From Armatimonadota bacterium (GTDB taxonomy: Bacteria > Armatimonadota > Fimbriimonadia > Fimbriimonadales > Fimbriimonadaceae), in NCBI GenBank assembly GCA_020438215.1, contig JAGQUX010000018.1, positions 1-57,980 of the forward strand: a stretch of 57,980 nucleotides of DNA. Reading direction: 5' to 3'. Positions 1 through 57,980 of this stretch are shown in pieces. The number at the start of each line of letters is the position of its first letter. The stretch's first letter is position 1. Both the position numbers and the translations under genes were made by a program. The notes below the pieces were generated by a model. That model was given only the letters and a program-made list of their open reading frames with translations. It was not told the origin of the DNA and did not search any database.

Positions 1-60
1 AAAATATTCCGATTTGACTGACTTATGGCGCGAATCTAGCCGTAGGTACACTCGGTGCCA

Positions 61-1119
61 ATGTCCAAAGATGCTGAATACCTCCAGTTTGGGGGTATGG
101 CCGTCCCCGAAGGGGTCATGATGCGATCTCCCAACCACTATGCCGTGGCTTGCCGCGCCCCCAATGGCGAGATCGTTTGCAAAACCGAGCCGCTCGAAAA
201 AACGTGGATCGGCCGTCAGCAATGGCTCAAAAAGCCGTTCCTCCGCGGAACCCTGGCGATGCTGGACACAATGGCTCTCGGCATCAAGGCGATGAACTAC
301 GCCTCGAATATCCAGCTTGATCCGCGCTACATGAGCGAGGAAGAAAAAGCCAAAGCTTCCGGCAAAGAACCAAGCAAAGCCCTCACTGGTGCCGCCATCG
401 CTGGAACGATGATCCTCTCTCTCGCGCTTGGTCTGGCAATCTTCCGCTTCGCCCCCGAGCTACTCGCACAGTTTCTTGCTGGCAATAGCCAAGGCAAAGA
501 TGCAGGCGGCATCAAAGCGAACTACATCGCCGAGATCATCAAAGTTGTTTTGTTTATCGGCTACCTCTCCATCATCCGTCGTTGGGAACCGATCTATGAG
601 GTTTTCCGCTATCACGGGGCCGAACACAAGGCTATCAATGTTGTCGAGGCAGAAGAAGAACTCAGCATCGAAAATGCGATGGGTCAGACTCGTCTCCATC
701 CGCGATGTGGCACCAACTTCGCCATCATCGTCATCCTCATCGGATTCCTCCTGTTCCCGCTCATTCCGCGCAATCTCTGGTTCACCGGCATGACCGATGA
801 GTGGCTGAATATGTTCACCTCCAAACTGCTGATTGCCCTCAGCCGCTTAGCGATCGAACTCATGGTATTGCCGATCATCGCCGGAATCAGCTACGAAGTC
901 ATCCGCGCGGCAGGGAAGGCAAAGGATCAGCGATGGGTAAACATCTTGCTCAAACCTGGTCTGGCGACCCAATACATCACCACCGCCGAGCCGAACGAGA
1001 AGCATTGCGAAGTGGCAATCCGGAGCCTGAAAGCCGTCATGCGCGCCGAGGAAACCGGGGAACTCGATAACACCGACCACGCACCTGCAGATGGTGTGGT
1101 TGAAGACGTTCTCACATAA
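61..1119 (+). CDS. DUF1385 (YqhQ-like) membrane protein
   Basis: The protein has about 352 residues. The early segment with GGMAVPEGVMMRSPNHYAVA and the central YHGAEHKAINVVEAEE and HPRCGTNFA motifs are hallmarks of the DUF1385/YqhQ family of integral membrane proteins, whose biochemical role is unknown. Hydrophobic segments lie near residues 110-135, 160-175, 225-245 and 260-290. The His/Glu/Cys motifs sit between membrane segments, which could suit metal binding (inference). I chose the ATG at 61; a GTG two codons upstream (55) is also in frame, and neither has a convincing ribosome-binding site. In other bacteria this family often lies near prmC/prfA, but no such neighbour is visible here because the window starts just upstream. 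Confidence 0.88.
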   Translation: MSKDAEYLQFGGMAVPEGVMMRSPNHYAVACRAPNGEIVCKTEPLEKTWIGRQQWLKKPFLRGTLAMLDTMALGIKAMNYASNIQLDPRYMSEEEKAKASGKEPSKALTGAAIAGTMILSLALGLAIFRFAPELLAQFLAGNSQGKDAGGIKANYIAEIIKVVLFIGYLSIIRRWEPIYEVFRYHGAEHKAINVVEAEEELSIENAMGQTRLHPRCGTNFAIIVILIGFLLFPLIPRNLWFTGMTDEWLNMFTSKLLIALSRLAIELMVLPIIAGISYEVIRAAGKAKDQRWVNILLKPGLATQYITTAEPNEKHCEVAIRSLKAVMRAEETGELDNTDHAPADGVVEDVLT

Positions 1120-1141
1120 GAACTAACTCATCCAAAAACAA

Positions 1142-1173
1142 AAAGCCCTCGCCAGAAAACTGGCAAGGGCTTT
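1142..1173. terminator. Bidirectional intrinsic terminator
   Basis: A 14-bp stem (aaagccctcgccag with ctggcaagggcttt, one C-A mismatch) closes an aaaa loop between two convergent genes. An A-rich run on the left and a T-rich run on the right give a U-tract in both directions. It would end the DUF1385 transcript rightward and the dacB/DUF5658 transcript leftward. Confidence 0.85.
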
Positions 1174-1192
1174 CATTTATTGAAAAGCAATA

Positions 1193-1531
1193 TTAGACGA
1201 AGCTACCGGCAATAAACCAGCTCGTCCAGATGAACATATAAACGCCAGCACCCATTAGTGCCGCCTTGCGGACAAAGGCTAGATTATTGCGAGCATGTCG
1301 CGCCATCACAATCCAGGCAAGCACCAAAGTGGCCCCCTTCACAAAAGCAAAGAGCCATTCGCTCCGCTCGATGAATGGGCGCATGACCGGGTTCAATTCG
1401 ACGATCAAGCCGTTAGCGTGCAAAACTGCTGTCACGATCAAATCCACTAGCCCAATTGCCAGCAGAAGGATCAAAGCTCGTGTAGGGAAGAGCAGCTTTT
1501 TGAGATTGACCACACCAGATTCCGTATTCAT
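1193..1531 (-). CDS. DUF5658-like small integral membrane protein
   Basis: This 112-residue protein has three predicted membrane segments (about residues 17-40, 58-76 and 90-110). The pattern of an early D, a LNPVMRP motif after the first helix, and K/W-rich later helices resembles DUF5658 proteins; the function is unknown. The ATG at 1531 is preceded by GAGAGG with a 7-base spacer, a good ribosome-binding site. The start therefore lies inside the 3' end of the upstream carboxypeptidase gene, a 119-base overlap in another frame. It is last in a leftward run and ends at the terminator at 1142-1173. Confidence 0.7.
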   Translation of the reverse strand: MNTESGVVNLKKLLFPTRALILLLAIGLVDLIVTAVLHANGLIVELNPVMRPFIERSEWLFAFVKGATLVLAWIVMARHARNNLAFVRKAALMGAGVYMFIWTSWFIAGSFV

Positions 1532-2795
1532 AACATTGCCTCTCAGAAACCAAGTAATCCTGGATTTCTTGAACCATTTTATCTTGAATAACGCGAATCG
1601 TTCCTGATCCTTTTACGTGGTGATTAGAAATCATCGTAAATATAACAGGTTCTTGTCCGGGTGGTTGAACGTAACCGCTCAAAGAGCACACTGCGTCTAA
1701 CGTTCCCGTCTTCGCCGAAACTGGTAATCCTTTCAAGCGATTACTCAGAGTTCCTTCGCCCGGTTGGGGCAAAGCGTCCAAGAAAATTTGGAAGAATGGC
1801 TTTGTACTAACATGACGCAAAATCTGTGCCATCGCCCTTCCCGTCACGAAATTGTGTCGTGACATCCCGCTTCCATCCTGCGCGCGGACAGAATCCTCCG
1901 GCACCTTCACAACCTCAGCCATGTATTTGTTGAGTTCTGCGGCTGCCGTTGCGTAAGGGTCTTTGCCTTCGTATCCTCCCAATCCCCCGGCCCTCATAAG
2001 CAAATGCTCAGTGATAATGTTGTCGCTCGGCTCTAATGCCGCTTTGACCAGTTCACCAATCGTCGGCCCATCAATTCGATAATCAGCCTCTCGCTCGGGA
2101 AGAGCCTCCGTCGTAATGAACTTCAACCGACCACCCAGGAGTTTTGCCACCGCTTGACTCGGGTTCGGGAGCGCATATTCACCGACCTCCGCGCCCTCTT
2201 TCGGGAGCTTTCCGCGCAAAGTAACAATATCCCAAGTGTTGTTGAAAGTCGTGCTGAGCGAACCATCACCGCGGCTATACCGAACCTGAACTCCCGCCCA
2301 AGCCGGAGCCACTGCATCACCATTCTTGCTTGTGATGGAATACCGGCCACGGTTCACCGTTAGTGCATGAACCCGTGCCGCATACCGGAAGGGAAGGTCA
2401 TCAAACTCCCAGCCGGGAGGCACATCCACCGTGAACGGGGAATAGACGTAAATCGTTGTATTTGGCCCTGGCTTGAGCACGGCACGCGCTTTCTGCCATT
2501 GCTCCGCCGTGATGGTCGGGTCGCCGCTGGCATCAATGAAAATGTCGTCCCCTTCTTTCCAGAACGTGGTGGACATCCGCTCATCCGGCCCCAACCGATC
2601 CAGCGCAAATGCGCAAGTCAATATCTTCTGGTTGCTCGCCGGCACGACGCGCAGATCTGCGTTTCGGCTGTACAGAACCTCGCCGTTCAACCGCATGACG
2701 ACCGCCTCCGCCAGGCACCCATTCAGATCAGGCGAATCCATCAAAGGGTCAATGCGTTCCGAAAGAGTAAGGGCGAGGGCAAGCGTTGCGATCAT
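1413..2795 (-). CDS. dacB: D-alanyl-D-alanine carboxypeptidase/endopeptidase, PBP4 (S13) family
   Basis: This 460-residue low-molecular-weight penicillin-binding protein trims peptidoglycan side chains or cuts cross-links in the periplasm. The three active-site motifs are visible: SNQK (SxxK) near residue 54, SDN (SxN) in the middle, and KTG in SAKTGTLDAV near the C-terminus. The N-terminus has only a short hydrophobic stretch as a possible export signal. The start ATG overlaps the preceding gene's stop as ATGA (2792-2795), implying translational coupling. The last ~40 residues run out of frame through the start of the DUF5658 gene and do not look like a conserved PBP4 tail, so an ancestral or sequencing frameshift is possible. 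Confidence 0.9.
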   Translation of the reverse strand: MIATLALALTLSERIDPLMDSPDLNGCLAEAVVMRLNGEVLYSRNADLRVVPASNQKILTCAFALDRLGPDERMSTTFWKEGDDIFIDASGDPTITAEQWQKARAVLKPGPNTTIYVYSPFTVDVPPGWEFDDLPFRYAARVHALTVNRGRYSITSKNGDAVAPAWAGVQVRYSRGDGSLSTTFNNTWDIVTLRGKLPKEGAEVGEYALPNPSQAVAKLLGGRLKFITTEALPEREADYRIDGPTIGELVKAALEPSDNIITEHLLMRAGGLGGYEGKDPYATAAAELNKYMAEVVKVPEDSVRAQDGSGMSRHNFVTGRAMAQILRHVSTKPFFQIFLDALPQPGEGTLSNRLKGLPVSAKTGTLDAVCSLSGYVQPPGQEPVIFTMISNHHVKGSGTIRVIQDKMVQEIQDYLVSERQCYEYGIWCGQSQKAALPYTSFDPSAGNWASGFDRDSSFAR

Positions 2796-3787
2796 TTGAT
2801 TTCTTCTGGGAAAACCGGTTCGGGGATATGGTCGGCGTCTTCGTTGGCGATGTCGTTCGCCATGTTCAAAGCAAATTCTTTGAGCTGAGCAACTTGCTCA
2901 ACTTCCGCGGCTGAGCGAAGCTCACTCACGATCCTTTCACGGGATTCCGGCACCCACTCCACATAGTGAAACACCGCGTGATACGCGCTCCGGCGCCCGA
3001 TCTTATGCGGTGCGCGGAAGCACTCTACGAGCACATCTCCTGCTTTCGGAGTGCAGATATGTCCACCAAGTACAACCCCCGCTTTGAAGACTGCACGCGC
3101 ATAGTCATCAGTCGCCCGCCAGATCAAATTCCGAACGGCACCGACAGCTTCATCGCCTTCTTCCGGTGACTTGCAGAACGCCGAGCTATCTTCGAGCATA
3201 TCGAGCACACACCACTGGGCAATGCGCCGATAAGGGTGCTGATCATCGTTGAGAATCGTCACGAGGCTGGGGAGGAAAAGGCCAGTGCTGGCGTGCTTTT
3301 CAATCTCAACCATCGCGTGATGAGCCACATCGCGATCAGGGCAGTAGAGAAGCTTGACCAACTCCATCGGGTCAAGATCGTTGAGTGTGCCGTGATACCG
3401 CTCTTTGCGCCCCAGCGTTTTCGTGATTGCGTCCATCCGGTCGAACCACGGCTCCGCGCTGGCGACGAGTTGTTCTTCAACTTCCTCGATACTTTCGCCG
3501 CGGGCTTCATTCCACAAATCTTCAATCCGCCCAAAAACTCCGTGATCGGTGTGTGCGATATGAACCCGCAGATTCTCTCCGCGAATCGAAATGTCGCGGC
3601 GATCCAGAAACGCGGTGGAGTCAATCTTGAAGTCATGGCTGATGGCATGAGGAGGCCAATGGAACGCCTCACGGTGCCCGGGATCAATCGTATCCGTGCG
3701 ACCACCCAGCGCGGCAACACCCTGAGCGATGAAATCACTCAGGGTTGCGGCCATGCTTTCGGCGGAGAGCGTTGAAGTTTGATCCAT
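2792..3787 (-). CDS. Hypothetical protein, possibly HEAT-like
   Basis: The 331-residue protein is acidic and soluble, with no signal peptide or membrane segment. I do not recognise the family. The first ~100 residues look mixed alpha/beta. From about residue 120 the sequence is helical, with repeated stretches such as DPMELVKLLYCPDRDVAHHAMVEI, PHIGRR-like turns and an AR-rich segment, which suggests HEAT-like repeats (inference). It sits 5 bases after the metalloprotease gene and overlaps dacB by ATGA, so it is the middle gene of a leftward operon. A cytoplasmic accessory role to the neighbouring secreted enzymes is speculative. Confidence 0.75.
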   Translation of the reverse strand: MDQTSTLSAESMAATLSDFIAQGVAALGGRTDTIDPGHREAFHWPPHAISHDFKIDSTAFLDRRDISIRGENLRVHIAHTDHGVFGRIEDLWNEARGESIEEVEEQLVASAEPWFDRMDAITKTLGRKERYHGTLNDLDPMELVKLLYCPDRDVAHHAMVEIEKHASTGLFLPSLVTILNDDQHPYRRIAQWCVLDMLEDSSAFCKSPEEGDEAVGAVRNLIWRATDDYARAVFKAGVVLGGHICTPKAGDVLVECFRAPHKIGRRSAYHAVFHYVEWVPESRERIVSELRSAAEVEQVAQLKEFALNMANDIANEDADHIPEPVFPEEIK

Positions 3788-3792
3788 GCTTC

Positions 3793-6495
3793 TTACTGCG
3801 GCGGAACGACGGTCTGGCGTTTCATGTGCCGGTCGATTTGCTCACTCATATCCTTGAGGTGCAATCGCGTCATTCGGTCTGTTAGCTTAGCCGAATTGAG
3901 CTGAGAGTCCAGGCTTTTCTTCAGATTCTTGAGGTGCTCATGCGAGAGAATCCGCACATCATCATTCACGAGTCCACCTGGTCGCAGATCAAGCCCGATC
4001 AGCATGGTCAGCATGAATCGTTGCAAATCTCGACGCAGAGCAGGAACCGGCTGATCCGCGCCAACTTCGGCATAAACTGCCCCAACAATACCGTCCAGGT
4101 GCTCCTGAATCGTGTAGGCATCACCGGTGCGAGTCTTGAATTGGTTCTCCAGAATCGCATCGAACTTGGTGCTACTCACGATCTGTGCAAGGATTGCCCG
4201 TTGTTGCATCCCGATGTATCCGCGCAACGGCGCGATGTAATCAGAGTTACCCGCGTTGGAATCGCCCGCCATCCCAAAGAGAACACTCTGAGGAAGCGGG
4301 ATGTCGTCCAGCATCAAAACTTCTTTGGCAATGAACCGCATCGCCGCGCGCTGCTGTGCTGGCGAGACAGGTTGGAGGGTTGGTTTTTCTCCAATATCAC
4401 CTTTCAAGTGCCGTCGGAACTCAACGCCACCGATCATCCGTGCCGCCATGTTTCCGCCGTTGAACTGCCCCCGAATCACGCGGAGCAGAAGCGCATTTCG
4501 GCGAGTGTAAGTATCACCAAAGCCAGTTGCCTTGTTGATTGCGTAATCGTACATCCGGGCATTCGCTCGGAGACGCGATTCCAGATAGTCAAGCGTATTC
4601 GCGCTCATATCCCACCGGACCGAGAGAGGGTTCACGCCGTCAGCGTCTTCATCCGTTAAGTAGATCAAGCCCGGCTCACCCGACCGCCGTGCAATCGCAT
4701 TGAGGAAAGGAACCTCATCTTCTGGTGATCGTGCGCCGGCAGGGGAATAACCGTACTCAATCGCCCACAGATCATAAACCCCAATCGTCGGGTTATAGAA
4801 GTAGCCTTTGCCATCAAGAACCGCTTGGATATTGATCGGCACATAGTCCATCACACTCGCGGCGATGGCTTTCTGAGCCACCAAATCCGGGTTGCTGAGT
4901 TGACTCATCGGGAATTGAGTGCTGGCGGCAAAGTTGTGCCGCAACCCAAGGCAGTGACCAACTTCGTGAGCCACCAGGTCGGCGATCATCTGGCGGGTGT
5001 ACTCCTCCAGAGTCACCTTACTGCCGCTGGCCTGGAGCATCGCCCAGCCTTCTTTCGCTGAGTCCACCAAACCGTGCGCATGGTCACAACAGATCTTACG
5101 GAATCCATCGCCTTTCAGCTTGGCGTCGAGCTTTGCCTGATTGACTGCGCGATCTGCTTCCGCTTGCCAGGTCATCCGACCATCCGGCCCGATGACTTGC
5201 TCCTTGAACTCCGTGATTGTCCCTGCAGGATAGTTGGCATCCACCGTCACCGCCGCATTCATGATCTGCCCGGTCACCGGATCGGTGCGGAACCATGCCA
5301 CCGCATAAGGAGAGCTTTCTGACATCGTCCACCGGATGACATTAAATCGGCCATCGGCGTGATCCCAATCCGGATCGTTCGGGGCATCTTTCACTTGAAT
5401 CGCATTGATATAACCAAGCTTCTCAAACGCCTTGTTCCAGAACAGAATTCCTTCTTTGACCGCCGCTTTATATTCTTCGGGAACCGAATGATCGAGGTAC
5501 CAAACAATCGGCTCGACCGGTTCCGATTTCGACGCGGTCGGGCTCTTCTTCTTCAGGTCAAACCGGTTGATCAATCGGACATTCCGATCCACTTCTTTCA
5601 TCTTGGTGACATCAAAGTAGTCCACCGTGAAGAAGCCAACGCGCGGGTCAGCTAGGCGAGGTTGATAGCCGTTGTCAGGTGCCCACCACATATTGAATGA
5701 AAGGGTCAGTGGCAGGCTTCGCCCATCAGCAACCGGAGGCCCGCTCAACCCAAGGAGCATCGCCAGCAGGCTGCCTTCACCATCATCACCGCTGCTGCCT
5801 TTCCGGAAGTGCAGGTTCATCCGCACCACCGCATTTTCCTTGAACGATTTCACCGAAGCGACTTCGGTGTTTTGCATATCGGGGATGTATCCCGGCCCGA
5901 GCATCGTTCCGATCAATCGCGGCAGTTCTTGCAAATTGCCATCGAACATCTTGGCAATGTCAATCAGAAGCAACTTCTTCTTCGGATGCTTCGCCTCAAT
6001 CGAGTAATTGCCCAAATACGCATCCGGGAAAGAGCGCGAGCTGGCTAACGCCAGCGGATCATCTTTCTTCCAGCGATACTTGAGGTTCGGCTTAACCAGC
6101 CGCACCGCCGAATCGCCGAACTTCTCAAATCGAAAAACATCAACAAAGTCTTGATTGAGGGGGTCGCCCGCTTGTAGGTTTTCACCCGCCCCAGTATTGA
6201 GAGTGCCTTGCAGATACAGGAGCTTGCCCAGGTTGTCTTCCGGCAACGCAAGCAGGATCTTCTTCTCCTTCCAATAAAGCTGAAAAGCTCCGCTCAGAGC
6301 CTTAGCATCTTTGATCGCCTTATCAAACTTCTCGATCTCTTTTTCTTCTTCCGTTTTCTCAGCCGGCTTTTTCTCGTCCTTCTTTTCCTCTTGTTTGGCG
6401 GGAGGGGCGGTTGTGCCCGTGGTGGATTGGGCGTAAACCGGGCCGATGACCATCGCCATTGCGGCAAAGAGACAGATCAGTTTGGGGCGAAACAT
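3793..6495 (-). CDS. Secreted zinc-dependent metalloprotease (DUF5117/DUF4953 type)
   Basis: This 900-residue protein starts with a clear signal peptide (hydrophobic core LICLFAAMAMVIGPVYA) followed by a Lys/Glu-rich linker to about residue 60. The zinc site is the extended motif HEVGHCLGLRHN near residue 512 (three His plus the catalytic Glu), followed by a PMSQLSNP-type Met-turn region. The preceding domain, with FRKGSSGDDGEG and WWAPDNGYQPRLADPRVGFF, matches the DUF5117 portion of this metzincin-like family, which is common in Bacteroidota and Armatimonadota. The substrate is unknown. It is probably the first gene of a leftward operon with the unknown protein, dacB and DUF5658; a terminator lies upstream, separating it from tatA. 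Confidence 0.92.
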   Translation of the reverse strand: MFRPKLICLFAAMAMVIGPVYAQSTTGTTAPPAKQEEKKDEKKPAEKTEEEKEIEKFDKAIKDAKALSGAFQLYWKEKKILLALPEDNLGKLLYLQGTLNTGAGENLQAGDPLNQDFVDVFRFEKFGDSAVRLVKPNLKYRWKKDDPLALASSRSFPDAYLGNYSIEAKHPKKKLLLIDIAKMFDGNLQELPRLIGTMLGPGYIPDMQNTEVASVKSFKENAVVRMNLHFRKGSSGDDGEGSLLAMLLGLSGPPVADGRSLPLTLSFNMWWAPDNGYQPRLADPRVGFFTVDYFDVTKMKEVDRNVRLINRFDLKKKSPTASKSEPVEPIVWYLDHSVPEEYKAAVKEGILFWNKAFEKLGYINAIQVKDAPNDPDWDHADGRFNVIRWTMSESSPYAVAWFRTDPVTGQIMNAAVTVDANYPAGTITEFKEQVIGPDGRMTWQAEADRAVNQAKLDAKLKGDGFRKICCDHAHGLVDSAKEGWAMLQASGSKVTLEEYTRQMIADLVAHEVGHCLGLRHNFAASTQFPMSQLSNPDLVAQKAIAASVMDYVPINIQAVLDGKGYFYNPTIGVYDLWAIEYGYSPAGARSPEDEVPFLNAIARRSGEPGLIYLTDEDADGVNPLSVRWDMSANTLDYLESRLRANARMYDYAINKATGFGDTYTRRNALLLRVIRGQFNGGNMAARMIGGVEFRRHLKGDIGEKPTLQPVSPAQQRAAMRFIAKEVLMLDDIPLPQSVLFGMAGDSNAGNSDYIAPLRGYIGMQQRAILAQIVSSTKFDAILENQFKTRTGDAYTIQEHLDGIVGAVYAEVGADQPVPALRRDLQRFMLTMLIGLDLRPGGLVNDDVRILSHEHLKNLKKSLDSQLNSAKLTDRMTRLHLKDMSEQIDRHMKRQTVVPPQ

Positions 6496-6556
6496 ACGAA
6501 CTCATTTTGTCGCATTCCGCCGGGCAAGTTCTTGATGCAGAAGATGAAAATGCAAA

Positions 6557-6586
6557 ATCGGCTCATGACAAACGTCATGAGCCGAT
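6557..6586 (-). terminator. Terminator of tatA
   Basis: A perfect 13-bp inverted repeat (atcggctcatgac / gtcatgagccgat) with an aaac loop lies between the tatA stop and the metalloprotease start. On the minus strand it is followed by TTTTGCATTTT, a reasonable U-rich tail. Confidence 0.8.
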
Positions 6587-6608
6587 CAAAGCGATTCCGA
6601 AAAGGGAA

Positions 6609-6827
6609 TCAGGCTTTTGTTTCTTCGTTGCTCGAATCGTCTTTCAGAGCTTCGTCGAATTTCTTCTTGCCTTCTTTCATGCCTTCTTGAAATTCGCCCA
6701 TACCTTTACCCAGACCGCGCATCAATTGCGGAATCTTGGTTCCCCCGAACAAGAGCAATACAAGGACGACTACCCAAATCCATTCTTGGCCTTGGAGCAG
6801 TGCATATGTGTTCAGAAGATTGATCAT
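6609..6827 (-). CDS. tatA: Sec-independent protein translocase subunit TatA/TatE
   Basis: This 72-residue protein has a single N-terminal membrane helix (EWIWVVVLVLLLFG), the FGG-x-K-(I/L)P hinge and an amphipathic helix with GLGKGMGEF. An acidic/lysine-rich tail follows. This is the standard TatA layout; many copies form the pore through which folded proteins with twin-arginine signals cross the membrane. I chose the internal ATG at 6827 because a perfect TATAAT box at 6860-6865 would place transcription start about 25 bases upstream, inside any longer reading frame. TatC is not in the window. Confidence 0.93.
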   Translation of the reverse strand: MINLLNTYALLQGQEWIWVVVLVLLLFGGTKIPQLMRGLGKGMGEFQEGMKEGKKKFDEALKDDSSNEETKA

Positions 6828-6859
6828 GGTTCTATCTGTGGCGACGTACCACACTGGTT

Positions 6860-6865
6860 ATTATA
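6860..6865 (-). promoter_or_regulatory. -10 box upstream of tatA
   Basis: The minus strand reads TATAAT exactly (plus strand attata). The matching -35 region near 6883-6888 (TCAAGT on the minus strand) is weak. The distance to the ATG at 6827 fits a short leader of about 25 bases. Confidence 0.5.
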
Positions 6866-6908
6866 CGGTGATCGCTGTTAAAACTTGACGATTAGTCCTG
6901 GCAAAGGT

Positions 6909-7625
6909 TCAGACGCTCTCCGTTTCCGCCTTGTCGGTGCCCTCTTCAGAGTCAGACTTTTCTTCGTCCGAAGCGGGTTCTTCATCATCACTGGAACCGG
7001 TATTCACCTTGATCGTCCCTTGATTCATACTATCAAACTCTTCGCCAAGCGTGAACTCGAACCAAGGTCGCTTTTCACCAAATACGGTCGCATCAGAATC
7101 CCCTGTTCGTTTCTTGAAAACGCGCGCACCGTTCTTATCAGAACCCTTATCTTCAAAGAGCAAAACCATGTCCGTCTTGTCTTTGTAGTCTTCCCACTTC
7201 TTGCCCGCGAGTTCCGCATTGAAGTAGATACCCGTGGTTGGATTTTGCTTATTGCAGGTCAGCGCATTCGCAATGTCTTGAACCTGAATAATGGACTTGA
7301 ACGGCCCCGCATCCTCCATTTCACCGCGAATCTTGTCAGCCCGCTTGTTGTAATAGCTTGCGATATCTTCTTGCCAAGTCTCCGCGCTCGGGAAGCTACC
7401 GGTCTCCTTCGCGTACTCTTTCAAAGAAGAGCCCGCCAAGCCCATTGTCACCGGGCACGTCGCGATATTCCCAACCGCCTTGACGCCCGTATATCCCGCA
7501 ATTCCCGTCATGATAATGGCAATACAGCAAAACGCCACCAAAGCCACAATGATCCAAAGAAGAGGATTCGAGCTACTTTTTGGTCGCGGAGCTTCCGGGT
7601 TAAAGGGGGGAGGCGTGCTTGACAT
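6909..7625 (-). CDS. Hypothetical membrane-anchored protein with acidic tail
   Basis: The 238-residue protein has a Pro/Ser-rich cytoplasmic N-terminus, one membrane helix (about residues 20-45) and an extracytoplasmic domain. It ends in a strongly acidic Ser/Asp/Glu tail from about residue 205. I do not recognise the family; the layout (short tail, helix, small domain with residues such as CPVTMGLAGSSLKEYAKETG) resembles type-II-anchored periplasmic proteins. The start at 7625 was chosen because the upstream in-frame extension is not protein-like and would run into the divergent selA gene. Confidence 0.75.
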   Translation of the reverse strand: MSSTPPPFNPEAPRPKSSSNPLLWIIVALVAFCCIAIIMTGIAGYTGVKAVGNIATCPVTMGLAGSSLKEYAKETGSFPSAETWQEDIASYYNKRADKIRGEMEDAGPFKSIIQVQDIANALTCNKQNPTTGIYFNAELAGKKWEDYKDKTDMVLLFEDKGSDKNGARVFKKRTGDSDATVFGEKRPWFEFTLGEEFDSMNQGTIKVNTGSSDDEEPASDEEKSDSEEGTDKAETESV

Positions 7626-7697
7626 CTTAAACCGATGATACCGAGGTGAGATAAACTGGGTTGCACAGGCGGTTTTCTGCCTGAACAAGAGTCCTAG

Positions 7698-9038
7698 ATG
7701 AGTGATCGCCCCCATCCCCCCAGCGTGACCGCCGTTGTCAAACAACTGGTGGAATATCGGCTAGGTATGTATGGCCCTTCAAACGAACCTCCGCCAGAGT
7801 GGATATGTAACGAAGCCGCCAAGCAGGCGATCGCGGAATATCGCGAAGGGAAAATCGAAGACATTCGTGTTCGCGCCAGTGAAATTGTCAATGATATAAG
7901 GGTATTTTCTCCCCACCCTTTACAAAATTTCTCTGGTGTCATTCTCAATACCGGGTTAGGCAGGGCAGTGCTCCCTGGTCAAGTTTGGGCTCACTTAAGC
8001 TCAACTATTAGGCACGCCGTAAACCTGGAGATTGACCTGGAAACCGGTGGACGTGGCGACCGCAATGTCCACGTCGAAAAACTCCTTTGCGATCTCACCG
8101 GTGCCGAAGCCGCAATGGTCGTGAACAACTGCGCCGGAGCGGTTTATCTCGCCCTCTCTGCCCTCTGCCGAGACAGGGAAGTCATTCTCTCCCGTGGGCA
8201 GATGGTCGAAATCGGTGGCTCCTTCCGAATGCCAGATGTCATCCGCGATACCGGATGTCATCTCGTCGAAGTCGGTTGCACCAACAAAACGCATCTCCGC
8301 GATTTCCAAGCTGCCCTCACCGAGAACACGGCGGCTATCCTCTGGTGCCACGAAAGCAACTACAAAATCACCGGATTCACTTCCCAACCCAACCCCGCTG
8401 ATCTTGCCGATCTTGCTCATCGCAATGGAGCCCTCTTTATTGATGACGCTGGCACTGGGTGCCTGATCAATACCGAGCAGTTCGGGATCGGTCACGAGCG
8501 AACACTTCAAGAAGCCGTCGCTGCGGGGGCTGATGTTGTCATGGCCAGCGGCGATAAGCTCATCGGCGGGCCACAAGCGGGCATCATCCTCGGAAAGAAA
8601 GAGATCATCGCCGCCCTCAAAAAGCATCCGCTGGCGCGTGTTCTCCGCATTGACAAGCTCTGTTTAGCTGGTCTCAATGCAACCCTCAAGCTTTATCGAA
8701 GTGACGCTTGGAAGACCATCCCACTCTGGGAATGCGTTTCTCGCCCGCTCGAGCAAGTCCGCGAAGTTGCCGAACGATTAGCCAAGGAGTACCCAGAGGC
8801 AATCACACAAGAAGGAATAACCGAAATCGGTGGTGGCTCCTGCCCCGGCAAGGGCATTCCTACCGTCCTCGTCGGAATCAAGTCCGATAACTTGGAAGAA
8901 CTGCACCGCTACTTCCGGACTAACTTCCATATGGTTGGATCAGTCCGAGATGGATATCTCTGGTTTGATCCCCGGAGCGTTTGTTCTCCTGAAATTGGTT
9001 GGGTAAATCTGAATGTGGTGATGCCAGGCGATGACTAA
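7698..9038 (+). CDS. selA: L-seryl-tRNA(Sec) selenium transferase
   Basis: This 446-residue PLP enzyme converts seryl-tRNA(Sec) to selenocysteinyl-tRNA(Sec) using selenophosphate. Family signatures are clear: NTGLGRAVL, RGQMVEIGGSFRMPDV, VEVGCTNKTHLRDF, the PLP-lysine motif SGDKLIGGPQAG near residue 285, and HPLARVLRIDKL. It departs from the usual DLGSG turn with DDAGTGC. It is not the shorter SelA-like glucosaminate lyase type, because the tRNA-dependent enzyme's motifs are kept. selB, selD and tRNA-Sec are not in the window, and the neighbouring MsrA uses cysteine rather than selenocysteine. The next small gene overlaps it by 8 bases. Confidence 0.93.
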   Translation: MSDRPHPPSVTAVVKQLVEYRLGMYGPSNEPPPEWICNEAAKQAIAEYREGKIEDIRVRASEIVNDIRVFSPHPLQNFSGVILNTGLGRAVLPGQVWAHLSSTIRHAVNLEIDLETGGRGDRNVHVEKLLCDLTGAEAAMVVNNCAGAVYLALSALCRDREVILSRGQMVEIGGSFRMPDVIRDTGCHLVEVGCTNKTHLRDFQAALTENTAAILWCHESNYKITGFTSQPNPADLADLAHRNGALFIDDAGTGCLINTEQFGIGHERTLQEAVAAGADVVMASGDKLIGGPQAGIILGKKEIIAALKKHPLARVLRIDKLCLAGLNATLKLYRSDAWKTIPLWECVSRPLEQVREVAERLAKEYPEAITQEGITEIGGGSCPGKGIPTVLVGIKSDNLEELHRYFRTNFHMVGSVRDGYLWFDPRSVCSPEIGWVNLNVVMPGDD

Positions 9039-9348
9039 CTGCTCCCCACGCGAACAGTTCGTCGGCCGCGCCCATGTGTACGCCCTCGCCATCGGCGATC
9101 AACTCGGCCTCCCCAATGAAGAACTCGCCGAAATCCGTGACGAAATCGAGCGTCTTGGCAAGAAATCCATCGGCTCCGCCAACCCGCTTGTCAAGCTGGG
9201 CGGAGAAATCGCCGCTATCCACGACGAAGGCATTTTTGACCCCAACGAAGTCGCTAAACGAGTTGAAAAAATCCTCGAAGATGACAAAAAAACCCTTGAT
9301 GCCTTCCATGCCATCAAGGGTTTGATCCAGCCTTTGAAACTCAGTTAG
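9031..9348 (+). CDS. Small protein, possible degenerate HD-domain fragment
   Basis: The 105-residue protein starts 8 bases inside selA and is probably translated by coupling. The segment FVGRAHVYALAIGDQLGLPNEEL closely resembles the start of HD-GYP/HD hydrolase domains. Where those have LLHDIGKIGIP, this protein has IERLGKKSIG, so the metal-binding His-Asp pair is absent. The rest is acidic and helical. It may be a non-catalytic remnant or a regulator; this assignment is inference from pattern memory. Its stop overlaps the end of the convergent msrA gene by 4 bases. Confidence 0.6.
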   Translation: MTNCSPREQFVGRAHVYALAIGDQLGLPNEELAEIRDEIERLGKKSIGSANPLVKLGGEIAAIHDEGIFDPNEVAKRVEKILEDDKKTLDAFHAIKGLIQPLKLS

Positions 9349-9995
9349 CCGCCGATGTGATTGCTCCGATCAATCGGACAACTGGCTTTCCCTGTTTTCT
9401 CGGCGTACTGCTGGTGATAATCCTCCGCCATATAGAACGGACTCGCTTTCACGATCTCCGTCACAATCGGCGCGGAGAACATCTTCGCCGCCTCCTTCTT
9501 CGATTGCAGAGCCACCTTCATCTGCTCATCATTCAGAGTGTAAATCGCGCTCCGATATTGGCTTCCAATATCCGGCCCCTGCCGATTCTTCGTTGTCGGA
9601 TTGTGGATTTCCCAGAACTGATCGACTAATTCGCGGTAGCTTACGACCTTCGGGTCAAACTCCAGCATCACACCTTCAGCATGACCAGTGTTGGTATAGC
9701 AAACCTCTTTGTACGTCGGGTTTTCCTTGTGACCACCGGTGTAGCCGACCGCTGTCGCCGTCACACCCTTCACCGTGCGGAAATGGAACTCCGTTCCCCA
9801 GAAGCATCCACCCGCAAAGATCGCACGCTCGAGATTTGCACCTTCTGCCGCCTTGAACTTCGTCGGAGCAAGCTTCAGTTCCGCCGATGGTTTCTCATCG
9901 CTCGCCGCCGCTTTGATCGTAGGCGATCCGGTCAGCATCAGCCCGGTGCTGATGCCCGCGCCCGCAAGAATGATCATTCCGAGTGTCTTCAACAT
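9345..9995 (-). CDS. msrA: Peptide-methionine (S)-S-oxide reductase, exported
   Basis: The 216-residue protein reduces methionine-S-sulfoxide in oxidised proteins. The catalytic motif GCFWGTEFHF has its Cys near residue 64, and GYTGGHKENPTYKEVCY, GHAEGV, DQFWEIHNPT and GPDIGSQYRSAIY are all present. A C-terminal Cys in KASCPI may act as the resolving residue. An N-terminal hydrophobic segment (MIILAGAGISTGLMLTG) points to export or membrane anchoring, so it probably protects periplasmic proteins. I chose the ATG at 9995; a GTG at 10007 is also in frame. There is no fused MsrB domain. Confidence 0.95.
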   Translation of the reverse strand: MLKTLGMIILAGAGISTGLMLTGSPTIKAAASDEKPSAELKLAPTKFKAAEGANLERAIFAGGCFWGTEFHFRTVKGVTATAVGYTGGHKENPTYKEVCYTNTGHAEGVMLEFDPKVVSYRELVDQFWEIHNPTTKNRQGPDIGSQYRSAIYTLNDEQMKVALQSKKEAAKMFSAPIVTEIVKASPFYMAEDYHQQYAEKTGKASCPIDRSNHIGG

Positions 9996-10024
9996 GGCTC
10001 TATCCACTACCCCTCAATGAAATT

Positions 10025-10837
10025 CTACGACGAAAAGTTCAACACGTCCCAGCGGCCATCCTGATTCAGACTCAGATTTCCGCGTTTCAGAACCCAACCA
10101 TCCGCCGTCACCTCGGCATCCAAAGGCACCACCAACCCCTCCGACCGAGAGTTCCGCGTCATCCCACAAGCCTCCGCCATCGCCAAATCCGACTCCCACT
10201 CGGGATAGCCATTCGGAACCTCGCTCACATCCGAAACCAGATGCACCCTCCCCCAAGCGTAAGGCCGGTGATAATCCACCACCGGAATCGGAGCGGAAGA
10301 CTGCCACTCAATCTCCCCCGCCGCCGGATGATGCACCCGGCAGAAGTTCGCGCGGAGTGACCCCGGCTTCCCGCCGATATTCCGCCAAGGCACCACCCCT
10401 TCGACTTGCCAAAACTCCGTCTCCTCCCCGAGGATGCCTTCCACCCACACCTCGTACTCCGGCACCAGATCGTTGAGAGTGCGAATCGGGCTACCACCTG
10501 CGACATACGGCTTGTCCATCTGCAGACCCCACACCGCGCCATTGGCATTGATCTCCCACTCAAAATACTCCACCCCCATACACCCAGGATCAAGGAACAA
10601 CTCAAACGCCGGGTCTTGCCAGATCGGCCCGCCATCCTCCTCAATCTTGGCGGTGACACAGGGGTCAGTCAGGCGTGCATTGAAGTGAAGCCCTTCTTCC
10701 GACCAAGCAAGACGAACATCCGTCTCGAAGCTCGGCTCGGCATCCGAAGCCAGCACAAAAAACTGAGTTATCGCCGGAACATCATCCCAGTCCCCGGTGA
10801 ACGGCAAAGTAATGAAGTCGGGCGGTGGGGAAGTCAT
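10025..10837 (-). CDS. CBM9-like carbohydrate-binding protein (second copy)
   Basis: The 270-residue protein has a CBM9-like domain fold: DVRLAWSEEGLHFNARLTDP, then DPAFELFLDPGCMGVEYFEWEINANG and WQVEGVVPWRNIGG. This order, with F-E-L/I-F-L/I-D-P followed by Y-E-W-E-(I/V)-N, defines the cytosolic/periplasmic CBM9-like families. No signal peptide is visible. Its ATG at 10837 overlaps the stop of the upstream paralogue (ATGA), which decides the start. The N-terminal half is shorter than that of its neighbour. The ligand is unknown; sugars are expected from the family. Confidence 0.83.
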   Translation of the reverse strand: MTSPPPDFITLPFTGDWDDVPAITQFFVLASDAEPSFETDVRLAWSEEGLHFNARLTDPCVTAKIEEDGGPIWQDPAFELFLDPGCMGVEYFEWEINANGAVWGLQMDKPYVAGGSPIRTLNDLVPEYEVWVEGILGEETEFWQVEGVVPWRNIGGKPGSLRANFCRVHHPAAGEIEWQSSAPIPVVDYHRPYAWGRVHLVSDVSEVPNGYPEWESDLAMAEACGMTRNSRSEGLVVPLDAEVTADGWVLKRGNLSLNQDGRWDVLNFSS

Positions 10838-11760
10838 AGCGGCAAGATCGCAGAATCTTCGTTGATCGTCAAGATTTTGCCACTCGACGCGCTCAGTTGG
10901 TACAGGAATCCCGATTCCGTCAGTTCGCAGAGCCCCGCATCGTACGCCCCGTGCTGCTGATGATGCTCCCACTGCCGCCAATACATCTGCGCGAGTTGCA
11001 TCCGCACTTCATGATCCGGGTCGGGGCGGAACGCCGCCTCCGCCGATTCCTCGAACTGCACATAACCCCATGTCCACGGGCAGTGCATATCAATCCGCTC
11101 CTGATGCGACCACACCCAGTTATGCTCCGCCTTGTCGGGGATTTTCTCGTAAGAATCCCCCTCAATCTCCAAATCCCACTGCACGCGGCTGAAGTTCACC
11201 CGCCACTGATCGCCCACCTTCGGCGCAACCCCGCCCCCCGCATGACGATCAAAGCATGTCCACGGGAACGCCGCCTCGACACACCAGCCGGTATCCGTAT
11301 CGCTCGCGTCGTTCAGAGTGCCGTCCAGCCCAATCGCCAGTTGGATGCCCGGCGTCTCCCAGCTATTGTCGTTGGTGCCGCCCGCCCGGTACGGCTTCGC
11401 CATAAAAAGGTCGAATGTCGTGCCAAAAGCGTTCACCTCCCACTCGTAGTAATTCAGGTTGTCGCCATCCGGGTCAATAAAAATCTCGAAGTCGTTATCG
11501 CGGTAGATGATGCTGTCGTGCTCGGTGAGGGTCGCCCACAGGTGCGGCTCTTCCAGCATCGCGGCAAAGTAGAAATAGGTGTCATCCCAGAGCATCTTCA
11601 CCCGCGTCTCGTGGCGCGGGGCCGGGTTCTTCTCGCCTTCAATGTCTTGGAAGGCGTCCGACCACGGAGCCGCTTCCCACGCCGGGTCGGACATCTCTCC
11701 CGTGATCTGGATGGGGTGCGGCGCACGGGTGGCGGTGTAGCTTTTGGGGTGTGGATGCAT
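10834..11760 (-). CDS. CBM9-like carbohydrate-binding protein (first copy)
   Basis: The 308-residue protein opens with the classic CBM9-like start: ITGEMSDPAWEAAPW, then VKMLWDDTYFYFAAMLEEP, DNDFEIFIDPDGDNLNYYEWEVNAFG and WRVNFSRVQW. The C-terminal region from about residue 245 (AQMYWRQWEHHQQHGAYD) is characteristic of a subgroup found in Bacteroidota and Armatimonadota. No signal peptide is seen. It is coupled by a 4-base overlap to a paralogue, so the two probably arose by tandem duplication and may form a pair. Substrate binding is inferred from the family only. Confidence 0.87.
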   Translation of the reverse strand: MHPHPKSYTATRAPHPIQITGEMSDPAWEAAPWSDAFQDIEGEKNPAPRHETRVKMLWDDTYFYFAAMLEEPHLWATLTEHDSIIYRDNDFEIFIDPDGDNLNYYEWEVNAFGTTFDLFMAKPYRAGGTNDNSWETPGIQLAIGLDGTLNDASDTDTGWCVEAAFPWTCFDRHAGGGVAPKVGDQWRVNFSRVQWDLEIEGDSYEKIPDKAEHNWVWSHQERIDMHCPWTWGYVQFEESAEAAFRPDPDHEVRMQLAQMYWRQWEHHQQHGAYDAGLCELTESGFLYQLSASSGKILTINEDSAILPL

Positions 11761-11762
11761 AG

Positions 11763-13655
11763 TTAGGATTGTTTAGGTACAGATGATTCCTCGGAGATTT
11801 TCACAACCGCAACACGAGAACCAGGAATCCCTGCTTCCTTCGTAATGGTTTCTAACCAGCCGGAAATCTCACCATCAGCATCGCATTCCTTAAAGTCAGT
11901 GGCATCAAGCAAAGACAAAAATTCCTCACTGCAAAGTTGTCGCTTAACATGAGAGATTTTCTTTGATAACTTCTTTTCATCTGTTGGGAGATTAACTCCA
12001 CATGCATCACAAAGTGCCTTTACAATTACCATCGGGACATCTTCTTCACCCGACATTTTTCTAAGAGTAACCTTCTGTCCTTGGTTTTGGTAGTGCAACT
12101 GGATTTTTTCAATAGGAAGGTAGTTCTCGATTTCTCTTTTTGATGTAGTTGCTCCTAAATGACCCTTGCTGGTGATCTTCTGTATGGCATCCTTATACTC
12201 AACCTTGTCTCCATCGTAAAGGTGGAACTCTTTTAGATTTAGTTTCTTTAGGTATCCATTTTGTACCCAGTGAATAAGATTACTTCCTCCGGTAATGACG
12301 AATGCGACTGGTAGCTCTGAGAGTGACTTAATCCTAGGGTTATCATATGATGCAATTTCCGATAACCTCTCCAGAATTTTTCTGTCAGATTCGCCTTCCA
12401 AGAAAATAAGTAAATTAGGGTGGGACGGGTTTGGTGTGACTCCAAGTGTATCTACTACTTTTTGTATTACTGCTTCCGTACTTGCGTTCTCTACCGTCAA
12501 TGTACCATCAATTTGTGATATGTATCGTATTGAATTGATTGGCATTAAGCACGCGAGAGCAGGAATGTGGGTGGTCGCAATCATCTGCCTGTTTTTTGAC
12601 TCGGAGAGTCGAATGATACTCTGGGCAAAAATTTCTTGAATATTTGGGTGCTGTGATGTCTCAGGCTCCTCTATCGCATAGATTATATGCCTATCACTAT
12701 CCTTGCGTGCTCTTTCAGCTGCAGCTTGAAAAAAACTGAAAAGCACAAGTCTCCTAACGCCGCTGCCGCGCTTATTTATGGAAACACCTCTGCTATCTTC
12801 AATTCCAAATTTGAATGCAGAATCTAACTTAGGTGGCGGGCAGATAGCTTGCAAGCCATCTGCAATTTCTGGTAGCATAGACTTAGCATATTCGAGTGTT
12901 GCGTTAGTTAGTTCCTCTGTTTTCTTCGTGATCTTCTCTACTAACGAGCTTATTTCCGATTCGCTTTCACTAAGGACTTCTTTGATGATTGCTTTCATCG
13001 GGTTTTGAACTTCACCATCTTGGTCGGTGCTGTCTCGATCGGTTCTGAATACAACAAACTCTGGAAGGAGATTCTCGATAGAACTGTATATATCCTTATT
13101 CTCGTTTTTTATCGGTATGTAGTTCTCTTCTTTCTTTTCACTATTGAAAAAATCTCGAATGTCTTTTCGCAGAGCTGGTTTGCTGGTTTTGTTGGTCGTA
13201 TTGATGTTATGACTTTCAGCTACCTTTTTTAGCTCAGTGATGCTTTGAGTGTATAAACTCGCGAGATCATCGCGAGTGAAATGATTGCAAAAAATATACT
13301 TAGTGTCGGATGCTTTTGTGCTGATGGGCTTGTAGATGTATGAAATGTGCAGCATACCGTCAGCTCTCAGAAGATGCTCGGACGCTAGAGTTGTTTGAGC
13401 GATGCTGTCGATCACTACGGAATCAGACCCAGGCTCAAAGACGCACTCTATGGTAACCGTCTCGTTGTCACCTGAGTGGACATTGATATCAGAGGGATCC
13501 GGACGCTTTCCGTTCAAGAAAATGTCTAACGCGTCTAAGATTGTTGATTTGCCAGCATCATTTTTGCCAATCAAGACGGTCAGGTTTTCAAAAGAGATTT
13601 CAGTACGAGATTCATATCCGCGAAAGTTGGTTATGTACATTCCTCTCAGTTTCAT
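11763..13655 (-). CDS. OLD-family ATPase with C-terminal TOPRIM nuclease domain
   Basis: The 630-residue protein has an SMC/RecF-like ATPase head: Walker A GKNDAGKST at residues 30-38, a central region probably coiled, a signature-like KRGSGVRRLVLFSF, Walker B EEPETSQHP and an H-loop ATTHIPAL. A TOPRIM domain follows near residue 413 with LLIFLEGESDRKIL, whose first Glu is the expected metal ligand. This is the OLD (overcoming lysogenization defect) architecture; relatives include GajA of the Gabija defence system. Base composition is visibly AT-richer than both flanks, suggesting transfer. There is no adjacent UvrD-like helicase, reverse transcriptase or other known partner. Role in phage defence is inference; a DNA-repair role is the alternative. 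Confidence 0.88.
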   Translation of the reverse strand: MKLRGMYITNFRGYESRTEISFENLTVLIGKNDAGKSTILDALDIFLNGKRPDPSDINVHSGDNETVTIECVFEPGSDSVVIDSIAQTTLASEHLLRADGMLHISYIYKPISTKASDTKYIFCNHFTRDDLASLYTQSITELKKVAESHNINTTNKTSKPALRKDIRDFFNSEKKEENYIPIKNENKDIYSSIENLLPEFVVFRTDRDSTDQDGEVQNPMKAIIKEVLSESESEISSLVEKITKKTEELTNATLEYAKSMLPEIADGLQAICPPPKLDSAFKFGIEDSRGVSINKRGSGVRRLVLFSFFQAAAERARKDSDRHIIYAIEEPETSQHPNIQEIFAQSIIRLSESKNRQMIATTHIPALACLMPINSIRYISQIDGTLTVENASTEAVIQKVVDTLGVTPNPSHPNLLIFLEGESDRKILERLSEIASYDNPRIKSLSELPVAFVITGGSNLIHWVQNGYLKKLNLKEFHLYDGDKVEYKDAIQKITSKGHLGATTSKREIENYLPIEKIQLHYQNQGQKVTLRKMSGEEDVPMVIVKALCDACGVNLPTDEKKLSKKISHVKRQLCSEEFLSLLDATDFKECDADGEISGWLETITKEAGIPGSRVAVVKISEESSVPKQS

Positions 13656-13711
13656 AGGCCAAGTATGAACTGTCGGTTCTTTAGCAAAAAATTAATTGAG
13701 CATTCTCCCCA

Positions 13712-14974
13712 TTAGTTTTCCACCCAAACACCATCCGCTTTCAAAAGCCCAATCAGTTCCTCAACCCCCTGCTCTTGCGGAATCCCCGTCTTCACCACAT
13801 CGCGTTTGCGGTAAAGCGTAATCTTGCCGCCCGCCGCCCCCACATATCCGTAATCGGCGTCGGCCATCTCGCCCGGGCCGTTCACAATGCACCCCATTAC
13901 GGCGATGTCCAGCCCAACCAGGTGCTTGGTGGCGGAGCGCACTTCGTTCAGCACCGTCGGGAGATCGAACTTCGTGCGACCACAGCTGGGGCAGGCGATG
14001 TATTCCACCTGCGTTTTGCGGAGACCGGTTGCCTGCAGAATCTCGTAGCAAACCGGGATTTCGTTCTTCGGGTCTTCGGCGAGTGACACGCGGATGGTGT
14101 CGCCAATCCCTTCCATGAGCAGGGTGGCAATGCCCGCAGTTGATTTGATCCGCGCATATTGCCCGTCGCCCGCCTCGGTCACACCCAGGTGGAGCGGGTA
14201 GTTCATTCCTTCGGAATCCATACGTTCTGCCATCAGGCGGTTGGCCTGGAGCATCACAGGGACGCGGCTGGCTTTGGCCGAAATATTGAGGTTGTAATAC
14301 TCGTGTTTTTCGCAAATGCGGAGGTATTCCAGCGCGGATTCCACCATGCCCCGCGGAGTGTCGCCGTAGGTAATTAGGATGCGCTCGGAGAGCGATCCGT
14401 GGTTCACACCAACCCTCATCGCCCGGTCGAACTTCTTACACGATTCCACGACGGGAACAAACTCTTCTTCGATGGCGGCAAGCTCTTCATTCCATTCGGT
14501 TTCCGAATAAGCCAGTTGCGCGCGCAGAGCCTCTACCGACGTCTGATTCTCCTCCGTGCGGCCCCGCATATCGCCGTCCTCACTCCCAATTTCTGCACCG
14601 CGTGACCCGTGTCGTTTGAAAACAAACAGCCCCGGGTTGATGCGGATTTCATCCACATATTTCGCCGCTTCAATCGCGATCTTGGTGCCCTGGTGGTGAA
14701 CATCGGCGGTCATCGGCACATCTTGATACAGCTCATTCACCTTCGCCTTGATTTCTTCCAGGCAGCTAGCTTCCCCGAGAGTTGGAGTAGTGACCCGCAC
14801 AATCTCACACCCGATCTTGTGGAGGTCAATGATCTGCTCCACGCACGCCTCGACATTGCGCGTCTCCTCGGTAATCATGGACTGCACAACTACGGGGTGG
14901 CCATTGCCCATCGTGATATTGCCGATTCGGCAAGGCTTGGTTTTGCGGCGGGGGTAAGAGATTTCGGGCGGCAT
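13712..14974 (-). CDS. ispG: 4-hydroxy-3-methylbut-2-enyl-diphosphate synthase, cyanobacterial/plastid-like
   Basis: The 420-residue enzyme reduces methylerythritol cyclodiphosphate to HMBPP, the penultimate MEP-pathway step. The iron-sulfur ligands are in [12 protein letters not shown] and [18 protein letters not shown]. Segments such as RIGVNHGSL-like [46 protein letters not shown] and the C-terminal [18 protein letters not shown] match the plastid/cyanobacterial subtype better than the shorter E. coli type. Those enzymes usually take electrons from ferredoxin. An extra ~15-20 residues ([17 protein letters not shown] region, about residue 130) follow INPGLFVF. dxr lies at 22 kb but is not in the same operon. 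Confidence 0.95.
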
Positions 14975-15035
14975 CGGCTCTGCCTATTTTATACGGTTCG
15001 CGCGGGTGGGGAATAGCAGGCTCGGGCCGGATGGG

Positions 15036-15596
15036 TTAGCTGCTAATGGGCTGAATCACTTTGCTCATCGCCGGGTTGATGTGATTGATCACAACTGTGC
15101 CGCGACCAGGCTCATTCGCAGGATCAGAATTTGTGCGCGGGCGGTACTCCTCAATCTCCAAAGTCGTCCAGGTGGACTCTGTCCCTTCGCGCCCCTTGCC
15201 AATGCTGATGGTGCGCTTGCCAGGAATCAACCGGATGGAGACGTACCCGCCTGCGATCACATCAGGCACATTATGGAGTCGCCAAAACTCATTGGGAGCG
15301 GCAATTTCTGGCGTGCCCCAATCCTTTGTGAGCGCATCGACCCGAGACTTGACGGAAGTCATCGGTTCTTGGATGTTATACGTCCGTGTCTGAACGAAGA
15401 AATCTACTCTTTTTCCGGCGCGGGTCGTCGCGAACATATCGTTCGTTGTTTGGAATTCAGCGGGTTGCCAAATTGCCAATTCAGATTCAATCGGCGCAAG
15501 GTTCAAGGTTGCAGTAACAGGTTGTGGACGACCTTGCCAATACACAATTGCACCAAGAACAGAAACAGCACCTATGACAAATGCAACCCTTTTCAT
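15036..15596 (-). CDS. Hypothetical membrane-anchored protein
   Basis: The 186-residue protein has one N-terminal hydrophobic segment (about residues 4-20, with AFVIGAVSVLGAIVYW) acting as a signal or anchor. A mixed, beta-rich domain follows, containing GGYVSIRLIPGKRTISIG and a Pro/Asn-rich tail. I do not recognise the family. It stands alone between ispG and a rightward lipoprotein cluster, and an AT-rich gap at 15597-15650 separates the divergent starts. Confidence 0.65.
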   Translation of the reverse strand: MKRVAFVIGAVSVLGAIVYWQGRPQPVTATLNLAPIESELAIWQPAEFQTTNDMFATTRAGKRVDFFVQTRTYNIQEPMTSVKSRVDALTKDWGTPEIAAPNEFWRLHNVPDVIAGGYVSIRLIPGKRTISIGKGREGTESTWTTLEIEEYRPRTNSDPANEPGRGTVVINHINPAMSKVIQPISS

Positions 15597-15650
15597 CCTA
15601 ACCAGGAGTATGCCGCAACCCCCTCCATCAAAATCAACTAGAATAGAGTG

Positions 15651-16076
15651 ATGCGAAGTGTTTGGGTGCTCCCAATTTTGGCGGTTGCCTTGATGGGCGT
15701 AGCCGGGTGCCAGAAGAAGCCCGGGATTGAAGGGAAGTGGACAGGCACCCGCGCGATGAACGGGATGAGCGCCAGCATGGACTTCAATTTTGCCGCTGGC
15801 AAAGTCAATATGGACTACAGAAGTGATAGTTTCGGGCTCTCGATCAGCGGCGACTACGAGTTAGCTGAAAACACCCTGACCATCAAGAATCAAAAGCTCA
15901 ATTTCGATACTTCCGGCTTTAGTGCCGAAGAAAAAAAGCAGTTCGACCTGATGCGACAGAGCATGCAAGAATCTCAGCCCCCCGACCAAACATTCACCGT
16001 GGCCTTCGATGGCCCGGATTCTGCAACCCTAACCGATAGCGATGGTGTCACGACGTCCATCAAGCGAGTGAAATGA
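15651..16076 (+). CDS. Lipoprotein, lipocalin-like small domain (copy 1 of 3)
   Basis: The 141-residue protein has a lipoprotein signal with lipobox VAGC near residue 20. The mature part starts IEGKWTGTR and reads as short beta strands ending ATLTDSDGVTTSIKR, a layout typical of small lipocalin-like or META-like beta barrels. GISGDYELAENTLTIKNQKL-like strand order recurs in the next two genes. I chose the ATG at 15651 over the GTG immediately before it. It overlaps the second copy by ATGA, so the three genes form one operon. Function unknown. Confidence 0.78.
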   Translation: MRSVWVLPILAVALMGVAGCQKKPGIEGKWTGTRAMNGMSASMDFNFAAGKVNMDYRSDSFGLSISGDYELAENTLTIKNQKLNFDTSGFSAEEKKQFDLMRQSMQESQPPDQTFTVAFDGPDSATLTDSDGVTTSIKRVK

Positions 16077-16492
16077 AGTATTCCTGCGCACTCTTGCCAT
16101 TTGTAATATCACTTTTTGTTATAAGTGGGTGTAAATCCAAAACTGTAGAAGGAGAATGGAATGTTCTCTCAGATACCAATCACAAGATGAGTGATTACAC
16201 TATCACTTTCAAGGATGGCGTTATGACAACAAGAGCAAATGCAGATGGCGTCAAATTACTAGTAGAAGAGAAGTATCGTTTTTACGGATCCACCTTGGAT
16301 ACTCCCGGTGCAAAAGTGACATTAGACGCCAGCGGGCTCGAAGGGGATAGACGTAAGCAGTTTGAAGGGATGTCATTGGAATTTCGCTTTCCGTTTAAAC
16401 AAGAAAAGAAATTCAATGTTCAAATGAAAGATAGTAACCATATGACGCTCACCGAAAAGAAGCGCGTCATAGAATTAGAGAGAGCAAAATAA
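16073..16492 (+). CDS. Lipoprotein, lipocalin-like small domain (copy 2 of 3)
   Basis: The 139-residue lipoprotein has lipobox ISGC and a mature start VEGEWNVLS, matching IEGKWTGTR and LAGTWNASV in its neighbours. It shares the middle block ending in DASGLEGDRRKQFEGM, equivalent to DTSGFSAEEKKQFDLM of copy 1. It ends with THE-like strand MTLTEKKRVIELERAK. Base composition is visibly lower in GC than copy 1. It overlaps copy 1 by 4 bases and lies 1 base before copy 3. Confidence 0.76.
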   Translation: MKYSCALLPFVISLFVISGCKSKTVEGEWNVLSDTNHKMSDYTITFKDGVMTTRANADGVKLLVEEKYRFYGSTLDTPGAKVTLDASGLEGDRRKQFEGMSLEFRFPFKQEKKFNVQMKDSNHMTLTEKKRVIELERAK

Positions 16493-16493
16493 T

Positions 16494-16919
16494 ATGAAAA
16501 AATCATTAATTGGAATAGCCGTTTTTTGTACCGTTATCAGCATGGGCGGATGCGCGAAAAAAGATCCGCTCGCCGGAACTTGGAATGCATCTGTGCCTCC
16601 ACAAGCAGCCGTAGCATTATCCGAGCTTATTTACACTTTCGATTCACCTAACTTTACGGTAGATGCCAAATTGATGGGCATGCCAATGACTGTGAAAGGA
16701 ACCTACACTCTTGCAGATACTCAACTCACTATGAACCCGAGTGAAGTGATCATAGATGAATCGAAACTGCCAGATATGTTAAAGCCGCAATGGTCACAGG
16801 TGAAAGCAGCAATTGATTCTGAGTCAAAGAAGTCATCAACTTATACAGTGACATTCGCAGAAGATACAGCAACGCTCTCGGGCGGAAATGGCGATGTCTC
16901 GCTCACCCGCAAAAAGTAA
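16494..16919 (+). CDS. Lipoprotein, lipocalin-like small domain (copy 3 of 3)
   Basis: The 141-residue lipoprotein has a lipobox MGGC near residue 20 and a mature start LAGTWNASV. The strand order (VKGTYTLADTQLTMN, then a helix KLPDMLKPQWSQVKAAI, then TYTVTFAEDTATLSGG) matches copies 1 and 2, so the three arose by tandem duplication followed by strong divergence. Copy 3 is followed by a terminator hairpin shared with the convergent infB operon. Confidence 0.76.
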   Translation: MKKSLIGIAVFCTVISMGGCAKKDPLAGTWNASVPPQAAVALSELIYTFDSPNFTVDAKLMGMPMTVKGTYTLADTQLTMNPSEVIIDESKLPDMLKPQWSQVKAAIDSESKKSSTYTVTFAEDTATLSGGNGDVSLTRKK

Positions 16920-16936
16920 GCAGTCTTAACAAAAAT

Positions 16937-16963
16937 CGGGCCGAGAGAATTTCTCTCGGCCCG
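16937..16963. terminator. Terminator of the nusA-ylxR-infB transcript
   Basis: A perfect 12-bp GC-rich stem (cgggccgagaga / tctctcggcccg) with a 3-base loop lies between convergent genes. The minus-strand side continues as ATTTTTGTT, a good U-tract for infB; the plus-strand side has a weaker tail but may also stop the lipoprotein operon. Confidence 0.88.
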
Positions 16964-16971
16964 AACTTCGT

Positions 16972-18909
16972 TTAACCAACCTGAACGATTTCGTAGGCTT
17001 CGATGATATCGCCTTCGGCGAAGTCTTCCCAACCTTCGAACTTGATCCCGCAATCCTGTCCCGCAACAATCTCGCGGGCGTCTTGCTTGACGTTCTTCAG
17101 CGAATCCAGATCGCCTTCAAATACAATATCGTTGCCGCGCTTGACTCGAACCTTGTCATTACGGAGGATCTTGCCATCGGTAACGTGGCAACCAGCCACC
17201 TTGCCCGACTTGGTGAGCTTGAACACCGCCCGAACCTCGATAGTAGCATGGTAATCCTCCTCGAACTTCGGCTCGAGCATCCCCTTTACCGCCGCCTCAA
17301 TATCTTCGATCAATTCGTAAATGATGTTGTACGTTCGGATTTCGATCTTCTGCCGATCAGCTTCCGTCTTCGCCTTAGGTTCCGGCTTCACGTTGAATCC
17401 AACGCAGATCGCATCAGAAGCAGAAGCGAGAAGAATATCGCTTTCAGTGATGTTCCCAACACCGGTGTGAAGCACCTTTACGTTCACTTCGTCGTTCTCA
17501 ATTTTCTCAATCAAGCCGCGAACAGCTTCCACCGATCCTTGCACGTCCGCACGGATAATCAGGTTCAAATCCTTGGTTTCGTCAACCGCCAAGCCCTTTC
17601 GGATATCACGCAGAGTCACGCGCTTCTTGGGGTTGTGCATCGCCTTATCACGAATTTTGGCTAAGCGACCATCAACAACGTCGCGTGCGCTCCGTTCGTT
17701 ATCAGCACAAACCGCGCGGTCACCCGCGTTCGGAACTTCGTTCAAACCAAGAATTTCCACGGGAGTGCTTGGCCCCGCAGACTTGATCGCCGCACCCGCG
17801 TGATCGGTCATCGCCTTGATCTTGCCCCAAGTGTTGTTGACAATCACAATATCGCCAACCGAGATCGTGCCGTTCTCAACCAGCAAAGTCGCAACCGGGC
17901 CGCGGCCCTTTTCCATCTTCGCTTCAATAACAACCGCTTCGAGATCAGCCTGAGAATCGCCTGTGAGTTCCATCACATCGGCCTGGAGGTTAATCATTTC
18001 CAGCAGGTGCTCGATGCCTTCGCCGGTAATCGCCGAAACTGGGCAGCAGATGACATCGCCGCCGTATGCTTCCGGAACCAATTCATACTGCATCAAAGAC
18101 TGCATCACCTTGTCCGGGTTAGCGGCTGGCTTGTCAATCTTATTGATCGCGACAATGATCGGAACTTCTGCGTTCTTAACGTGGGAAATCGCTTCCTGAG
18201 TCTGCGGCATGATGCCGTCATCGGCGGCAACAACCAAAATCGCAATATCCGTGACCTGCGCACCACGGGCCCGCATCGCCGTAAACGCCGCGTGACCAGG
18301 AGTATCTAGGAAGGTGATCTTGTTGCCATCCTTGACAACCTGATACGCACCGATGTGTTGGGTAATCCCGCCGAACTCCTTCGCTACAACGTTCGCTTCA
18401 CGAATATAGTCGAGCAGGGAAGTTTTTCCGTGGTCAACGTGACCAAGAATCGTCACAACCGGCGGTCGCTTCTCGCTTCCACCCTTCTTTGCTTCCTTGC
18501 CTTTAGCAGGTGCTGATTTCTTTTCTGCCTCCGCCCATTCCACTTTGAACCCAAATTCTTCGACCAGCTTTGCCGCCATGTCGTCTTCGAGGGTGGTGGT
18601 CAGGGTCACCATTGTCCGGAACTTCTTAACAAGGGTGGTGAGGACTTCTTTATCGCTCTTCCCGAGAGCAGCAGCAATATCACGCGGTGATCGTCCGTGC
18701 TGCATTCGGAGGGTTTTGCTATTCTTGAACGCACCCAGCTCTTCGACGATCAACTCAATGGTCTCGTCGTCCGCTTCAAACATCCCGCCATCGACCTCGA
18801 TCCCGAGATCGTCAAGGATGCCGGTGACCTGTCCGGGGGTCACTTTGTGCTTATTAGCAAACTCGGCTACGCTCAAATTCATATCGTTCTGTTTTACCTG
18901 GGTTGGCAT
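16972..18909 (-). CDS. infB: Translation initiation factor IF-2
   Basis: This GTPase positions initiator tRNA on the small ribosomal subunit. Domain order: a short N-terminal IF2_N module ([18 protein letters not shown]), a second IF2_N-like helix set near residue 65, then the GTPase with [17 protein letters not shown] and NKID, then domains II-IV ending VQVG. At about 645 residues it is on the short side because the Pro/Ala/Lys-rich linker common in IF-2 is nearly absent. I chose the ATG at 18909; the ATG at 18882, directly before NLSVAEFA, is equally possible. It follows ylxR in the nusA operon. Confidence 0.95.
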
Positions 18910-19139
18910 AAGAGTTCTTGTCGCAGTAGGTTCACCGAATCTTCGCGGATCGGTCTCCGTAGGGCTCGGTTCAGTTTTTGAACGCTCAAACCCTGGGCAA
19001 GGCAATTCTGATCCGAGCAAAGGTAGGCGCTGCGTCCCGCACCCTTGCCATCCAGATCAAGAAAAACGTCTCCTTGCCCATCGGCTCGGAGACGTCTCAT
19101 TTTTGTAGTGTCCAACCGCTCACGGCAGGACAAGCACAT
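18894..19139 (-). CDS. ylxR: YlxR (DUF448) family RNA-binding protein
   Basis: The 81-residue protein carries the family pattern CLSCRERLDTTKMRRL, then FLDLDGKGAGRSAYLC and LNRALRRPI. YlxR proteins are basic nucleic-acid-binding proteins encoded between nusA and infB; some modulate RNase P. The position here is exactly that classic slot, 14 bases after nusA and overlapping the infB start. The ATG at 19139 gives an N-terminus a few residues shorter than many relatives; family-like residues continue upstream (K-L-I-T-I-Q-R) but no ordinary start codon is seen there. Confidence 0.87.
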   Translation of the reverse strand: MCLSCRERLDTTKMRRLRADGQGDVFLDLDGKGAGRSAYLCSDQNCLAQGLSVQKLNRALRRPIREDSVNLLRQELLCQPR

Positions 19140-19153
19140 TCGCTGAATCGTGA

Positions 19154-20281
19154 TTAGCTTTGTCCTTCCTCGGATTTGGCCGGAGCCTCTTCCTTCGGTT
19201 GGAGTGCTGCTTTCAATGCGTCTTTCATGACGGAGCCAGAGCTACCGCCTTTTTCTTCGGTGGCTTGTTGCTCGCTGCGGATATCAATTTTCCAATCGGT
19301 CAATCGGTGAGCGAGGCGCACGTTCTGTCCGCCGCGACCAATCGCCAAACTCAGCTGAGTATCCGGCACAACAACGTATGCGGACTGCTCTTCGTGGTTC
19401 AGCTTGATGGAATTCACCTTCGCTGGGCTCAGTGCATTGATGATAAACGTCTTCGGATCTTCGCTGTAAGGAACTACGTCGATCTTTTCTGGACGAAGCT
19501 CGTCCATCAAAACTTGAATGCGCGAACCGCGCTGCCCAACACATGCCCCAACCGCATCAATGCGTTCGTCTTTGCTGACCACCGCGATCTTGCTACGCTG
19601 ACCAGGTTCGCGGGCAACGCTGATAATTTCAACAACGCCTTCTGCAATTTCCGGTACTTCGTATTCCAGCATCTTGCGGAGAAGATTCGGGTGACTTCGG
19701 CTAGCAATTACACGGAAGCCTCGGCGATCCTCTTCAATCTTCAGCACCAGAACACGGATGCGCTCTTGGGAGCGATAGTCGTCGGTCGGAACTTGCTCGC
19801 GCTTGGGCAAAGTGATCTCGTGCCGATTGACGCTCAGACTCACATCTTGGCCTTCACGCCGCGAGATGATCCCACTGACCACTTCACCGACTTTCTCACT
19901 GAACTGGTCGTGCAATCGTCGGAGTTCCGCCTCGCGGAGCTTCTGCGCCAGAACTTGCTTGAAAGTCTGAGCCGCAATCCGTCCAAATGTGTTGGGGTCA
20001 ACCTCAACCGGGATAAAGTCTCCGATCTGAGCATCGGCTTTACGCTTTTGCGCGGCGGTCAGAGCAATCTGGAAGCTCGGCTCAAGGACTTCGCCAACCA
20101 CTTCCTTTTCAATCACCGCGCCACTCACGACCGAGGTATCGAGACGCAGGACAACCTCGCCCGCCACGCCCTTATACTTTTTATAGGCGACGGCCAGCGC
20201 TTGCTCGAGTTCGTCTCTCAACTCTTCTACTGAGAGTTCTCGTTCGGACGCAATCTGTTTGAGCTGTTGTAGGATGTCCAT
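19154..20281 (-). CDS. nusA: Transcription termination/antitermination factor NusA
   Basis: The 375-residue protein binds RNA polymerase and modulates pausing, termination and antitermination. Domains in order: N-terminal polymerase-binding domain (residues 1-125), S1 domain (GEVVSGIISRREGQDVSL), KH1 (VGACVGQRGSRIQVLMDEL) and KH2 (LAIGRGGQNVRLAHRL). The C-terminal acidic repeats of E. coli NusA are missing, replaced by a short Lys/Glu/Ala tail, as in many bacteria. The usual upstream gene rimP is not present; purF precedes it, separated by a terminator. Confidence 0.96.
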   Translation of the reverse strand: MDILQQLKQIASERELSVEELRDELEQALAVAYKKYKGVAGEVVLRLDTSVVSGAVIEKEVVGEVLEPSFQIALTAAQKRKADAQIGDFIPVEVDPNTFGRIAAQTFKQVLAQKLREAELRRLHDQFSEKVGEVVSGIISRREGQDVSLSVNRHEITLPKREQVPTDDYRSQERIRVLVLKIEEDRRGFRVIASRSHPNLLRKMLEYEVPEIAEGVVEIISVAREPGQRSKIAVVSKDERIDAVGACVGQRGSRIQVLMDELRPEKIDVVPYSEDPKTFIINALSPAKVNSIKLNHEEQSAYVVVPDTQLSLAIGRGGQNVRLAHRLTDWKIDIRSEQQATEEKGGSSGSVMKDALKAALQPKEEAPAKSEEGQS

Positions 20282-20298
20282 TTTTTCTCTATTCCTTT

Positions 20299-20328
20299 TA
20301 TAAAATTTTCACTAGGTGGATTTGACAA
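20299..20328 (-). promoter_or_regulatory. Candidate promoter of the nusA operon
   Basis: On the minus strand TTGTCA (20328-20323) is followed after 18 bases by TTTATA (20304-20299), about 18 bases upstream of the nusA ATG. An AAAGGAATAGAG stretch follows as a likely ribosome-binding region. The -35 partly touches the purF terminator tail, so the call is tentative. Confidence 0.3.
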
Positions 20329-20330
20329 AA

Positions 20331-20358
20331 AAGAGGAGGCCGGTTTCGGCCACCTCTT
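20331..20358 (-). terminator. Terminator of purF
   Basis: A 12-bp stem with one central T-T mismatch (aagaggtggccg / cggcctcctctt on the minus strand) and an aaac loop is followed by TTTTGTC. It lies between purF and nusA and separates purine synthesis from the nusA operon. Confidence 0.82.
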
Positions 20359-20435
20359 TGGTCTGCCTAGTTGTGTCTACGATTATATCACGCAACTTGG
20401 TTGATATTCTGCAAAAGGAACTAGCGCATTTTAGG

Positions 20436-21914
20436 TCAATCTTCGACTGGTAAGGACATCTGCCCGGTACTGACAGTTGCCATCTCCCCGACGTCTGGCG
20501 GCTCTTCAAAAGCCAGTTTGCTGAGCTTGTCAGGGACAGGAATCGGATAGTTCCCGGTGAAGCAAGCGCGGCAGAATCGCCGCTCACCTTCACCGACCGC
20601 ATCCATCGCTCCGTCCACGCTCAAGTAGCCCAGAGAGCTTGCTCCCAAATGCTGAGAAATCTCATCAATCGACTTGACGGCGGCAATCAATTCACCCTTG
20701 CTCGCCATATCTATCCCATAGAAGCAGGGGAACTTGATCGGCGGAGCCGTAATGCGGACATGTACTTCCTTCGCCCCCGCATCGAACATCATCTTGACGA
20801 TCTGATTCGTCGTTGTCCCGCGAACAATGGAGTCATCGACCAGCACAACTCGCTTACCCTCAATATTCTCCTTCAGCGGGGCCAACTTCATCCGCACACC
20901 TAGTTCTCGCATCCGCTGGTCAGGTTGGATAAACGTCCGGTGGATATAGCGGCTCTTCATCATCCCCTCACCGAACGGAATACCACTCGCCCGCGCATAT
21001 CCAATCGCCGCAGGGATGCCGCTGTCTGGAACAGGAACCACGATGTCGGCTACCACCGGATGCTCCTTCCACAGGTTCTCACCCATCCGTACCCGCGCGT
21101 TGTAAAGCGATGTGTTGAACATCACACTATCCGGTCGAGCAAAGTAGATAAATTCAAAAAGGCACATGGACTCGGGCTGAGCGGGAACGGCTTGAGCCAT
21201 TCGCATCCCTTTCTCGTCGATAATCACAAATTCGCCTGGGTGAACTTCTTGCTCAACCACGCCACCCACAGGCTCGAATGCACACGTTTCGCTGGCGATC
21301 ATGTAGCCGTTACCCAGTCGCCCAACTGTCAGAGGACGAACCCCGCTTGGGTCGCGGAAGCCCATCACCATCCGCGGAGTCAAAACTGTTACCGAATACG
21401 CTCCTTTGAGCTTTTGCATCGTCGCGCTAATCGCATGTTCCGGCCCCATCTTCATATTCCGAACGAGCAACCGAGCAATCACTTCGCTATCAGCGGTGGA
21501 AACAAAAGTTTCGCCTTCCGCTTCCATTTCTTTCCGAAGCTCATACGCGTTGATCAGATTGCCGTTATGGGCAACCGCAATCTCACCAATCTCGGAGATG
21601 CAGTGAATCGGTTGAGCATTCCTGTGCACACTAGAACCAGATGTCGAATAACGGTTATGCCCAACCCCCATATCGCCGGGCAAACTCTTCAGGATCGTCT
21701 CATCAAAAACGCTACTGACGAGCCCCATATCCTTGTGCATCCGCACCGCCGTGCCATCGGTTACGGCGATACCACTCGATTCTTGCCCGCGATGTTGAAG
21801 AGCAAAAAGAGCAAAAAAGATCATCCGCGAGGCTTCTTCGCCCGGCACATAAAGTCCGACAACGCCGCACTCCTCCTTGGGTCGCTCCTGGTGCCAAGCC
21901 TCGTCCTGATGCAT
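20436..21914 (-). CDS. purF: Amidophosphoribosyltransferase
   Basis: The 492-residue enzyme makes phosphoribosylamine from PRPP and glutamine, the first committed step of purine synthesis. The N-terminal nucleophile is the Cys in EECGVVGLY, preceded by a short propeptide (about 15 residues). The glutaminase domain includes GHNRYSTSG, and the PRPP-binding loop is VVLVDDSIVRGTTT. Four cysteines that hold the 4Fe-4S cluster in Bacillus-type enzymes are visible: MCLFEFIYFARPDS, FPCFYGID and the pair in FCRACFTGNYP. I chose the ATG at 21914, just before the propeptide; a longer frame is not family-like and nears divergent dxr. Confidence 0.96.
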   Translation of the reverse strand: MHQDEAWHQERPKEECGVVGLYVPGEEASRMIFFALFALQHRGQESSGIAVTDGTAVRMHKDMGLVSSVFDETILKSLPGDMGVGHNRYSTSGSSVHRNAQPIHCISEIGEIAVAHNGNLINAYELRKEMEAEGETFVSTADSEVIARLLVRNMKMGPEHAISATMQKLKGAYSVTVLTPRMVMGFRDPSGVRPLTVGRLGNGYMIASETCAFEPVGGVVEQEVHPGEFVIIDEKGMRMAQAVPAQPESMCLFEFIYFARPDSVMFNTSLYNARVRMGENLWKEHPVVADIVVPVPDSGIPAAIGYARASGIPFGEGMMKSRYIHRTFIQPDQRMRELGVRMKLAPLKENIEGKRVVLVDDSIVRGTTTNQIVKMMFDAGAKEVHVRITAPPIKFPCFYGIDMASKGELIAAVKSIDEISQHLGASSLGYLSVDGAMDAVGEGERRFCRACFTGNYPIPVPDKLSKLAFEEPPDVGEMATVSTGQMSLPVED

Positions 21915-21998
21915 CGCCAACGAGTATATCCGTGGATGAGTTGCCGTCGGGCCTGAATCCGACGACGGATTCCACATTTCCCAAGTAGACTTGCTGGC

Positions 21999-23123
21999 GT
22001 GAAGCGCGCAGTTGTCCTCGGCTCAACCGGGAGTATTGGTCGCCAGACTCTCGACATCATTCGGCAGCACCCGGATGACCTCAAAGTGGTCGGCCTAGTC
22101 GCCAATAAATCGGCCCGCGCACTTGCGGAACAAGCTTCACTCTTTGGTGCCGAGAAAACCGCCCTCATGGACGAAGATGCGGCGAAAGCCGCTGGCGTCC
22201 CTGGAGGAATGGATGCCGTCATTGATGTCGCAACCATGCACGATGCCGATATCGTCGTGGTGGCCGTCGCCGGTGTGATCGGCCTGCAACCCACAATCGC
22301 CGCTATCGAAGCAGGGAAGATGATCGCCCTCGCCAGCAAAGAAGTTCTCGTTGCCGCCGGCGAAATCGTGATGCCGCTCATCAAAGAAAAGGGCATCACC
22401 ATGACCCCAATTGATAGCGAACACTCCGCGCTTTTTCAATGCCTCCAAGGCTATCAGCCGAACCAAGTCGATCGCCTGATCCTCACCGCGAGCGGCGGCC
22501 CGTTCCGAGGGAAAACAAAACAAGAACTCCAAGCCGTCACCACCAAGCAAGCCCTTGCCCACCCGACCTGGAGCATGGGCGGCAAGATCACTGTGGACTC
22601 CGCCACCCTCATGAACAAAGGGCTGGAAATCATCGAAGCGCGGTGGCTATTCAATGTCGCCATCGAGCAAGTCGATGTCGTCATCCACCCGCAGAGCATC
22701 GTCCACTCTTTTGTCAAATTCAAAGATGGCTCCGTGCTTGGGCAGTGCGGATGGCCCGATATGCGCCTCCCCATCCAATACGCTCTCCTCTACCCGCAGC
22801 GCAAACGCAACGACATGAAGCCGTGGAACCCGGTGGACACTCCCGAACTCACATTCGAGAAGCCGGACGAACATACATTCAAGAGCCTGCGCCTCGCCCG
22901 ATCCGCCGCCAGCGCGGGGGGAACCATGCCCTGCGTCTTCAACGCCGCAAACGAACATTGCGCCAACGCTTTCCTCGAAGGGGGTTGTGGATTCCTCCAA
23001 ATCGCCGATGTAGTAGAACAGGTGATGCTCCGTCACACCAAAGAGAAGGCGACCCTCGAGTCAATTCTTTCTCAAGATCGGTGGGCCCGCGAAACGGCGG
23101 ACAGCATTCTCAAGTCTGGATAA
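21999..23123 (+). CDS. dxr: 1-deoxy-D-xylulose-5-phosphate reductoisomerase
   Basis: The 374-residue NADPH-dependent enzyme converts DXP to MEP, the first committed MEP-pathway step. The nucleotide-binding motif VLGSTGSIGRQTLDI opens the protein; LASKEVLVAAGEIV, PIDSEHSALFQCL, the flexible-loop LTASGGPFRG, WSMGGKITVDSATLMNKGLE and DVVIHPQSIVHSFV follow. The start is GTG at 21999. It lies 6 bases before rseP, the widely conserved dxr-rseP arrangement, and is divergent from purF with an 84-base gap. Confidence 0.97.
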   Translation: MKRAVVLGSTGSIGRQTLDIIRQHPDDLKVVGLVANKSARALAEQASLFGAEKTALMDEDAAKAAGVPGGMDAVIDVATMHDADIVVVAVAGVIGLQPTIAAIEAGKMIALASKEVLVAAGEIVMPLIKEKGITMTPIDSEHSALFQCLQGYQPNQVDRLILTASGGPFRGKTKQELQAVTTKQALAHPTWSMGGKITVDSATLMNKGLEIIEARWLFNVAIEQVDVVIHPQSIVHSFVKFKDGSVLGQCGWPDMRLPIQYALLYPQRKRNDMKPWNPVDTPELTFEKPDEHTFKSLRLARSAASAGGTMPCVFNAANEHCANAFLEGGCGFLQIADVVEQVMLRHTKEKATLESILSQDRWARETADSILKSG

Positions 23124-23129
23124 GTATTC

Positions 23130-24773
23130 ATGGAAGTTCTCAATCAGCTAGGTCACGCGCTATTGACCGGGATCACGTTCCTGATCGTGATCACCGTTCT
23201 CGTTTTCTTCCATGAACTCGGACACTACTGGGTGGCGAAAGCGTGCGGAATGCACGTGGACGCCTTCGCAGTCATGATGGGCGGCGTCCGCAAAACTGAC
23301 CTCCGCGATAAGCTCAAACGACCCCTCGCTAGTTCGGCAATCATCTGGGCAGTCGGCTCAGTCATTGCCATTCTCGCTATCATCGGCGCAATGACCAGCC
23401 AGCAATGGCTCTTTATGAGTGCCGCGAGCCTCCTCGCCTTTGTCGGCCCATTCTGGGTGATCAGCCGACTTTCTCACCTCTACCACACCCCCATCCAGCA
23501 GGGAATCGGCACCTTGCTCAAATCGTGGGCGGTGGCGTTCCTTGTTCTCGCATTCGGCACCAAGCTCCATAACGTCGACTTTGGCTATGCGATCGGCCTT
23601 TTCCTCGCTGCATCGGCAACTGCCGTCCTCATCGTTTACTACTTCCCGGTCATAAACAAAGCGGAAGGCTCAAAAATGGGTGAAGGCATGATCGAGATGG
23701 ACGGAAATCCGGTGAACGTTTCCTTCCGGCCTCTCTGGAGCAAAACAAACAAAGAAGGAACCGAATTCTCCCTTCTCCTTCTCCCGCTCGGAGGATTCGC
23801 CGCCATCTCTGGAATGCACCCGAAAGAAGATGGAAGCGAAATCCATGTTGAAAACGGCTTTTTCAGCAAAGCCCCCCTCAAGCGATTAGCTACTCTCTTC
23901 GCTGGTCCGCTTTTCAGTTTCATCCTCGGTGTTGCCCTGGTCTTTATTGTCTTCATCGGGCGCGGCGAGCCGTATGGCTCTTCCATCGTGGATACCGTCG
24001 CCGAAGAATCTCCCGCCGCCAAAGCCGGAATTCAACCTAAAGACAAGATCGTCTCCATCAACGGCACCGAGATCGCGGATTTCGACGAACTGACTGAAGA
24101 AGTACGCTTCTCCTACACAGAGGCTGGAGAGAAGCCAACCCCCAAACCGCTTCTCATTAATTACTTCCGCGAAGGCGTCGGAAACATCGCCGTATCGGTG
24201 ACGCCCGTCATCAGCGACGAGCCAGAAGAAATTTTCAAAGAAGGGAAGTCAACCGGCGAAAAGAAATACATCGCCCGACTCGGAGTCACCTCTGCAATGG
24301 ATTACAAACCCATCCCTGCAGGTGAAGCCGCCGTCCGCGCCGTCGCCCTCCCCTACCGCATGAGCGTCGATGTCATCAAGGCGTTCACAAGCCTCAAGAA
24401 AGCACAGCAAACCGCAGGTGGCCCCGGTGCAATTGTGAGCGAAACATCCGACGCGGTGGAATCCGGAATCTGGCGAGTTCTGCTTCTGGCTGGATCACTC
24501 AGCATCAGTTTGGGAGTCCTCAATCTCCTCCCATTCCCGCCCCTTGATGGGGGTCAAATGGTGGTCGCGTTCATCGAAATGCTCCGTGGCAACAAGCGCC
24601 TCAGCCTCAAAACACAGAGCACTCTTCAAGCTATCGGAATGGGGCTCGTTGCTTTTATGATGCTCTTCGCATTCACCGTGGATGCCGGTCGTTCATCGGA
24701 TAAAAGCAAGCCGGAAGATATGTTCAAAAAAGATCAGTCTTCGGAATCCGCCGCGCCACCCGAAAGCGAGTAG
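23130..24773 (+). CDS. rseP: RseP-like site-2 intramembrane metalloprotease with inserted TM segments
   Basis: The 547-residue zinc protease cuts substrates within the membrane, such as anti-sigma factors. The HELGH site is at residues 28-32 in the first helix. One PDZ domain spans about residues 285-350 (DTVAEESPAAKAGIQPKDKIVSINGTEI), and the second active-site motif is LLPFPPLDGG near residue 473. Unlike E. coli RseP (about 450 residues), roughly 150 residues with four hydrophobic segments (about residues 68-180) are inserted before the TEFSLLLLPLGGF loop. A hydrophilic Ser/Glu-rich tail ends the protein. It follows dxr closely and overlaps the convergent neighbour by 40 bases. Confidence 0.92.
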   Translation: MEVLNQLGHALLTGITFLIVITVLVFFHELGHYWVAKACGMHVDAFAVMMGGVRKTDLRDKLKRPLASSAIIWAVGSVIAILAIIGAMTSQQWLFMSAASLLAFVGPFWVISRLSHLYHTPIQQGIGTLLKSWAVAFLVLAFGTKLHNVDFGYAIGLFLAASATAVLIVYYFPVINKAEGSKMGEGMIEMDGNPVNVSFRPLWSKTNKEGTEFSLLLLPLGGFAAISGMHPKEDGSEIHVENGFFSKAPLKRLATLFAGPLFSFILGVALVFIVFIGRGEPYGSSIVDTVAEESPAAKAGIQPKDKIVSINGTEIADFDELTEEVRFSYTEAGEKPTPKPLLINYFREGVGNIAVSVTPVISDEPEEIFKEGKSTGEKKYIARLGVTSAMDYKPIPAGEAAVRAVALPYRMSVDVIKAFTSLKKAQQTAGGPGAIVSETSDAVESGIWRVLLLAGSLSISLGVLNLLPFPPLDGGQMVVAFIEMLRGNKRLSLKTQSTLQAIGMGLVAFMMLFAFTVDAGRSSDKSKPEDMFKKDQSSESAAPPESE

Positions 24774-25558
24774 AGATAGTCCAGTTCTGACTTCACTTCT
24801 GCGACCGTCGTGGAAACCATCGGCTTAAGCAAAATTCGGCCCTGAAACTCAATGTTTCTGAGTTGCCGGAACATCTCTTTCCAATCCGTGAACCCATCCT
24901 GAACCGTCGCCCATCGACGTGCCCAACCTTTGCTGTTCGCGTCCTCTGCCCCCGGATGCTTCGTCAAAACATAGTCGCTGACCACCACGCTAGCGAGATA
25001 ATCCCCGAGCAGAGCAACCGTATAATCCCACGCCTCAAACCCTTCAAAAAGCTCACCCCCCGGATCAAGCCGCACCCCAAAACAGTAGGGAGGCAACCCC
25101 CGCACCAAGATAAACGCCGCCGACGGACTGGGAATCAAGCTCCCGCCCTTGACCGGCAAGATCAAGCGCATTTTGTGCTTTTCTAAAATCGGAGTGAGTG
25201 CTTCCAGTGACTCACGCGCTTTGGTCATCCGACTGCGGACAAAGTAGCCGAGCTTTGTCAGCTCCGCAATCGTAATGTCTTGAATCTCTCCTTCGGCAAG
25301 CTCGCGCAAAATGCCCGGCTCACCCTCCAGTTGCTTGAGCGAAAACTGCACTTCCGCCGATTCCACGCTCAGGCCCGCTTCGCGCAGGGCATTCACATGG
25401 GGCACAAACGATTCACTCAGCGTTTCCAGCGAGATTTCGCCTTGCTTAGGGACAATCACCGGCGCGGTATCGACATTGCAATTCCGCATGAACTCCGCCA
25501 GCTCCTTCGGCGAAGTTAAATTGAGTGGTTCTGGATGCAGTCCCCAAGTCAGATTCAC
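24734..25558 (-). CDS. Hypothetical protein, sugar-isomerase/epimerase TIM-barrel-like
   Basis: The 274-residue soluble protein has an alternating strand/helix rhythm (VIVPKQGEISLETLSES, AGLSVESAEVQFS, KHKMRLILPVKGG, CFGVRLDPGGELFEGFEAWDY, FQGRILLKPM) that resembles xylose-isomerase-like TIM barrels. The metal-ligand Glu/Asp/His set of that family is not obvious, so it may be a non-catalytic or divergent member. No signal peptide is seen. Its 3' end overlaps the end of rseP by 40 bases in convergent orientation. Assignment is by fold impression only. Confidence 0.6.
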   Translation of the reverse strand: MNLTWGLHPEPLNLTSPKELAEFMRNCNVDTAPVIVPKQGEISLETLSESFVPHVNALREAGLSVESAEVQFSLKQLEGEPGILRELAEGEIQDITIAELTKLGYFVRSRMTKARESLEALTPILEKHKMRLILPVKGGSLIPSPSAAFILVRGLPPYCFGVRLDPGGELFEGFEAWDYTVALLGDYLASVVVSDYVLTKHPGAEDANSKGWARRWATVQDGFTDWKEMFRQLRNIEFQGRILLKPMVSTTVAEVKSELDYLYSLSGGAADSED

Positions 25559-25629
25559 GGAATCGGTTGTACCCGCTCGCTAGATTATTAAGGTGCGGAG
25601 CCGGGCCGCCCTCCGTCTGGAAGAAAACA

Positions 25630-26298
25630 ATGAATTTCAAAGCGCTTTATGCGGAGTTCATAGGGGTGTTCTCTCTGATTTTTGTTGCCGTATTGGCGGC
25701 GAGCAATACCGAAATCGTTGCCGATGCCTTCGCCAGTGGGCTCCTCATCGCCGCAATGATCGGTGCCTTCATCAGTCACAGTGGGGCGCACTTCAATCCC
25801 GCTGTATCACTCGCACTTTTGCTCACAAAGCGAATCGATTTCAAAACTTTCTCGTCCTATGTTGTCGTTCAGTTCTTGGCCGCAATCGCCGCCGCATTTC
25901 TGATCAAATATCTCTTTGGAACCGAGAGTGATTGGTTATTAGCGGTCGGAACCCCGCGAATCGGGCAAACAGATCTCACCGTCGCCATGATCGCCGAAGG
26001 GGTCGGCACATTTATCCTCCTCACCGTCATCTTCGCAACCGCGGTAGATAAGCGCGCCCCCAAAGGCGCCCCGCTTTACATCGGTTTTACGATTGTTTTC
26101 CTGATTCTTGCCATAGGCCCGATTTCTGGTGGAGCATTCAATCCCGCGCGGCATGTGGGCCCGGCACTCGTCAGCGGAAAGCTCGATGCAACTTCCATCG
26201 TGTACTTCATCGGGCCATGCGTCGGCGCAGTTCTTGCCGCTCTCATCTACGACAATCTTTATCTGAAAGACAAACAAGAGACGCCCGCAGAGGCATAA
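25630..26298 (+). CDS. Aquaporin / MIP-family channel
   Basis: The 222-residue protein has six membrane helices and two half-helix motifs: SGAHFNPAVS near residue 60 and SGGAFNPARHVG near residue 165. The Arg after the second NPA is the selectivity-filter arginine. The family passes water, glycerol or metalloid hydroxides such as arsenous acid. I chose the ATG at 25630, which starts NFKALYAEFIGVF; a longer upstream frame overlaps the divergent gene and is not protein-like. Downstream and convergent is an ArsC-type reductase, a pairing reminiscent of aqpS-arsC arsenic resistance (inference). Confidence 0.92.
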   Translation: MNFKALYAEFIGVFSLIFVAVLAASNTEIVADAFASGLLIAAMIGAFISHSGAHFNPAVSLALLLTKRIDFKTFSSYVVVQFLAAIAAAFLIKYLFGTESDWLLAVGTPRIGQTDLTVAMIAEGVGTFILLTVIFATAVDKRAPKGAPLYIGFTIVFLILAIGPISGGAFNPARHVGPALVSGKLDATSIVYFIGPCVGAVLAALIYDNLYLKDKQETPAEA

Positions 26299-26323
26299 CA
26301 CACCTCCTCTCCGAAAATGGAAT

Positions 26324-26359
26324 CGCCTCGGGCAGAGAAATCCGCTCGGGGCGTTTTTT
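26324..26359 (+). terminator. Terminator of the aquaporin gene
   Basis: A 10-bp stem (cgcctcgggc with gctcggggcg, two G-U pairs) with a 10-base loop is followed by tttttta. It touches the stop of the convergent arsC-like gene. Confidence 0.8.
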
Positions 26360-26750
26360 ATCGGTTGAACCGCATATTGAGCAACTTGATCACGCGCCGC
26401 TCAATGTCATCACGCACAGCGTTGAATTCTTCGCCTTCCAAATCTCGCGGATCTTGTAACGCCCAATCCGCGCGGTTATCGGCATCAATGAACGGACACT
26501 CATCGCCGCAACCCATCGTGACAACCCAATCCCAATGCAAGTTAGGGAGTTGATCCAGCTCAATGCTCTCATGGCCAGAGATATCAATGCCTTTTTCTGC
26601 CATCGCCGCAATCGCTTTTGGATTCACGCGCCCGCTGGGGCGCGATCCAGAACTCATCGCCAGCACTCCGGTTCCACCGTGATGACGGGCAAACCCTTCT
26701 GCCATCTGCGAGCGGTTCGAATTCTCGATGCAGACAAAAAGAACGTTCAT
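26358..26750 (-). CDS. arsC: Low-molecular-weight phosphatase-fold arsenate reductase (ArsC type)
   Basis: The 130-residue protein opens with NVLFVCIENSNRSQMAEGFA, the C-x5-R-S phosphate/arsenate loop (Cys7, Arg13). The second half has VVTMGCGDECPF and a DWALQDPRDL motif, the TMGC-x3-CP and DPR/DP features of thioredoxin-coupled arsenate reductases rather than tyrosine phosphatases. It would reduce arsenate to arsenite, which then leaves by a carrier or channel. The ATG at 26750 is the natural start for the family; a slightly longer frame exists. The convergent aquaporin is a plausible export route. ArsR and Acr3/ArsB are not present here. Confidence 0.88.
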   Translation of the reverse strand: MNVLFVCIENSNRSQMAEGFARHHGGTGVLAMSSGSRPSGRVNPKAIAAMAEKGIDISGHESIELDQLPNLHWDWVVTMGCGDECPFIDADNRADWALQDPRDLEGEEFNAVRDDIERRVIKLLNMRFNR

Positions 26751-26777
26751 ATGGGGACCAGACGTACCCAACTTTTG

Positions 26778-27056
26778 TTAAGATTCGTTCGGGGGGCCCT
26801 TGGCATCAATGGCGTCCCAACGCTCTTCAATGTTCTCCCACGCCATTTCGGGCTGTGCTTCTTCCGTTTTTGCAACAGATTCCACCGTCGCAAAATACTG
26901 CTTGATCGCATTCAGGAACGCGCGACATTTGGCGCATCGCGGGACGTGTAGCTTGGCGTATAGGGCGCGCCAGCCACGAAGATTGCCGCCAGCCATGCCG
27001 ACGACCGTGTCTCTCATGTGAGAACAAGGCTCAATTCCAACCGGAATATCTTTCAT
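26778..27056 (-). CDS. Zinc-binding anti-sigma factor (ZAS-like)
   Basis: The 92-residue protein has an H-x3-C-x2-C motif (His37, Cys41, Cys44 in HVPRCAKC), the hallmark of zinc anti-sigma factors, plus an earlier Cys11/His13. There is no membrane helix, so it is soluble and may sense redox stress through its zinc cysteines (inference). Its ATG overlaps the stop of the ECF sigma gene as ATGA, the usual coupling of a sigma factor with its inhibitor; this fixed the start at 27056. Confidence 0.8.
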   Translation of the reverse strand: MKDIPVGIEPCSHMRDTVVGMAGGNLRGWRALYAKLHVPRCAKCRAFLNAIKQYFATVESVAKTEEAQPEMAWENIEERWDAIDAKGPPNES

Positions 27057-27577
27057 AGTTGTATCACTCCTCGGGTTGTGAGAAGTTGAGCGAGTTTCAA
27101 CCTCGCCCGGTTCAAGCGACTGCGTACAGTTCCTATCGGAATCTCTAACGCTTCGCTTGCTTCTTGATAACTCATCTCTTCGATATCCACCATCACCACG
27201 CAAGCTCTTTGATCTGCCGGGAGTTGAAGCAGAACTTCCTCCCAGTGATGGCTCAATGCTTCGCGCTCCAGCATGGCGTCAACGCTGTCCCGTCCATCCT
27301 GAGTGCGGTGAGCAACCTCATCATCCCAGTGGATACGCTTATCACTTCTGACTCTTTGCAGGAAGTCTCGGGTGATCATGGTCATCAGATAGCTTTGCGT
27401 TCCTTCACCAAGCTTCAGCCGCCCATCCACATATCGCTGATAGGCAACAACGAATGCTTCTTGAACAAGGTCAGCGGCGAGATCAGAATCGGGATGCGCC
27501 AGCCGCCCCGCAAACCGCTGGAGATTAGGCGCGACTTCGCGAGCGAACCGCGCGAAAACTGTTCGCTTATCGCTCAT
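27053..27577 (-). CDS. ECF RNA polymerase sigma factor (with ZAS partner)
   Basis: The 174-residue protein contains region 2 (DLAADLVQEAFVVAYQRY, then YLMTMITRDFLQRVRSDKR) and region 4 (LPADQRACVVMVDIEEMSYQEASEALEIPIGTVRSRLNRAR), the layout of group 4 sigma factors. I chose ATG 27577, preceded by GGAG with a 6-base spacer; an upstream ATG at 27634 lacks a ribosome-binding site. It is divergent from the spondin-domain PEP-CTERM gene, and the gap between them carries mirror-image GGAACTTT elements. It probably controls itself and that neighbour. Confidence 0.92.
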   Translation of the reverse strand: MSDKRTVFARFAREVAPNLQRFAGRLAHPDSDLAADLVQEAFVVAYQRYVDGRLKLGEGTQSYLMTMITRDFLQRVRSDKRIHWDDEVAHRTQDGRDSVDAMLEREALSHHWEEVLLQLPADQRACVVMVDIEEMSYQEASEALEIPIGTVRSRLNRARLKLAQLLTTRGVIQL

Positions 27578-27665
27578 CGCCCGCTCCGGGTTCCATGCCG
27601 ATATGGCTGGTGGTGCCGCTGTCTCATAACTCATGAACAAAATTCAAATGCGCCAAACCCAGGCC

Positions 27666-27705
27666 AAAGTTCCATTTTGAAAATTTTTTCTAACAACGGA
27701 ACTTT
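27666..27705. promoter_or_regulatory. Mirror-image GGAACTTT elements, candidate divergent ECF promoters
   Basis: AAAGTTCC (27666-27673) and GGAACTTT (27698-27705) form an 8-bp inverted repeat with a 24-base AT-rich spacer. Read outward, each arm is GGAACTTT, very like the GGAAC -35 element of many ECF sigma factors: one arm faces the sigma gene (minus), the other the PEP-CTERM gene (plus). A clear -10 motif was not identified for either side. An alternative is a repressor operator. Confidence 0.5.
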
Positions 27706-27769
27706 AGTGTCTCCCAGTTTCCTTCTCCATTGTCTCCGGCGATCTTGCTGGAGCATTGGAGATGAACAA

Positions 27770-28573
27770 ATGAATTCAATGAAAAGAGGAATTTTGGCAA
27801 TCGCCCTCGCATCCGTTGGTGTGGCGGCTCACGCGGTGGACTTCCGTGTTTCGATCACGAATATGGCCCCGAACAACGGTACCTACCTCACCCCGATGTG
27901 GTTCGGATTCCACGATGGTAGCTTCGACACATTCAGTGTTGGCTCGGCTGCCTCAATGGGGCTTGAGCGAATCGCTGAAGATGGCAACCCAAGCGTAATC
28001 GGTGCGGACTTTATGGCGAGCGGCGCAGGTTCCGGCAGTGGAGTTCTCAGCGGCATCGGCCCGATTGCCCCTGGTCAATCCACATCCATGGTCATCACGA
28101 TTGATGAAAACGACCCGCGATCCAACTACTTCTCATTCTTGAGCATGGTGATCCCCTCGAACGACGCATTCATCGGCAACGAGAATCCTCTCGCCCACCG
28201 AGTAATCAACGAAAACGGCCAGTTCGTCGGTGCGGATTTCATTGTCTTGGGTAGCCAAGTTATGGATGCCGGCACCGAGGTCAATGACGAAATCCCGATG
28301 AACACCGCGTTCCTTGGGCAAATGATGCCTGATACCGGCACCCCTGAAGGCGGCGTCGTTGGTTTCCACCAAGGCTTCATGCCCGGCGGAAACATTCTCG
28401 GAAATCCGATGTTCTCCGGTGCAGACTTCACTGCCCAGGATTATCAAGTTGCTCGTATCACTGTGGAAGCAGTGCCGGAGCCAGCAACCATGGCGATTAT
28501 TGGGCTGGCAGGTGCTGCACTCGCTGCACGCCGCCGCAAGAAAAGCATAGTAGAAACTAACAGCACTTGCTGA
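27770..28573 (+). CDS. Spondin-domain PEP-CTERM-sorted exported protein
   Basis: The 267-residue protein has a signal peptide (ILAIALASVGVAAHA) and a Spondin_N-type domain starting FRVSITNMAPNNGTYLTPMW. A C-terminal sorting signal is made of VPEPATMAI, a hydrophobic helix and a basic cluster ARRRKK, so it should be handled by an exosortase-type system. The domain is Gly/Asn-rich with recurring GADF segments (GADFMAS, GADFIVL, GADFTAQ). The ATG at 27770 is preceded by GGAG with an 8-base spacer. It is divergent from an ECF sigma/anti-sigma pair that may regulate it. The tail continues about nine residues past the basic cluster, which is unusual. Confidence 0.88.
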   Translation: MNSMKRGILAIALASVGVAAHAVDFRVSITNMAPNNGTYLTPMWFGFHDGSFDTFSVGSAASMGLERIAEDGNPSVIGADFMASGAGSGSGVLSGIGPIAPGQSTSMVITIDENDPRSNYFSFLSMVIPSNDAFIGNENPLAHRVINENGQFVGADFIVLGSQVMDAGTEVNDEIPMNTAFLGQMMPDTGTPEGGVVGFHQGFMPGGNILGNPMFSGADFTAQDYQVARITVEAVPEPATMAIIGLAGAALAARRRKKSIVETNSTC

Positions 28574-28581
28574 GAGATCAT

Positions 28582-28606
28582 AGCGGGCCTGATGACCAGG
28601 CCCGCT
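28582..28606 (+). terminator. Hairpin after the PEP-CTERM gene
   Basis: A perfect 10-bp stem (agcgggcctg / caggcccgct) with an atgac loop follows the stop codon. There is no U-tract, so it may be Rho-assisted or protect the 3' end. An ATG in the loop is in frame with the next gene but unlikely as its start. Confidence 0.55.
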
Positions 28607-28639
28607 AAACCCCCAAAGTCCACGAGCGTCACAAGGGAT

Positions 28640-29605
28640 ATGGTGCTTGCCTCACTCGTCGCCGCAACTCTGGCAATCCAACAAAAGAAGTACGACTTCG
28701 ATGCCGCGTGGAATTACTCCGCCCAAAACGAAGGCTTCTCCATGCTCGTTATGCAAAAGGGCGAGGTGATCTACGAGAAATACGCCGAAGGCCGCGACCC
28801 CAAACTCGCGAGCGAACTCGCATCCGGCACTAAAAGCTTTTCGGGAGTCGTCGCTCTCATCGCGCAAGAAGAAGGCCTCCTCAAACTCGATGAGAAAGTC
28901 AGCGACACCATCACCGAGTGGAAATCTGACGAGCGCAAAAACAAGATCACTATCCGCCAGTTGCTCAACCTGAATAGCGGCTTATATGGTGGGCCTCCGG
29001 TTAACCCGGTTTCATACAAACAGTCCCTCGACGCCAAAACCATCGCCGATCCGGGTGAGAAATTCAATTACGGCCCCAATCCCTTCCAAGTGTTTGGCGA
29101 GGTGATGAAGCGCAAACTCAATGGCGAATCCTATTACAAGTATCTCGACCGCAAAGTACTGGAGCCGATCGGGGCAAAAGCTGGCTCCTGGCGACACCTT
29201 GCTGGAGACCCCACCCTCCCCAGCGGCGGTCGCTTCAATGCCCGAGAGTGGGCGAAGTTCGGTCAGCTCATCCTGCAAAAAGGGAAGTGGAACGGCAAGC
29301 AGATCATTCCCGCCGATACCTTCCCGATCCTATTCAAGGGCACCGAAGCCAACGGCTCGTACGGTTTGTCGTGGTGGCTCCTCAACAAGAACAACCCCGA
29401 ACTCACTCTCGTTTCTGCGAACCCCAAGCTACTGCTCCCACTCAGAAAAGGGCTGCCCGAAGATGTCGTCATGGCGGCAGGGAAAGGGAACCAACGCCTT
29501 TATGTCATCCCCAGCCACAAAATGGTGATCGTGCGGCAAGCCCCCGTCAACAACGACGGCAAGTATCGCGACGTGCAATTCCTAATGCGAATCTTCGATA
29601 ACTAA
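28640..29605 (+). CDS. Serine hydrolase, class C beta-lactamase/D-Ala-D-Ala-peptidase family
   Basis: The 321-residue protein has a signal-like N-terminus (VLASLVAATLA) and the serine-nucleophile motif SGTKSF (SxxK), a YGPN element in the place of YxN, and a C-terminal segment before VMAAGKGNQRLYV in place of the HxG/KTG box. LNLNSGLYG and PIGAKAGSWRH further match the family. Possible substrates are peptidoglycan peptides or esters; a true beta-lactamase role is not implied. I chose ATG 28640 because the ATG at 28592 lies in a hairpin loop. Confidence 0.88.
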   Translation: MVLASLVAATLAIQQKKYDFDAAWNYSAQNEGFSMLVMQKGEVIYEKYAEGRDPKLASELASGTKSFSGVVALIAQEEGLLKLDEKVSDTITEWKSDERKNKITIRQLLNLNSGLYGGPPVNPVSYKQSLDAKTIADPGEKFNYGPNPFQVFGEVMKRKLNGESYYKYLDRKVLEPIGAKAGSWRHLAGDPTLPSGGRFNAREWAKFGQLILQKGKWNGKQIIPADTFPILFKGTEANGSYGLSWWLLNKNNPELTLVSANPKLLLPLRKGLPEDVVMAAGKGNQRLYVIPSHKMVIVRQAPVNNDGKYRDVQFLMRIFDN

Positions 29606-30360
29606 TGCGTGTGTCCGTCGCCGACTTTACACTCAATCGTAATCGTAACTGGCTTCTCTCCCGGCAAGTGAGAAGTCACCCCGCGCGTTGAGAATTCACC
29701 GCAATAAGCGGTCAAAAATGTGTTGATATCCCGGGTGGTCAACGCCAAGTCCACGTTCGGATTAGCGAGGTAATACATCACATCCGAAACCTCATCCGAG
29801 TGGCCCTGCATAAACAGCGCATGACCAAACTCGTGGTTCATCGTGCGCACCATCCCCTGTGTGAACTGCGCTTCTGTCATCGTCGGCCAAACATTGATCG
29901 TGATTTCTGCTGATGCAATCGTTCCGCTACTCGGGTAATAGGTGATCTGGGTGCTCCCCAGGGTGCCACCCGCCCCAGGCTGAGAACCGATCGTGTTCAT
30001 CGTCAGAGTGATATCAGCATCCAGCGGCCCAAGCCCCTGAGTGAAAGTCGCTTCGTTATTGCTCGCCGTCTTCCAGCGATTCAAAGCAACATCGGCAAGG
30101 TCATTACTGCGATAAATCGTGCCGCCATAAGTGCGGACCTCTTCATTCGGATAGTAAACGCGCAGAGGGAAGTTCGGCCACTTCAAAAGCAGATTCGGCT
30201 CACCATCGCCGGGATCATTGACGCTCGCGTAATTGGGGAGCATAAAGCTCGGCCCGCAAGAGAGCGCGCCGCCTGTCGTGCTGGTTCCCCCCCCGCCGCC
30301 GCACCCAATGGCAATGAGCCCAAGTACGACTGAACCGGATATCGCGAATGTCTTCCACAT
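29602..30360 (-). CDS. Matrixin-like metalloprotease lipoprotein
   Basis: The 252-residue protein has a lipoprotein signal (GLIAIGC, lipobox Cys near residue 20) followed by a Gly/Ser/Thr-rich linker. The zinc site HEFGHALFMQGH (HExxHxxxxxH) near residue 178, followed by SDVMYY as the Met-turn, is characteristic of matrixin-type metzincins. The segment before it (RWKTASN, ADITLTMN) fits that family. It is likely tethered to a membrane and acts outside the cytoplasm. Its last 4 bases overlap the end of the serine hydrolase gene, convergent. Confidence 0.88.
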   Translation of the reverse strand: MWKTFAISGSVVLGLIAIGCGGGGGTSTTGGALSCGPSFMLPNYASVNDPGDGEPNLLLKWPNFPLRVYYPNEEVRTYGGTIYRSNDLADVALNRWKTASNNEATFTQGLGPLDADITLTMNTIGSQPGAGGTLGSTQITYYPSSGTIASAEITINVWPTMTEAQFTQGMVRTMNHEFGHALFMQGHSDEVSDVMYYLANPNVDLALTTRDINTFLTAYCGEFSTRGVTSHLPGEKPVTITIECKVGDGHTH

Positions 30361-30428
30361 AGTCTTACTAGCCTTACTTTAGTTTTCGGTTGAAAACACG
30401 GGAATCTTCCCGACCACTTCTAATAAGG

Positions 30429-30459
30429 CGGGGTGCCGAACTTTTGATTCAACACCCCG
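30429..30459 (-). terminator. Candidate terminator of the zinc-ribbon protein gene
   Basis: A 7-bp GC stem (cggggtg / caccccg) with a 17-base loop lies 40 bases after the stop of the gene at 30500. On the minus strand it is followed by CCTTATTAGAA, a weak U-tract. A second small hairpin (cggga/tcccg) is nearby. Confidence 0.4.
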
Positions 30460-30499
30460 TATATTTATCAGACGCATTTCGCTCTGAAAGAGTTTGGAT

Positions 30500-31231
30500 T
30501 TAGCCTTCGCTCATTGGCGTATCTGCTTTGCCATCATAGGAAGCAATCTGTGCGGCAAGGAGTTCCGCCTTCTTCTTCGGAATCCCAGTGAGCAAGGTCA
30601 CCGGCATTTCGTTGAGAATATCTTTCACTTGATTTCGGTTCAAAGCCAGCATCTTCTGCAAGCAAGACACCATCTCTTCCGAATCCGGTGCAGTCGTCAA
30701 AATCAAATCGTAAGGATGGTCGTCGTCGTGGACGGTATAGGCCTCGAAGACTTTCTCGCTCTTGTTCTCCTGATCGGTTGAGATCGGAATCACCCGGTCG
30801 CACTCTTCGCAAATCAATCCGGTCGAACGCTCTGAGTAGAAGTTCAGGTGATTACAAAAACCGCATCGCACTTGGAAGACTTCAAGAATCCTTCCGTCCG
30901 GCTCAACATGAACCTCGCGGTTACACTCCATACACCGAAAATCTTCATTCGGCTGGCTGGTGAACGTATTCGTCGCCTCACAGAACGGGCACTTCACATC
31001 AGCGGTTGTGACCTTCTTGATTTTGGAAAACTCCATCACCGCATAGCCGATCAGTCCGACCGAGATCACCATTAAAACCACGCTAAAGGCAACAAGAACG
31101 CCGCCCTGGCTCCGCTGATAGATGAACATGACTATGCCAATCAGAAGCAAAATCAGCCCGGGAGCCAGAGCCATGATCCCTCGGCTACTGAACTCCTCTT
31201 TTACATTCGTTGTCCTTTCAAAATCCGCCAT
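30500..31231 (-). CDS. Membrane protein with two zinc ribbons and an L7/L12-like C-terminal domain
   Basis: The 243-residue protein has two membrane helices (about residues 20-38 and 44-66), then two zinc-ribbon-like units: Cys81/84 with Cys100/103, and Cys123/126 with Cys141/144. The C-terminal part (about 174-236, with YDLILTT, VKDILNEMPVTLLTGIPKKKAELLAAQI) follows the strand-helix-helix pattern of ribosomal protein L7/L12's C-terminal domain, which is also found in other proteins as an interaction domain. I do not know its function; cytoplasmic zinc ribbons anchored to the membrane suggest a docking or sensing role (inference). It is a single-gene unit with a TATACT-like -10 upstream. Confidence 0.75.
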   Translation of the reverse strand: MADFERTTNVKEEFSSRGIMALAPGLILLLIGIVMFIYQRSQGGVLVAFSVVLMVISVGLIGYAVMEFSKIKKVTTADVKCPFCEATNTFTSQPNEDFRCMECNREVHVEPDGRILEVFQVRCGFCNHLNFYSERSTGLICEECDRVIPISTDQENKSEKVFEAYTVHDDDHPYDLILTTAPDSEEMVSCLQKMLALNRNQVKDILNEMPVTLLTGIPKKKAELLAAQIASYDGKADTPMSEG

Positions 31232-31306
31232 AACTTTGCCTAGTGATTCGAAAATCCAGAGTTGTTATTAACAGTATAGCGACGTTGAAGGGCTAATAAA
31301 AGAAGC

Positions 31307-31330
31307 CAGCCACACAAAATCGTGTGGCTG
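31307..31330 (-). terminator. Terminator of the prepilin-like gene
   Basis: A perfect 9-bp stem (cagccacac / gtgtggctg) with an aaaatc loop is followed on the minus strand by GCTTCTTTTATT. It lies 27 bases after the stop of the prepilin-like gene. Confidence 0.72.
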
Positions 31331-31356
31331 ACTCAACAATTCACCTTCCGTTGAGC

Positions 31357-32199
31357 TTATCGGAAGCGCCAGATAATCCCGCTTGATCCGTTCTGAATCG
31401 ATTTTGCGCTATACGATTTAGCGTGACCATCACCAAACACAACCGGAGTCTTGCCTTCATCTTTGCCCGTTGAGTTATATCGCGCATAAATCGGTTTGAG
31501 TTGCCCTGGCGAGAGGTTTGTCGGAGGGGCACCAAGTTCAGCCACAAGGTCACGATCCGATGCAAGCGGCACAGCTTGCTTCAAATCAGTAAATGAACCC
31601 GTCCAATCCGGACGATAAGGAGTGCCGTTATCTGGATGGATCACATAACCACGATACTTCGTTCCCGGCAACCCATCCGGTGTCGAAGCCAAAAGCCCGG
31701 TCTCAGCTGGATATTCCATCTGACCAAGGCTTGCACCAGAATCAAATGCTTCGCAAGCTAGTTGAAGTTGTCCGGGGGAACAAGCTTCTGCTGGGTCAAG
31801 GCCACCACCAATCAAAGAGCTGGTGCCGTATGCAGTTGCACCGTTATAACCCACGCTCTGAACATGGCGATCCGCCCATCCTTCCGCATACCGTGATGTT
31901 TGGCTACCCGGAGCAATAAAAACCTGCTTATTCTGAACATAGGGGAAGATCGGCTTTGTCCAAATCTTGTTCACGTCACTATTCGGAACATCGTAGTTCG
32001 TTGCAGGAACGAACGTGTCATCGTAGTCGCCTGCGTAAAGTTGGACAGACATCCCCAGTTGCCGCATTTGAGAGATAGATGCCGCTTGTTTCGCGGCCTC
32101 TTTCGCTCGTGCAAAAACAGGGAACAGGATCGCCGCCAGAATCGCGATAATCGCGATCACAACGAGCAATTCAATCAAGGTGAAGGCTTTCTTATACAT
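31357..32199 (-). CDS. Prepilin-type N-terminal cleavage/methylation protein
   Basis: The 280-residue protein starts [14 protein letters not shown], a class III signal cut before the F by prepilin peptidase, followed by the assembly helix and FPVFARAKEAAK. The globular part includes a Gly/Asp-rich DGHA motif near the end (VVFGDGHAK), as in the DUF1559-like pseudopilin group that is expanded in Armatimonadota and Planctomycetota. Pilus/secretion assembly genes are not in the window. I chose ATG 32199; a TTG six codons upstream gives an extra charged stretch. A second member lies at 51003. Confidence 0.9.
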   Translation of the reverse strand: MYKKAFTLIELLVVIAIIAILAAILFPVFARAKEAAKQAASISQMRQLGMSVQLYAGDYDDTFVPATNYDVPNSDVNKIWTKPIFPYVQNKQVFIAPGSQTSRYAEGWADRHVQSVGYNGATAYGTSSLIGGGLDPAEACSPGQLQLACEAFDSGASLGQMEYPAETGLLASTPDGLPGTKYRGYVIHPDNGTPYRPDWTGSFTDLKQAVPLASDRDLVAELGAPPTNLSPGQLKPIYARYNSTGKDEGKTPVVFGDGHAKSYSAKSIQNGSSGIIWRFR

Positions 32200-32298
32200 A
32201 CTGCGCTCTTTGCTCAAGTTTACAGTTTGGAAATTGGAATCGAGAATTTTTTGTACAGATTCATCAAATTTGCTGGGTGCAAGCCTGACTGAGCAGAG

Positions 32299-33120
32299 TT
32301 ACTCGCCGTTGGGATTGAGCTGATAATCGTCCAAGATCGGTGTGACCCCTGTCCCAGGAGTTGGTAAGCCCGCTTCTGAAGATGATCCCACGTTTGGCAT
32401 AGGATTTTGACCATTACGCTGATCAACGGCTGGAATCAGCAGAGCAGAATTTTGGCTTTGCGGCACTGCAGTGAACCCAAAGATGTTTCCCATGTGCTGC
32501 AAAACATCTTTTGCAGGAACATCACGATAGTCAACTGCGATTTCAATATCCGGCATCCCCGGTGCCCACTCCAAACTCACTCCGGCTTGCGCGGCTATGT
32601 CTTGTAAAGCATCAGCCAACCGAATTCTGCTTGCCACCACCGTTACATGAGAATCAAATGGAGTCGGTGGAACTTGAGGTTTTGGTGGATCGATGGTGTT
32701 GTTCTGTTGCTGGGGAGTGGAATTGCCTTGTCCAGGATTCGACTGAACTTGCCCAGAGTTGTCACCGGGCATCTGAACAGGCTCGTTTGTCTCGGCAACC
32801 TGCTTCTTGTTCACCGAATCCATGAACCGCATCGTGCCGACAGTCGCAAAAACCACACTTGCCAGCAACCCAACAGCAACCACCGGCATCACCCATCGTG
32901 GCGAACCGTATGCCTTTACTCGTGGAGAAGGCATGAACTTGTCGCGAGTCTTTGCCGCTTTCTCCGGCTTCGCACCTTTCAATCCGCGCACCATCTTGAG
33001 TCGGCGGGTCATCTCGACTTTATAGTCCGGATACTTCTGTCCAAACTGATCCAGAGCGGCAACATCTTCCGACTCCGCCAACTGCCACATCAAACTGTCG
33101 ATTTCAGGCGGGATTTTCAT
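32299..33120 (-). CDS. Membrane partner of ECF sigma with STN-like domain (putative anti-sigma)
   Basis: The 273-residue protein has a cytoplasmic N-terminus of about 75 residues with an MWQLAESEDVAALDQFGQKYPDYK helical segment. One membrane helix (about 76-99) and a long Pro/Gln/Asn-rich linker follow, then a domain at about 158-245 (VTVVASRIRLADALQDIAAQAGVSLEWAP, then VDYRDVPAKDVLQHM) that matches the STN/secretin N-terminal fold. STN domains occur in secretins and in TonB receptors that signal to ECF sigma factors. The gene overlaps the ECF sigma gene by 4 bases, so it is the likely anti-sigma or signal receiver (inference). Confidence 0.75.
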   Translation of the reverse strand: MKIPPEIDSLMWQLAESEDVAALDQFGQKYPDYKVEMTRRLKMVRGLKGAKPEKAAKTRDKFMPSPRVKAYGSPRWVMPVVAVGLLASVVFATVGTMRFMDSVNKKQVAETNEPVQMPGDNSGQVQSNPGQGNSTPQQQNNTIDPPKPQVPPTPFDSHVTVVASRIRLADALQDIAAQAGVSLEWAPGMPDIEIAVDYRDVPAKDVLQHMGNIFGFTAVPQSQNSALLIPAVDQRNGQNPMPNVGSSSEAGLPTPGTGVTPILDDYQLNPNGE

Positions 33121-33686
33121 TTCGCCACCTCCTCTTCGTAAATCGTCTTGAAACGCTCCCGGGCGCGGAACAAACGAGTCTTTGCCGCATTCGCTGAGCA
33201 GTTGATACTCTCAGCAATTTCTTGCAAATTCAGTTCATCCCAATAAAAAAGCGTGAGAATTGCCCGGTCATTTGGGTGCATTCGCGCCATTGAGCGTTCC
33301 ACAAACGGATCGGGCATTTCCATCTCTTCCGGTGCCTCCGGCACCATTTCAACCTGTTCGCTGATGGGAGATTGCAGCTTCTTATATTTCAGCTTCCGCG
33401 ATTGCTGAATCGAGCGATTCACCGCAATTCGGAAAAGCCATGTACTGAACTTTGCGCGCCGGTCAAATCGGTGGAGGTTGGTGTAAACCAAGGTGAAGAT
33501 TTCCTGCACCGCATCATGTGCTTCTTCGGAATCCAGCAAGATCCCGCGGGCAATCGCAAAGACCTTATCGTGATACTTTTCGTACAAACTCTGAAAAGCG
33601 TGGGTGTCATCCGACAGAACGCGGTCGACGAGAACAAGATCATCGTCGAACGCAGAATGTGACTGTTCGTAAGAAATGGACACCAC
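33117..33686 (-). CDS. ECF RNA polymerase sigma factor (with membrane partner)
   Basis: The 189-residue protein has region 2 (FQSLYEKYHDKVFAIARG, EAHDAVQEIFTLVYTNLHRFD, FSTWLFRIAVNRSIQQSRK) and region 4 (MHPNDRAILTLFYWDELNLQEIAESINCSANAAKTRLFRARERF), typical of ECF sigma factors. Starts cluster as TTG-GTG-GTG after AAGG; the GTG at 33686 has the best spacing (5 bases), with 33683 also possible. It overlaps the downstream putative anti-sigma gene by 4 bases. Neighbouring prepilin expression may be one target (inference). Confidence 0.93.
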   Translation of the reverse strand: MVSISYEQSHSAFDDDLVLVDRVLSDDTHAFQSLYEKYHDKVFAIARGILLDSEEAHDAVQEIFTLVYTNLHRFDRRAKFSTWLFRIAVNRSIQQSRKLKYKKLQSPISEQVEMVPEAPEEMEMPDPFVERSMARMHPNDRAILTLFYWDELNLQEIAESINCSANAAKTRLFRARERFKTIYEEEVAK

Positions 33687-33737
33687 CAATACCTTTTGGA
33701 CGAATATCGAATCGAGTCGGGTTACCGAGACCTGTCT

Positions 33738-35096
33738 CTAACTCGTAATTCGAAGGGGGAAACCTTGATTTATCGCCATCAGGGCAAGCACGTCAAGGAT
33801 CAGCATAAAGACGGCACAAACAACCCAACCGTTCGCCCGTTTGTCTTTGAGGATCACACTCATCCCGCACGCAAACGCAAGCCCGAACGATGCCAAAGCT
33901 GGGAAGAGGTACCGCGCCTGCCCTTGGAAATACTCGCTATTGAATCGCATGAAGAAGAAAAGGGTCAGCAGGAACAAAACTCCTGAAATCAAGTGGAACG
34001 TCTTTCGATCAATCGGCTGATCCACTTCTGATTCCGTCTTGCCCGGGCCAACTAATCCCACCGCACAGATAACAGTGATAATCAAGATCACAGCGGTATA
34101 GAACGGAGCAGATGCCCCCGGTGTGGACTCAAAAATGAAGATGTCCATATAGCCAAACGCACCTACAAAGCTCCGCGTTGTCCACCACATCACAAAGTTG
34201 AGCCAGTACGTCTGCGCCCCAAATGCCTGGATAAAGAGGCTGGCTTTCGGGTTCCCCGTAAACGCATCCTGAAAAACGCTCAGCGCAAACGGATCGCCGT
34301 ACAGATTCATATTGCGCATCAGCCACGGACTTGCAATCACAAGTGGCACCACTAAAACCAACCCCCAATGAACCGGATTCGGGCGATGCTCCTCCTTCTT
34401 CATCGAGAGCATCATGCCAAGCAGAGTAACCGGAATCAGCGCGATGGCGTTCGTCTTTGTCAGCAAACCCAGCCCGATCAGCACAGATATCCAGATCACC
34501 GTCTGTTTCGTCCAGCCCTCATTCGCCCCGCGCAGAACAAAAGCAAGCGTCCACGCGCAAATGCAGTAGAGAAGAGGGTCGTTGCTCACCGCGGAATGCA
34601 GGGCAACCGACATCGGAAGCAACCCAACGAAAGCCGCCGCTGTCAGCCCAATATCATCACGTTTCAGCCCCCATCGCGCACAGAAAAACGTACCGATCAG
34701 AGTCAAAGCTCCAATCAGCGTGTTCAGAAACCGAACACGAAAACCTCCGCTGGCATCCGCCGGATCAGCCCCGGTAGCAAACGACCATCCCGTTGCGAGC
34801 AAATAGTAAAGCGGTGGCTGGTGAGCCTGATAATATTCGTACAGATTCGGATCACCAGGAACAATCTTCTTGAACCCCTCCCCTTTCTTCAATCCCGCAA
34901 TGTAGTTGGCGTGTTGTCGCTCATCGGGTGCACCAATATCCAGCGCTGTTTGTCGCTCCCCGGTTTCTGGGTTCGTTTGATAAATCAACACACCCGGCTG
35001 GCGGTAAGGCGTTTTCGCATTGAAAACGCAACACATCACCACAAACGTGGCGACGATGATCCAAAGGGCAGAGGGAAGGTTCCGGAGACCGTTCAT
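33738..35096 (-). CDS. GT-C fold membrane glycosyltransferase (PMT/GT39-like)
   Basis: The 452-residue polytopic protein has about 10 or more hydrophobic helices. After the first helix the large loop contains DERQHANYIAGL and, later, HQPPLYYLLATG, the pattern of lipid-linked-sugar-using GT-C/DUF2142-type transferases, with the acidic D-E pair as the expected catalytic site. Family members move sugars to lipids, proteins or polymers on the outer membrane face. I chose ATG 35096, with GGGAG five bases upstream; a GTG at 35108 is in frame. No sugar-donor genes adjoin it. Confidence 0.8.
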   Translation of the reverse strand: MNGLRNLPSALWIIVATFVVMCCVFNAKTPYRQPGVLIYQTNPETGERQTALDIGAPDERQHANYIAGLKKGEGFKKIVPGDPNLYEYYQAHQPPLYYLLATGWSFATGADPADASGGFRVRFLNTLIGALTLIGTFFCARWGLKRDDIGLTAAAFVGLLPMSVALHSAVSNDPLLYCICAWTLAFVLRGANEGWTKQTVIWISVLIGLGLLTKTNAIALIPVTLLGMMLSMKKEEHRPNPVHWGLVLVVPLVIASPWLMRNMNLYGDPFALSVFQDAFTGNPKASLFIQAFGAQTYWLNFVMWWTTRSFVGAFGYMDIFIFESTPGASAPFYTAVILIITVICAVGLVGPGKTESEVDQPIDRKTFHLISGVLFLLTLFFFMRFNSEYFQGQARYLFPALASFGLAFACGMSVILKDKRANGWVVCAVFMLILDVLALMAINQGFPLRITS

Positions 35097-35179
35097 GGAG
35101 ACTCCCACATTCTATTCAATAGGAAACAATATCGTCAGGAAAACACAATAGATTTGCAATTCTCTGGCACATTGCGCCG

Positions 35180-35185
35180 TATAAT
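35180..35185 (+). promoter_or_regulatory. -10 box of the LolA-thioredoxin fusion gene
   Basis: An exact TATAAT lies 21 bases upstream of the start codon at 35207, with GGAGA as ribosome-binding site 7 bases before the ATG. A TTGCAA is 20 bases upstream, somewhat far for a -35. The flank CCGTATAATGCG resembles the tatA -10 region (CCGTATAATAAC). Confidence 0.5.
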
Positions 35186-35206
35186 GCGAATAGCTGGAGA
35201 CTCTCT

Positions 35207-36208
35207 ATGAAATCTCAACGACTTTTTGCAGGAATTGGCTGTGCGGCATTAGCAGTCCTTTCCTTTGCCGCTCTGAAAGGAACGGCTCTCGATAGTTTTG
35301 TATCAACTCTTCACCAAGCTGATGGCCTGGACGTAACCTACTCGCTCACCACCGTTGGTGGAGCCTCTGAAAACGTCACCGTCAAATTGGCGAAGCCAAA
35401 CAAAGCCCGCATCGAAACAGCCAACAAGGTTGTTGTTGCAGATGGCTCGAAGATCACCACATACATGAAAGACATGAACTCTTACTATGTGAAGGATCAA
35501 AACGCAACCGAGCTGCGCGGTCTGTTCAACGAAGCTGGTCTGGACACTTGGCTCGGCTTCTTCGATGACAAGGCTCTCACCGGTCTGGCATCCACCAAGG
35601 ATGCTGGCACCAAGAAGCGACGCGGCACCGAATTCAAAGTTGTAGAAGCGAAAGCGGACGCGAAAGGCGAAACCGCAATGACCTACTACATCGACCCGAA
35701 CGACATGATGGCGAAATCCATCGAGATCGTCAGCAACTTTGCTGGACGAAGCGAAACCACGATCATGTCCACCAACAGCATTGCGCTGAAGGCTCCGGGC
35801 GAAGGCGCATTTGCATTCAAGGCTCCCAACGGCGCGAAAGAAATCGATGAAATCGATATGGTCGCGGGCAAGTGGTACACCGACTTTGAGGAAGCTCAAA
35901 AGGTTGCTCAAGCAACCGGCAAGCTGATGATGGTCGATTTCTACGCCACATGGTGTGTTCCTTGCAAGATGATGGCGGCAGAAGCGTTCACCGCAAAGCC
36001 GTTCAAAGAAGCTTCCAAAAACATGATTCTCGTCAAAATCGATGCGGAAATCCGCACCGACCTTGCACAACGCTATGGGATCGAAGCCTATCCAACCGTA
36101 AAATTCATCAACGGTAAAGGTGACCTGGTTCACGAGTACGTAGGCTACGGTGGAATCCAACACGTTGTTGGTGAAGTCAACACCGCTGCTCAAAAGCACG
36201 GTAAATAA
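35207..36208 (+). CDS. Exported LolA-like/thioredoxin fusion protein
   Basis: The 333-residue protein has a signal peptide (residues 1-25). The N-terminal ~190 residues (DGLDVTYSLTTVGG, VTVKLAKPNKARIE, TYMKDMNSYYVKD, MTYYIDPNDMMAKSIEI) follow the LolA/DUF2092 beta half-barrel pattern. A C-terminal thioredoxin domain follows with the active site WCVPC (Cys250, Cys253), LVKIDAE and GIEAYPTVKF. LolA-type folds bind lipids or lipoproteins; the thioredoxin part would exchange disulfides in the periplasm. The fusion order is unusual to me. It has its own promoter and terminator. Confidence 0.87.
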   Translation: MKSQRLFAGIGCAALAVLSFAALKGTALDSFVSTLHQADGLDVTYSLTTVGGASENVTVKLAKPNKARIETANKVVVADGSKITTYMKDMNSYYVKDQNATELRGLFNEAGLDTWLGFFDDKALTGLASTKDAGTKKRRGTEFKVVEAKADAKGETAMTYYIDPNDMMAKSIEIVSNFAGRSETTIMSTNSIALKAPGEGAFAFKAPNGAKEIDEIDMVAGKWYTDFEEAQKVAQATGKLMMVDFYATWCVPCKMMAAEAFTAKPFKEASKNMILVKIDAEIRTDLAQRYGIEAYPTVKFINGKGDLVHEYVGYGGIQHVVGEVNTAAQKHGK

Positions 36209-36231
36209 TCTCACTGCTGAGACTCAAAAAT

Positions 36232-36266
36232 AATGGCCCTGATCCGGGAACGGATCGGGGCCATTT
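36232..36266 (+). terminator. Terminator of the thioredoxin fusion gene
   Basis: A stem of about 13 bp (atggccctgatcc with ggatcggggccat, one T-G pair) with a gggaac loop is followed by ttttgcat. The remaining 117 bases to the pdhA start hold a direct repeat and a small hairpin, but no gene. Confidence 0.8.
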
Positions 36267-36383
36267 TGCATCCTAATATTTACTCCTAGGCATTAGGTTC
36301 TGTTGAACCAATAATGGTGATTAGCGAAGGTATCCTCCTTCACACTTTTCCACCGGTGATTACCGCCGAGGAGCAAGGAAATA

Positions 36384-37508
36384 GTGGCGACAACAGCAAA
36401 GGCAGATCACCAGACTGGCCTCAATGATGAGGCAAGCAAACTCCCGAGTGCACAGCTCACCAAGGGAGACTACGAAGAATTACTCCGTCAGCTTTATCTG
36501 GCGCGATACTTTGATGTCCGTTTGATCAAGGAGAAAAAGCGCGGACGCCTCCGAGGAACACTCTATTCCTCGCACAACCAAGAAGCCATTCTTGTAGGCA
36601 GCTTGTTTGGACTGCAATCTGAAGACTGGATCAGCCCGATCCACCGCGATATGCCCGCGTTCTTCCTAAAAGACATCCGCAAGGATTGGAACAACGATGA
36701 TCGCATGGGCATGACGATTCAAGAGGTCTGTGCCCAGGTTTGGGGCAAAGCCACTTCGCCCGGTCGTGCTCGCGATAACTGGAGCCATATCGGCTGCCAA
36801 AGCAAGCACATCATCCACTCGACTTCGATGCTGGCTGGAACCATCCCGGCGGCGGCAGGTGTTGTCCTCGCTGACCGTCTGAACGGCAAGAACACAATCG
36901 CCATGACATTCAACGGCGAAGGTTCGACGGCTCAAGGTGTATTCCACGAAGCGGTCAACTTTGCTGCTGTTCACAAACTCCCGGTTGTCACCATCATCGA
37001 GAACAACCAGTGGGCATACGGCACCCCGACAAATTTGGAATACCCGCTCGAAGATTTTGCTCGCCGCGCAGATGGTTACGGCATCCTTGGCCTCATCGCC
37101 GATGGACAAGACGTTGTCGATGTTTACGACAAAGTCATGCAAGCGGTCAACCACGCTCGCTCCGGCAAAGGCCCAAGTATCGTGGAGTGCAAAACATTCC
37201 GTGCTTACGGTCACGGCGATCACGACGATGATCGCGCCGCCCGATACCGTCCCGCTGATGAAGTCGAAAAGGGCCGCGAACGCGACCCCATCGCTGTCAT
37301 GAAAAAGCGAATGGTTGAAATGGGTTACATGACCGCCGATGACGCCAAGAACTATGCCGCCGAAGGCAAAGGTGCCAGCGAAGTCACCGACATCGACTTC
37401 CCGCAACAAGTTGTGGACTACCTGAGCAAAGGCGTTGAATTCGCCATCAAGTCCCCGCTCCCAGAGGCGGAAGAAGCCGCCCAATGGGTGTTCAAGGAGG
37501 TCGAATAA
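36384..37508 (+). CDS. pdhA: Pyruvate dehydrogenase E1 component, alpha subunit
   Basis: The 374-residue protein is the thiamine-diphosphate-dependent decarboxylase half. The TPP motif GEGSTAQGVFHEAVNFAAVHKLPVVTIIENN (GDG-x~25-NN class) is present, as are RGRLRGTLYSSHNQEA and VECKTFRAYGHGDHDDDRAAR. The start is GTG at 36384 with AAGGA upstream; no ATG is available nearby. Its partner follows after 2 bases. The substrate could also be a branched 2-oxo acid, since E1 alpha subunits of both complexes look alike; E2 and E3 are not in the window. Confidence 0.93.
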   Translation: MATTAKADHQTGLNDEASKLPSAQLTKGDYEELLRQLYLARYFDVRLIKEKKRGRLRGTLYSSHNQEAILVGSLFGLQSEDWISPIHRDMPAFFLKDIRKDWNNDDRMGMTIQEVCAQVWGKATSPGRARDNWSHIGCQSKHIIHSTSMLAGTIPAAAGVVLADRLNGKNTIAMTFNGEGSTAQGVFHEAVNFAAVHKLPVVTIIENNQWAYGTPTNLEYPLEDFARRADGYGILGLIADGQDVVDVYDKVMQAVNHARSGKGPSIVECKTFRAYGHGDHDDDRAARYRPADEVEKGRERDPIAVMKKRMVEMGYMTADDAKNYAAEGKGASEVTDIDFPQQVVDYLSKGVEFAIKSPLPEAEEAAQWVFKEVE

Positions 37509-37510
37509 CA

Positions 37511-38518
37511 ATGTCCGCCCCAACGATTCAATCCACTAAGGTGAACTATCTCACCGCCCTCAAAGATGCCATCGCCGAAGAGTTCGCACGCGACAAAGAT
37601 ATCGTCGCAATGGGCGAAGACATCGGTCTTCTCGGTGGCGCATTTGGTGTTACTGACGGCCTGCAAGAAAAGTTCGGCAAAGATCGCGTCTACGATATGC
37701 CGATCTCCGAAGCGGCAATCGTCGGCGTAGCCTGTGGCCTTTGTCTCAACGGCAAAAAAGCCATCGTCGAGATGCAGTTCATCGACTTCATCTCCTGCGG
37801 TTTTGACCAAATCGTCAATATGACGGCGACTTATCACTACCGCACGGCCGGGGAAGTCAATATCCCGATGGTCATCCGCGGCCCAGCTGGTGCATACGGT
37901 GGCGGCGCGCTTTATCACAGTCAAATGAATGAAGCCTGGTTTGCTCATTCCCCTGGTCTGAAAATCGTCTGCCCGAGCAACCCATACGATGCAAAAGGTT
38001 TGATGAAAGCGGCTATCCGCGATCCAAACCCAGTGATCTTCTACGAGATCAAGGATCTCTATCGCCGGCGCGACATTGAAATGGAACTGCCGGAAGAGGA
38101 TTACATCGTCCCGCTCGGCAAAGCCAAAGTTGTGAAAGAAGGTGAAGATATCACCATCGTCACCTACGGTCAGAACGTGTATCACGTCCTCGCCGCGGCA
38201 GAAAACCTTGAAAAAGAAGGCTATCGAGCCGAAGTCATTGATCTTCGCACCATTGTCCCTCTGGATGAAGAAACCATTATCGAAAGTCTGAAGAAGACCA
38301 ACCGATTGCTGGTTGTGAACGAAGCACCAAAGACTTGCGGCGTCGCCGGGGAAGTCCTCGCGCGGATGACGGAAAACGCATTCCAATACTTGGATGCTCC
38401 TCCGGCCCGTATCACTCGGATGGACACGCCCGTGCCGTGGGTCAAGCCGCTCGAACTTTATGTTCTGCCTTCGGTTGAAAAAATCACTGAAGCCGGACTC
38501 CGCATCTGCAAGTTCTGA
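37511..38518 (+). CDS. pdhB: Pyruvate dehydrogenase E1 component, beta subunit
   Basis: The 335-residue protein pairs with the alpha subunit to form the E1 active site. Family motifs: LKDAIAEEFARDKDIVAMGEDIG, YDMPISEAAIVGVACGL, EMQFIDFISCGFDQIVNM, RGPAGAYGGGALYHSQ and DLRTIVPLDEETIIES. I chose ATG 37511, with AAGGAGGT nine bases upstream overlapping the pdhA end, so the two are co-translated. The E2 lipoyl protein is not next to it. Confidence 0.94.
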   Translation: MSAPTIQSTKVNYLTALKDAIAEEFARDKDIVAMGEDIGLLGGAFGVTDGLQEKFGKDRVYDMPISEAAIVGVACGLCLNGKKAIVEMQFIDFISCGFDQIVNMTATYHYRTAGEVNIPMVIRGPAGAYGGGALYHSQMNEAWFAHSPGLKIVCPSNPYDAKGLMKAAIRDPNPVIFYEIKDLYRRRDIEMELPEEDYIVPLGKAKVVKEGEDITIVTYGQNVYHVLAAAENLEKEGYRAEVIDLRTIVPLDEETIIESLKKTNRLLVVNEAPKTCGVAGEVLARMTENAFQYLDAPPARITRMDTPVPWVKPLELYVLPSVEKITEAGLRICKF

Positions 38519-38536
38519 GCTTGCAAAGCTAAATCG

Positions 38537-38572
38537 AAATCCCGCTGATCAAATAGGAAAGCGGGATTTTTT
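38537..38572 (+). terminator. Terminator of pdhAB
   Basis: A 10-bp stem (aaatcccgct / agcgggattt) with a 13-base loop is followed by ttttta. It lies just after pdhB and touches the stop of the convergent serpin gene. Confidence 0.85.
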
Positions 38573-39803
38573 ATTGCGTGAGGGTCGGGTCGTTCACGAT
38601 CCCGACGAACAGAATCAGCCCGGCGCGGATATCGCGAACAACATAAACAAATGGACGATTAACAATGAACGGCATTGAAGCATCGCCTGCCGCGGCAAAC
38701 TGATCAACAGATTCAATTCTCGTTCCTTGCTCATTCACAGTGATCGCGTTGTATTGCTTCCACCCACTGACCCAGTACTTGCTTTTCTTGATATCCAGAG
38801 AGAGCCTGCTGAGGTTCAAGTCCTCTTTCATCCCCCCAAGTCCAACATCATCCATCAAATTGAAGAAATCTTGCGTGCCCTTCCATTCAAACTTTGGAAG
38901 AAGAACATCATGCTCGGCTTGCGTTTTGAAACCGTTGATAAGCTCCATCCATTCTTCAGTTGAGGTTTCCTCCAACGCACTTTCGGGGGATTGAGCCTCG
39001 TCGCTCGGCATCAGAATGGAAAAGGCAAATCGATTGCCTTTGTAGCGCAACTCGGCTGCCGTCCAGTGCTCCGATTCCGAAGTAATCGCCGGCACCTCCG
39101 CCTCCATCATATCAACCGAGACTTGCCCCTTCCGAGTATTAAAAGGTGCCTTTCTCGTATCAGAAGGATCAAACGGCGTCGCCCACTCTGCATCAAACAA
39201 CGCGGCAGTGACCACCATCAAATCTGTCCGGTCAGGAATCTCAAACGCCTCCTTAGGCAACTTCTTGAATCCAAACTGACTCAGCCACTGCTTATAAGCA
39301 CGCTCCGCCGTCAGCCCGGCGGCCCCGAATTCAATCGTATCCACCCCCAAATCATTTGCCAGTTCCATCACCGAAAGCTCATCAAATTGAAGCGGGCGAA
39401 TGGCGAATATCCCCGTCCCAAACTTCACCTGATCCGAACCCTTGATCTCGTTCAGCCAGTGGTTCGATGCTTGATCAATAGGGTCAAGATCAAAAACCGA
39501 AATGCCAAGAAAATCCGCGAGCTGCTTGTAAGTGTCACCCTCCGCGACATTCAGCATCGCCAACGAACTCAAATACAACCCATAGGTATTGACAAGCTGA
39601 TTCGTGCCCGGCTTATGATCTGCATACGCCTGCGCGATCTTCAGAGAGAACTCGTTCGGATCAGCATCAATCTCATCAAAATGAGGAGCGTTTTCAACGG
39701 CGGGGTCTAAGCCGTACTTAGCGACTGGCCCTTTGAAGGTTGTGTCCTTACAACCCATCACAGTCAAACCAAGGCAAACAGCCGCCCAATATAGCGCCCT
39801 CAT
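38571..39803 (-). CDS. Serpin-family lipoprotein
   Basis: The 410-residue protein has a lipoprotein signal with lipobox VMGC near residue 16, so it is anchored to a membrane. The serpin fold is shown by NTYGLYLSSLAML, TAALFDAEWATPFDPSDT, the shutter-like and C-terminal motif RPFVYVVRDIRAGLILFVGIVNDP. The reactive-loop hinge reads VNEQGTRIESVDQF, lacking the small residues (alanines) expected at P12-P9 in inhibitors. It may therefore be non-inhibitory. I chose ATG 39803; the upstream extension is not signal-like. Bacterial serpins usually restrain host or self proteases. Confidence 0.92.
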   Translation of the reverse strand: MRALYWAAVCLGLTVMGCKDTTFKGPVAKYGLDPAVENAPHFDEIDADPNEFSLKIAQAYADHKPGTNQLVNTYGLYLSSLAMLNVAEGDTYKQLADFLGISVFDLDPIDQASNHWLNEIKGSDQVKFGTGIFAIRPLQFDELSVMELANDLGVDTIEFGAAGLTAERAYKQWLSQFGFKKLPKEAFEIPDRTDLMVVTAALFDAEWATPFDPSDTRKAPFNTRKGQVSVDMMEAEVPAITSESEHWTAAELRYKGNRFAFSILMPSDEAQSPESALEETSTEEWMELINGFKTQAEHDVLLPKFEWKGTQDFFNLMDDVGLGGMKEDLNLSRLSLDIKKSKYWVSGWKQYNAITVNEQGTRIESVDQFAAAGDASMPFIVNRPFVYVVRDIRAGLILFVGIVNDPTLTQ

Positions 39804-39879
39804 ATCTCTGATTTTACGAACTTTCCCCCGTTCCTGTCCCGTAATCGTCATCAAGGGTGAAAAATGAGGCTGAATTCTG

Positions 39880-39920
39880 TATACTGGGCGAATCCGCAAG
39901 AGTGTGTGTCCTTGACGGAT
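39880..39920 (+). promoter_or_regulatory. -10 box and leader hairpin upstream of the ABC binding-protein gene
   Basis: TATACT (39880-39885) fits a -10 box, with no clear -35. The 5' leader then has a hairpin: ATCCGCAAG (39892-39900) with CTTGACGGAT (39911-39920), one bulge. It could affect expression of the following operon. Confidence 0.35.
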
Positions 39921-39948
39921 CTCACTTTAACGAGAAGGTTCAAATATC

Positions 39949-41175
39949 ATGAAGAAACTCGGTTTTTGGAACGCGGGCCTTATCGTCCTCGCCCTGGGCT
40001 CACTCGCCCTGATGGCAGGATGTAAGCCCAAAGATGGCGGCGGTGAGAGCACAGGCTCTACCGGCTCCTCCAGTTCAACTTCTGGCGAAACAGCCTCCGG
40101 CGACAAAATCAACATCGGTTTGATTGCAAGTATCAATGGCGACCTCCGCCCTTGGGGAAGCGACTGCCGCGATGGTGCCATGCTCGCTGTTGAAGAAATC
40201 AACGCTGCTGGCGGTATCGATGGCAAGATGATCAATCTGATCGTCGAAGACTCCAACTCCAAGCCAGAAGATGGCAAGACAGCAGCTCAGAAGCTCGCTT
40301 CGAGCGATGTTGTCGGGCTGGTTGGGGAAGTTGCTTCCGGTATCACGATGCAAATCAAGAGCGTCGCCTTGGAAGCGGGTCTCCCGCTGGTTGCGGTTGG
40401 TGCTACCAACCCAGACATCACTAAGAATTCGGACGGAAAAGTCTTCCGCGTGTGCTACACCGATGACTTCCAAGGTCCGGTTATGGCGAAATTCGCATTT
40501 CAAGCACTTGGCAAGAAGCGCGCCGCGATTATGACTGACAACAAGCAGCCGTACTCGCAAGAACTCAGCAAGAAGTTCATGGCGTTCTTCAAGAGCCTCG
40601 GCGGCGAAATCGTCACCGAAGAGTTCTACGAATCCGGTCAAAACCAATTCACCGGTCAAATCACCAACATCAAGTCGAAAGCTCCTGATGTCATCTTCCT
40701 TTCTGGTTACTTCACCGAAGTCGGCCCGATCGCTCGCCAAATCCGACAGCAAGGACTCAACGTGCCTCTGCTCGGCGGCGACGGCTGGGATAGCAAAGAA
40801 CTGGTCACCAGCGGTGGCGATGCCATCATCGGCGGCTACTTCTGCAACCACTACAACAACAAAGAAGATCGACCTGAAGTTCAAAACTTCCTCACCAAGT
40901 GGAACGAGAAATACGGCGGAGAACCAGCTACCACCATGGGTGCACTCGGTTATGACGCAGTCATGCTCATGATCGACGGAATCAAGCGCGGCGGAACTGA
41001 CAAAGCGAAGATCGCCGAAGCTCTGAACAACACCGAAGGCTTTGCTGGCGTTAGCGGCGTGATCAATCTGAAAGATCACAACGGAGACCCACCGAAGCGA
41101 GCACTTGTTGTTGAAGTCACCCAAGACGGTCAGAAATTCGCGAAGGCCTACGAGCCGGACGAAGTCTTCAACTAA
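39949..41175 (+). CDS. livJ: Branched-chain amino-acid ABC transporter substrate-binding lipoprotein
   Basis: The 408-residue protein has a lipoprotein signal (LMAGC, Cys near residue 25) and a Gly/Ser/Thr linker. The periplasmic-binding-protein type I fold follows: INIGLIASINGDLRPWGSDCRDGAMLAVEEINAAGGI, then GEVASGITMQIKSV and the latch-like GYDAVMLMIDGIKRGG. This LivJ-like family binds Leu/Ile/Val or other small amides. It is the first gene of an operon with LivH, LivM and LivG. Specificity (leucine, urea, or amides) cannot be told from the sequence. Confidence 0.9.
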   Translation: MKKLGFWNAGLIVLALGSLALMAGCKPKDGGGESTGSTGSSSSTSGETASGDKINIGLIASINGDLRPWGSDCRDGAMLAVEEINAAGGIDGKMINLIVEDSNSKPEDGKTAAQKLASSDVVGLVGEVASGITMQIKSVALEAGLPLVAVGATNPDITKNSDGKVFRVCYTDDFQGPVMAKFAFQALGKKRAAIMTDNKQPYSQELSKKFMAFFKSLGGEIVTEEFYESGQNQFTGQITNIKSKAPDVIFLSGYFTEVGPIARQIRQQGLNVPLLGGDGWDSKELVTSGGDAIIGGYFCNHYNNKEDRPEVQNFLTKWNEKYGGEPATTMGALGYDAVMLMIDGIKRGGTDKAKIAEALNNTEGFAGVSGVINLKDHNGDPPKRALVVEVTQDGQKFAKAYEPDEVFN

Positions 41176-41195
41176 GGTTCAAAATCAACTAACGC

Positions 41196-42386
41196 ATGGA
41201 GAACCTTCTCTACGTTTGGGCAGGGCTGGAGTTTAACTTCAGCACCCTGCCCCAACAGCTTGTCAATGGCTTGATCACTGGGGCTATCTACGCCCTGATC
41301 GCTCTGGGCTACACGATGGTGTACGGCGTTCTGCGCCTCATCAACTTTGCCCATGGGGAAGTCTTCATGCTGGGCGGCTATGTCGCCCTCTTCGTCTCCT
41401 GGGGATTCGGGTTTTCACCGGAAGCTCTCCAGAAGAATCCCGACGCGCAGTCGAGTGCCCTGATCCTCGTCATCATGATCTTGGTGGCGATGGCGGCCTG
41501 TGCGCTCATCGGGGCCATCATTGAATATTTTGCTTATCGCCCAATGAGGAACCAATCACGGATTGCCGCCCTCATCACTGCGATTGGCGTGTCGCTTTTC
41601 CTTCAATATGCCGGGCAAATTTTCCTGCCTAACTCACCTCCGCCGAGCATCGCTCAGCAGGTGAATCCTTACCAAGAAAACCTCAAATTCGACCTGATCT
41701 CTGCTCCCAAAGAAACCCGCGATGCATACACCGCGGCTAAAACAGAATCAGACAACCTCAAACAACAGTTTGAGACCGCGCTCAACGGGCGCAGTCAATT
41801 CGATGACACTCTCACCGATGCCGAGAAAGCTCTCGGCACACAAGCCCAAGAAGCGCAAAACAAAGTCTCCGCGCTCGAAGGTGAGATCGCTCAGAAATCC
41901 GTTGGCGTCACGATTACGGTCGGGAAGCTCATCATGCTCGTCACCGTTATCGTGCTGATGCTCATCCTCCGCTTCCTCGTCATGGCAACCCCCGCCGGAC
42001 GAGCCATGCGCGCCGTCTCCCACGACTTTGAATCCGCATCCCTCATGGGCATCAACGTCAACAAGGTCATCACCTTCACATTTATGCTCGGTTCGGCCCT
42101 CGCTGGTGCCGGTGCGATGATGCTCGTCACATTTGAAGGCACCGCCATCCACCCATTCTTCGGATTACAACTCGGCGTCAAGGCGTTTGTCGCCGCCGTC
42201 CTGGGAGGCATCGGGAACATCCCCGGTGCGGTACTCGGCGGATTCCTCATGGGCCTCGCCGAAACACTTGTCGTCTGGGCGGGATACAGCAACTACAAGG
42301 ATGCGGTCGCCTTTGTCATCCTCATCGTTGTCCTCCTCCTGAAGCCAGGCGGAATTCTCGGATCGAGCAAGGTGGAGAAAGTCTAA
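41196..42386 (+). CDS. livH: Branched-chain amino-acid ABC transporter permease LivH with coiled-coil insertion
   Basis: The 396-residue permease has the LivH start (QQLVNGLITGAIYALIALGYTMVYGVLRLINFAHGEVFMLGGY), later RFLVMATPAGRAMRAVSHD and the EAA-like loop (ADDPDSAASLMGI-type: DFESASLMGINVNKVI). It is about 90 residues longer than usual LivH. An insertion at about residues 168-238 is hydrophilic and coiled-coil-like (runs such as ESDNLKQQFETALNGRSQF and EAQNKVSALEGEIAQKS). It lies between two membrane parts after IAQQVNPYQEN. It overlaps livM by one base. Confidence 0.9.
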   Translation: MENLLYVWAGLEFNFSTLPQQLVNGLITGAIYALIALGYTMVYGVLRLINFAHGEVFMLGGYVALFVSWGFGFSPEALQKNPDAQSSALILVIMILVAMAACALIGAIIEYFAYRPMRNQSRIAALITAIGVSLFLQYAGQIFLPNSPPPSIAQQVNPYQENLKFDLISAPKETRDAYTAAKTESDNLKQQFETALNGRSQFDDTLTDAEKALGTQAQEAQNKVSALEGEIAQKSVGVTITVGKLIMLVTVIVLMLILRFLVMATPAGRAMRAVSHDFESASLMGINVNKVITFTFMLGSALAGAGAMMLVTFEGTAIHPFFGLQLGVKAFVAAVLGGIGNIPGAVLGGFLMGLAETLVVWAGYSNYKDAVAFVILIVVLLLKPGGILGSSKVEKV

Positions 42387-43606
42387 TGGGTAAGTTCTGG
42401 ACAGTCCGCATTGCCTCTGTGGTCGCCGCTCTGGCGGGATGCTTCATCTTCCAAACGGTCGCGACCAACCTCGGAAACGATTACTATCTCCGGCTTTTCC
42501 TTCTTGCTGGTCTCTACGTCACGCTCTCTGTCAGCTTGAACCTCATCAACGGGATCACCGGGCAGTTTTCCATCGGTCACGCCGCGTTCTACATGATCGG
42601 TGCGTACACCGCCGGAATTCTCACCCGCGCCTACTACGAACAGCAACCGCTTTTGCCAGAACTCTGGCTCGTCATCATGATGCTAGCGGGTGGCTTATTT
42701 GCCGCCTTAGCTGGGCTCTTGGTGGGCTTGCCTTCATTGCGACTGAAAGGCGACTACCTCGCCATCGTGACCCTCGGTTTCGGTGAAATTATCCGCATTG
42801 TCGCGACCAACCAACAGAGCGTCGGCGGTTCCTACGGATTCTCATTCGGCCCGAAAGTTGTCGCTCCGTGGATGGTTTGCCTTCTCGCGATCATCACGAT
42901 TGCCATCTGCCGCAACTTGCTCAAGTCTGCCCACGGCCTCCCGTTCCTCGCTGTTCGCGAAGATGAAATTGCCGCCAGCGCAATGGGCGTCAATGTCACC
43001 AAAACCAAGGTTGCCGCGTTCGTTCTTGGGTCGGCCCTCGCCGGTGCCGCAGGAGCAATCCTCGCTCTCAACGAAGGCTATCTCAACCCAGACATCTTCA
43101 AGATGGATGTCTCGTTCCTCATCCTGACAATGGTCGTTCTCGGCGGAACTGGCTCGATTACCGGATCGGCTCTCGCCGCAATCTTCCTCTTCCTCACCAT
43201 CGAAATCCCGCGGAATATCCAAACCGCCGATGGTCAGAAAGTGCAGATCACCCTGGCAAGCCTTCTCATGGCTGGGCTCGCAATTGCCATTGCGATTAGT
43301 CTTCTCCGCAAAATCAAGGATCACTTCCACGGGCCACCAAATCAGCGGCTCATACGGAACCTCGGCGTCATTGGAGGCTCAATTGCTGGTGCAATAGTTC
43401 TCTCCATGATCCTCAACGCCACCACGGTGATGGGTGACAAAACCTTCGAATTCGACAAGCTCCGCATGGTCATTCTCTCCATCATGCTCCTGGTCGTGAT
43501 GCTCCTTCGCCCACAAGGCGTTCTGGCTCATCACGAGTTCAGTTGGGATTTCGTCAAACGGCTTTTCCGTAAAGACCATGATGACAAAGCAGAGGTGGCA
43601 TCGTGA
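42386..43606 (+). CDS. livM: Branched-chain amino-acid ABC transporter permease LivM
   Basis: The 406-residue protein has 8-10 membrane helices. LivM signatures are NLINGITGQFSIGHAAFYMIGAY, LPSLRLKGDYLAIVTLGFGEIIRIV, PFLAVREDEIAASAMGVNVTKTKV and SFLILTMVVLGGTGSITGSALAA. It forms the channel with LivH. Its start overlaps the livH stop (TAATG) and its stop overlaps livG (GTGA). C-terminal HHEFSWDFVKRLFRKD is cytoplasmic. Confidence 0.93.
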   Translation: MGKFWTVRIASVVAALAGCFIFQTVATNLGNDYYLRLFLLAGLYVTLSVSLNLINGITGQFSIGHAAFYMIGAYTAGILTRAYYEQQPLLPELWLVIMMLAGGLFAALAGLLVGLPSLRLKGDYLAIVTLGFGEIIRIVATNQQSVGGSYGFSFGPKVVAPWMVCLLAIITIAICRNLLKSAHGLPFLAVREDEIAASAMGVNVTKTKVAAFVLGSALAGAAGAILALNEGYLNPDIFKMDVSFLILTMVVLGGTGSITGSALAAIFLFLTIEIPRNIQTADGQKVQITLASLLMAGLAIAIAISLLRKIKDHFHGPPNQRLIRNLGVIGGSIAGAIVLSMILNATTVMGDKTFEFDKLRMVILSIMLLVVMLLRPQGVLAHHEFSWDFVKRLFRKDHDDKAEVAS

Positions 43607-44376
43607 GCGAAAGCCCACTGTTGAAGCTCGACCAAGCCACCATCCAATTCGGTGGATTGATCGCGGTCAACAATGTCAGCTTTGAACTCAACAAAGGCGA
43701 TCTGTTCGGTCTCATCGGCCCGAACGGAGCAGGGAAGACCACTTGCTTCAACATCATCACCGGTGTTTACAAACCAACGAGCGGAAAAATCTTCTTCCGT
43801 GGGCGTGACATCAGCGGTGTCCCTTCCAACAAGATCGCCCAAGAGGGCATCTGCCGGACATTCCAAAACATCCGCCTTTTCCAAGCGCTCTCCGTCCTCG
43901 AGAACGTTGTTGTCGGTGGATTCCTCCGCCACAAAACCGGGCTGTTCTCTGGGCTCACCCTTCTCCCCAATGCGATCAAAGAAACCGATCATCTTCGCGA
44001 AGAAGCAATGAAGCTCCTCGAGGTGGTGAATCTCTCCCATGTCGCAAACCATCGATCTGCCGATCTGCCTTACGGGATGCAACGTCGCCTTGAAATCGCG
44101 CGAGCAATGGCTACTCAGCCTGATCTGCTCCTTCTCGATGAACCTGCCGCAGGCATGAACCCGCAAGAAAAGGACGAACTCAAAGAAGTTGTCTATCGTA
44201 TCCGCGATGAATTCGACAAAACGGTGCTCTTGATCGAGCACGACATGAAGTTCGTCATGGGGCTCTGCGAGCGCATCTTTGTCCTCGATCGCGGACTAGA
44301 AATCGCGCATGGGCCACCGGAAGATATTCGTAGCAATCCAAAAGTGATTGAAGCGTATCTCGGCGAACCAGTCTAA
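43603..44376 (+). CDS. livG: Branched-chain amino-acid ABC transporter ATPase LivG
   Basis: The 257-residue ATPase has Walker A LIGPNGAGKTT, Q-loop TFQNIRLFQ, a signature-like LPYGMQRRLEIARA, Walker B LLLLDEPAAGMNP and H-loop IEHD. LivG-type features are the long insertion with FLRHKTGLFSGLTLLPNAIKE and the C-terminal GPPEDIRSNPKVIEAYLGE. The start is GTG at 43603, coupled to livM. The second ATPase LivF is missing downstream; the next gene is convergent murQ, overlapping by 4 bases. Confidence 0.95.
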   Translation: MSESPLLKLDQATIQFGGLIAVNNVSFELNKGDLFGLIGPNGAGKTTCFNIITGVYKPTSGKIFFRGRDISGVPSNKIAQEGICRTFQNIRLFQALSVLENVVVGGFLRHKTGLFSGLTLLPNAIKETDHLREEAMKLLEVVNLSHVANHRSADLPYGMQRRLEIARAMATQPDLLLLDEPAAGMNPQEKDELKEVVYRIRDEFDKTVLLIEHDMKFVMGLCERIFVLDRGLEIAHGPPEDIRSNPKVIEAYLGEPV

Positions 44377-45185
44377 GAAGTCTGCTTTTGCGCTTCTAGG
44401 AATTTGCGGACATCCCAGCCGTTTGATTCCAGGGCTTCGCGCGCCTCTTCCTTAGTGGCAGGGGTCAATTCGCACGCGATCCGCACGCACCGATCTTTCA
44501 GCTTGGCGTTCTTGGCAGCAACATCCACCATCAGATTCTCAACCACCTTCCCAGAAAGAACCATGGCCCCGGTCGATATCCGGTTGAGCACTAGCTTCTG
44601 TGCCGTTCCCGCTTTCAATCGTGTTGAGCCAGTCAATATCTCCGCCCCGGTTTTGATCAAAATCGGCAGATCCACCTGATCGAGAAGTGGAGCTTTAGTG
44701 TTGTTCGCAATCCCACATGTCCAGATGCCTTTCTGTTTGGCGTGCCGCATTGCCGCAAGAACAAACGGGGTGCGTCCGCTTGCCGCCAACCCGATCACCA
44801 CATCTTTCGGCGTGATCTTGAGGTTGTTTAGCGCGGTAATCGCCTGATGCTCATCATCTTCCGCATCTTCAATAGCGGCTTTGCCTGCCGCATCTCCCCC
44901 CGCGACCAAAGCAATAAATCGATCCGAATCTATCCCGAATGTGGGGGGCATCTCAGCCGCATCCATCGTGGCAATACGACCACTCGTCCCCGCCCCGACG
45001 TAGATAATCCGCCCGCCATCCTGATAAGCCTGCGCGGCTCGTTCCACCGCTTTGGAAATCGGTTCGGCGGCAGAATCAAGGGCACGCATGACGGCCTGCT
45101 CTTCTTCATTCATCAGCCGGACAATTTCAAACGCGGACATCTTGTCCAGTCCGATAGAGCGAGGGTTCCGAGATTCTGTACTCAT
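44373..45185 (-). CDS. murQ: N-acetylmuramic acid 6-phosphate etherase
   Basis: The 270-residue enzyme cleaves the lactyl ether of MurNAc-6-phosphate to GlcNAc-6-phosphate and lactate, in peptidoglycan recycling. The SIS-domain motif GAGTSGRIATMDAAEMPPTFG and DVVIGLAASGRTPFVLAAMRHAK, with NPRSIGLDKMSAFEIVRLMNEEE at the start, are diagnostic. It overlaps the upstream kinase gene by 4 bases, which would supply the 6-phosphate substrate. Confidence 0.95.
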   Translation of the reverse strand: MSTESRNPRSIGLDKMSAFEIVRLMNEEEQAVMRALDSAAEPISKAVERAAQAYQDGGRIIYVGAGTSGRIATMDAAEMPPTFGIDSDRFIALVAGGDAAGKAAIEDAEDDEHQAITALNNLKITPKDVVIGLAASGRTPFVLAAMRHAKQKGIWTCGIANNTKAPLLDQVDLPILIKTGAEILTGSTRLKAGTAQKLVLNRISTGAMVLSGKVVENLMVDVAAKNAKLKDRCVRIACELTPATKEEAREALESNGWDVRKFLEAQKQTS

Positions 45186-46093
45186 GATTGCAGTTCGCGC
45201 GCAAGATTGACCGCCCCAACTACAGGAGCGATTTCCAACTTTGTCAATTCTATTTTCGGCAATGGATGGGACACTACATCAGGCTTCCGGCGTTCAACAA
45301 TTGCGATGAAATAGTCAAGCATCTCCGGCTTGACCTCCCAGAGTCCACCCGTTGCGCTCAACTTGAGAACTTCAAGATTTGCATGATGGAGTTTGGCGTG
45401 GCACCAAACCTCATCCGCCAGATCGCTCAGCGCACCGTCTAAACACTCACGGGCATATTTCTTCCCGCGATCCGCATCAAAGACAACGCTCGGGGCAATG
45501 CGCGCCAGCTTCGCCGCTGGTGTGAGCGACCGATACACCGCCGCGACCACCTGATCGGGTTCATCCGTGCCAAAAAGATCAGCCAGCGTCCGCCAAAACT
45601 CGTTTGTGGCTTCTTCGCGGCAGGCCGACAGAATCGTCGCATGGATCGCTCTGCGCCCAATATCGGCTGCGGAACCCAGATCACCCAGATAGAGCCCGCC
45701 TCCCCCTGATTTCACGACACCTGCTCGTGTGCGAGAGGCCACTTTTGAACCTGTGCCAGAAATCACAATCCCAATCGTTTCCGGGTCTGCGGCAATTGCG
45801 GCATGGAAATCGGGCTGGGCTTCAACGGCTTCCGTTCCCGTGACAAAGTTCAAAATATTGATCGCCCGGTGCCGATCAGATGCGGTCAGGAGTCCGGCAA
45901 AACCGCCAAAGACAAAGTCCACTTTCGGCGCGCCTTTCAGAGCATCTTCGAGGTTGCGCTTGATCTCCGCTTCGGGAGTAGACGCAAGATTGGCAGATCC
46001 CGCTTTCCCTTCAAAAACGACGTTGCCGTTTTCGTCCTCTATGCGTGAGCGGGTTGTGGTGCCACCACAGTCCAATCCCAAAAATAGCGCCAT
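45182..46093 (-). CDS. murK: N-acetylmuramic acid/N-acetylglucosamine kinase (BadF/MurK-like)
   Basis: The 303-residue ASKHA-fold kinase has the phosphate-1 motif LGLDCGGTTTRSRI, FGGFAGLL, IGIVISGTGSKVASR (phosphate-2) and KSGGGGLYLGDLGSAADIGRRAI. Family members phosphorylate GlcNAc or MurNAc at C6. The 4-base overlap with murQ favours MurNAc, as with Clostridium MurK, though GlcNAc is possible. Together they convert MurNAc from cell-wall turnover to GlcNAc-6-phosphate; NagA/NagB and uptake genes are not here. Confidence 0.85.
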   Translation of the reverse strand: MALFLGLDCGGTTTRSRIEDENGNVVFEGKAGSANLASTPEAEIKRNLEDALKGAPKVDFVFGGFAGLLTASDRHRAINILNFVTGTEAVEAQPDFHAAIAADPETIGIVISGTGSKVASRTRAGVVKSGGGGLYLGDLGSAADIGRRAIHATILSACREEATNEFWRTLADLFGTDEPDQVVAAVYRSLTPAAKLARIAPSVVFDADRGKKYARECLDGALSDLADEVWCHAKLHHANLEVLKLSATGGLWEVKPEMLDYFIAIVERRKPDVVSHPLPKIELTKLEIAPVVGAVNLARELQS

Positions 46094-46149
46094 TGCCGAG
46101 GAGAAAATTACCCCAGGCCCGACCCGATGGCTTGGGCTAGACTGAGGCT

Positions 46150-47169
46150 ATGCGCCGCGTCGAAAGTTCTGCAGAACTCCAGCCCAAAAAGATTGCTCTC
46201 ATCAGCAACGATGCATTGGGTAACTATGCGGCGATCAATCCGCTCGCGCAGATGCTCAAGTCCTCCTGGCCTGGCGCGGAACTCTCTTACTTTTCTGGCT
46301 CGCGAGTCGGTTTTATCTCCGAGCGCACACCCCTCTTCGATCATTTTTATCCCGTCCTCGGGGAAGGACCGCGCTTCTTCGGACACTTCACCCAGAAGTT
46401 TGATCTCGTTATCAATGTAGAGAACACTGCAATGGCGAAGGCACTCGCCACTTTCCTCTGCGAAGACGACGGCTTCCTGATCGGCCCGTGCGTTGCCCCG
46501 GATGGTCGCGGCGATCTCGCTTTCGAGCCAGGTTGGCGCGGTGATCTCTGGGAAGATAAGGAGTGGATCGCCGCCGATATCCACCAGAAGTACGAAGCCA
46601 TCCACACTGGCTACATTGGTGAGTTGTTTGCCCGGCTTGCTTATCAATCCGGCCCAATTCCGCAGTACCAAATGCCAAAGGAAGATCCCGGCGAAGTCCC
46701 CGATGTCCTCATGGCGACCGCTGCCAGCCTCGATTCGAAGCTGTGGCCGATTGAAAACTGGATTCGCCTTGTCAAAAAAATTGCAGACCGTGGCTTGACC
46801 GTCGGATTGATTGGTGCAAAGCCCAGCGACCAGGGCAAATTCTGGAAAGGCGCCAACGACGAAGATCGGCTTGTTGCGGAATCCCCCATCGAAGATTTGC
46901 GAGGCGTTTTCTCCCTGACCCAAGTCGTCGGTGCCCTCGATAAAGCCAACTTCGTCGTCACCCTGGATAACGGCATCCTCCACTTCGCCTGCTCCACCCA
47001 AACCCCCACCATCGGGATTTTCCGCCACGGCATCCATCGATTGTGGGCTCCGCCTGTCCCGAACCTCGTAGTCGTTGAGCCAGGCTTTGGCCGAAAAGTC
47101 AGTGAAATCACCGTTGAAGAAGTCTTTCGACAATTGACAGAATTTCAAATCCCACTGGGTAATTTTTAG
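46150..47169 (+). CDS. Glycosyltransferase family 9 (heptosyltransferase-like)
   Basis: The 339-residue protein starts KIALISNDALGNYAAINPLAQMLK, the GT9 N-terminal Rossmann motif (R-x-D-A-(L/I)-G-D class), and has MATAASLDSKLWPIENWIRLVKKI, then ALDKANFVVTLDNGILHFACS-TQTPTIGIF, the GT9 donor-binding motif. It would add a heptose or related sugar to a surface glycolipid such as LPS core. The acceptor and donor are unknown. It stands alone, divergent from the kinase gene. Confidence 0.9.
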   Translation: MRRVESSAELQPKKIALISNDALGNYAAINPLAQMLKSSWPGAELSYFSGSRVGFISERTPLFDHFYPVLGEGPRFFGHFTQKFDLVINVENTAMAKALATFLCEDDGFLIGPCVAPDGRGDLAFEPGWRGDLWEDKEWIAADIHQKYEAIHTGYIGELFARLAYQSGPIPQYQMPKEDPGEVPDVLMATAASLDSKLWPIENWIRLVKKIADRGLTVGLIGAKPSDQGKFWKGANDEDRLVAESPIEDLRGVFSLTQVVGALDKANFVVTLDNGILHFACSTQTPTIGIFRHGIHRLWAPPVPNLVVVEPGFGRKVSEITVEEVFRQLTEFQIPLGNF

Positions 47170-47242
47170 GAATCTTTGCTAAAATTGCATCCGGGTTTGA
47201 GAAATCCGAGTAGTAGACCAATAGAGAATCGAGGAAAGAAGA

Positions 47243-47641
47243 ATGGCCAAGGAAGAATATCATGACATTCCGCGAACATGCCCGATCACTGGCGAGCAGC
47301 TTTACATCAGTGAGCTGACGGCAGAGAAGTCCGGCATCACCATCCGCGGAAAGTTCAAGGTGCCACTGACCGCCGCCTTGGATGAGGAAAATCAGCGGAT
47401 TCTGGACGTGTTCCTACGCTCTCGCGGCGTTTTCAGCACCATGGAAAAAGAGCTTGGGCTCAGTTATCCCACCGTCCGGGCGCGAGTAGACACCATGCTC
47501 GCCGCAATGGGGCTCGAACCAATCAAAACCGAGAAGAAAGAGTCGGTCACTCCCGAGGAAAAGCGAAAGATTTTGCAACAGTTGGAAGATGGGGCCATCA
47601 CCCCCGAAGAAGCAAAAACTAAGTTGAGAGGCACTGCGTGA
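47243..47641 (+). CDS. DUF2089 domain protein (putative DNA-binding)
   Basis: The 132-residue protein opens with a CPITGEQLYISELTAEKSGITI segment and has the helix-turn-helix-like FLRSRGVFSTMEKELGLSYPTVRARVDTMLAAMG, the DUF2089 core. The C-terminal TPEEKRKILQQLEDGAITPEEAKTKL is a SHOCT-like helical pair. The family is associated with DUF4097 genes and is thought to regulate. Its stop overlaps the next gene as GTGA. A TAAAAT -10-like box lies about 60 bases upstream. Confidence 0.88.
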   Translation: MAKEEYHDIPRTCPITGEQLYISELTAEKSGITIRGKFKVPLTAALDEENQRILDVFLRSRGVFSTMEKELGLSYPTVRARVDTMLAAMGLEPIKTEKKESVTPEEKRKILQQLEDGAITPEEAKTKLRGTA

Positions 47642-48903
47642 AAGAAGATATTAAGAGGATTATGCAGCTGGTCAAAGACGGCAAACTGTCGCCCGAAGAC
47701 GCAGCCGAGTTGATTGAGGCGTTTGAAGAATCGCCCGCCGAACCCGCAAGCGAAGAGCCAGCGGCATCGTCGGAAGCAACCGAGCAAACCACCTCCACCG
47801 AACCACCACCGCGGCAGGACACTGGGGCAAAGTCAAACGATCCGTTCTCCAAGTTCATCTCTGCGGTTGAAAAAATCGGCAAGGACGTGACCACCAATGT
47901 CAATTGGAAGGATGTCGCCGACCAAGTTCGCACCGGCGTAAACAAAGGCGTTGATGCCATCAAAACTGCCGCCGATGAAGCCAGCAAAGGCAAAGGCCCG
48001 TTCGGTTCCGTTTTTGGTTCACAGGAAACCAAGCGCGTCGAGCTCCCGCTTGCCGTTCCGAGCGGCAAAACTCTTCGCATTGAAAATGCCCATGGCAACG
48101 TAGTCGTTGAAGGTGGCTACGATGTCGGCGCAATCGTCATCGATGCCTCGTTCCGTGCATACAACGATGAAGAAGCGCGGGCTATGTCCGATCGCTACGT
48201 CCCCGTACTGGAAGAAACCGAGGAAGCGATTATCCTCAAACAACCGGAATCCTCCGGCATCCACGCCGAGGTCAGCATCAAGTGCCCAACCGGAACCCCG
48301 GTAGTGGTCAAGCTTGCCAGCGGCGATGTCAAGGTTTTGAACACAGAAGCAGGCGTCAAAGTGAACGGTGCCAGCGGCAATGTCAAGCTCTCCCGTGTCG
48401 GTGGAGTCGTTGAAGTCAATACCGCCAGTGGAGACACCCGTGTTGTTGATTCGCAAACCAAGGGCATCACAGTCGAATCCAAATCCGGCGACGTCGTTTG
48501 CGAGCGAATCACCGGCCCCCTCATCGCCCGCACTTCGAGCGGTGACATCATCGGCTATGAATGCGACTCCAAGACCGTCAATATCGAAGCGGCGAGCGGA
48601 GACATCACTCTCGATATCAGCCGCCCGATGGAAGGCGATCTTAACGTTCGCACTGTCAGCGGCAACATCAAGGTCGATGTCCCCGATGGAACCAACTCCC
48701 GGTTCAATCTCTCGACCCTGCGTGGCACCGTCGTATGTAGTTTGGAATTGGTAGACTACAACCAAGACAAGATGAAGGTCACCGGTCGCACCGGAGAAGG
48801 AACCTACCTCTTCGATGTCAGTGCAGTGAACGGCGACGTAACTGTCGGGATGCGGAACCACACTGGATTCGAAGAATCCGAAGAAGCCACCAGCGAAGTC
48901 TAA
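47638..48903 (+). CDS. DUF4097-type beta-strand repeat protein
   Basis: The 421-residue protein starts with a SHOCT-like helix pair (IKRIMQLVKDGKLSPEDAAELIEAF), then a Pro/Glu/Ser-rich linker to about residue 70. From about residue 145 it has parallel beta-helix-like repeats, with recurring (A/S)SGDV(K/T) and GDI(T/K) turns (ASGDVKVLNTE, ASGNVKLSRV, ASGDTRVVD, KSGDVVCERI, SSGDIIGYEC, ASGDITLDI). This is the DUF4097/YvlB pattern, function unknown. It is translationally coupled to the DUF2089 gene. No signal peptide or membrane helix is seen. Confidence 0.9.
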   Translation: MKEDIKRIMQLVKDGKLSPEDAAELIEAFEESPAEPASEEPAASSEATEQTTSTEPPPRQDTGAKSNDPFSKFISAVEKIGKDVTTNVNWKDVADQVRTGVNKGVDAIKTAADEASKGKGPFGSVFGSQETKRVELPLAVPSGKTLRIENAHGNVVVEGGYDVGAIVIDASFRAYNDEEARAMSDRYVPVLEETEEAIILKQPESSGIHAEVSIKCPTGTPVVVKLASGDVKVLNTEAGVKVNGASGNVKLSRVGGVVEVNTASGDTRVVDSQTKGITVESKSGDVVCERITGPLIARTSSGDIIGYECDSKTVNIEAASGDITLDISRPMEGDLNVRTVSGNIKVDVPDGTNSRFNLSTLRGTVVCSLELVDYNQDKMKVTGRTGEGTYLFDVSAVNGDVTVGMRNHTGFEESEEATSEV

Positions 48904-48915
48904 GCTCGCTAAACC

Positions 48916-48950
48916 AAAGCCTCGGGTGATCAACAACCCGGGGCTTTTTT
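48916..48950 (+). terminator. Terminator of the DUF2089-DUF4097 operon
   Basis: A 12-bp stem (aaagcctcgggt with acccggggcttt, one T-G pair) with an 8-base loop is followed by ttt runs (gggctttttt). It directly follows the DUF4097 stop. Confidence 0.85.
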
Positions 48951-48984
48951 GTATCTCGTCCACCCTTCCGGGTAAACAATCAGC

Positions 48985-49452
48985 ATGAAGTATTGGCTCA
49001 TGAAGTCAGAACCCGATGTCTACGGTATTGATCACCTCAAAGCAAAAGGGAAGCCGGACATCTGGGAAGGATGCCGCAATTACACCGTCCGAAACTTCAT
49101 GCGCGATCAAATGCAACCTGGCGATAAGGCGCTTTTCTACCACTCCAATGCCAAACCGAGCGGAGTCGTCGGCATCATGCGCATCACCAGCGAGGGCTAT
49201 CCCGACCCGCACCAGTTCGACCCCAAGAGCAAGTACTACGACGCCAAGAGCCCACAAGATAACCCGCGTTGGCTCGCCGTAGATGTCGAGCACGTCGAAA
49301 CCTTTAACCGCGTGATCCCGCTTTCCGAACTCAAGGAAACCCCTGGCCTGCAAGATATGGCCGTAGTCCAGCGCGGACAACGACTCAGCGTCATGCCCGT
49401 CACCGAAGCCGAATGGGAGATCGTCCTCGAACTTGCTAAGAAATCACTTTAG
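48985..49452 (+). CDS. EVE domain protein (THYN1-like)
   Basis: The 155-residue protein starts [16 protein letters not shown] and has [29 protein letters not shown] and [21 protein letters not shown], the core of the EVE fold (PUA-like). The family reads modified bases in RNA or DNA (human THYN1 is related). As a stand-alone protein it may bind a modified nucleotide; the target is unknown. Its 3' end overlaps the end of pgk by 4 bases, convergent. Confidence 0.93.
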
Positions 49453-50627
49453 GCGTCCTGCAAAGCCGCAATCCCCGGAAGAACTTTGCCTTCCAGAAAT
49501 TCAAGGCTGGCCCCGCCGCCCGTACTGACATGGCTCACTTGATCGGCGAGATCGAACTTTTCAATCGCCGCCGCTGAATCCCCGCCACCAATAATCGTAG
49601 TGCCCGGGCAAGCGGCAAGAGCCTTCGCCACCGCCAGTGTTCCCGCCGCAAAAGCATCGAATTCAAAAACCCCCATCGGGCCATTCCAAAGCACTGTTCC
49701 CGCTGCCTCGACAATCTCCGCAAACTTCGCCTGGGATGCTGGCCCAATATCGAGTCCCATCTGATCCCCAGGAATCGCATCCGCCGATACGGTCGTTGCC
49801 GGGGCATCAGCCGCGAATTCAGGGGCAACAACGGTATCTACGGGCAAAACAATCTTGTCGGAATGCTCCTTCATCAGCTTCGCCGCATAATCCAAGCTGT
49901 CTGCATCGAGAAGCGACTTCCCGATCTCATGCCCTTGCGCTTTGAAGAATGTGTAAGCCATCCCCCCACCAATGATCAACCGATCCACTTTCGGAAGAAG
50001 CGCATCAATCACCTGAATCTTATCGGCAACCTTCGCCCCGCCCAGAATCGCCACGAACGGTCGCTTGGGGTTATCAAGTGCCTGTCCCAAAAACTCGATC
50101 TCTTTCTCAATCAAAAACCCTGCAACGGCTGGGAGGAAGTGCGCAACGCCTTCTGTGCTGGCATGAGCGCGGTGAGCCGTTCCAAAAGCATCGTTGACAT
50201 AGAGCTCCGCGAGGTGTGCCATCTGCATAGCAAATGACTTATCGTTTGCCTCCTCCTCGTTGTGAAAACGGACGTTCTCTAAAAGAACAACATCACCATC
50301 GTTCATTCGGCTGACGGCGTTCTCCACGTCTGAGCCAACACAATCGGGAAGGAGAGGCACATCTTGACCCAGCAACTCGCTCAGCCGGATCGCAATCGGA
50401 GCCAGTGAGTATTTAGGATTGACTTCACCCTTCGGGCGTCCCAAGTGGCTACAAAGTATGACCTCCGCCCCCGCATTTTTCAAAAACTCGATCGTCGGCA
50501 ATGCCGCCGTAATCCGCCGATCATCGGTGATCGTGGTTCCATCCAGAGGAACATTAAAATCGCATCGAACAAGCACGCGCTTGCCCGCCGGTTGCAGATC
50601 ACGAACAGTCTTTTTTGCCAGAGACAT
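49449..50627 (-). CDS. pgk: Phosphoglycerate kinase
   Basis: The 392-residue glycolytic enzyme transfers phosphate between 1,3-bisphosphoglycerate and ADP. Motifs: [96 protein letters not shown] and [15 protein letters not shown] chose ATG 50627 ([11 protein letters not shown]), the family start; a longer in-frame extension is present but not conserved. gap and other glycolytic genes are not adjacent. Confidence 0.97.
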
Positions 50628-50676
50628 CTTGTCAAGAAAAATACCAGATGGTACGTACTCACTTGAGGCAAAGAAA

Positions 50677-50703
50677 GAGCCCAGCACCAAAAGTACTGGG
50701 CTC
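50677..50703 (-). terminator. Terminator of the prepilin-small protein transcript
   Basis: An 8-bp stem (gagcccag / ctgggctc) with an 11-base loop, extendable past a C-A mismatch, lies between the small gene at 50723 and pgk. The minus strand then reads TTTCTTTGCC, a moderate U-tract. Confidence 0.7.
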
Positions 50704-50722
50704 AATCTGCTAGTTTATGAAC

Positions 50723-50992
50723 TTACCGTGCGTTCGGGATCGGTTCGGAGGTCATGCCCTCCATCCCTTCAGAGACGACAAAATCGCCTTTGCCCGGAGT
50801 TGGTGCAACGTCAACCGGTCTTTTTGTTTCGACACCAGCAGCAGCGGCGCGATTTTCGATGTCCATCGTCCCAACAACTTCCATGTTACGTTGGCTCGGT
50901 TCGGGGCCAGCAGACATCAAGAAGTACGCAAGTACCCCGACAGCCACAACGATGGCACCAATCAAACCAATCTTTTTTGCGTTTTCGTTCAA
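50723..50992 (-). CDS. Small single-pass membrane protein
   Basis: The 89-residue protein has a short Lys-rich cytoplasmic N-terminus and one membrane helix (about residues 9-26, IGLIGAIVVAVGVLAYFL). The tail of about 60 residues is hydrophilic with Met/Glu/Pro runs. It is 10 bases after the prepilin-like gene and probably co-transcribed. I do not recognise it; it may be an accessory to that pilin (inference). Confidence 0.65.
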   Translation of the reverse strand: MNENAKKIGLIGAIVVAVGVLAYFLMSAGPEPSQRNMEVVGTMDIENRAAAAGVETKRPVDVAPTPGKGDFVVSEGMEGMTSEPIPNAR

Positions 50993-51002
50993 CAGAGTTT
51001 CC

Positions 51003-51782
51003 TTAGTTTTTGAATTGCTCGTCGTAGTGAATCAAGTTGCGCTCTCGATTATCGTAAGCGGCCTGATTCCAAACTTGCGGAGCAATTTGTGTTCGGCGAA
51101 GAGTCTTCACGTGACCATCAGCAAATCCGTAGATGAAGTTGCCTTCAGAGTTACCCATTGTCAAGCGGCCATCGCCCGAACCGCACCAGCTAAAGCTAAA
51201 TGCTTGCGGATATGCCGGGAAGGTGCGAATATCGTGGGTATTCCATCGCCAGTAGCCATAGCTTTCCCAGTAGCTGTGGGTTGTCCACAGTTCGTACAGG
51301 TTGATGGTCTGCGCTGGCGCACCAACAGCCGTTGCCGCAAACGAGTTTTGGTTGGAATAATAGGCGTGAATTCCGTATGTTTGCAGCTGATCGTAACCAG
51401 ATTGGTAGTGAGTCCAAGCAAAGCTCACCGCGCCGCCATGGCTCGGGTCGCAGTCGTTGCGCTCAATCGGATCCAGCGAACTCTTCATGATGTCGCGGTT
51501 CTTCATGTACGGATCAAGAGCGTGGTGAGCACCAAACGCCCAGTTCGGATCACCATAGTTACCCGTGCCGTAGAAGTTGCGAATCCGGTGATAAACATCA
51601 TCGTAGTCAGCCAAATAGATTTGTGAAGCTGTTTGAATCTGCTTCATGTTGCTGATGATGTTGGTTCGCTTTGCCGCCACTTTTGCTTGAGCAAAAACGG
51701 GGAACAGAATTGCCGCCAAGATCGCGATGATCGCAATCACAACCAGCAGTTCAATCAAAGTAAATGCATTGCGTTTTGACAT
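51003..51782 (-). CDS. Prepilin-type N-terminal cleavage/methylation protein (second)
   Basis: The 259-residue protein starts [15 protein letters not shown], with [15 protein letters not shown] after the helix, the class III signal and assembly helix. The globular domain is Tyr/Trp/Asn-rich ([32 protein letters not shown]) and ends FGADGH-like ([12 protein letters not shown]). It belongs to the same DUF1559-like group as the gene at 31357. I chose ATG 51782; the longer frame adds an unlikely 13 residues. A 14-bp palindrome lies about 35 bases upstream of the start. Confidence 0.9.
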
Positions 51783-51815
51783 ATGTGAATCTCCAGCGCG
51801 AGTGAGTGCCCGCGA

Positions 51816-51829
51816 GATCAATATTGATC
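51816..51829. promoter_or_regulatory. 14-bp perfect palindrome upstream of the prepilin gene
   Basis: GATCAATATTGATC is a perfect palindrome about 35 bases before the prepilin start codon, where an operator or the -10 region would lie. No repressor is known; the call rests on symmetry and place alone. Confidence 0.3.
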
Positions 51830-51932
51830 AAGCATCGATTCCTCGAACAAGAGGCTCAAATAAAATCAAACCCAGAACGTGAAATCCACGCTGACGAAAA
51901 TAATTCTACACAAGAACGGCCCCAAAGTCAAT

Positions 51933-52739
51933 TCAGCCGCCGACAAAGTTTTTGTTCGTCAGCTCGGATTTCAGAAAACTGATCCAATTAGTAAGTACGC
52001 GGATGTGCTTGGTGTTTTGTGCCTTTTTGGCGGCAACCATCATTTCTTCGTGCATACGAATTGCTTCAAGCAAGTCCGATTTCTTTCTCGTCACTCCGAA
52101 AACTGCCTTCGACATGTTCGTTTCCCGCGTTTGGATATCGTAGGCAGAGAGCTTTTTACCCGGGTTAGCCTTAGTGTCAGCCAGCACCATGTCGATCATT
52201 GCAAGAGTTGGCTTTCCAAGAATGCAGTCGCGATACAAAGACTCCACTAATTCCATATCACGTGGAAACATTTTCCGGAGTTTTAGTCCAAGATCCTTCC
52301 AGCCAAAGTAGAGACCATTGTCATACATTGTGCAGATGTAAGCGACACGCTGGAACTCGGGATCAGGCATGCCTTCTGAATTGACAATATAAAGTGCAAA
52401 CGCTGATCCTTTAGGTATGGACTTTAATTCTTCGCGAAATTCTATCGCTATCCGACCTGCTTCATAAGCGCGTGAACCCTCACCTGCAAAACCCGAATAC
52501 TTTTGCTCTGCCCAATTTCTGAGCTTACTCTGGCGATTTTGAAGACTATCCTTTTTGAGATACTCGATGGTGTTGTTAACTTTCGTTTGCAGAGCTACCA
52601 TTTCCGAGCTGTTTTTGGTAGCCATCGGTACAGAAGCCCATCCATTGGGGCGCGTCAGAGGGTCATTTTGAGCAAATCCAAAGCTTGCGCAGAAAAGTAC
52701 GGAGATATTAAAAAGAAATGCTCTCACCACACATTTCAC
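51933..52739 (-). CDS. Hypothetical exported protein
   Basis: The 268-residue protein has a signal peptide (VVRAFLFNISVLFCASFGFA), then a mostly helical basic domain with many Lys/Arg. Recognisable stretches are KYSGFAGEGSRAYEAGRIAIEFREEL, AYICTMYDNGLYFGW and a TPR-like C-terminal helix (LLEAIRMHEEMMVAAKKAQN). I do not recognise the family. Base composition is AT-richer than guaB upstream. It follows guaB after 21 bases in the same direction and may be co-transcribed with it. Confidence 0.65.
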   Translation of the reverse strand: MKCVVRAFLFNISVLFCASFGFAQNDPLTRPNGWASVPMATKNSSEMVALQTKVNNTIEYLKKDSLQNRQSKLRNWAEQKYSGFAGEGSRAYEAGRIAIEFREELKSIPKGSAFALYIVNSEGMPDPEFQRVAYICTMYDNGLYFGWKDLGLKLRKMFPRDMELVESLYRDCILGKPTLAMIDMVLADTKANPGKKLSAYDIQTRETNMSKAVFGVTRKKSDLLEAIRMHEEMMVAAKKAQNTKHIRVLTNWISFLKSELTNKNFVGG

Positions 52740-52760
52740 CTATCTCAAAGGATACTAAAA

Positions 52761-54236
52761 TTACTCGCTGGTACTCGCGTATGGCGACGAATAATTAGGC
52801 GGCTCCTTTGTGATCCACACATCGTGTGGATGGCTTTCCAGCAAGCCCGCGTTTGTAATCCGAATAAACTCGGCTCCGTCTCGAAGCTCTTCCAAAGAGC
52901 CCGCGCCAACATAGCCCATCCCGGACTGCAATCCGCCCACAATCTGGTGGATTGTCTCGCTCACTGGCCCCTTGAACGGAACGCGCCCTTCCACGCCTTC
53001 CGGAACCATCGCCCGGCTGGTCTCCTTGATCGCAAAGTAACGGTCAGATGAGCCTTGCTTCATCGCACCAATGGAGCCCATACCGCGATAAACCTTATAC
53101 GCCCGGTTGCGATAGATTTCCGTTTCACCCGGCGACTCTTCGCATCCCGCAAACATGTTGCCCATCATGACCGTGCTGGCACCAGCCGCCAGGCTCTTCA
53201 CCAAATCGCCAGAACTTCGAACGCCGCCATCCGCAATTGTAGGAAGACCGAGCTTGTGTGCCTCTTCCGCGCAATCCAGCACACAAGTGAACTGCGGAAC
53301 GCCCACACCCGCAACAACCCGCGTTGTACAAATCGATCCTGCGCCAATCCCCAGCCGAAGCGCATCCGCCCCCACCGAGTGCAAATCGCGAACCCCTTCC
53401 TTAGTCGCCACGTTTCCAGCGATCACCTTCAGATCAGGGAGCTTTGATTTCAGCATTTTCACGCACTCAATCACCCCAACCGATTGCCCGTGCGCAGCAT
53501 CAATCACAACAAAGTCTACGCCAGCATCCAGAAGTGCCTTCGCCCTGTCATACGGGTCGCGGAGCGGGCCAATTGCCGCCCCACACACAAGCCGACCTTT
53601 GTCGTCTTTGGTGCTATTCGGGTGGCGTTTGACTTTCTCAATATCCTTGATCGTGATCAGCCCCTTCAGATAACCCTTGTCATCTACAATCGGGAGCTTC
53701 TCAATTCGGTGCTCGGCGAGCAGTTTCTCAGCTTGCTCCAGGTTCGTTCCCGGAGATGCCGTAATCAAATTCTCGGTCGTCATCCGCGCAGAAATCTTCT
53801 GCGCAAAATCTTGCTCAAACCGGATGTCGCGGTTAGTCAGAATCCCGACGAGTTTGCCCACCTCATCAGTAATTGGCACCCCGCTAATATGAAAATGCTC
53901 CATGAGGCTAATAGCATCCTGGAGCGTTTTATCGGCGGTGAGCTGGATCGGGTCAATGATAACTCCGTGCTCGCTGCGTTTCACCCGGTCGACCTGTCGA
54001 GCTTGTTCTTCAATAGGCATATTGCGGTGAATCACACCCACGCCGCCGGCTCGAGCCATGGCAATCGCCATGCGGGCTTCGGTAACTGTGTCCATAGGTG
54101 CAGACACAATAGGGACGTGAAGCCGGACGTTAGGGAGGAGGTGAGTCGCTGTGCTCACTTGGCTGGGGAGGATGTTCGTTCGCTTGGGAACGAGCAGCAC
54201 GTCATCGAAACTCAGACCTTCTCTGAAATCGGGCAT
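52761..54236 (-). CDS. guaB: Inosine-5'-monophosphate dehydrogenase
   Basis: The 491-residue enzyme oxidises IMP to XMP, the rate-limiting step to GMP. The catalytic loop is GIGAGSICTTRVVAGVGVPQ (catalytic Cys in SICTTR). Two CBS domains lie at about residues 95-205 (VGILTNRDIRFEQ, LPIVDDKGYLKGLITIKDI). The start SFDDVLLVPKRT and the flap motif with EGVEGRVPFKG are present. The ATG at 54236 is the family start. guaA is not in the window. Confidence 0.97.
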   Translation of the reverse strand: MPDFREGLSFDDVLLVPKRTNILPSQVSTATHLLPNVRLHVPIVSAPMDTVTEARMAIAMARAGGVGVIHRNMPIEEQARQVDRVKRSEHGVIIDPIQLTADKTLQDAISLMEHFHISGVPITDEVGKLVGILTNRDIRFEQDFAQKISARMTTENLITASPGTNLEQAEKLLAEHRIEKLPIVDDKGYLKGLITIKDIEKVKRHPNSTKDDKGRLVCGAAIGPLRDPYDRAKALLDAGVDFVVIDAAHGQSVGVIECVKMLKSKLPDLKVIAGNVATKEGVRDLHSVGADALRLGIGAGSICTTRVVAGVGVPQFTCVLDCAEEAHKLGLPTIADGGVRSSGDLVKSLAAGASTVMMGNMFAGCEESPGETEIYRNRAYKVYRGMGSIGAMKQGSSDRYFAIKETSRAMVPEGVEGRVPFKGPVSETIHQIVGGLQSGMGYVGAGSLEELRDGAEFIRITNAGLLESHPHDVWITKEPPNYSSPYASTSE

Positions 54237-54277
54237 CGTGCAACTCAGTATGTCACGACGCCCAATATGGTCCGGGG

Positions 54278-54853
54278 CTAAATATGGGCTTCAGTGCTGG
54301 CAAACAGCTTGTTCCACAGCACTTCTTGCACCGAGCAGCTCTTACAAGACTTGTAAATCGTTGCGCACGCGGGATCGTTTCCGATCACCCCAAAATGCTC
54401 GACATCCAGCCGAATCTTTGTTGGGCCACACTCGACTGTGATGGTCTCCAGCCCGCTCTCATTCCCGGGGAATGAACCGTAAACCGCCAGCGCACCTTTC
54501 CCGATTGCAGCAAGCGTCGTTTGCCTTTCAATATCTTCGCCGACCGTCACCATCAGACTGGGAGCGCACGTCTCCAGCATCGTCGGGAGTTGTGCCCATT
54601 TGGGATCGCGCATAAATCGGAAGACAAATCCGCGCAAGCTCGGCTCGGTCACCATAATGTCACCGCGAATCCAAAGCCCATCGTGGAATGTGCTGAGTTC
54701 CATGATCCCCTCAGCTTTACGCTTTTCTCTGTCAGGCAGTTCGACAACAAAATCATTGCCCTCAATCGCCGAAATGCGACCGAAAACAGAACGCCCAAAC
54801 GGCTTTTCACTCAGCTCAATAATTGCGCCTTCGAGTGTTTTTTCAACCGCCAT
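54278..54853 (-). CDS. Hypothetical protein, small beta-rich domain
   Basis: The 191-residue soluble protein starts AVEKTLEGAIIELSEKPFGRSVFGRISAIEGNDFVVELPD, a beta-barrel rhythm that resembles PilZ/YcgR-type domains but lacks their RxxxR motif at the right spot. A Cys-rich end (CATIYKSCKSCSVQEV) has C-x2-C and could bind metal. I chose ATG 54853 because the upstream frame enters the divergent aldo/keto reductase. Family unknown. Confidence 0.6.
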   Translation of the reverse strand: MAVEKTLEGAIIELSEKPFGRSVFGRISAIEGNDFVVELPDREKRKAEGIMELSTFHDGLWIRGDIMVTEPSLRGFVFRFMRDPKWAQLPTMLETCAPSLMVTVGEDIERQTTLAAIGKGALAVYGSFPGNESGLETITVECGPTKIRLDVEHFGVIGNDPACATIYKSCKSCSVQEVLWNKLFASTEAHI

Positions 54854-54946
54854 AACACGAATATTCTCGGACAAAATCACCAATCTTTTCAGAGTTCTCA
54901 GCCCGAAAACCCTCATTCTTAACAGGAAGCCAGGTAAACCGAAGGC

Positions 54947-55957
54947 ATGGAATATCGCAACCTCGGTCGGACTGGTGTCCAAGTCAGCAACCCATGTCTC
55001 GGCACCATGACATTCGGCTGGGATCCTGACGACTGGGGCTCCACCCAAGAAGAATCTTTCGCCATCGCTGATGCCGCCGTCGAATTAGGAATCAACTTCC
55101 TCGACACCGCCAACGTCTATGGGCGCGGAGAAAGTGAACGCATTCTTGGCGAATGGATGAAGGATCGCAACAACCGAGATAGCTTGGTAATTGCCACCAA
55201 ATGCCACGGCAAGATGGATGATAACGATCCCAACATGCGCGGCAACACCCGGCGGAACATCATCGCCTCCTGCGAGGCATCCCTAACGCGCCTCCAAACC
55301 GATTACATCGACCTCTACCAAATCCACCGCCCGCAACCTTCCGTCCCCATCGACGAGACCATCCGCGCGATGGAAGACCTCATCCGCCAGGGCAAAATCC
55401 TCTACACCGGATGCAGCACCTATGCCGCTTGGCAAGTTACCGAAGCCCATTACGTTGCCAAGATGCTCGGCGCACGGGGTTTCATGAGTGAACAACCGCC
55501 GTACAACCTCCTCGATCGACGTATCGAGTGCGAACTTCTCCCGTTCTGCCGCACCTACGATTACGCCGTCATTCCATGGTCGCCGCTTGCGGGTGGGCAG
55601 CTCAGCGGCAAGTACCTTCAAGGCACTCCGGACTCTGGTCGCTACGCCAAATCCGACCCGATGAACCGGGTCAATGAAGAAACAACCAAGGTGGTCAAGG
55701 CTCTGGATAAGCTCGCTAAGAAATACGGAATGTCCCTCACCCAGCTCAGCCTGGCTTGGGTGGCAAACCAGCCGGGAATCACCGTCCCCATCATCGGCGC
55801 ACGCAGCGAAGAGCAACTCAAATGGAGTGTCGAAGCCTGCAATACCGCTCTCCCCGAAGGCATCACCGAGGAGATTGATGAGATCGTCCCGCCCGCATCC
55901 CACTTCCTGGACTACTACAAAGCCGATTTCGGCCCCAATGCGAGACCCAATGTTTGA
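54947..55957 (+). CDS. Aldo/keto reductase
   Basis: The 336-residue NADPH-dependent oxidoreductase has the catalytic Tyr in DTANVYGRGESERILGEWM, Lys in IATKCHG and His in LYQIHRPQP. NPCLGTMTFGWDPDDWG, VDYIDLYQIH-like TDYIDLYQIH and GARSEEQLKWSVEA complete the pattern. It belongs to the large AKR group that includes YghZ/YajO-like enzymes; substrate unknown. An upstream gap of 93 bases separates it from the divergent gene. Confidence 0.93.
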   Translation: MEYRNLGRTGVQVSNPCLGTMTFGWDPDDWGSTQEESFAIADAAVELGINFLDTANVYGRGESERILGEWMKDRNNRDSLVIATKCHGKMDDNDPNMRGNTRRNIIASCEASLTRLQTDYIDLYQIHRPQPSVPIDETIRAMEDLIRQGKILYTGCSTYAAWQVTEAHYVAKMLGARGFMSEQPPYNLLDRRIECELLPFCRTYDYAVIPWSPLAGGQLSGKYLQGTPDSGRYAKSDPMNRVNEETTKVVKALDKLAKKYGMSLTQLSLAWVANQPGITVPIIGARSEEQLKWSVEACNTALPEGITEEIDEIVPPASHFLDYYKADFGPNARPNV

Positions 55958-55975
55958 TCTAACTGAGGCACGAAA

Positions 55976-57046
55976 CTAAAAAATCGTTTTGGTGACTTGC
56001 AGAATCTGCTCTTTGCCATCTTTAGTAATGGTGACGGTTAGTTTTCCTTCGGCCTTTTGTTTGCTCAGAGCTATAAGGATCTTGCCAACTGCGTCCTCAG
56101 ACTGACTCATCGCCTTCAAAATGTCAGAAACGGGATACTCGCCGATTTTCAGTACTTCGCTGTTCTCAATTTTCGTGCGCCGATCATCAAGTGCTGGAAA
56201 CTGTCCGATCCTTATCCGTTGACCTGAAATCAAAACTGGCAATTGGAGAACAGATGATCGGAGAAAAGCCTCTACTGATTCCTTAAGTGAAGGTTGCAAA
56301 TAAGTAAGTCGCCCGAGAGTTGGATTCCATGCAATCCTGCGTGGGCCAAGACTTCGAAGGCAGAAAACATTATCCCCGCTGATCTCGCCATTCTTTCGTG
56401 CTGAGGCGACAACAAATGGCTGGGTGGTAGTGCCAAAGCTTAATTGACCAAACCTGCCTCCTTCAGACGATTGACCTTCTGAAGAAAACGGCTCAATGAG
56501 GGAAGTTCCAGGGCGGCTCAATTGATAGGCATTCAGAAGTAACAGAGGCATGATCTCTGTCTGATCATCACCCAGTTTTGCCGAGGTGCTGACGTACCGA
56601 CGATCTCCTCTTTGCCGCAAAGTATTGTTGACTCGCTTCCCGCTCGAACCAGATTCCGCGAGCCAATTATCTATCTCAGTCTCCGACATGTAGATTGAAT
56701 CAAAAGAAATTGTCTCACTGATGTAATCAACCAAGACAGTGCAATTGTCAAACACTTCCTGACCAAAGCGAGATTCGATCCGTTCACCGGAGAGGCGGCT
56801 CCCAGAAAGCGGTTCACGCGTCGGAATACCGGCTGGCAAAACGAATTCAATGTCCCCGATAGTAATGGTTGTATCGAAGTAGTCGCTCACAAGATTTTTG
56901 GAGATGTGAGAAGCGGCATTGAGCGGTTCGATAGCAACCAATTTTGTCTCTCCCCCAGATTTGATCTGAATCATGCGACCGTTGTCAAGGGTTCCTAAGG
57001 GAACTGCATCAACGAGCATGGTCGTGAAAATCAGTGTAGTTAGCAT
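55976..57046 (-). CDS. Exported aspartyl-protease-like/PDZ protein lacking catalytic Asp
   Basis: The 356-residue protein has a short hydrophobic signal-like start. Segments such as AIEPLNAASHISKNLVSDY and ESRFGQEVFDNCTVLVDYISETISF have the shape of retroviral-type (clan AA) aspartyl-protease domains, in which DTGA and G-x-D-x-L-x(n)-DY are conserved. Here the DTG is replaced by PLN, so catalysis is unlikely. The C-terminal ~65 residues (LKIGEYPVSDILKAM to LTVTITKDGKEQILQV) resemble a PDZ domain. The assignment is by pattern only. Base composition is AT-rich compared with neighbours. Confidence 0.55.
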   Translation of the reverse strand: MLTTLIFTTMLVDAVPLGTLDNGRMIQIKSGGETKLVAIEPLNAASHISKNLVSDYFDTTITIGDIEFVLPAGIPTREPLSGSRLSGERIESRFGQEVFDNCTVLVDYISETISFDSIYMSETEIDNWLAESGSSGKRVNNTLRQRGDRRYVSTSAKLGDDQTEIMPLLLLNAYQLSRPGTSLIEPFSSEGQSSEGGRFGQLSFGTTTQPFVVASARKNGEISGDNVFCLRSLGPRRIAWNPTLGRLTYLQPSLKESVEAFLRSSVLQLPVLISGQRIRIGQFPALDDRRTKIENSEVLKIGEYPVSDILKAMSQSEDAVGKILIALSKQKAEGKLTVTITKDGKEQILQVTKTIF

Positions 57047-57189
57047 TTATCCGGTCCAATCCCGCAAGCTGATTATTGGGAGAACATCTCTCCCTTATGT
57101 ATTTCAGGTTACCACTAGGGTTGTGCCGCAGCATATGTTTTTAGCGTATTGGCACAACAACAAGATAAACTCGGTTCACCTAAGACCCA

Positions 57190-57741
57190 ATGTCTGAACT
57201 CCCCCTCCTCAACCGCGCCGCCTTGTTTGCGGCAGAAAAACACAAGCACCAAACCCGCGATGGGGAAGCCGCGCTCCCATACGTCGCCCACTGCTTTGAA
57301 GTCGCCTCCAACCTCCGTATCATCGGCGGAGAACTAAATGAAGATATCCTCTGCGCCGCCATCCTCCACGACACCATTGAAGACACAGAAGCCACTTATG
57401 AAGAGGTTGCCGCGCAGTTTGGCGAGCGTGTCGCGGATATCGTCGCCTCCGTCACCCGTGATGAGCCAAGCGAAGAAGAAACAGAAGGACTGAGCAAAGA
57501 AGAAATTTGGGAGCTACGCAACTATATGTTCGCTCAAGAATTGGTCACTATGCCGCTCAATGGACGCAAGATCAAACTTGCAGACCGCTTGAGCAATGTC
57601 AGAGAAGGTGCTCGCACGCGCCCCGGCCCAAAACACGAGCGGTATGTCCGTCAAACGCAGATGATCCTCACCATCATCCCCCGCGAAACAAACGCAGCCC
57701 TCTGGGACGCCATTGCTCGCGAAATCGACCTGATCGATTAA
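57190..57741 (+). CDS. HD-domain hydrolase, MESH1/SpoT-like
   Basis: The 183-residue protein is a stand-alone HD phosphohydrolase. The HD motif is AAILHDTIEDT with YEEVAAQFGERVADIVASVT, and the later metal/substrate motif is KIKLADRLSNVREG. This matches the hydrolase domain of SpoT and the single-domain MESH1 family in length (about 180 residues). It likely hydrolyses (p)ppGpp or a related nucleotide pyrophosphate. No synthetase domain is fused. Confidence 0.9.
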   Translation: MSELPLLNRAALFAAEKHKHQTRDGEAALPYVAHCFEVASNLRIIGGELNEDILCAAILHDTIEDTEATYEEVAAQFGERVADIVASVTRDEPSEEETEGLSKEEIWELRNYMFAQELVTMPLNGRKIKLADRLSNVREGARTRPGPKHERYVRQTQMILTIIPRETNAALWDAIAREIDLID

Positions 57742-57750
57742 TAAAAAAAT

Positions 57751-57783
57751 GCCGGCCTGCAGGGGAGGGATTGACAGACCGGC
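57751..57783 (+). terminator. Hairpin after the HD hydrolase gene
   Basis: GCCGGCCTG and CAGACCGGC pair with one mismatch around a purine-rich loop, 10 bases after the stop codon. A U-tract is missing, so termination is uncertain. Confidence 0.45.
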
Positions 57784-57847
57784 CATTCGCTGCGCTCTTG
57801 TTGGTTGGAACGTCTAATCGCGTTCCTTTCGCGGTGAGTAAAGTCGA

Positions 57848-57973
57848 ATGTCTTTTGCGCTAGATTTCTGTTTTGCGTTTCTCACGCTGGCATTTATCTT
57901 TGCTATTCTGTTAGAAGGGTTAAGGGGGGTGTTTCGTTCCCGATCACCAGAAAAGTCCTATCATTTGAACTAG
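57848..57973 (+). CDS. Possible 41-residue single-pass membrane protein
   Basis: An ATG at 57848 opens 41 codons ending at TAG: a hydrophobic helix (about residues 5-23, FCFAFLTLAFIFAILL) followed by a basic tail (GLRGVFRSRSPEKSYH). GGTGAG lies 9 bases upstream. The layout suits a small membrane protein, but there is no homology evidence and chance is possible in an AT-rich end region. The stretch 57742-57847 before it holds only a hairpin. Confidence 0.3.
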   Translation: MSFALDFCFAFLTLAFIFAILLEGLRGVFRSRSPEKSYHLN

Positions 57974-57980
57974 GGTGATT

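Follow-up and report, generated by a model that had tools for sequence, protein, structure and literature searches.

Introduction

How site-2 proteases admit substrates to their buried active site is still a matter of debate. In the RseP proteins of Escherichia coli and Aquifex aeolicus, the HExxH motif lies on the first transmembrane helix (TM1), a PLGG motif in a membrane-reentrant β-loop, and the LDG motif on TM3; two PDZ domains are periplasmic, the GFG motif is intact, and TM1 is followed by the reentrant loop without intervening membrane helices. With its two PDZ domains, the E. coli enzyme comprises 450 amino acids and single-PDZ RseP proteins about 360–380, and RasP of Bacillus subtilis has a single PDZ domain. 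Residues G43-F44-G45 of E. coli RseP bind substrate and are crucial for proteolytic activity (review PMC12067869; PMC7728848), and a crystal structure shows Phe44 in contact with the inhibitor batimastat (PMC10024687). In the SpoIVFB system, substrate access to a site-2 protease is controlled by additional membrane segments, which are supplied by the separate proteins BofA and SpoIVFA (PMC9042235). No RseP with extra membrane helices, and no RseP of Fimbriimonadaceae, was found described in open-licence papers.

Here, an RseP gene is described from a 57,980-nucleotide stretch of DNA of an Armatimonadota bacterium (contig JAGQUX010000018.1), the whole of which is referred to as the window. An earlier note on the window had proposed an architecture variant of site-2 proteases with a four-helix membrane insertion that may gate the active site or recruit a partner. 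The architecture variant is supported by the occurrence of the insertion in 42 genomes, its confidently predicted fold, and its position beside the substrate-binding region. The protease itself is widespread, whereas this architecture variant is clade-specific and limited to part of one family; a role of the inserted module is inferred below.

Identity and Core Structure of the Protease

The gene and the features of its conserved core are as follows.

23130–24773, forward strand: rseP, 547 amino acids without an internal stop; site-2 (M50) intramembrane metalloprotease with an inserted four-helix module
23211–23225, forward strand: HELGH, residues 28–32, zinc ligands and catalytic Glu on TM1, from the translation
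23772–23816, forward strand: membrane-reentrant β-loop, residues 215–229 (E. coli 61–75), by alignment to 7w6x
23967–24308, forward strand: single PDZ domain, residues 280–393 (PF17820, PF13180, and PF00595, matching at 286–327)
24543–24551, forward strand: LDG, residues 472–474, with D473 as the expected third zinc ligand, from the translation
21999–23123, forward strand: dxr, DXP reductoisomerase, upstream of rseP (Pfam DXP_reductoisom, DXP_redisom_C, and DXPR_C)

It is near certain that the gene, with the anatomy given here, is the Fimbriimonadaceae orthologue of RseP (group I site-2 protease): the protein scores 164.3 bits against TIGR00054, above the curated cut-off of 147.55, and 150 bits against PF02163. 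The order dxr then rseP is the usual one; dxr adjoins rseP in 18 of 27 compared loci, the window counted among them, and is the sole frequent adjacent neighbour in these loci, with no new conserved gene beside rseP in the insertion-bearing clade. When the genome was searched for M50 peptidases, the hits were the present gene and an open frame of 166 residues (G000:C41:6-458). The present gene is thus the only full RseP seen in the genome, so that the insertion variant must carry the housekeeping work of RseP.

Among 46 aligned sequences, H28, E29, G31, and H32 are invariant, as is PLGG at residues 219–222, which lies within TEFSLLLLPLGGF (residues 211–223); the limits of the reentrant β-loop were taken from PMC4597795, and the strands of the β-region in the AlphaFold2 model are residues 212–215 and 218–226. 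D473, within LLPFPPLDGG (residues 466–475), is nearly invariant, and the two sequences failing the LDG pattern carry FDG and retain the Asp. The enzyme is accordingly predicted from these residues to be catalytically intact. An AlphaFold2 model of the whole protein, built from 46 sequences, reached a pLDDT of 92.9 and a pTM of 0.88, with pLDDT 91–97 over the insertion. Structural comparison of the model gave Z values of about 25–28 over 334–339 residues for RasP, E. coli RseP, and A. aeolicus RseP, the best match being RasP (9A6W, a RasP-EcsA model; Z 27.9 over 339 residues), followed by the E. coli (7W6X) and A. aeolicus (9J82) proteins with Z about 25–27 over about 334 residues; its PDZ domain likewise resembles RseP PDZ domains (Z 11–15). 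The whole-fold matches indicate that the core is ordinary. The protein nevertheless departs from the canonical four-helix architecture of the E. coli type in its four additional helices at residues 69–170 and its absent GFG. The comparison of its length with about 450 residues, as made in the earlier note, is true of the two-PDZ E. coli enzyme but is the wrong yardstick here; since this RseP has one PDZ domain, single-PDZ RseP proteins are the fair one.

Anatomy and Predicted Fold of the Insertion

23283–23726, forward strand: insertion, residues 52–199 (148 amino acids), delimited by the break in the phmmer alignment
23334–23393, forward strand: inserted membrane helix 1, residues 69–88 (DSSP on the model; mean Kyte-Doolittle 1.68 over 24 sequences)
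23403–23480, forward strand: inserted membrane helix 2, residues 92–117, containing invariant P107 and near-invariant R113
23493–23561, forward strand: inserted membrane helix 3, residues 122–144, from the model
23580–23639, forward strand: inserted membrane helix 4, residues 151–170, ending in invariant YY-x-P (170–173)
23682–23729, forward strand: extra β-hairpin, residues 185–200 (strands 185–190 and 193–200 in the model), leading into the β-region of RseP

In phmmer alignments with solved RseP chains, the query up to residue 51 corresponds to E. coli RseP up to G45 and the query from residue 200 onward to E. coli RseP from K46 onward, so that 148 residues have been added and none replaced. 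The earlier observation that HELGH and the LDG segment bracket extra residues is confirmed, and the four hydrophobic segments placed at about residues 68–180 correspond to the four helices of the model. When folded alone from 24 sequences, the insertion retained the four helices and the hairpin seen in the whole protein (pLDDT 93.2, pTM 0.84), and is thus predicted to be a self-contained unit. The model of the whole protein predicts that the helices and the hairpin adjoin the membrane-reentrant β-region. The four segments are similar in hydrophobicity to the core helices, and the entry linker has on average 3.6 Lys and Arg residues, the first outer turn 0.4, the inner turn 1.6, and the second outer turn 1.1. 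This charge pattern mostly fits an in-out-in-out-in path with an even number of crossings and a cytoplasmic start and end, the value of 1.1 in the second outer turn slightly weakening the argument. As both ends are predicted to be cytoplasmic, the topology of the remaining enzyme would be unchanged.

The insertion is under constraint, its invariant residues being G51, G52, R54, L58, P107, L117, Y118, Y170, Y171, P173, G184, and V197, and conservation is strongest in the entry linker, from P107 to Y118, and from Y170 to P173, namely at the predicted cytoplasmic ends; the cytoplasmic helix halves are only slightly better conserved than the periplasmic halves, a difference that is not significant (p = 0.11). 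The bodies of the inserted helices are variable, with a mean pairwise identity of 0.30 compared with 0.31 for the PDZ domain.

The insert has no convincing relative in Pfam, in PDB sequences, or among PDB folds. The best Pfam domain, DUF2301, matched one of 16 members with an E-value of 0.0098, below its cut-off, and was regarded as unconvincing; EcsB, BofA, and SpoIVFA were absent among the Pfam matches listed for the 16 inserts at E-values up to 10, a sequence-level comparison that a distant relation could escape. The best sequence match among solved structures (E 0.34, P2X receptors) was taken as chance. The insert alone gave a best E-value of 0.53 in Foldseek and a best Z of 5.8 with VIA, and these matches, many of them to designed bundles, were taken as reflecting a common arrangement: the insert is a small helical bundle, and novelty of the fold is not implied. 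Neither a second copy nor a free-standing form of the module was found in the genome.

Linked Change in the Substrate-Binding Motif

23256–23285, forward strand: C1N strand VDAFAVMMGG, residues 43–52, occupying the position of GFG (strand 43–50 in the model; MMG at 49–51)

Because GFG binds substrate and Phe44 touches batimastat, the splice point of the insertion lies at the substrate pocket. The first Gly of GFG is absent in all 37 insertion-bearing sequences compared, which carry MMG (22 sequences), MVG (11), FLG (2), MFG (1), or FMG (1). By contrast, G-x-G is retained in 36 of the 38 insertion-lacking sequences (GFG in 27 and another G-x-G in nine), and the two exceptions belong to another family of the order; these counts include loci from one genome or from close relatives and are not independent events. 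A substrate contact has thus changed together with the insertion, which we regard as the most telling result of the analysis and which is absent from the earlier note.

Distribution and Evolution of the Insertion

A profile of the insertion was compared with 291 genomes of the phylum. It matched 42 of the 85 Fimbriimonadaceae genomes, spanning 17 GTDB genera, whereas the RseP core was matched in 83 of the 85; presence was all-or-none in each genus seen, as judged from complete genes. The remaining 206 genomes of the phylum, which include other families of the order, gave no convincing match, and five weak matches beyond the family, with E-values from 1e-5 to 0.004, proved to be short or interrupted frames or to cover part of the profile, and were ascribed to chance. 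The expectation of conservation across Fimbriimonadia therefore holds within part of Fimbriimonadaceae and fails for the other families of the order and phylum that were searched.

In the class sampled around one alphaproteobacterial genome, 190 genomes were searched and all lacked the insertion. From a scan that took one genome for each species of bacteria and archaea, a sample that covers only some phyla, 80 loci were kept. Of these, L031–L057 contain the insertion; their names are Armatimonadetes, Armatimonadota, Chthonomonas, Chthonomonadaceae, or Fimbriimonadaceae, one being named just bacterium; in the other 53, nearly all from Alphaproteobacteria, the match is limited to the first helix and the adjoining strand. 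Alphaproteobacterial RseP proteins, which share the core length, the single PDZ domain, and about 30% identity with the present protein, differ in lacking the insertion and in carrying GFG or a close variant. The spacing from HExxH to LGG is about 187–213 residues in insertion-bearing proteins vs. 43 in every proteobacterial locus from which the gene could be extracted. The alternative, raised in the earlier note, that the four segments occur in most RseP proteins is contradicted by this spacing and by the confinement of the profile to the family.

The 33 insertion-bearing sequences all fell into one group in a FastTree analysis based on 364 core columns (support 0.757), and a fast IQ-TREE run recovered this group with weak support (SH-aLRT 51.6). 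The closest relatives on the core tree are the insertion-lacking RseP proteins of other Fimbriimonadaceae genera, in which G-x-G is retained. The simplest reading is that the insertion was gained once, which is suggested mainly by the shared site, residues, and motif change rather than by node support. Insertion-lacking members of the family have either a spacing near the normal 43–44 residues or hydrophilic inserts of about 10–60 residues in the same loop region. These inserts lie beyond the next strand, on the strand 2–3 side (GFGKKPIWTWMRKTY...insert...TTDFTVRPWPLGGF), and are a second kind of change in the same region; they occur at varied length, in the cytoplasmic loop beside the reentrant β-loop, in L172, L177, L179, L187, L189, L192, L196, and similar loci.

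Possible Role of the Inserted Module

The arrangement amounts to four helices, an even number, spliced between the C1N strand at the GFG position and the remaining reentrant β-region. The bundle would hang from the motif-bearing strand, next to the reentrant β-loop that presents substrates to the zinc, and would adjoin the active-site cleft where RseP substrates first bind. The GFG contact may have been replaced or reshaped by the bundle, and transmembrane substrates would have to pass or bind it before the reentrant β-loop hands them to the zinc, such that the module would most likely alter which transmembrane segments enter, or when. Our leading, tentative reading is that the module works in cis to control the access and the selection of substrates, with a probability of about 0.45. 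A narrower form, drawn by analogy, in which the insert would be a built-in regulatory gate that replaces the GFG site and acts as BofA and SpoIVFA do for SpoIVFB, appears unlikely.

Alternatively, the core may work normally and the module provide a surface on which a membrane partner docks, such as a regulator, a site-1 protease, a transporter, or a substrate carrier. Site-2 proteases do work with membrane partners, as SpoIVFB does with BofA and SpoIVFA (PMC9042235), the whole protein finds its best structural match in the RasP-EcsA model 9a6w, and co-adaptation with a partner could account for the variable helix bodies. However, docking leaves unexplained why GFG is lost at the splice point and has no conserved new gene beside rseP to accompany it in the clade, and we regard it as somewhat doubtful; the site directly after GFG, combined with the linked loss of the motif, favours an effect on substrate access over remote docking. 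A loosely constrained decoration is likewise compatible with the variable helix bodies; it would be a single insertion in a tolerant loop, retained since it folds and is harmless, and would affect stability or lipid packing only slightly. The hydrophilic inserts of insertion-lacking relatives attest to the tolerance of the nearby loop, and the helix identity of 0.30 is low; an inert or stabilising decoration is nonetheless a doubtful account of a module that has been retained across the 42 genomes and 17 genera, contains invariant residues, and is linked to a change in a substrate motif. The origin of the segments in a frameshift, a chimeric assembly, or a wrong gene call, the misreading that the earlier note had considered, is rejected as exceedingly improbable: the frame is open and free of stops through the insertion in 42 genomes, several of them single-contig assemblies, and the GC content of the insert (0.555) is close to that of the remaining gene (0.543).

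If the module acts in cis on substrate access, it may change what RseP cuts or when. The protein provides a natural large insertion at a known substrate contact point, with a conserved motif changed alongside, and, if the module controls access, its removal would directly test how the GFG region and the reentrant loop select substrates.

Other Genes Near rseP

A convergent TIM-barrel-like gene (24734–25558, reverse strand) overlaps the 3′ end of rseP with its own end by about 40 bases (24734–24773), and this neighbour is also present in L031–L033. Further downstream, an ECF-type sigma factor gene with Sigma70 regions 2 and 4 (27053–27640, reverse strand) is followed by a gene whose short, Cys/His-rich product has no Pfam match (26778–27203, reverse strand). 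This product could be a soluble anti-sigma factor; being without an obvious membrane segment, it is not an obvious RseP substrate. An aquaporin-type channel gene (PF00230; 25525–26298, forward strand) stands beside a gene of the low molecular weight phosphatase/arsenate-reductase type (PF01451; 26358–26771, reverse strand). The two constitute a possible arsenic-handling pair, and genes of both groups are found again near rseP in L031 and L032.
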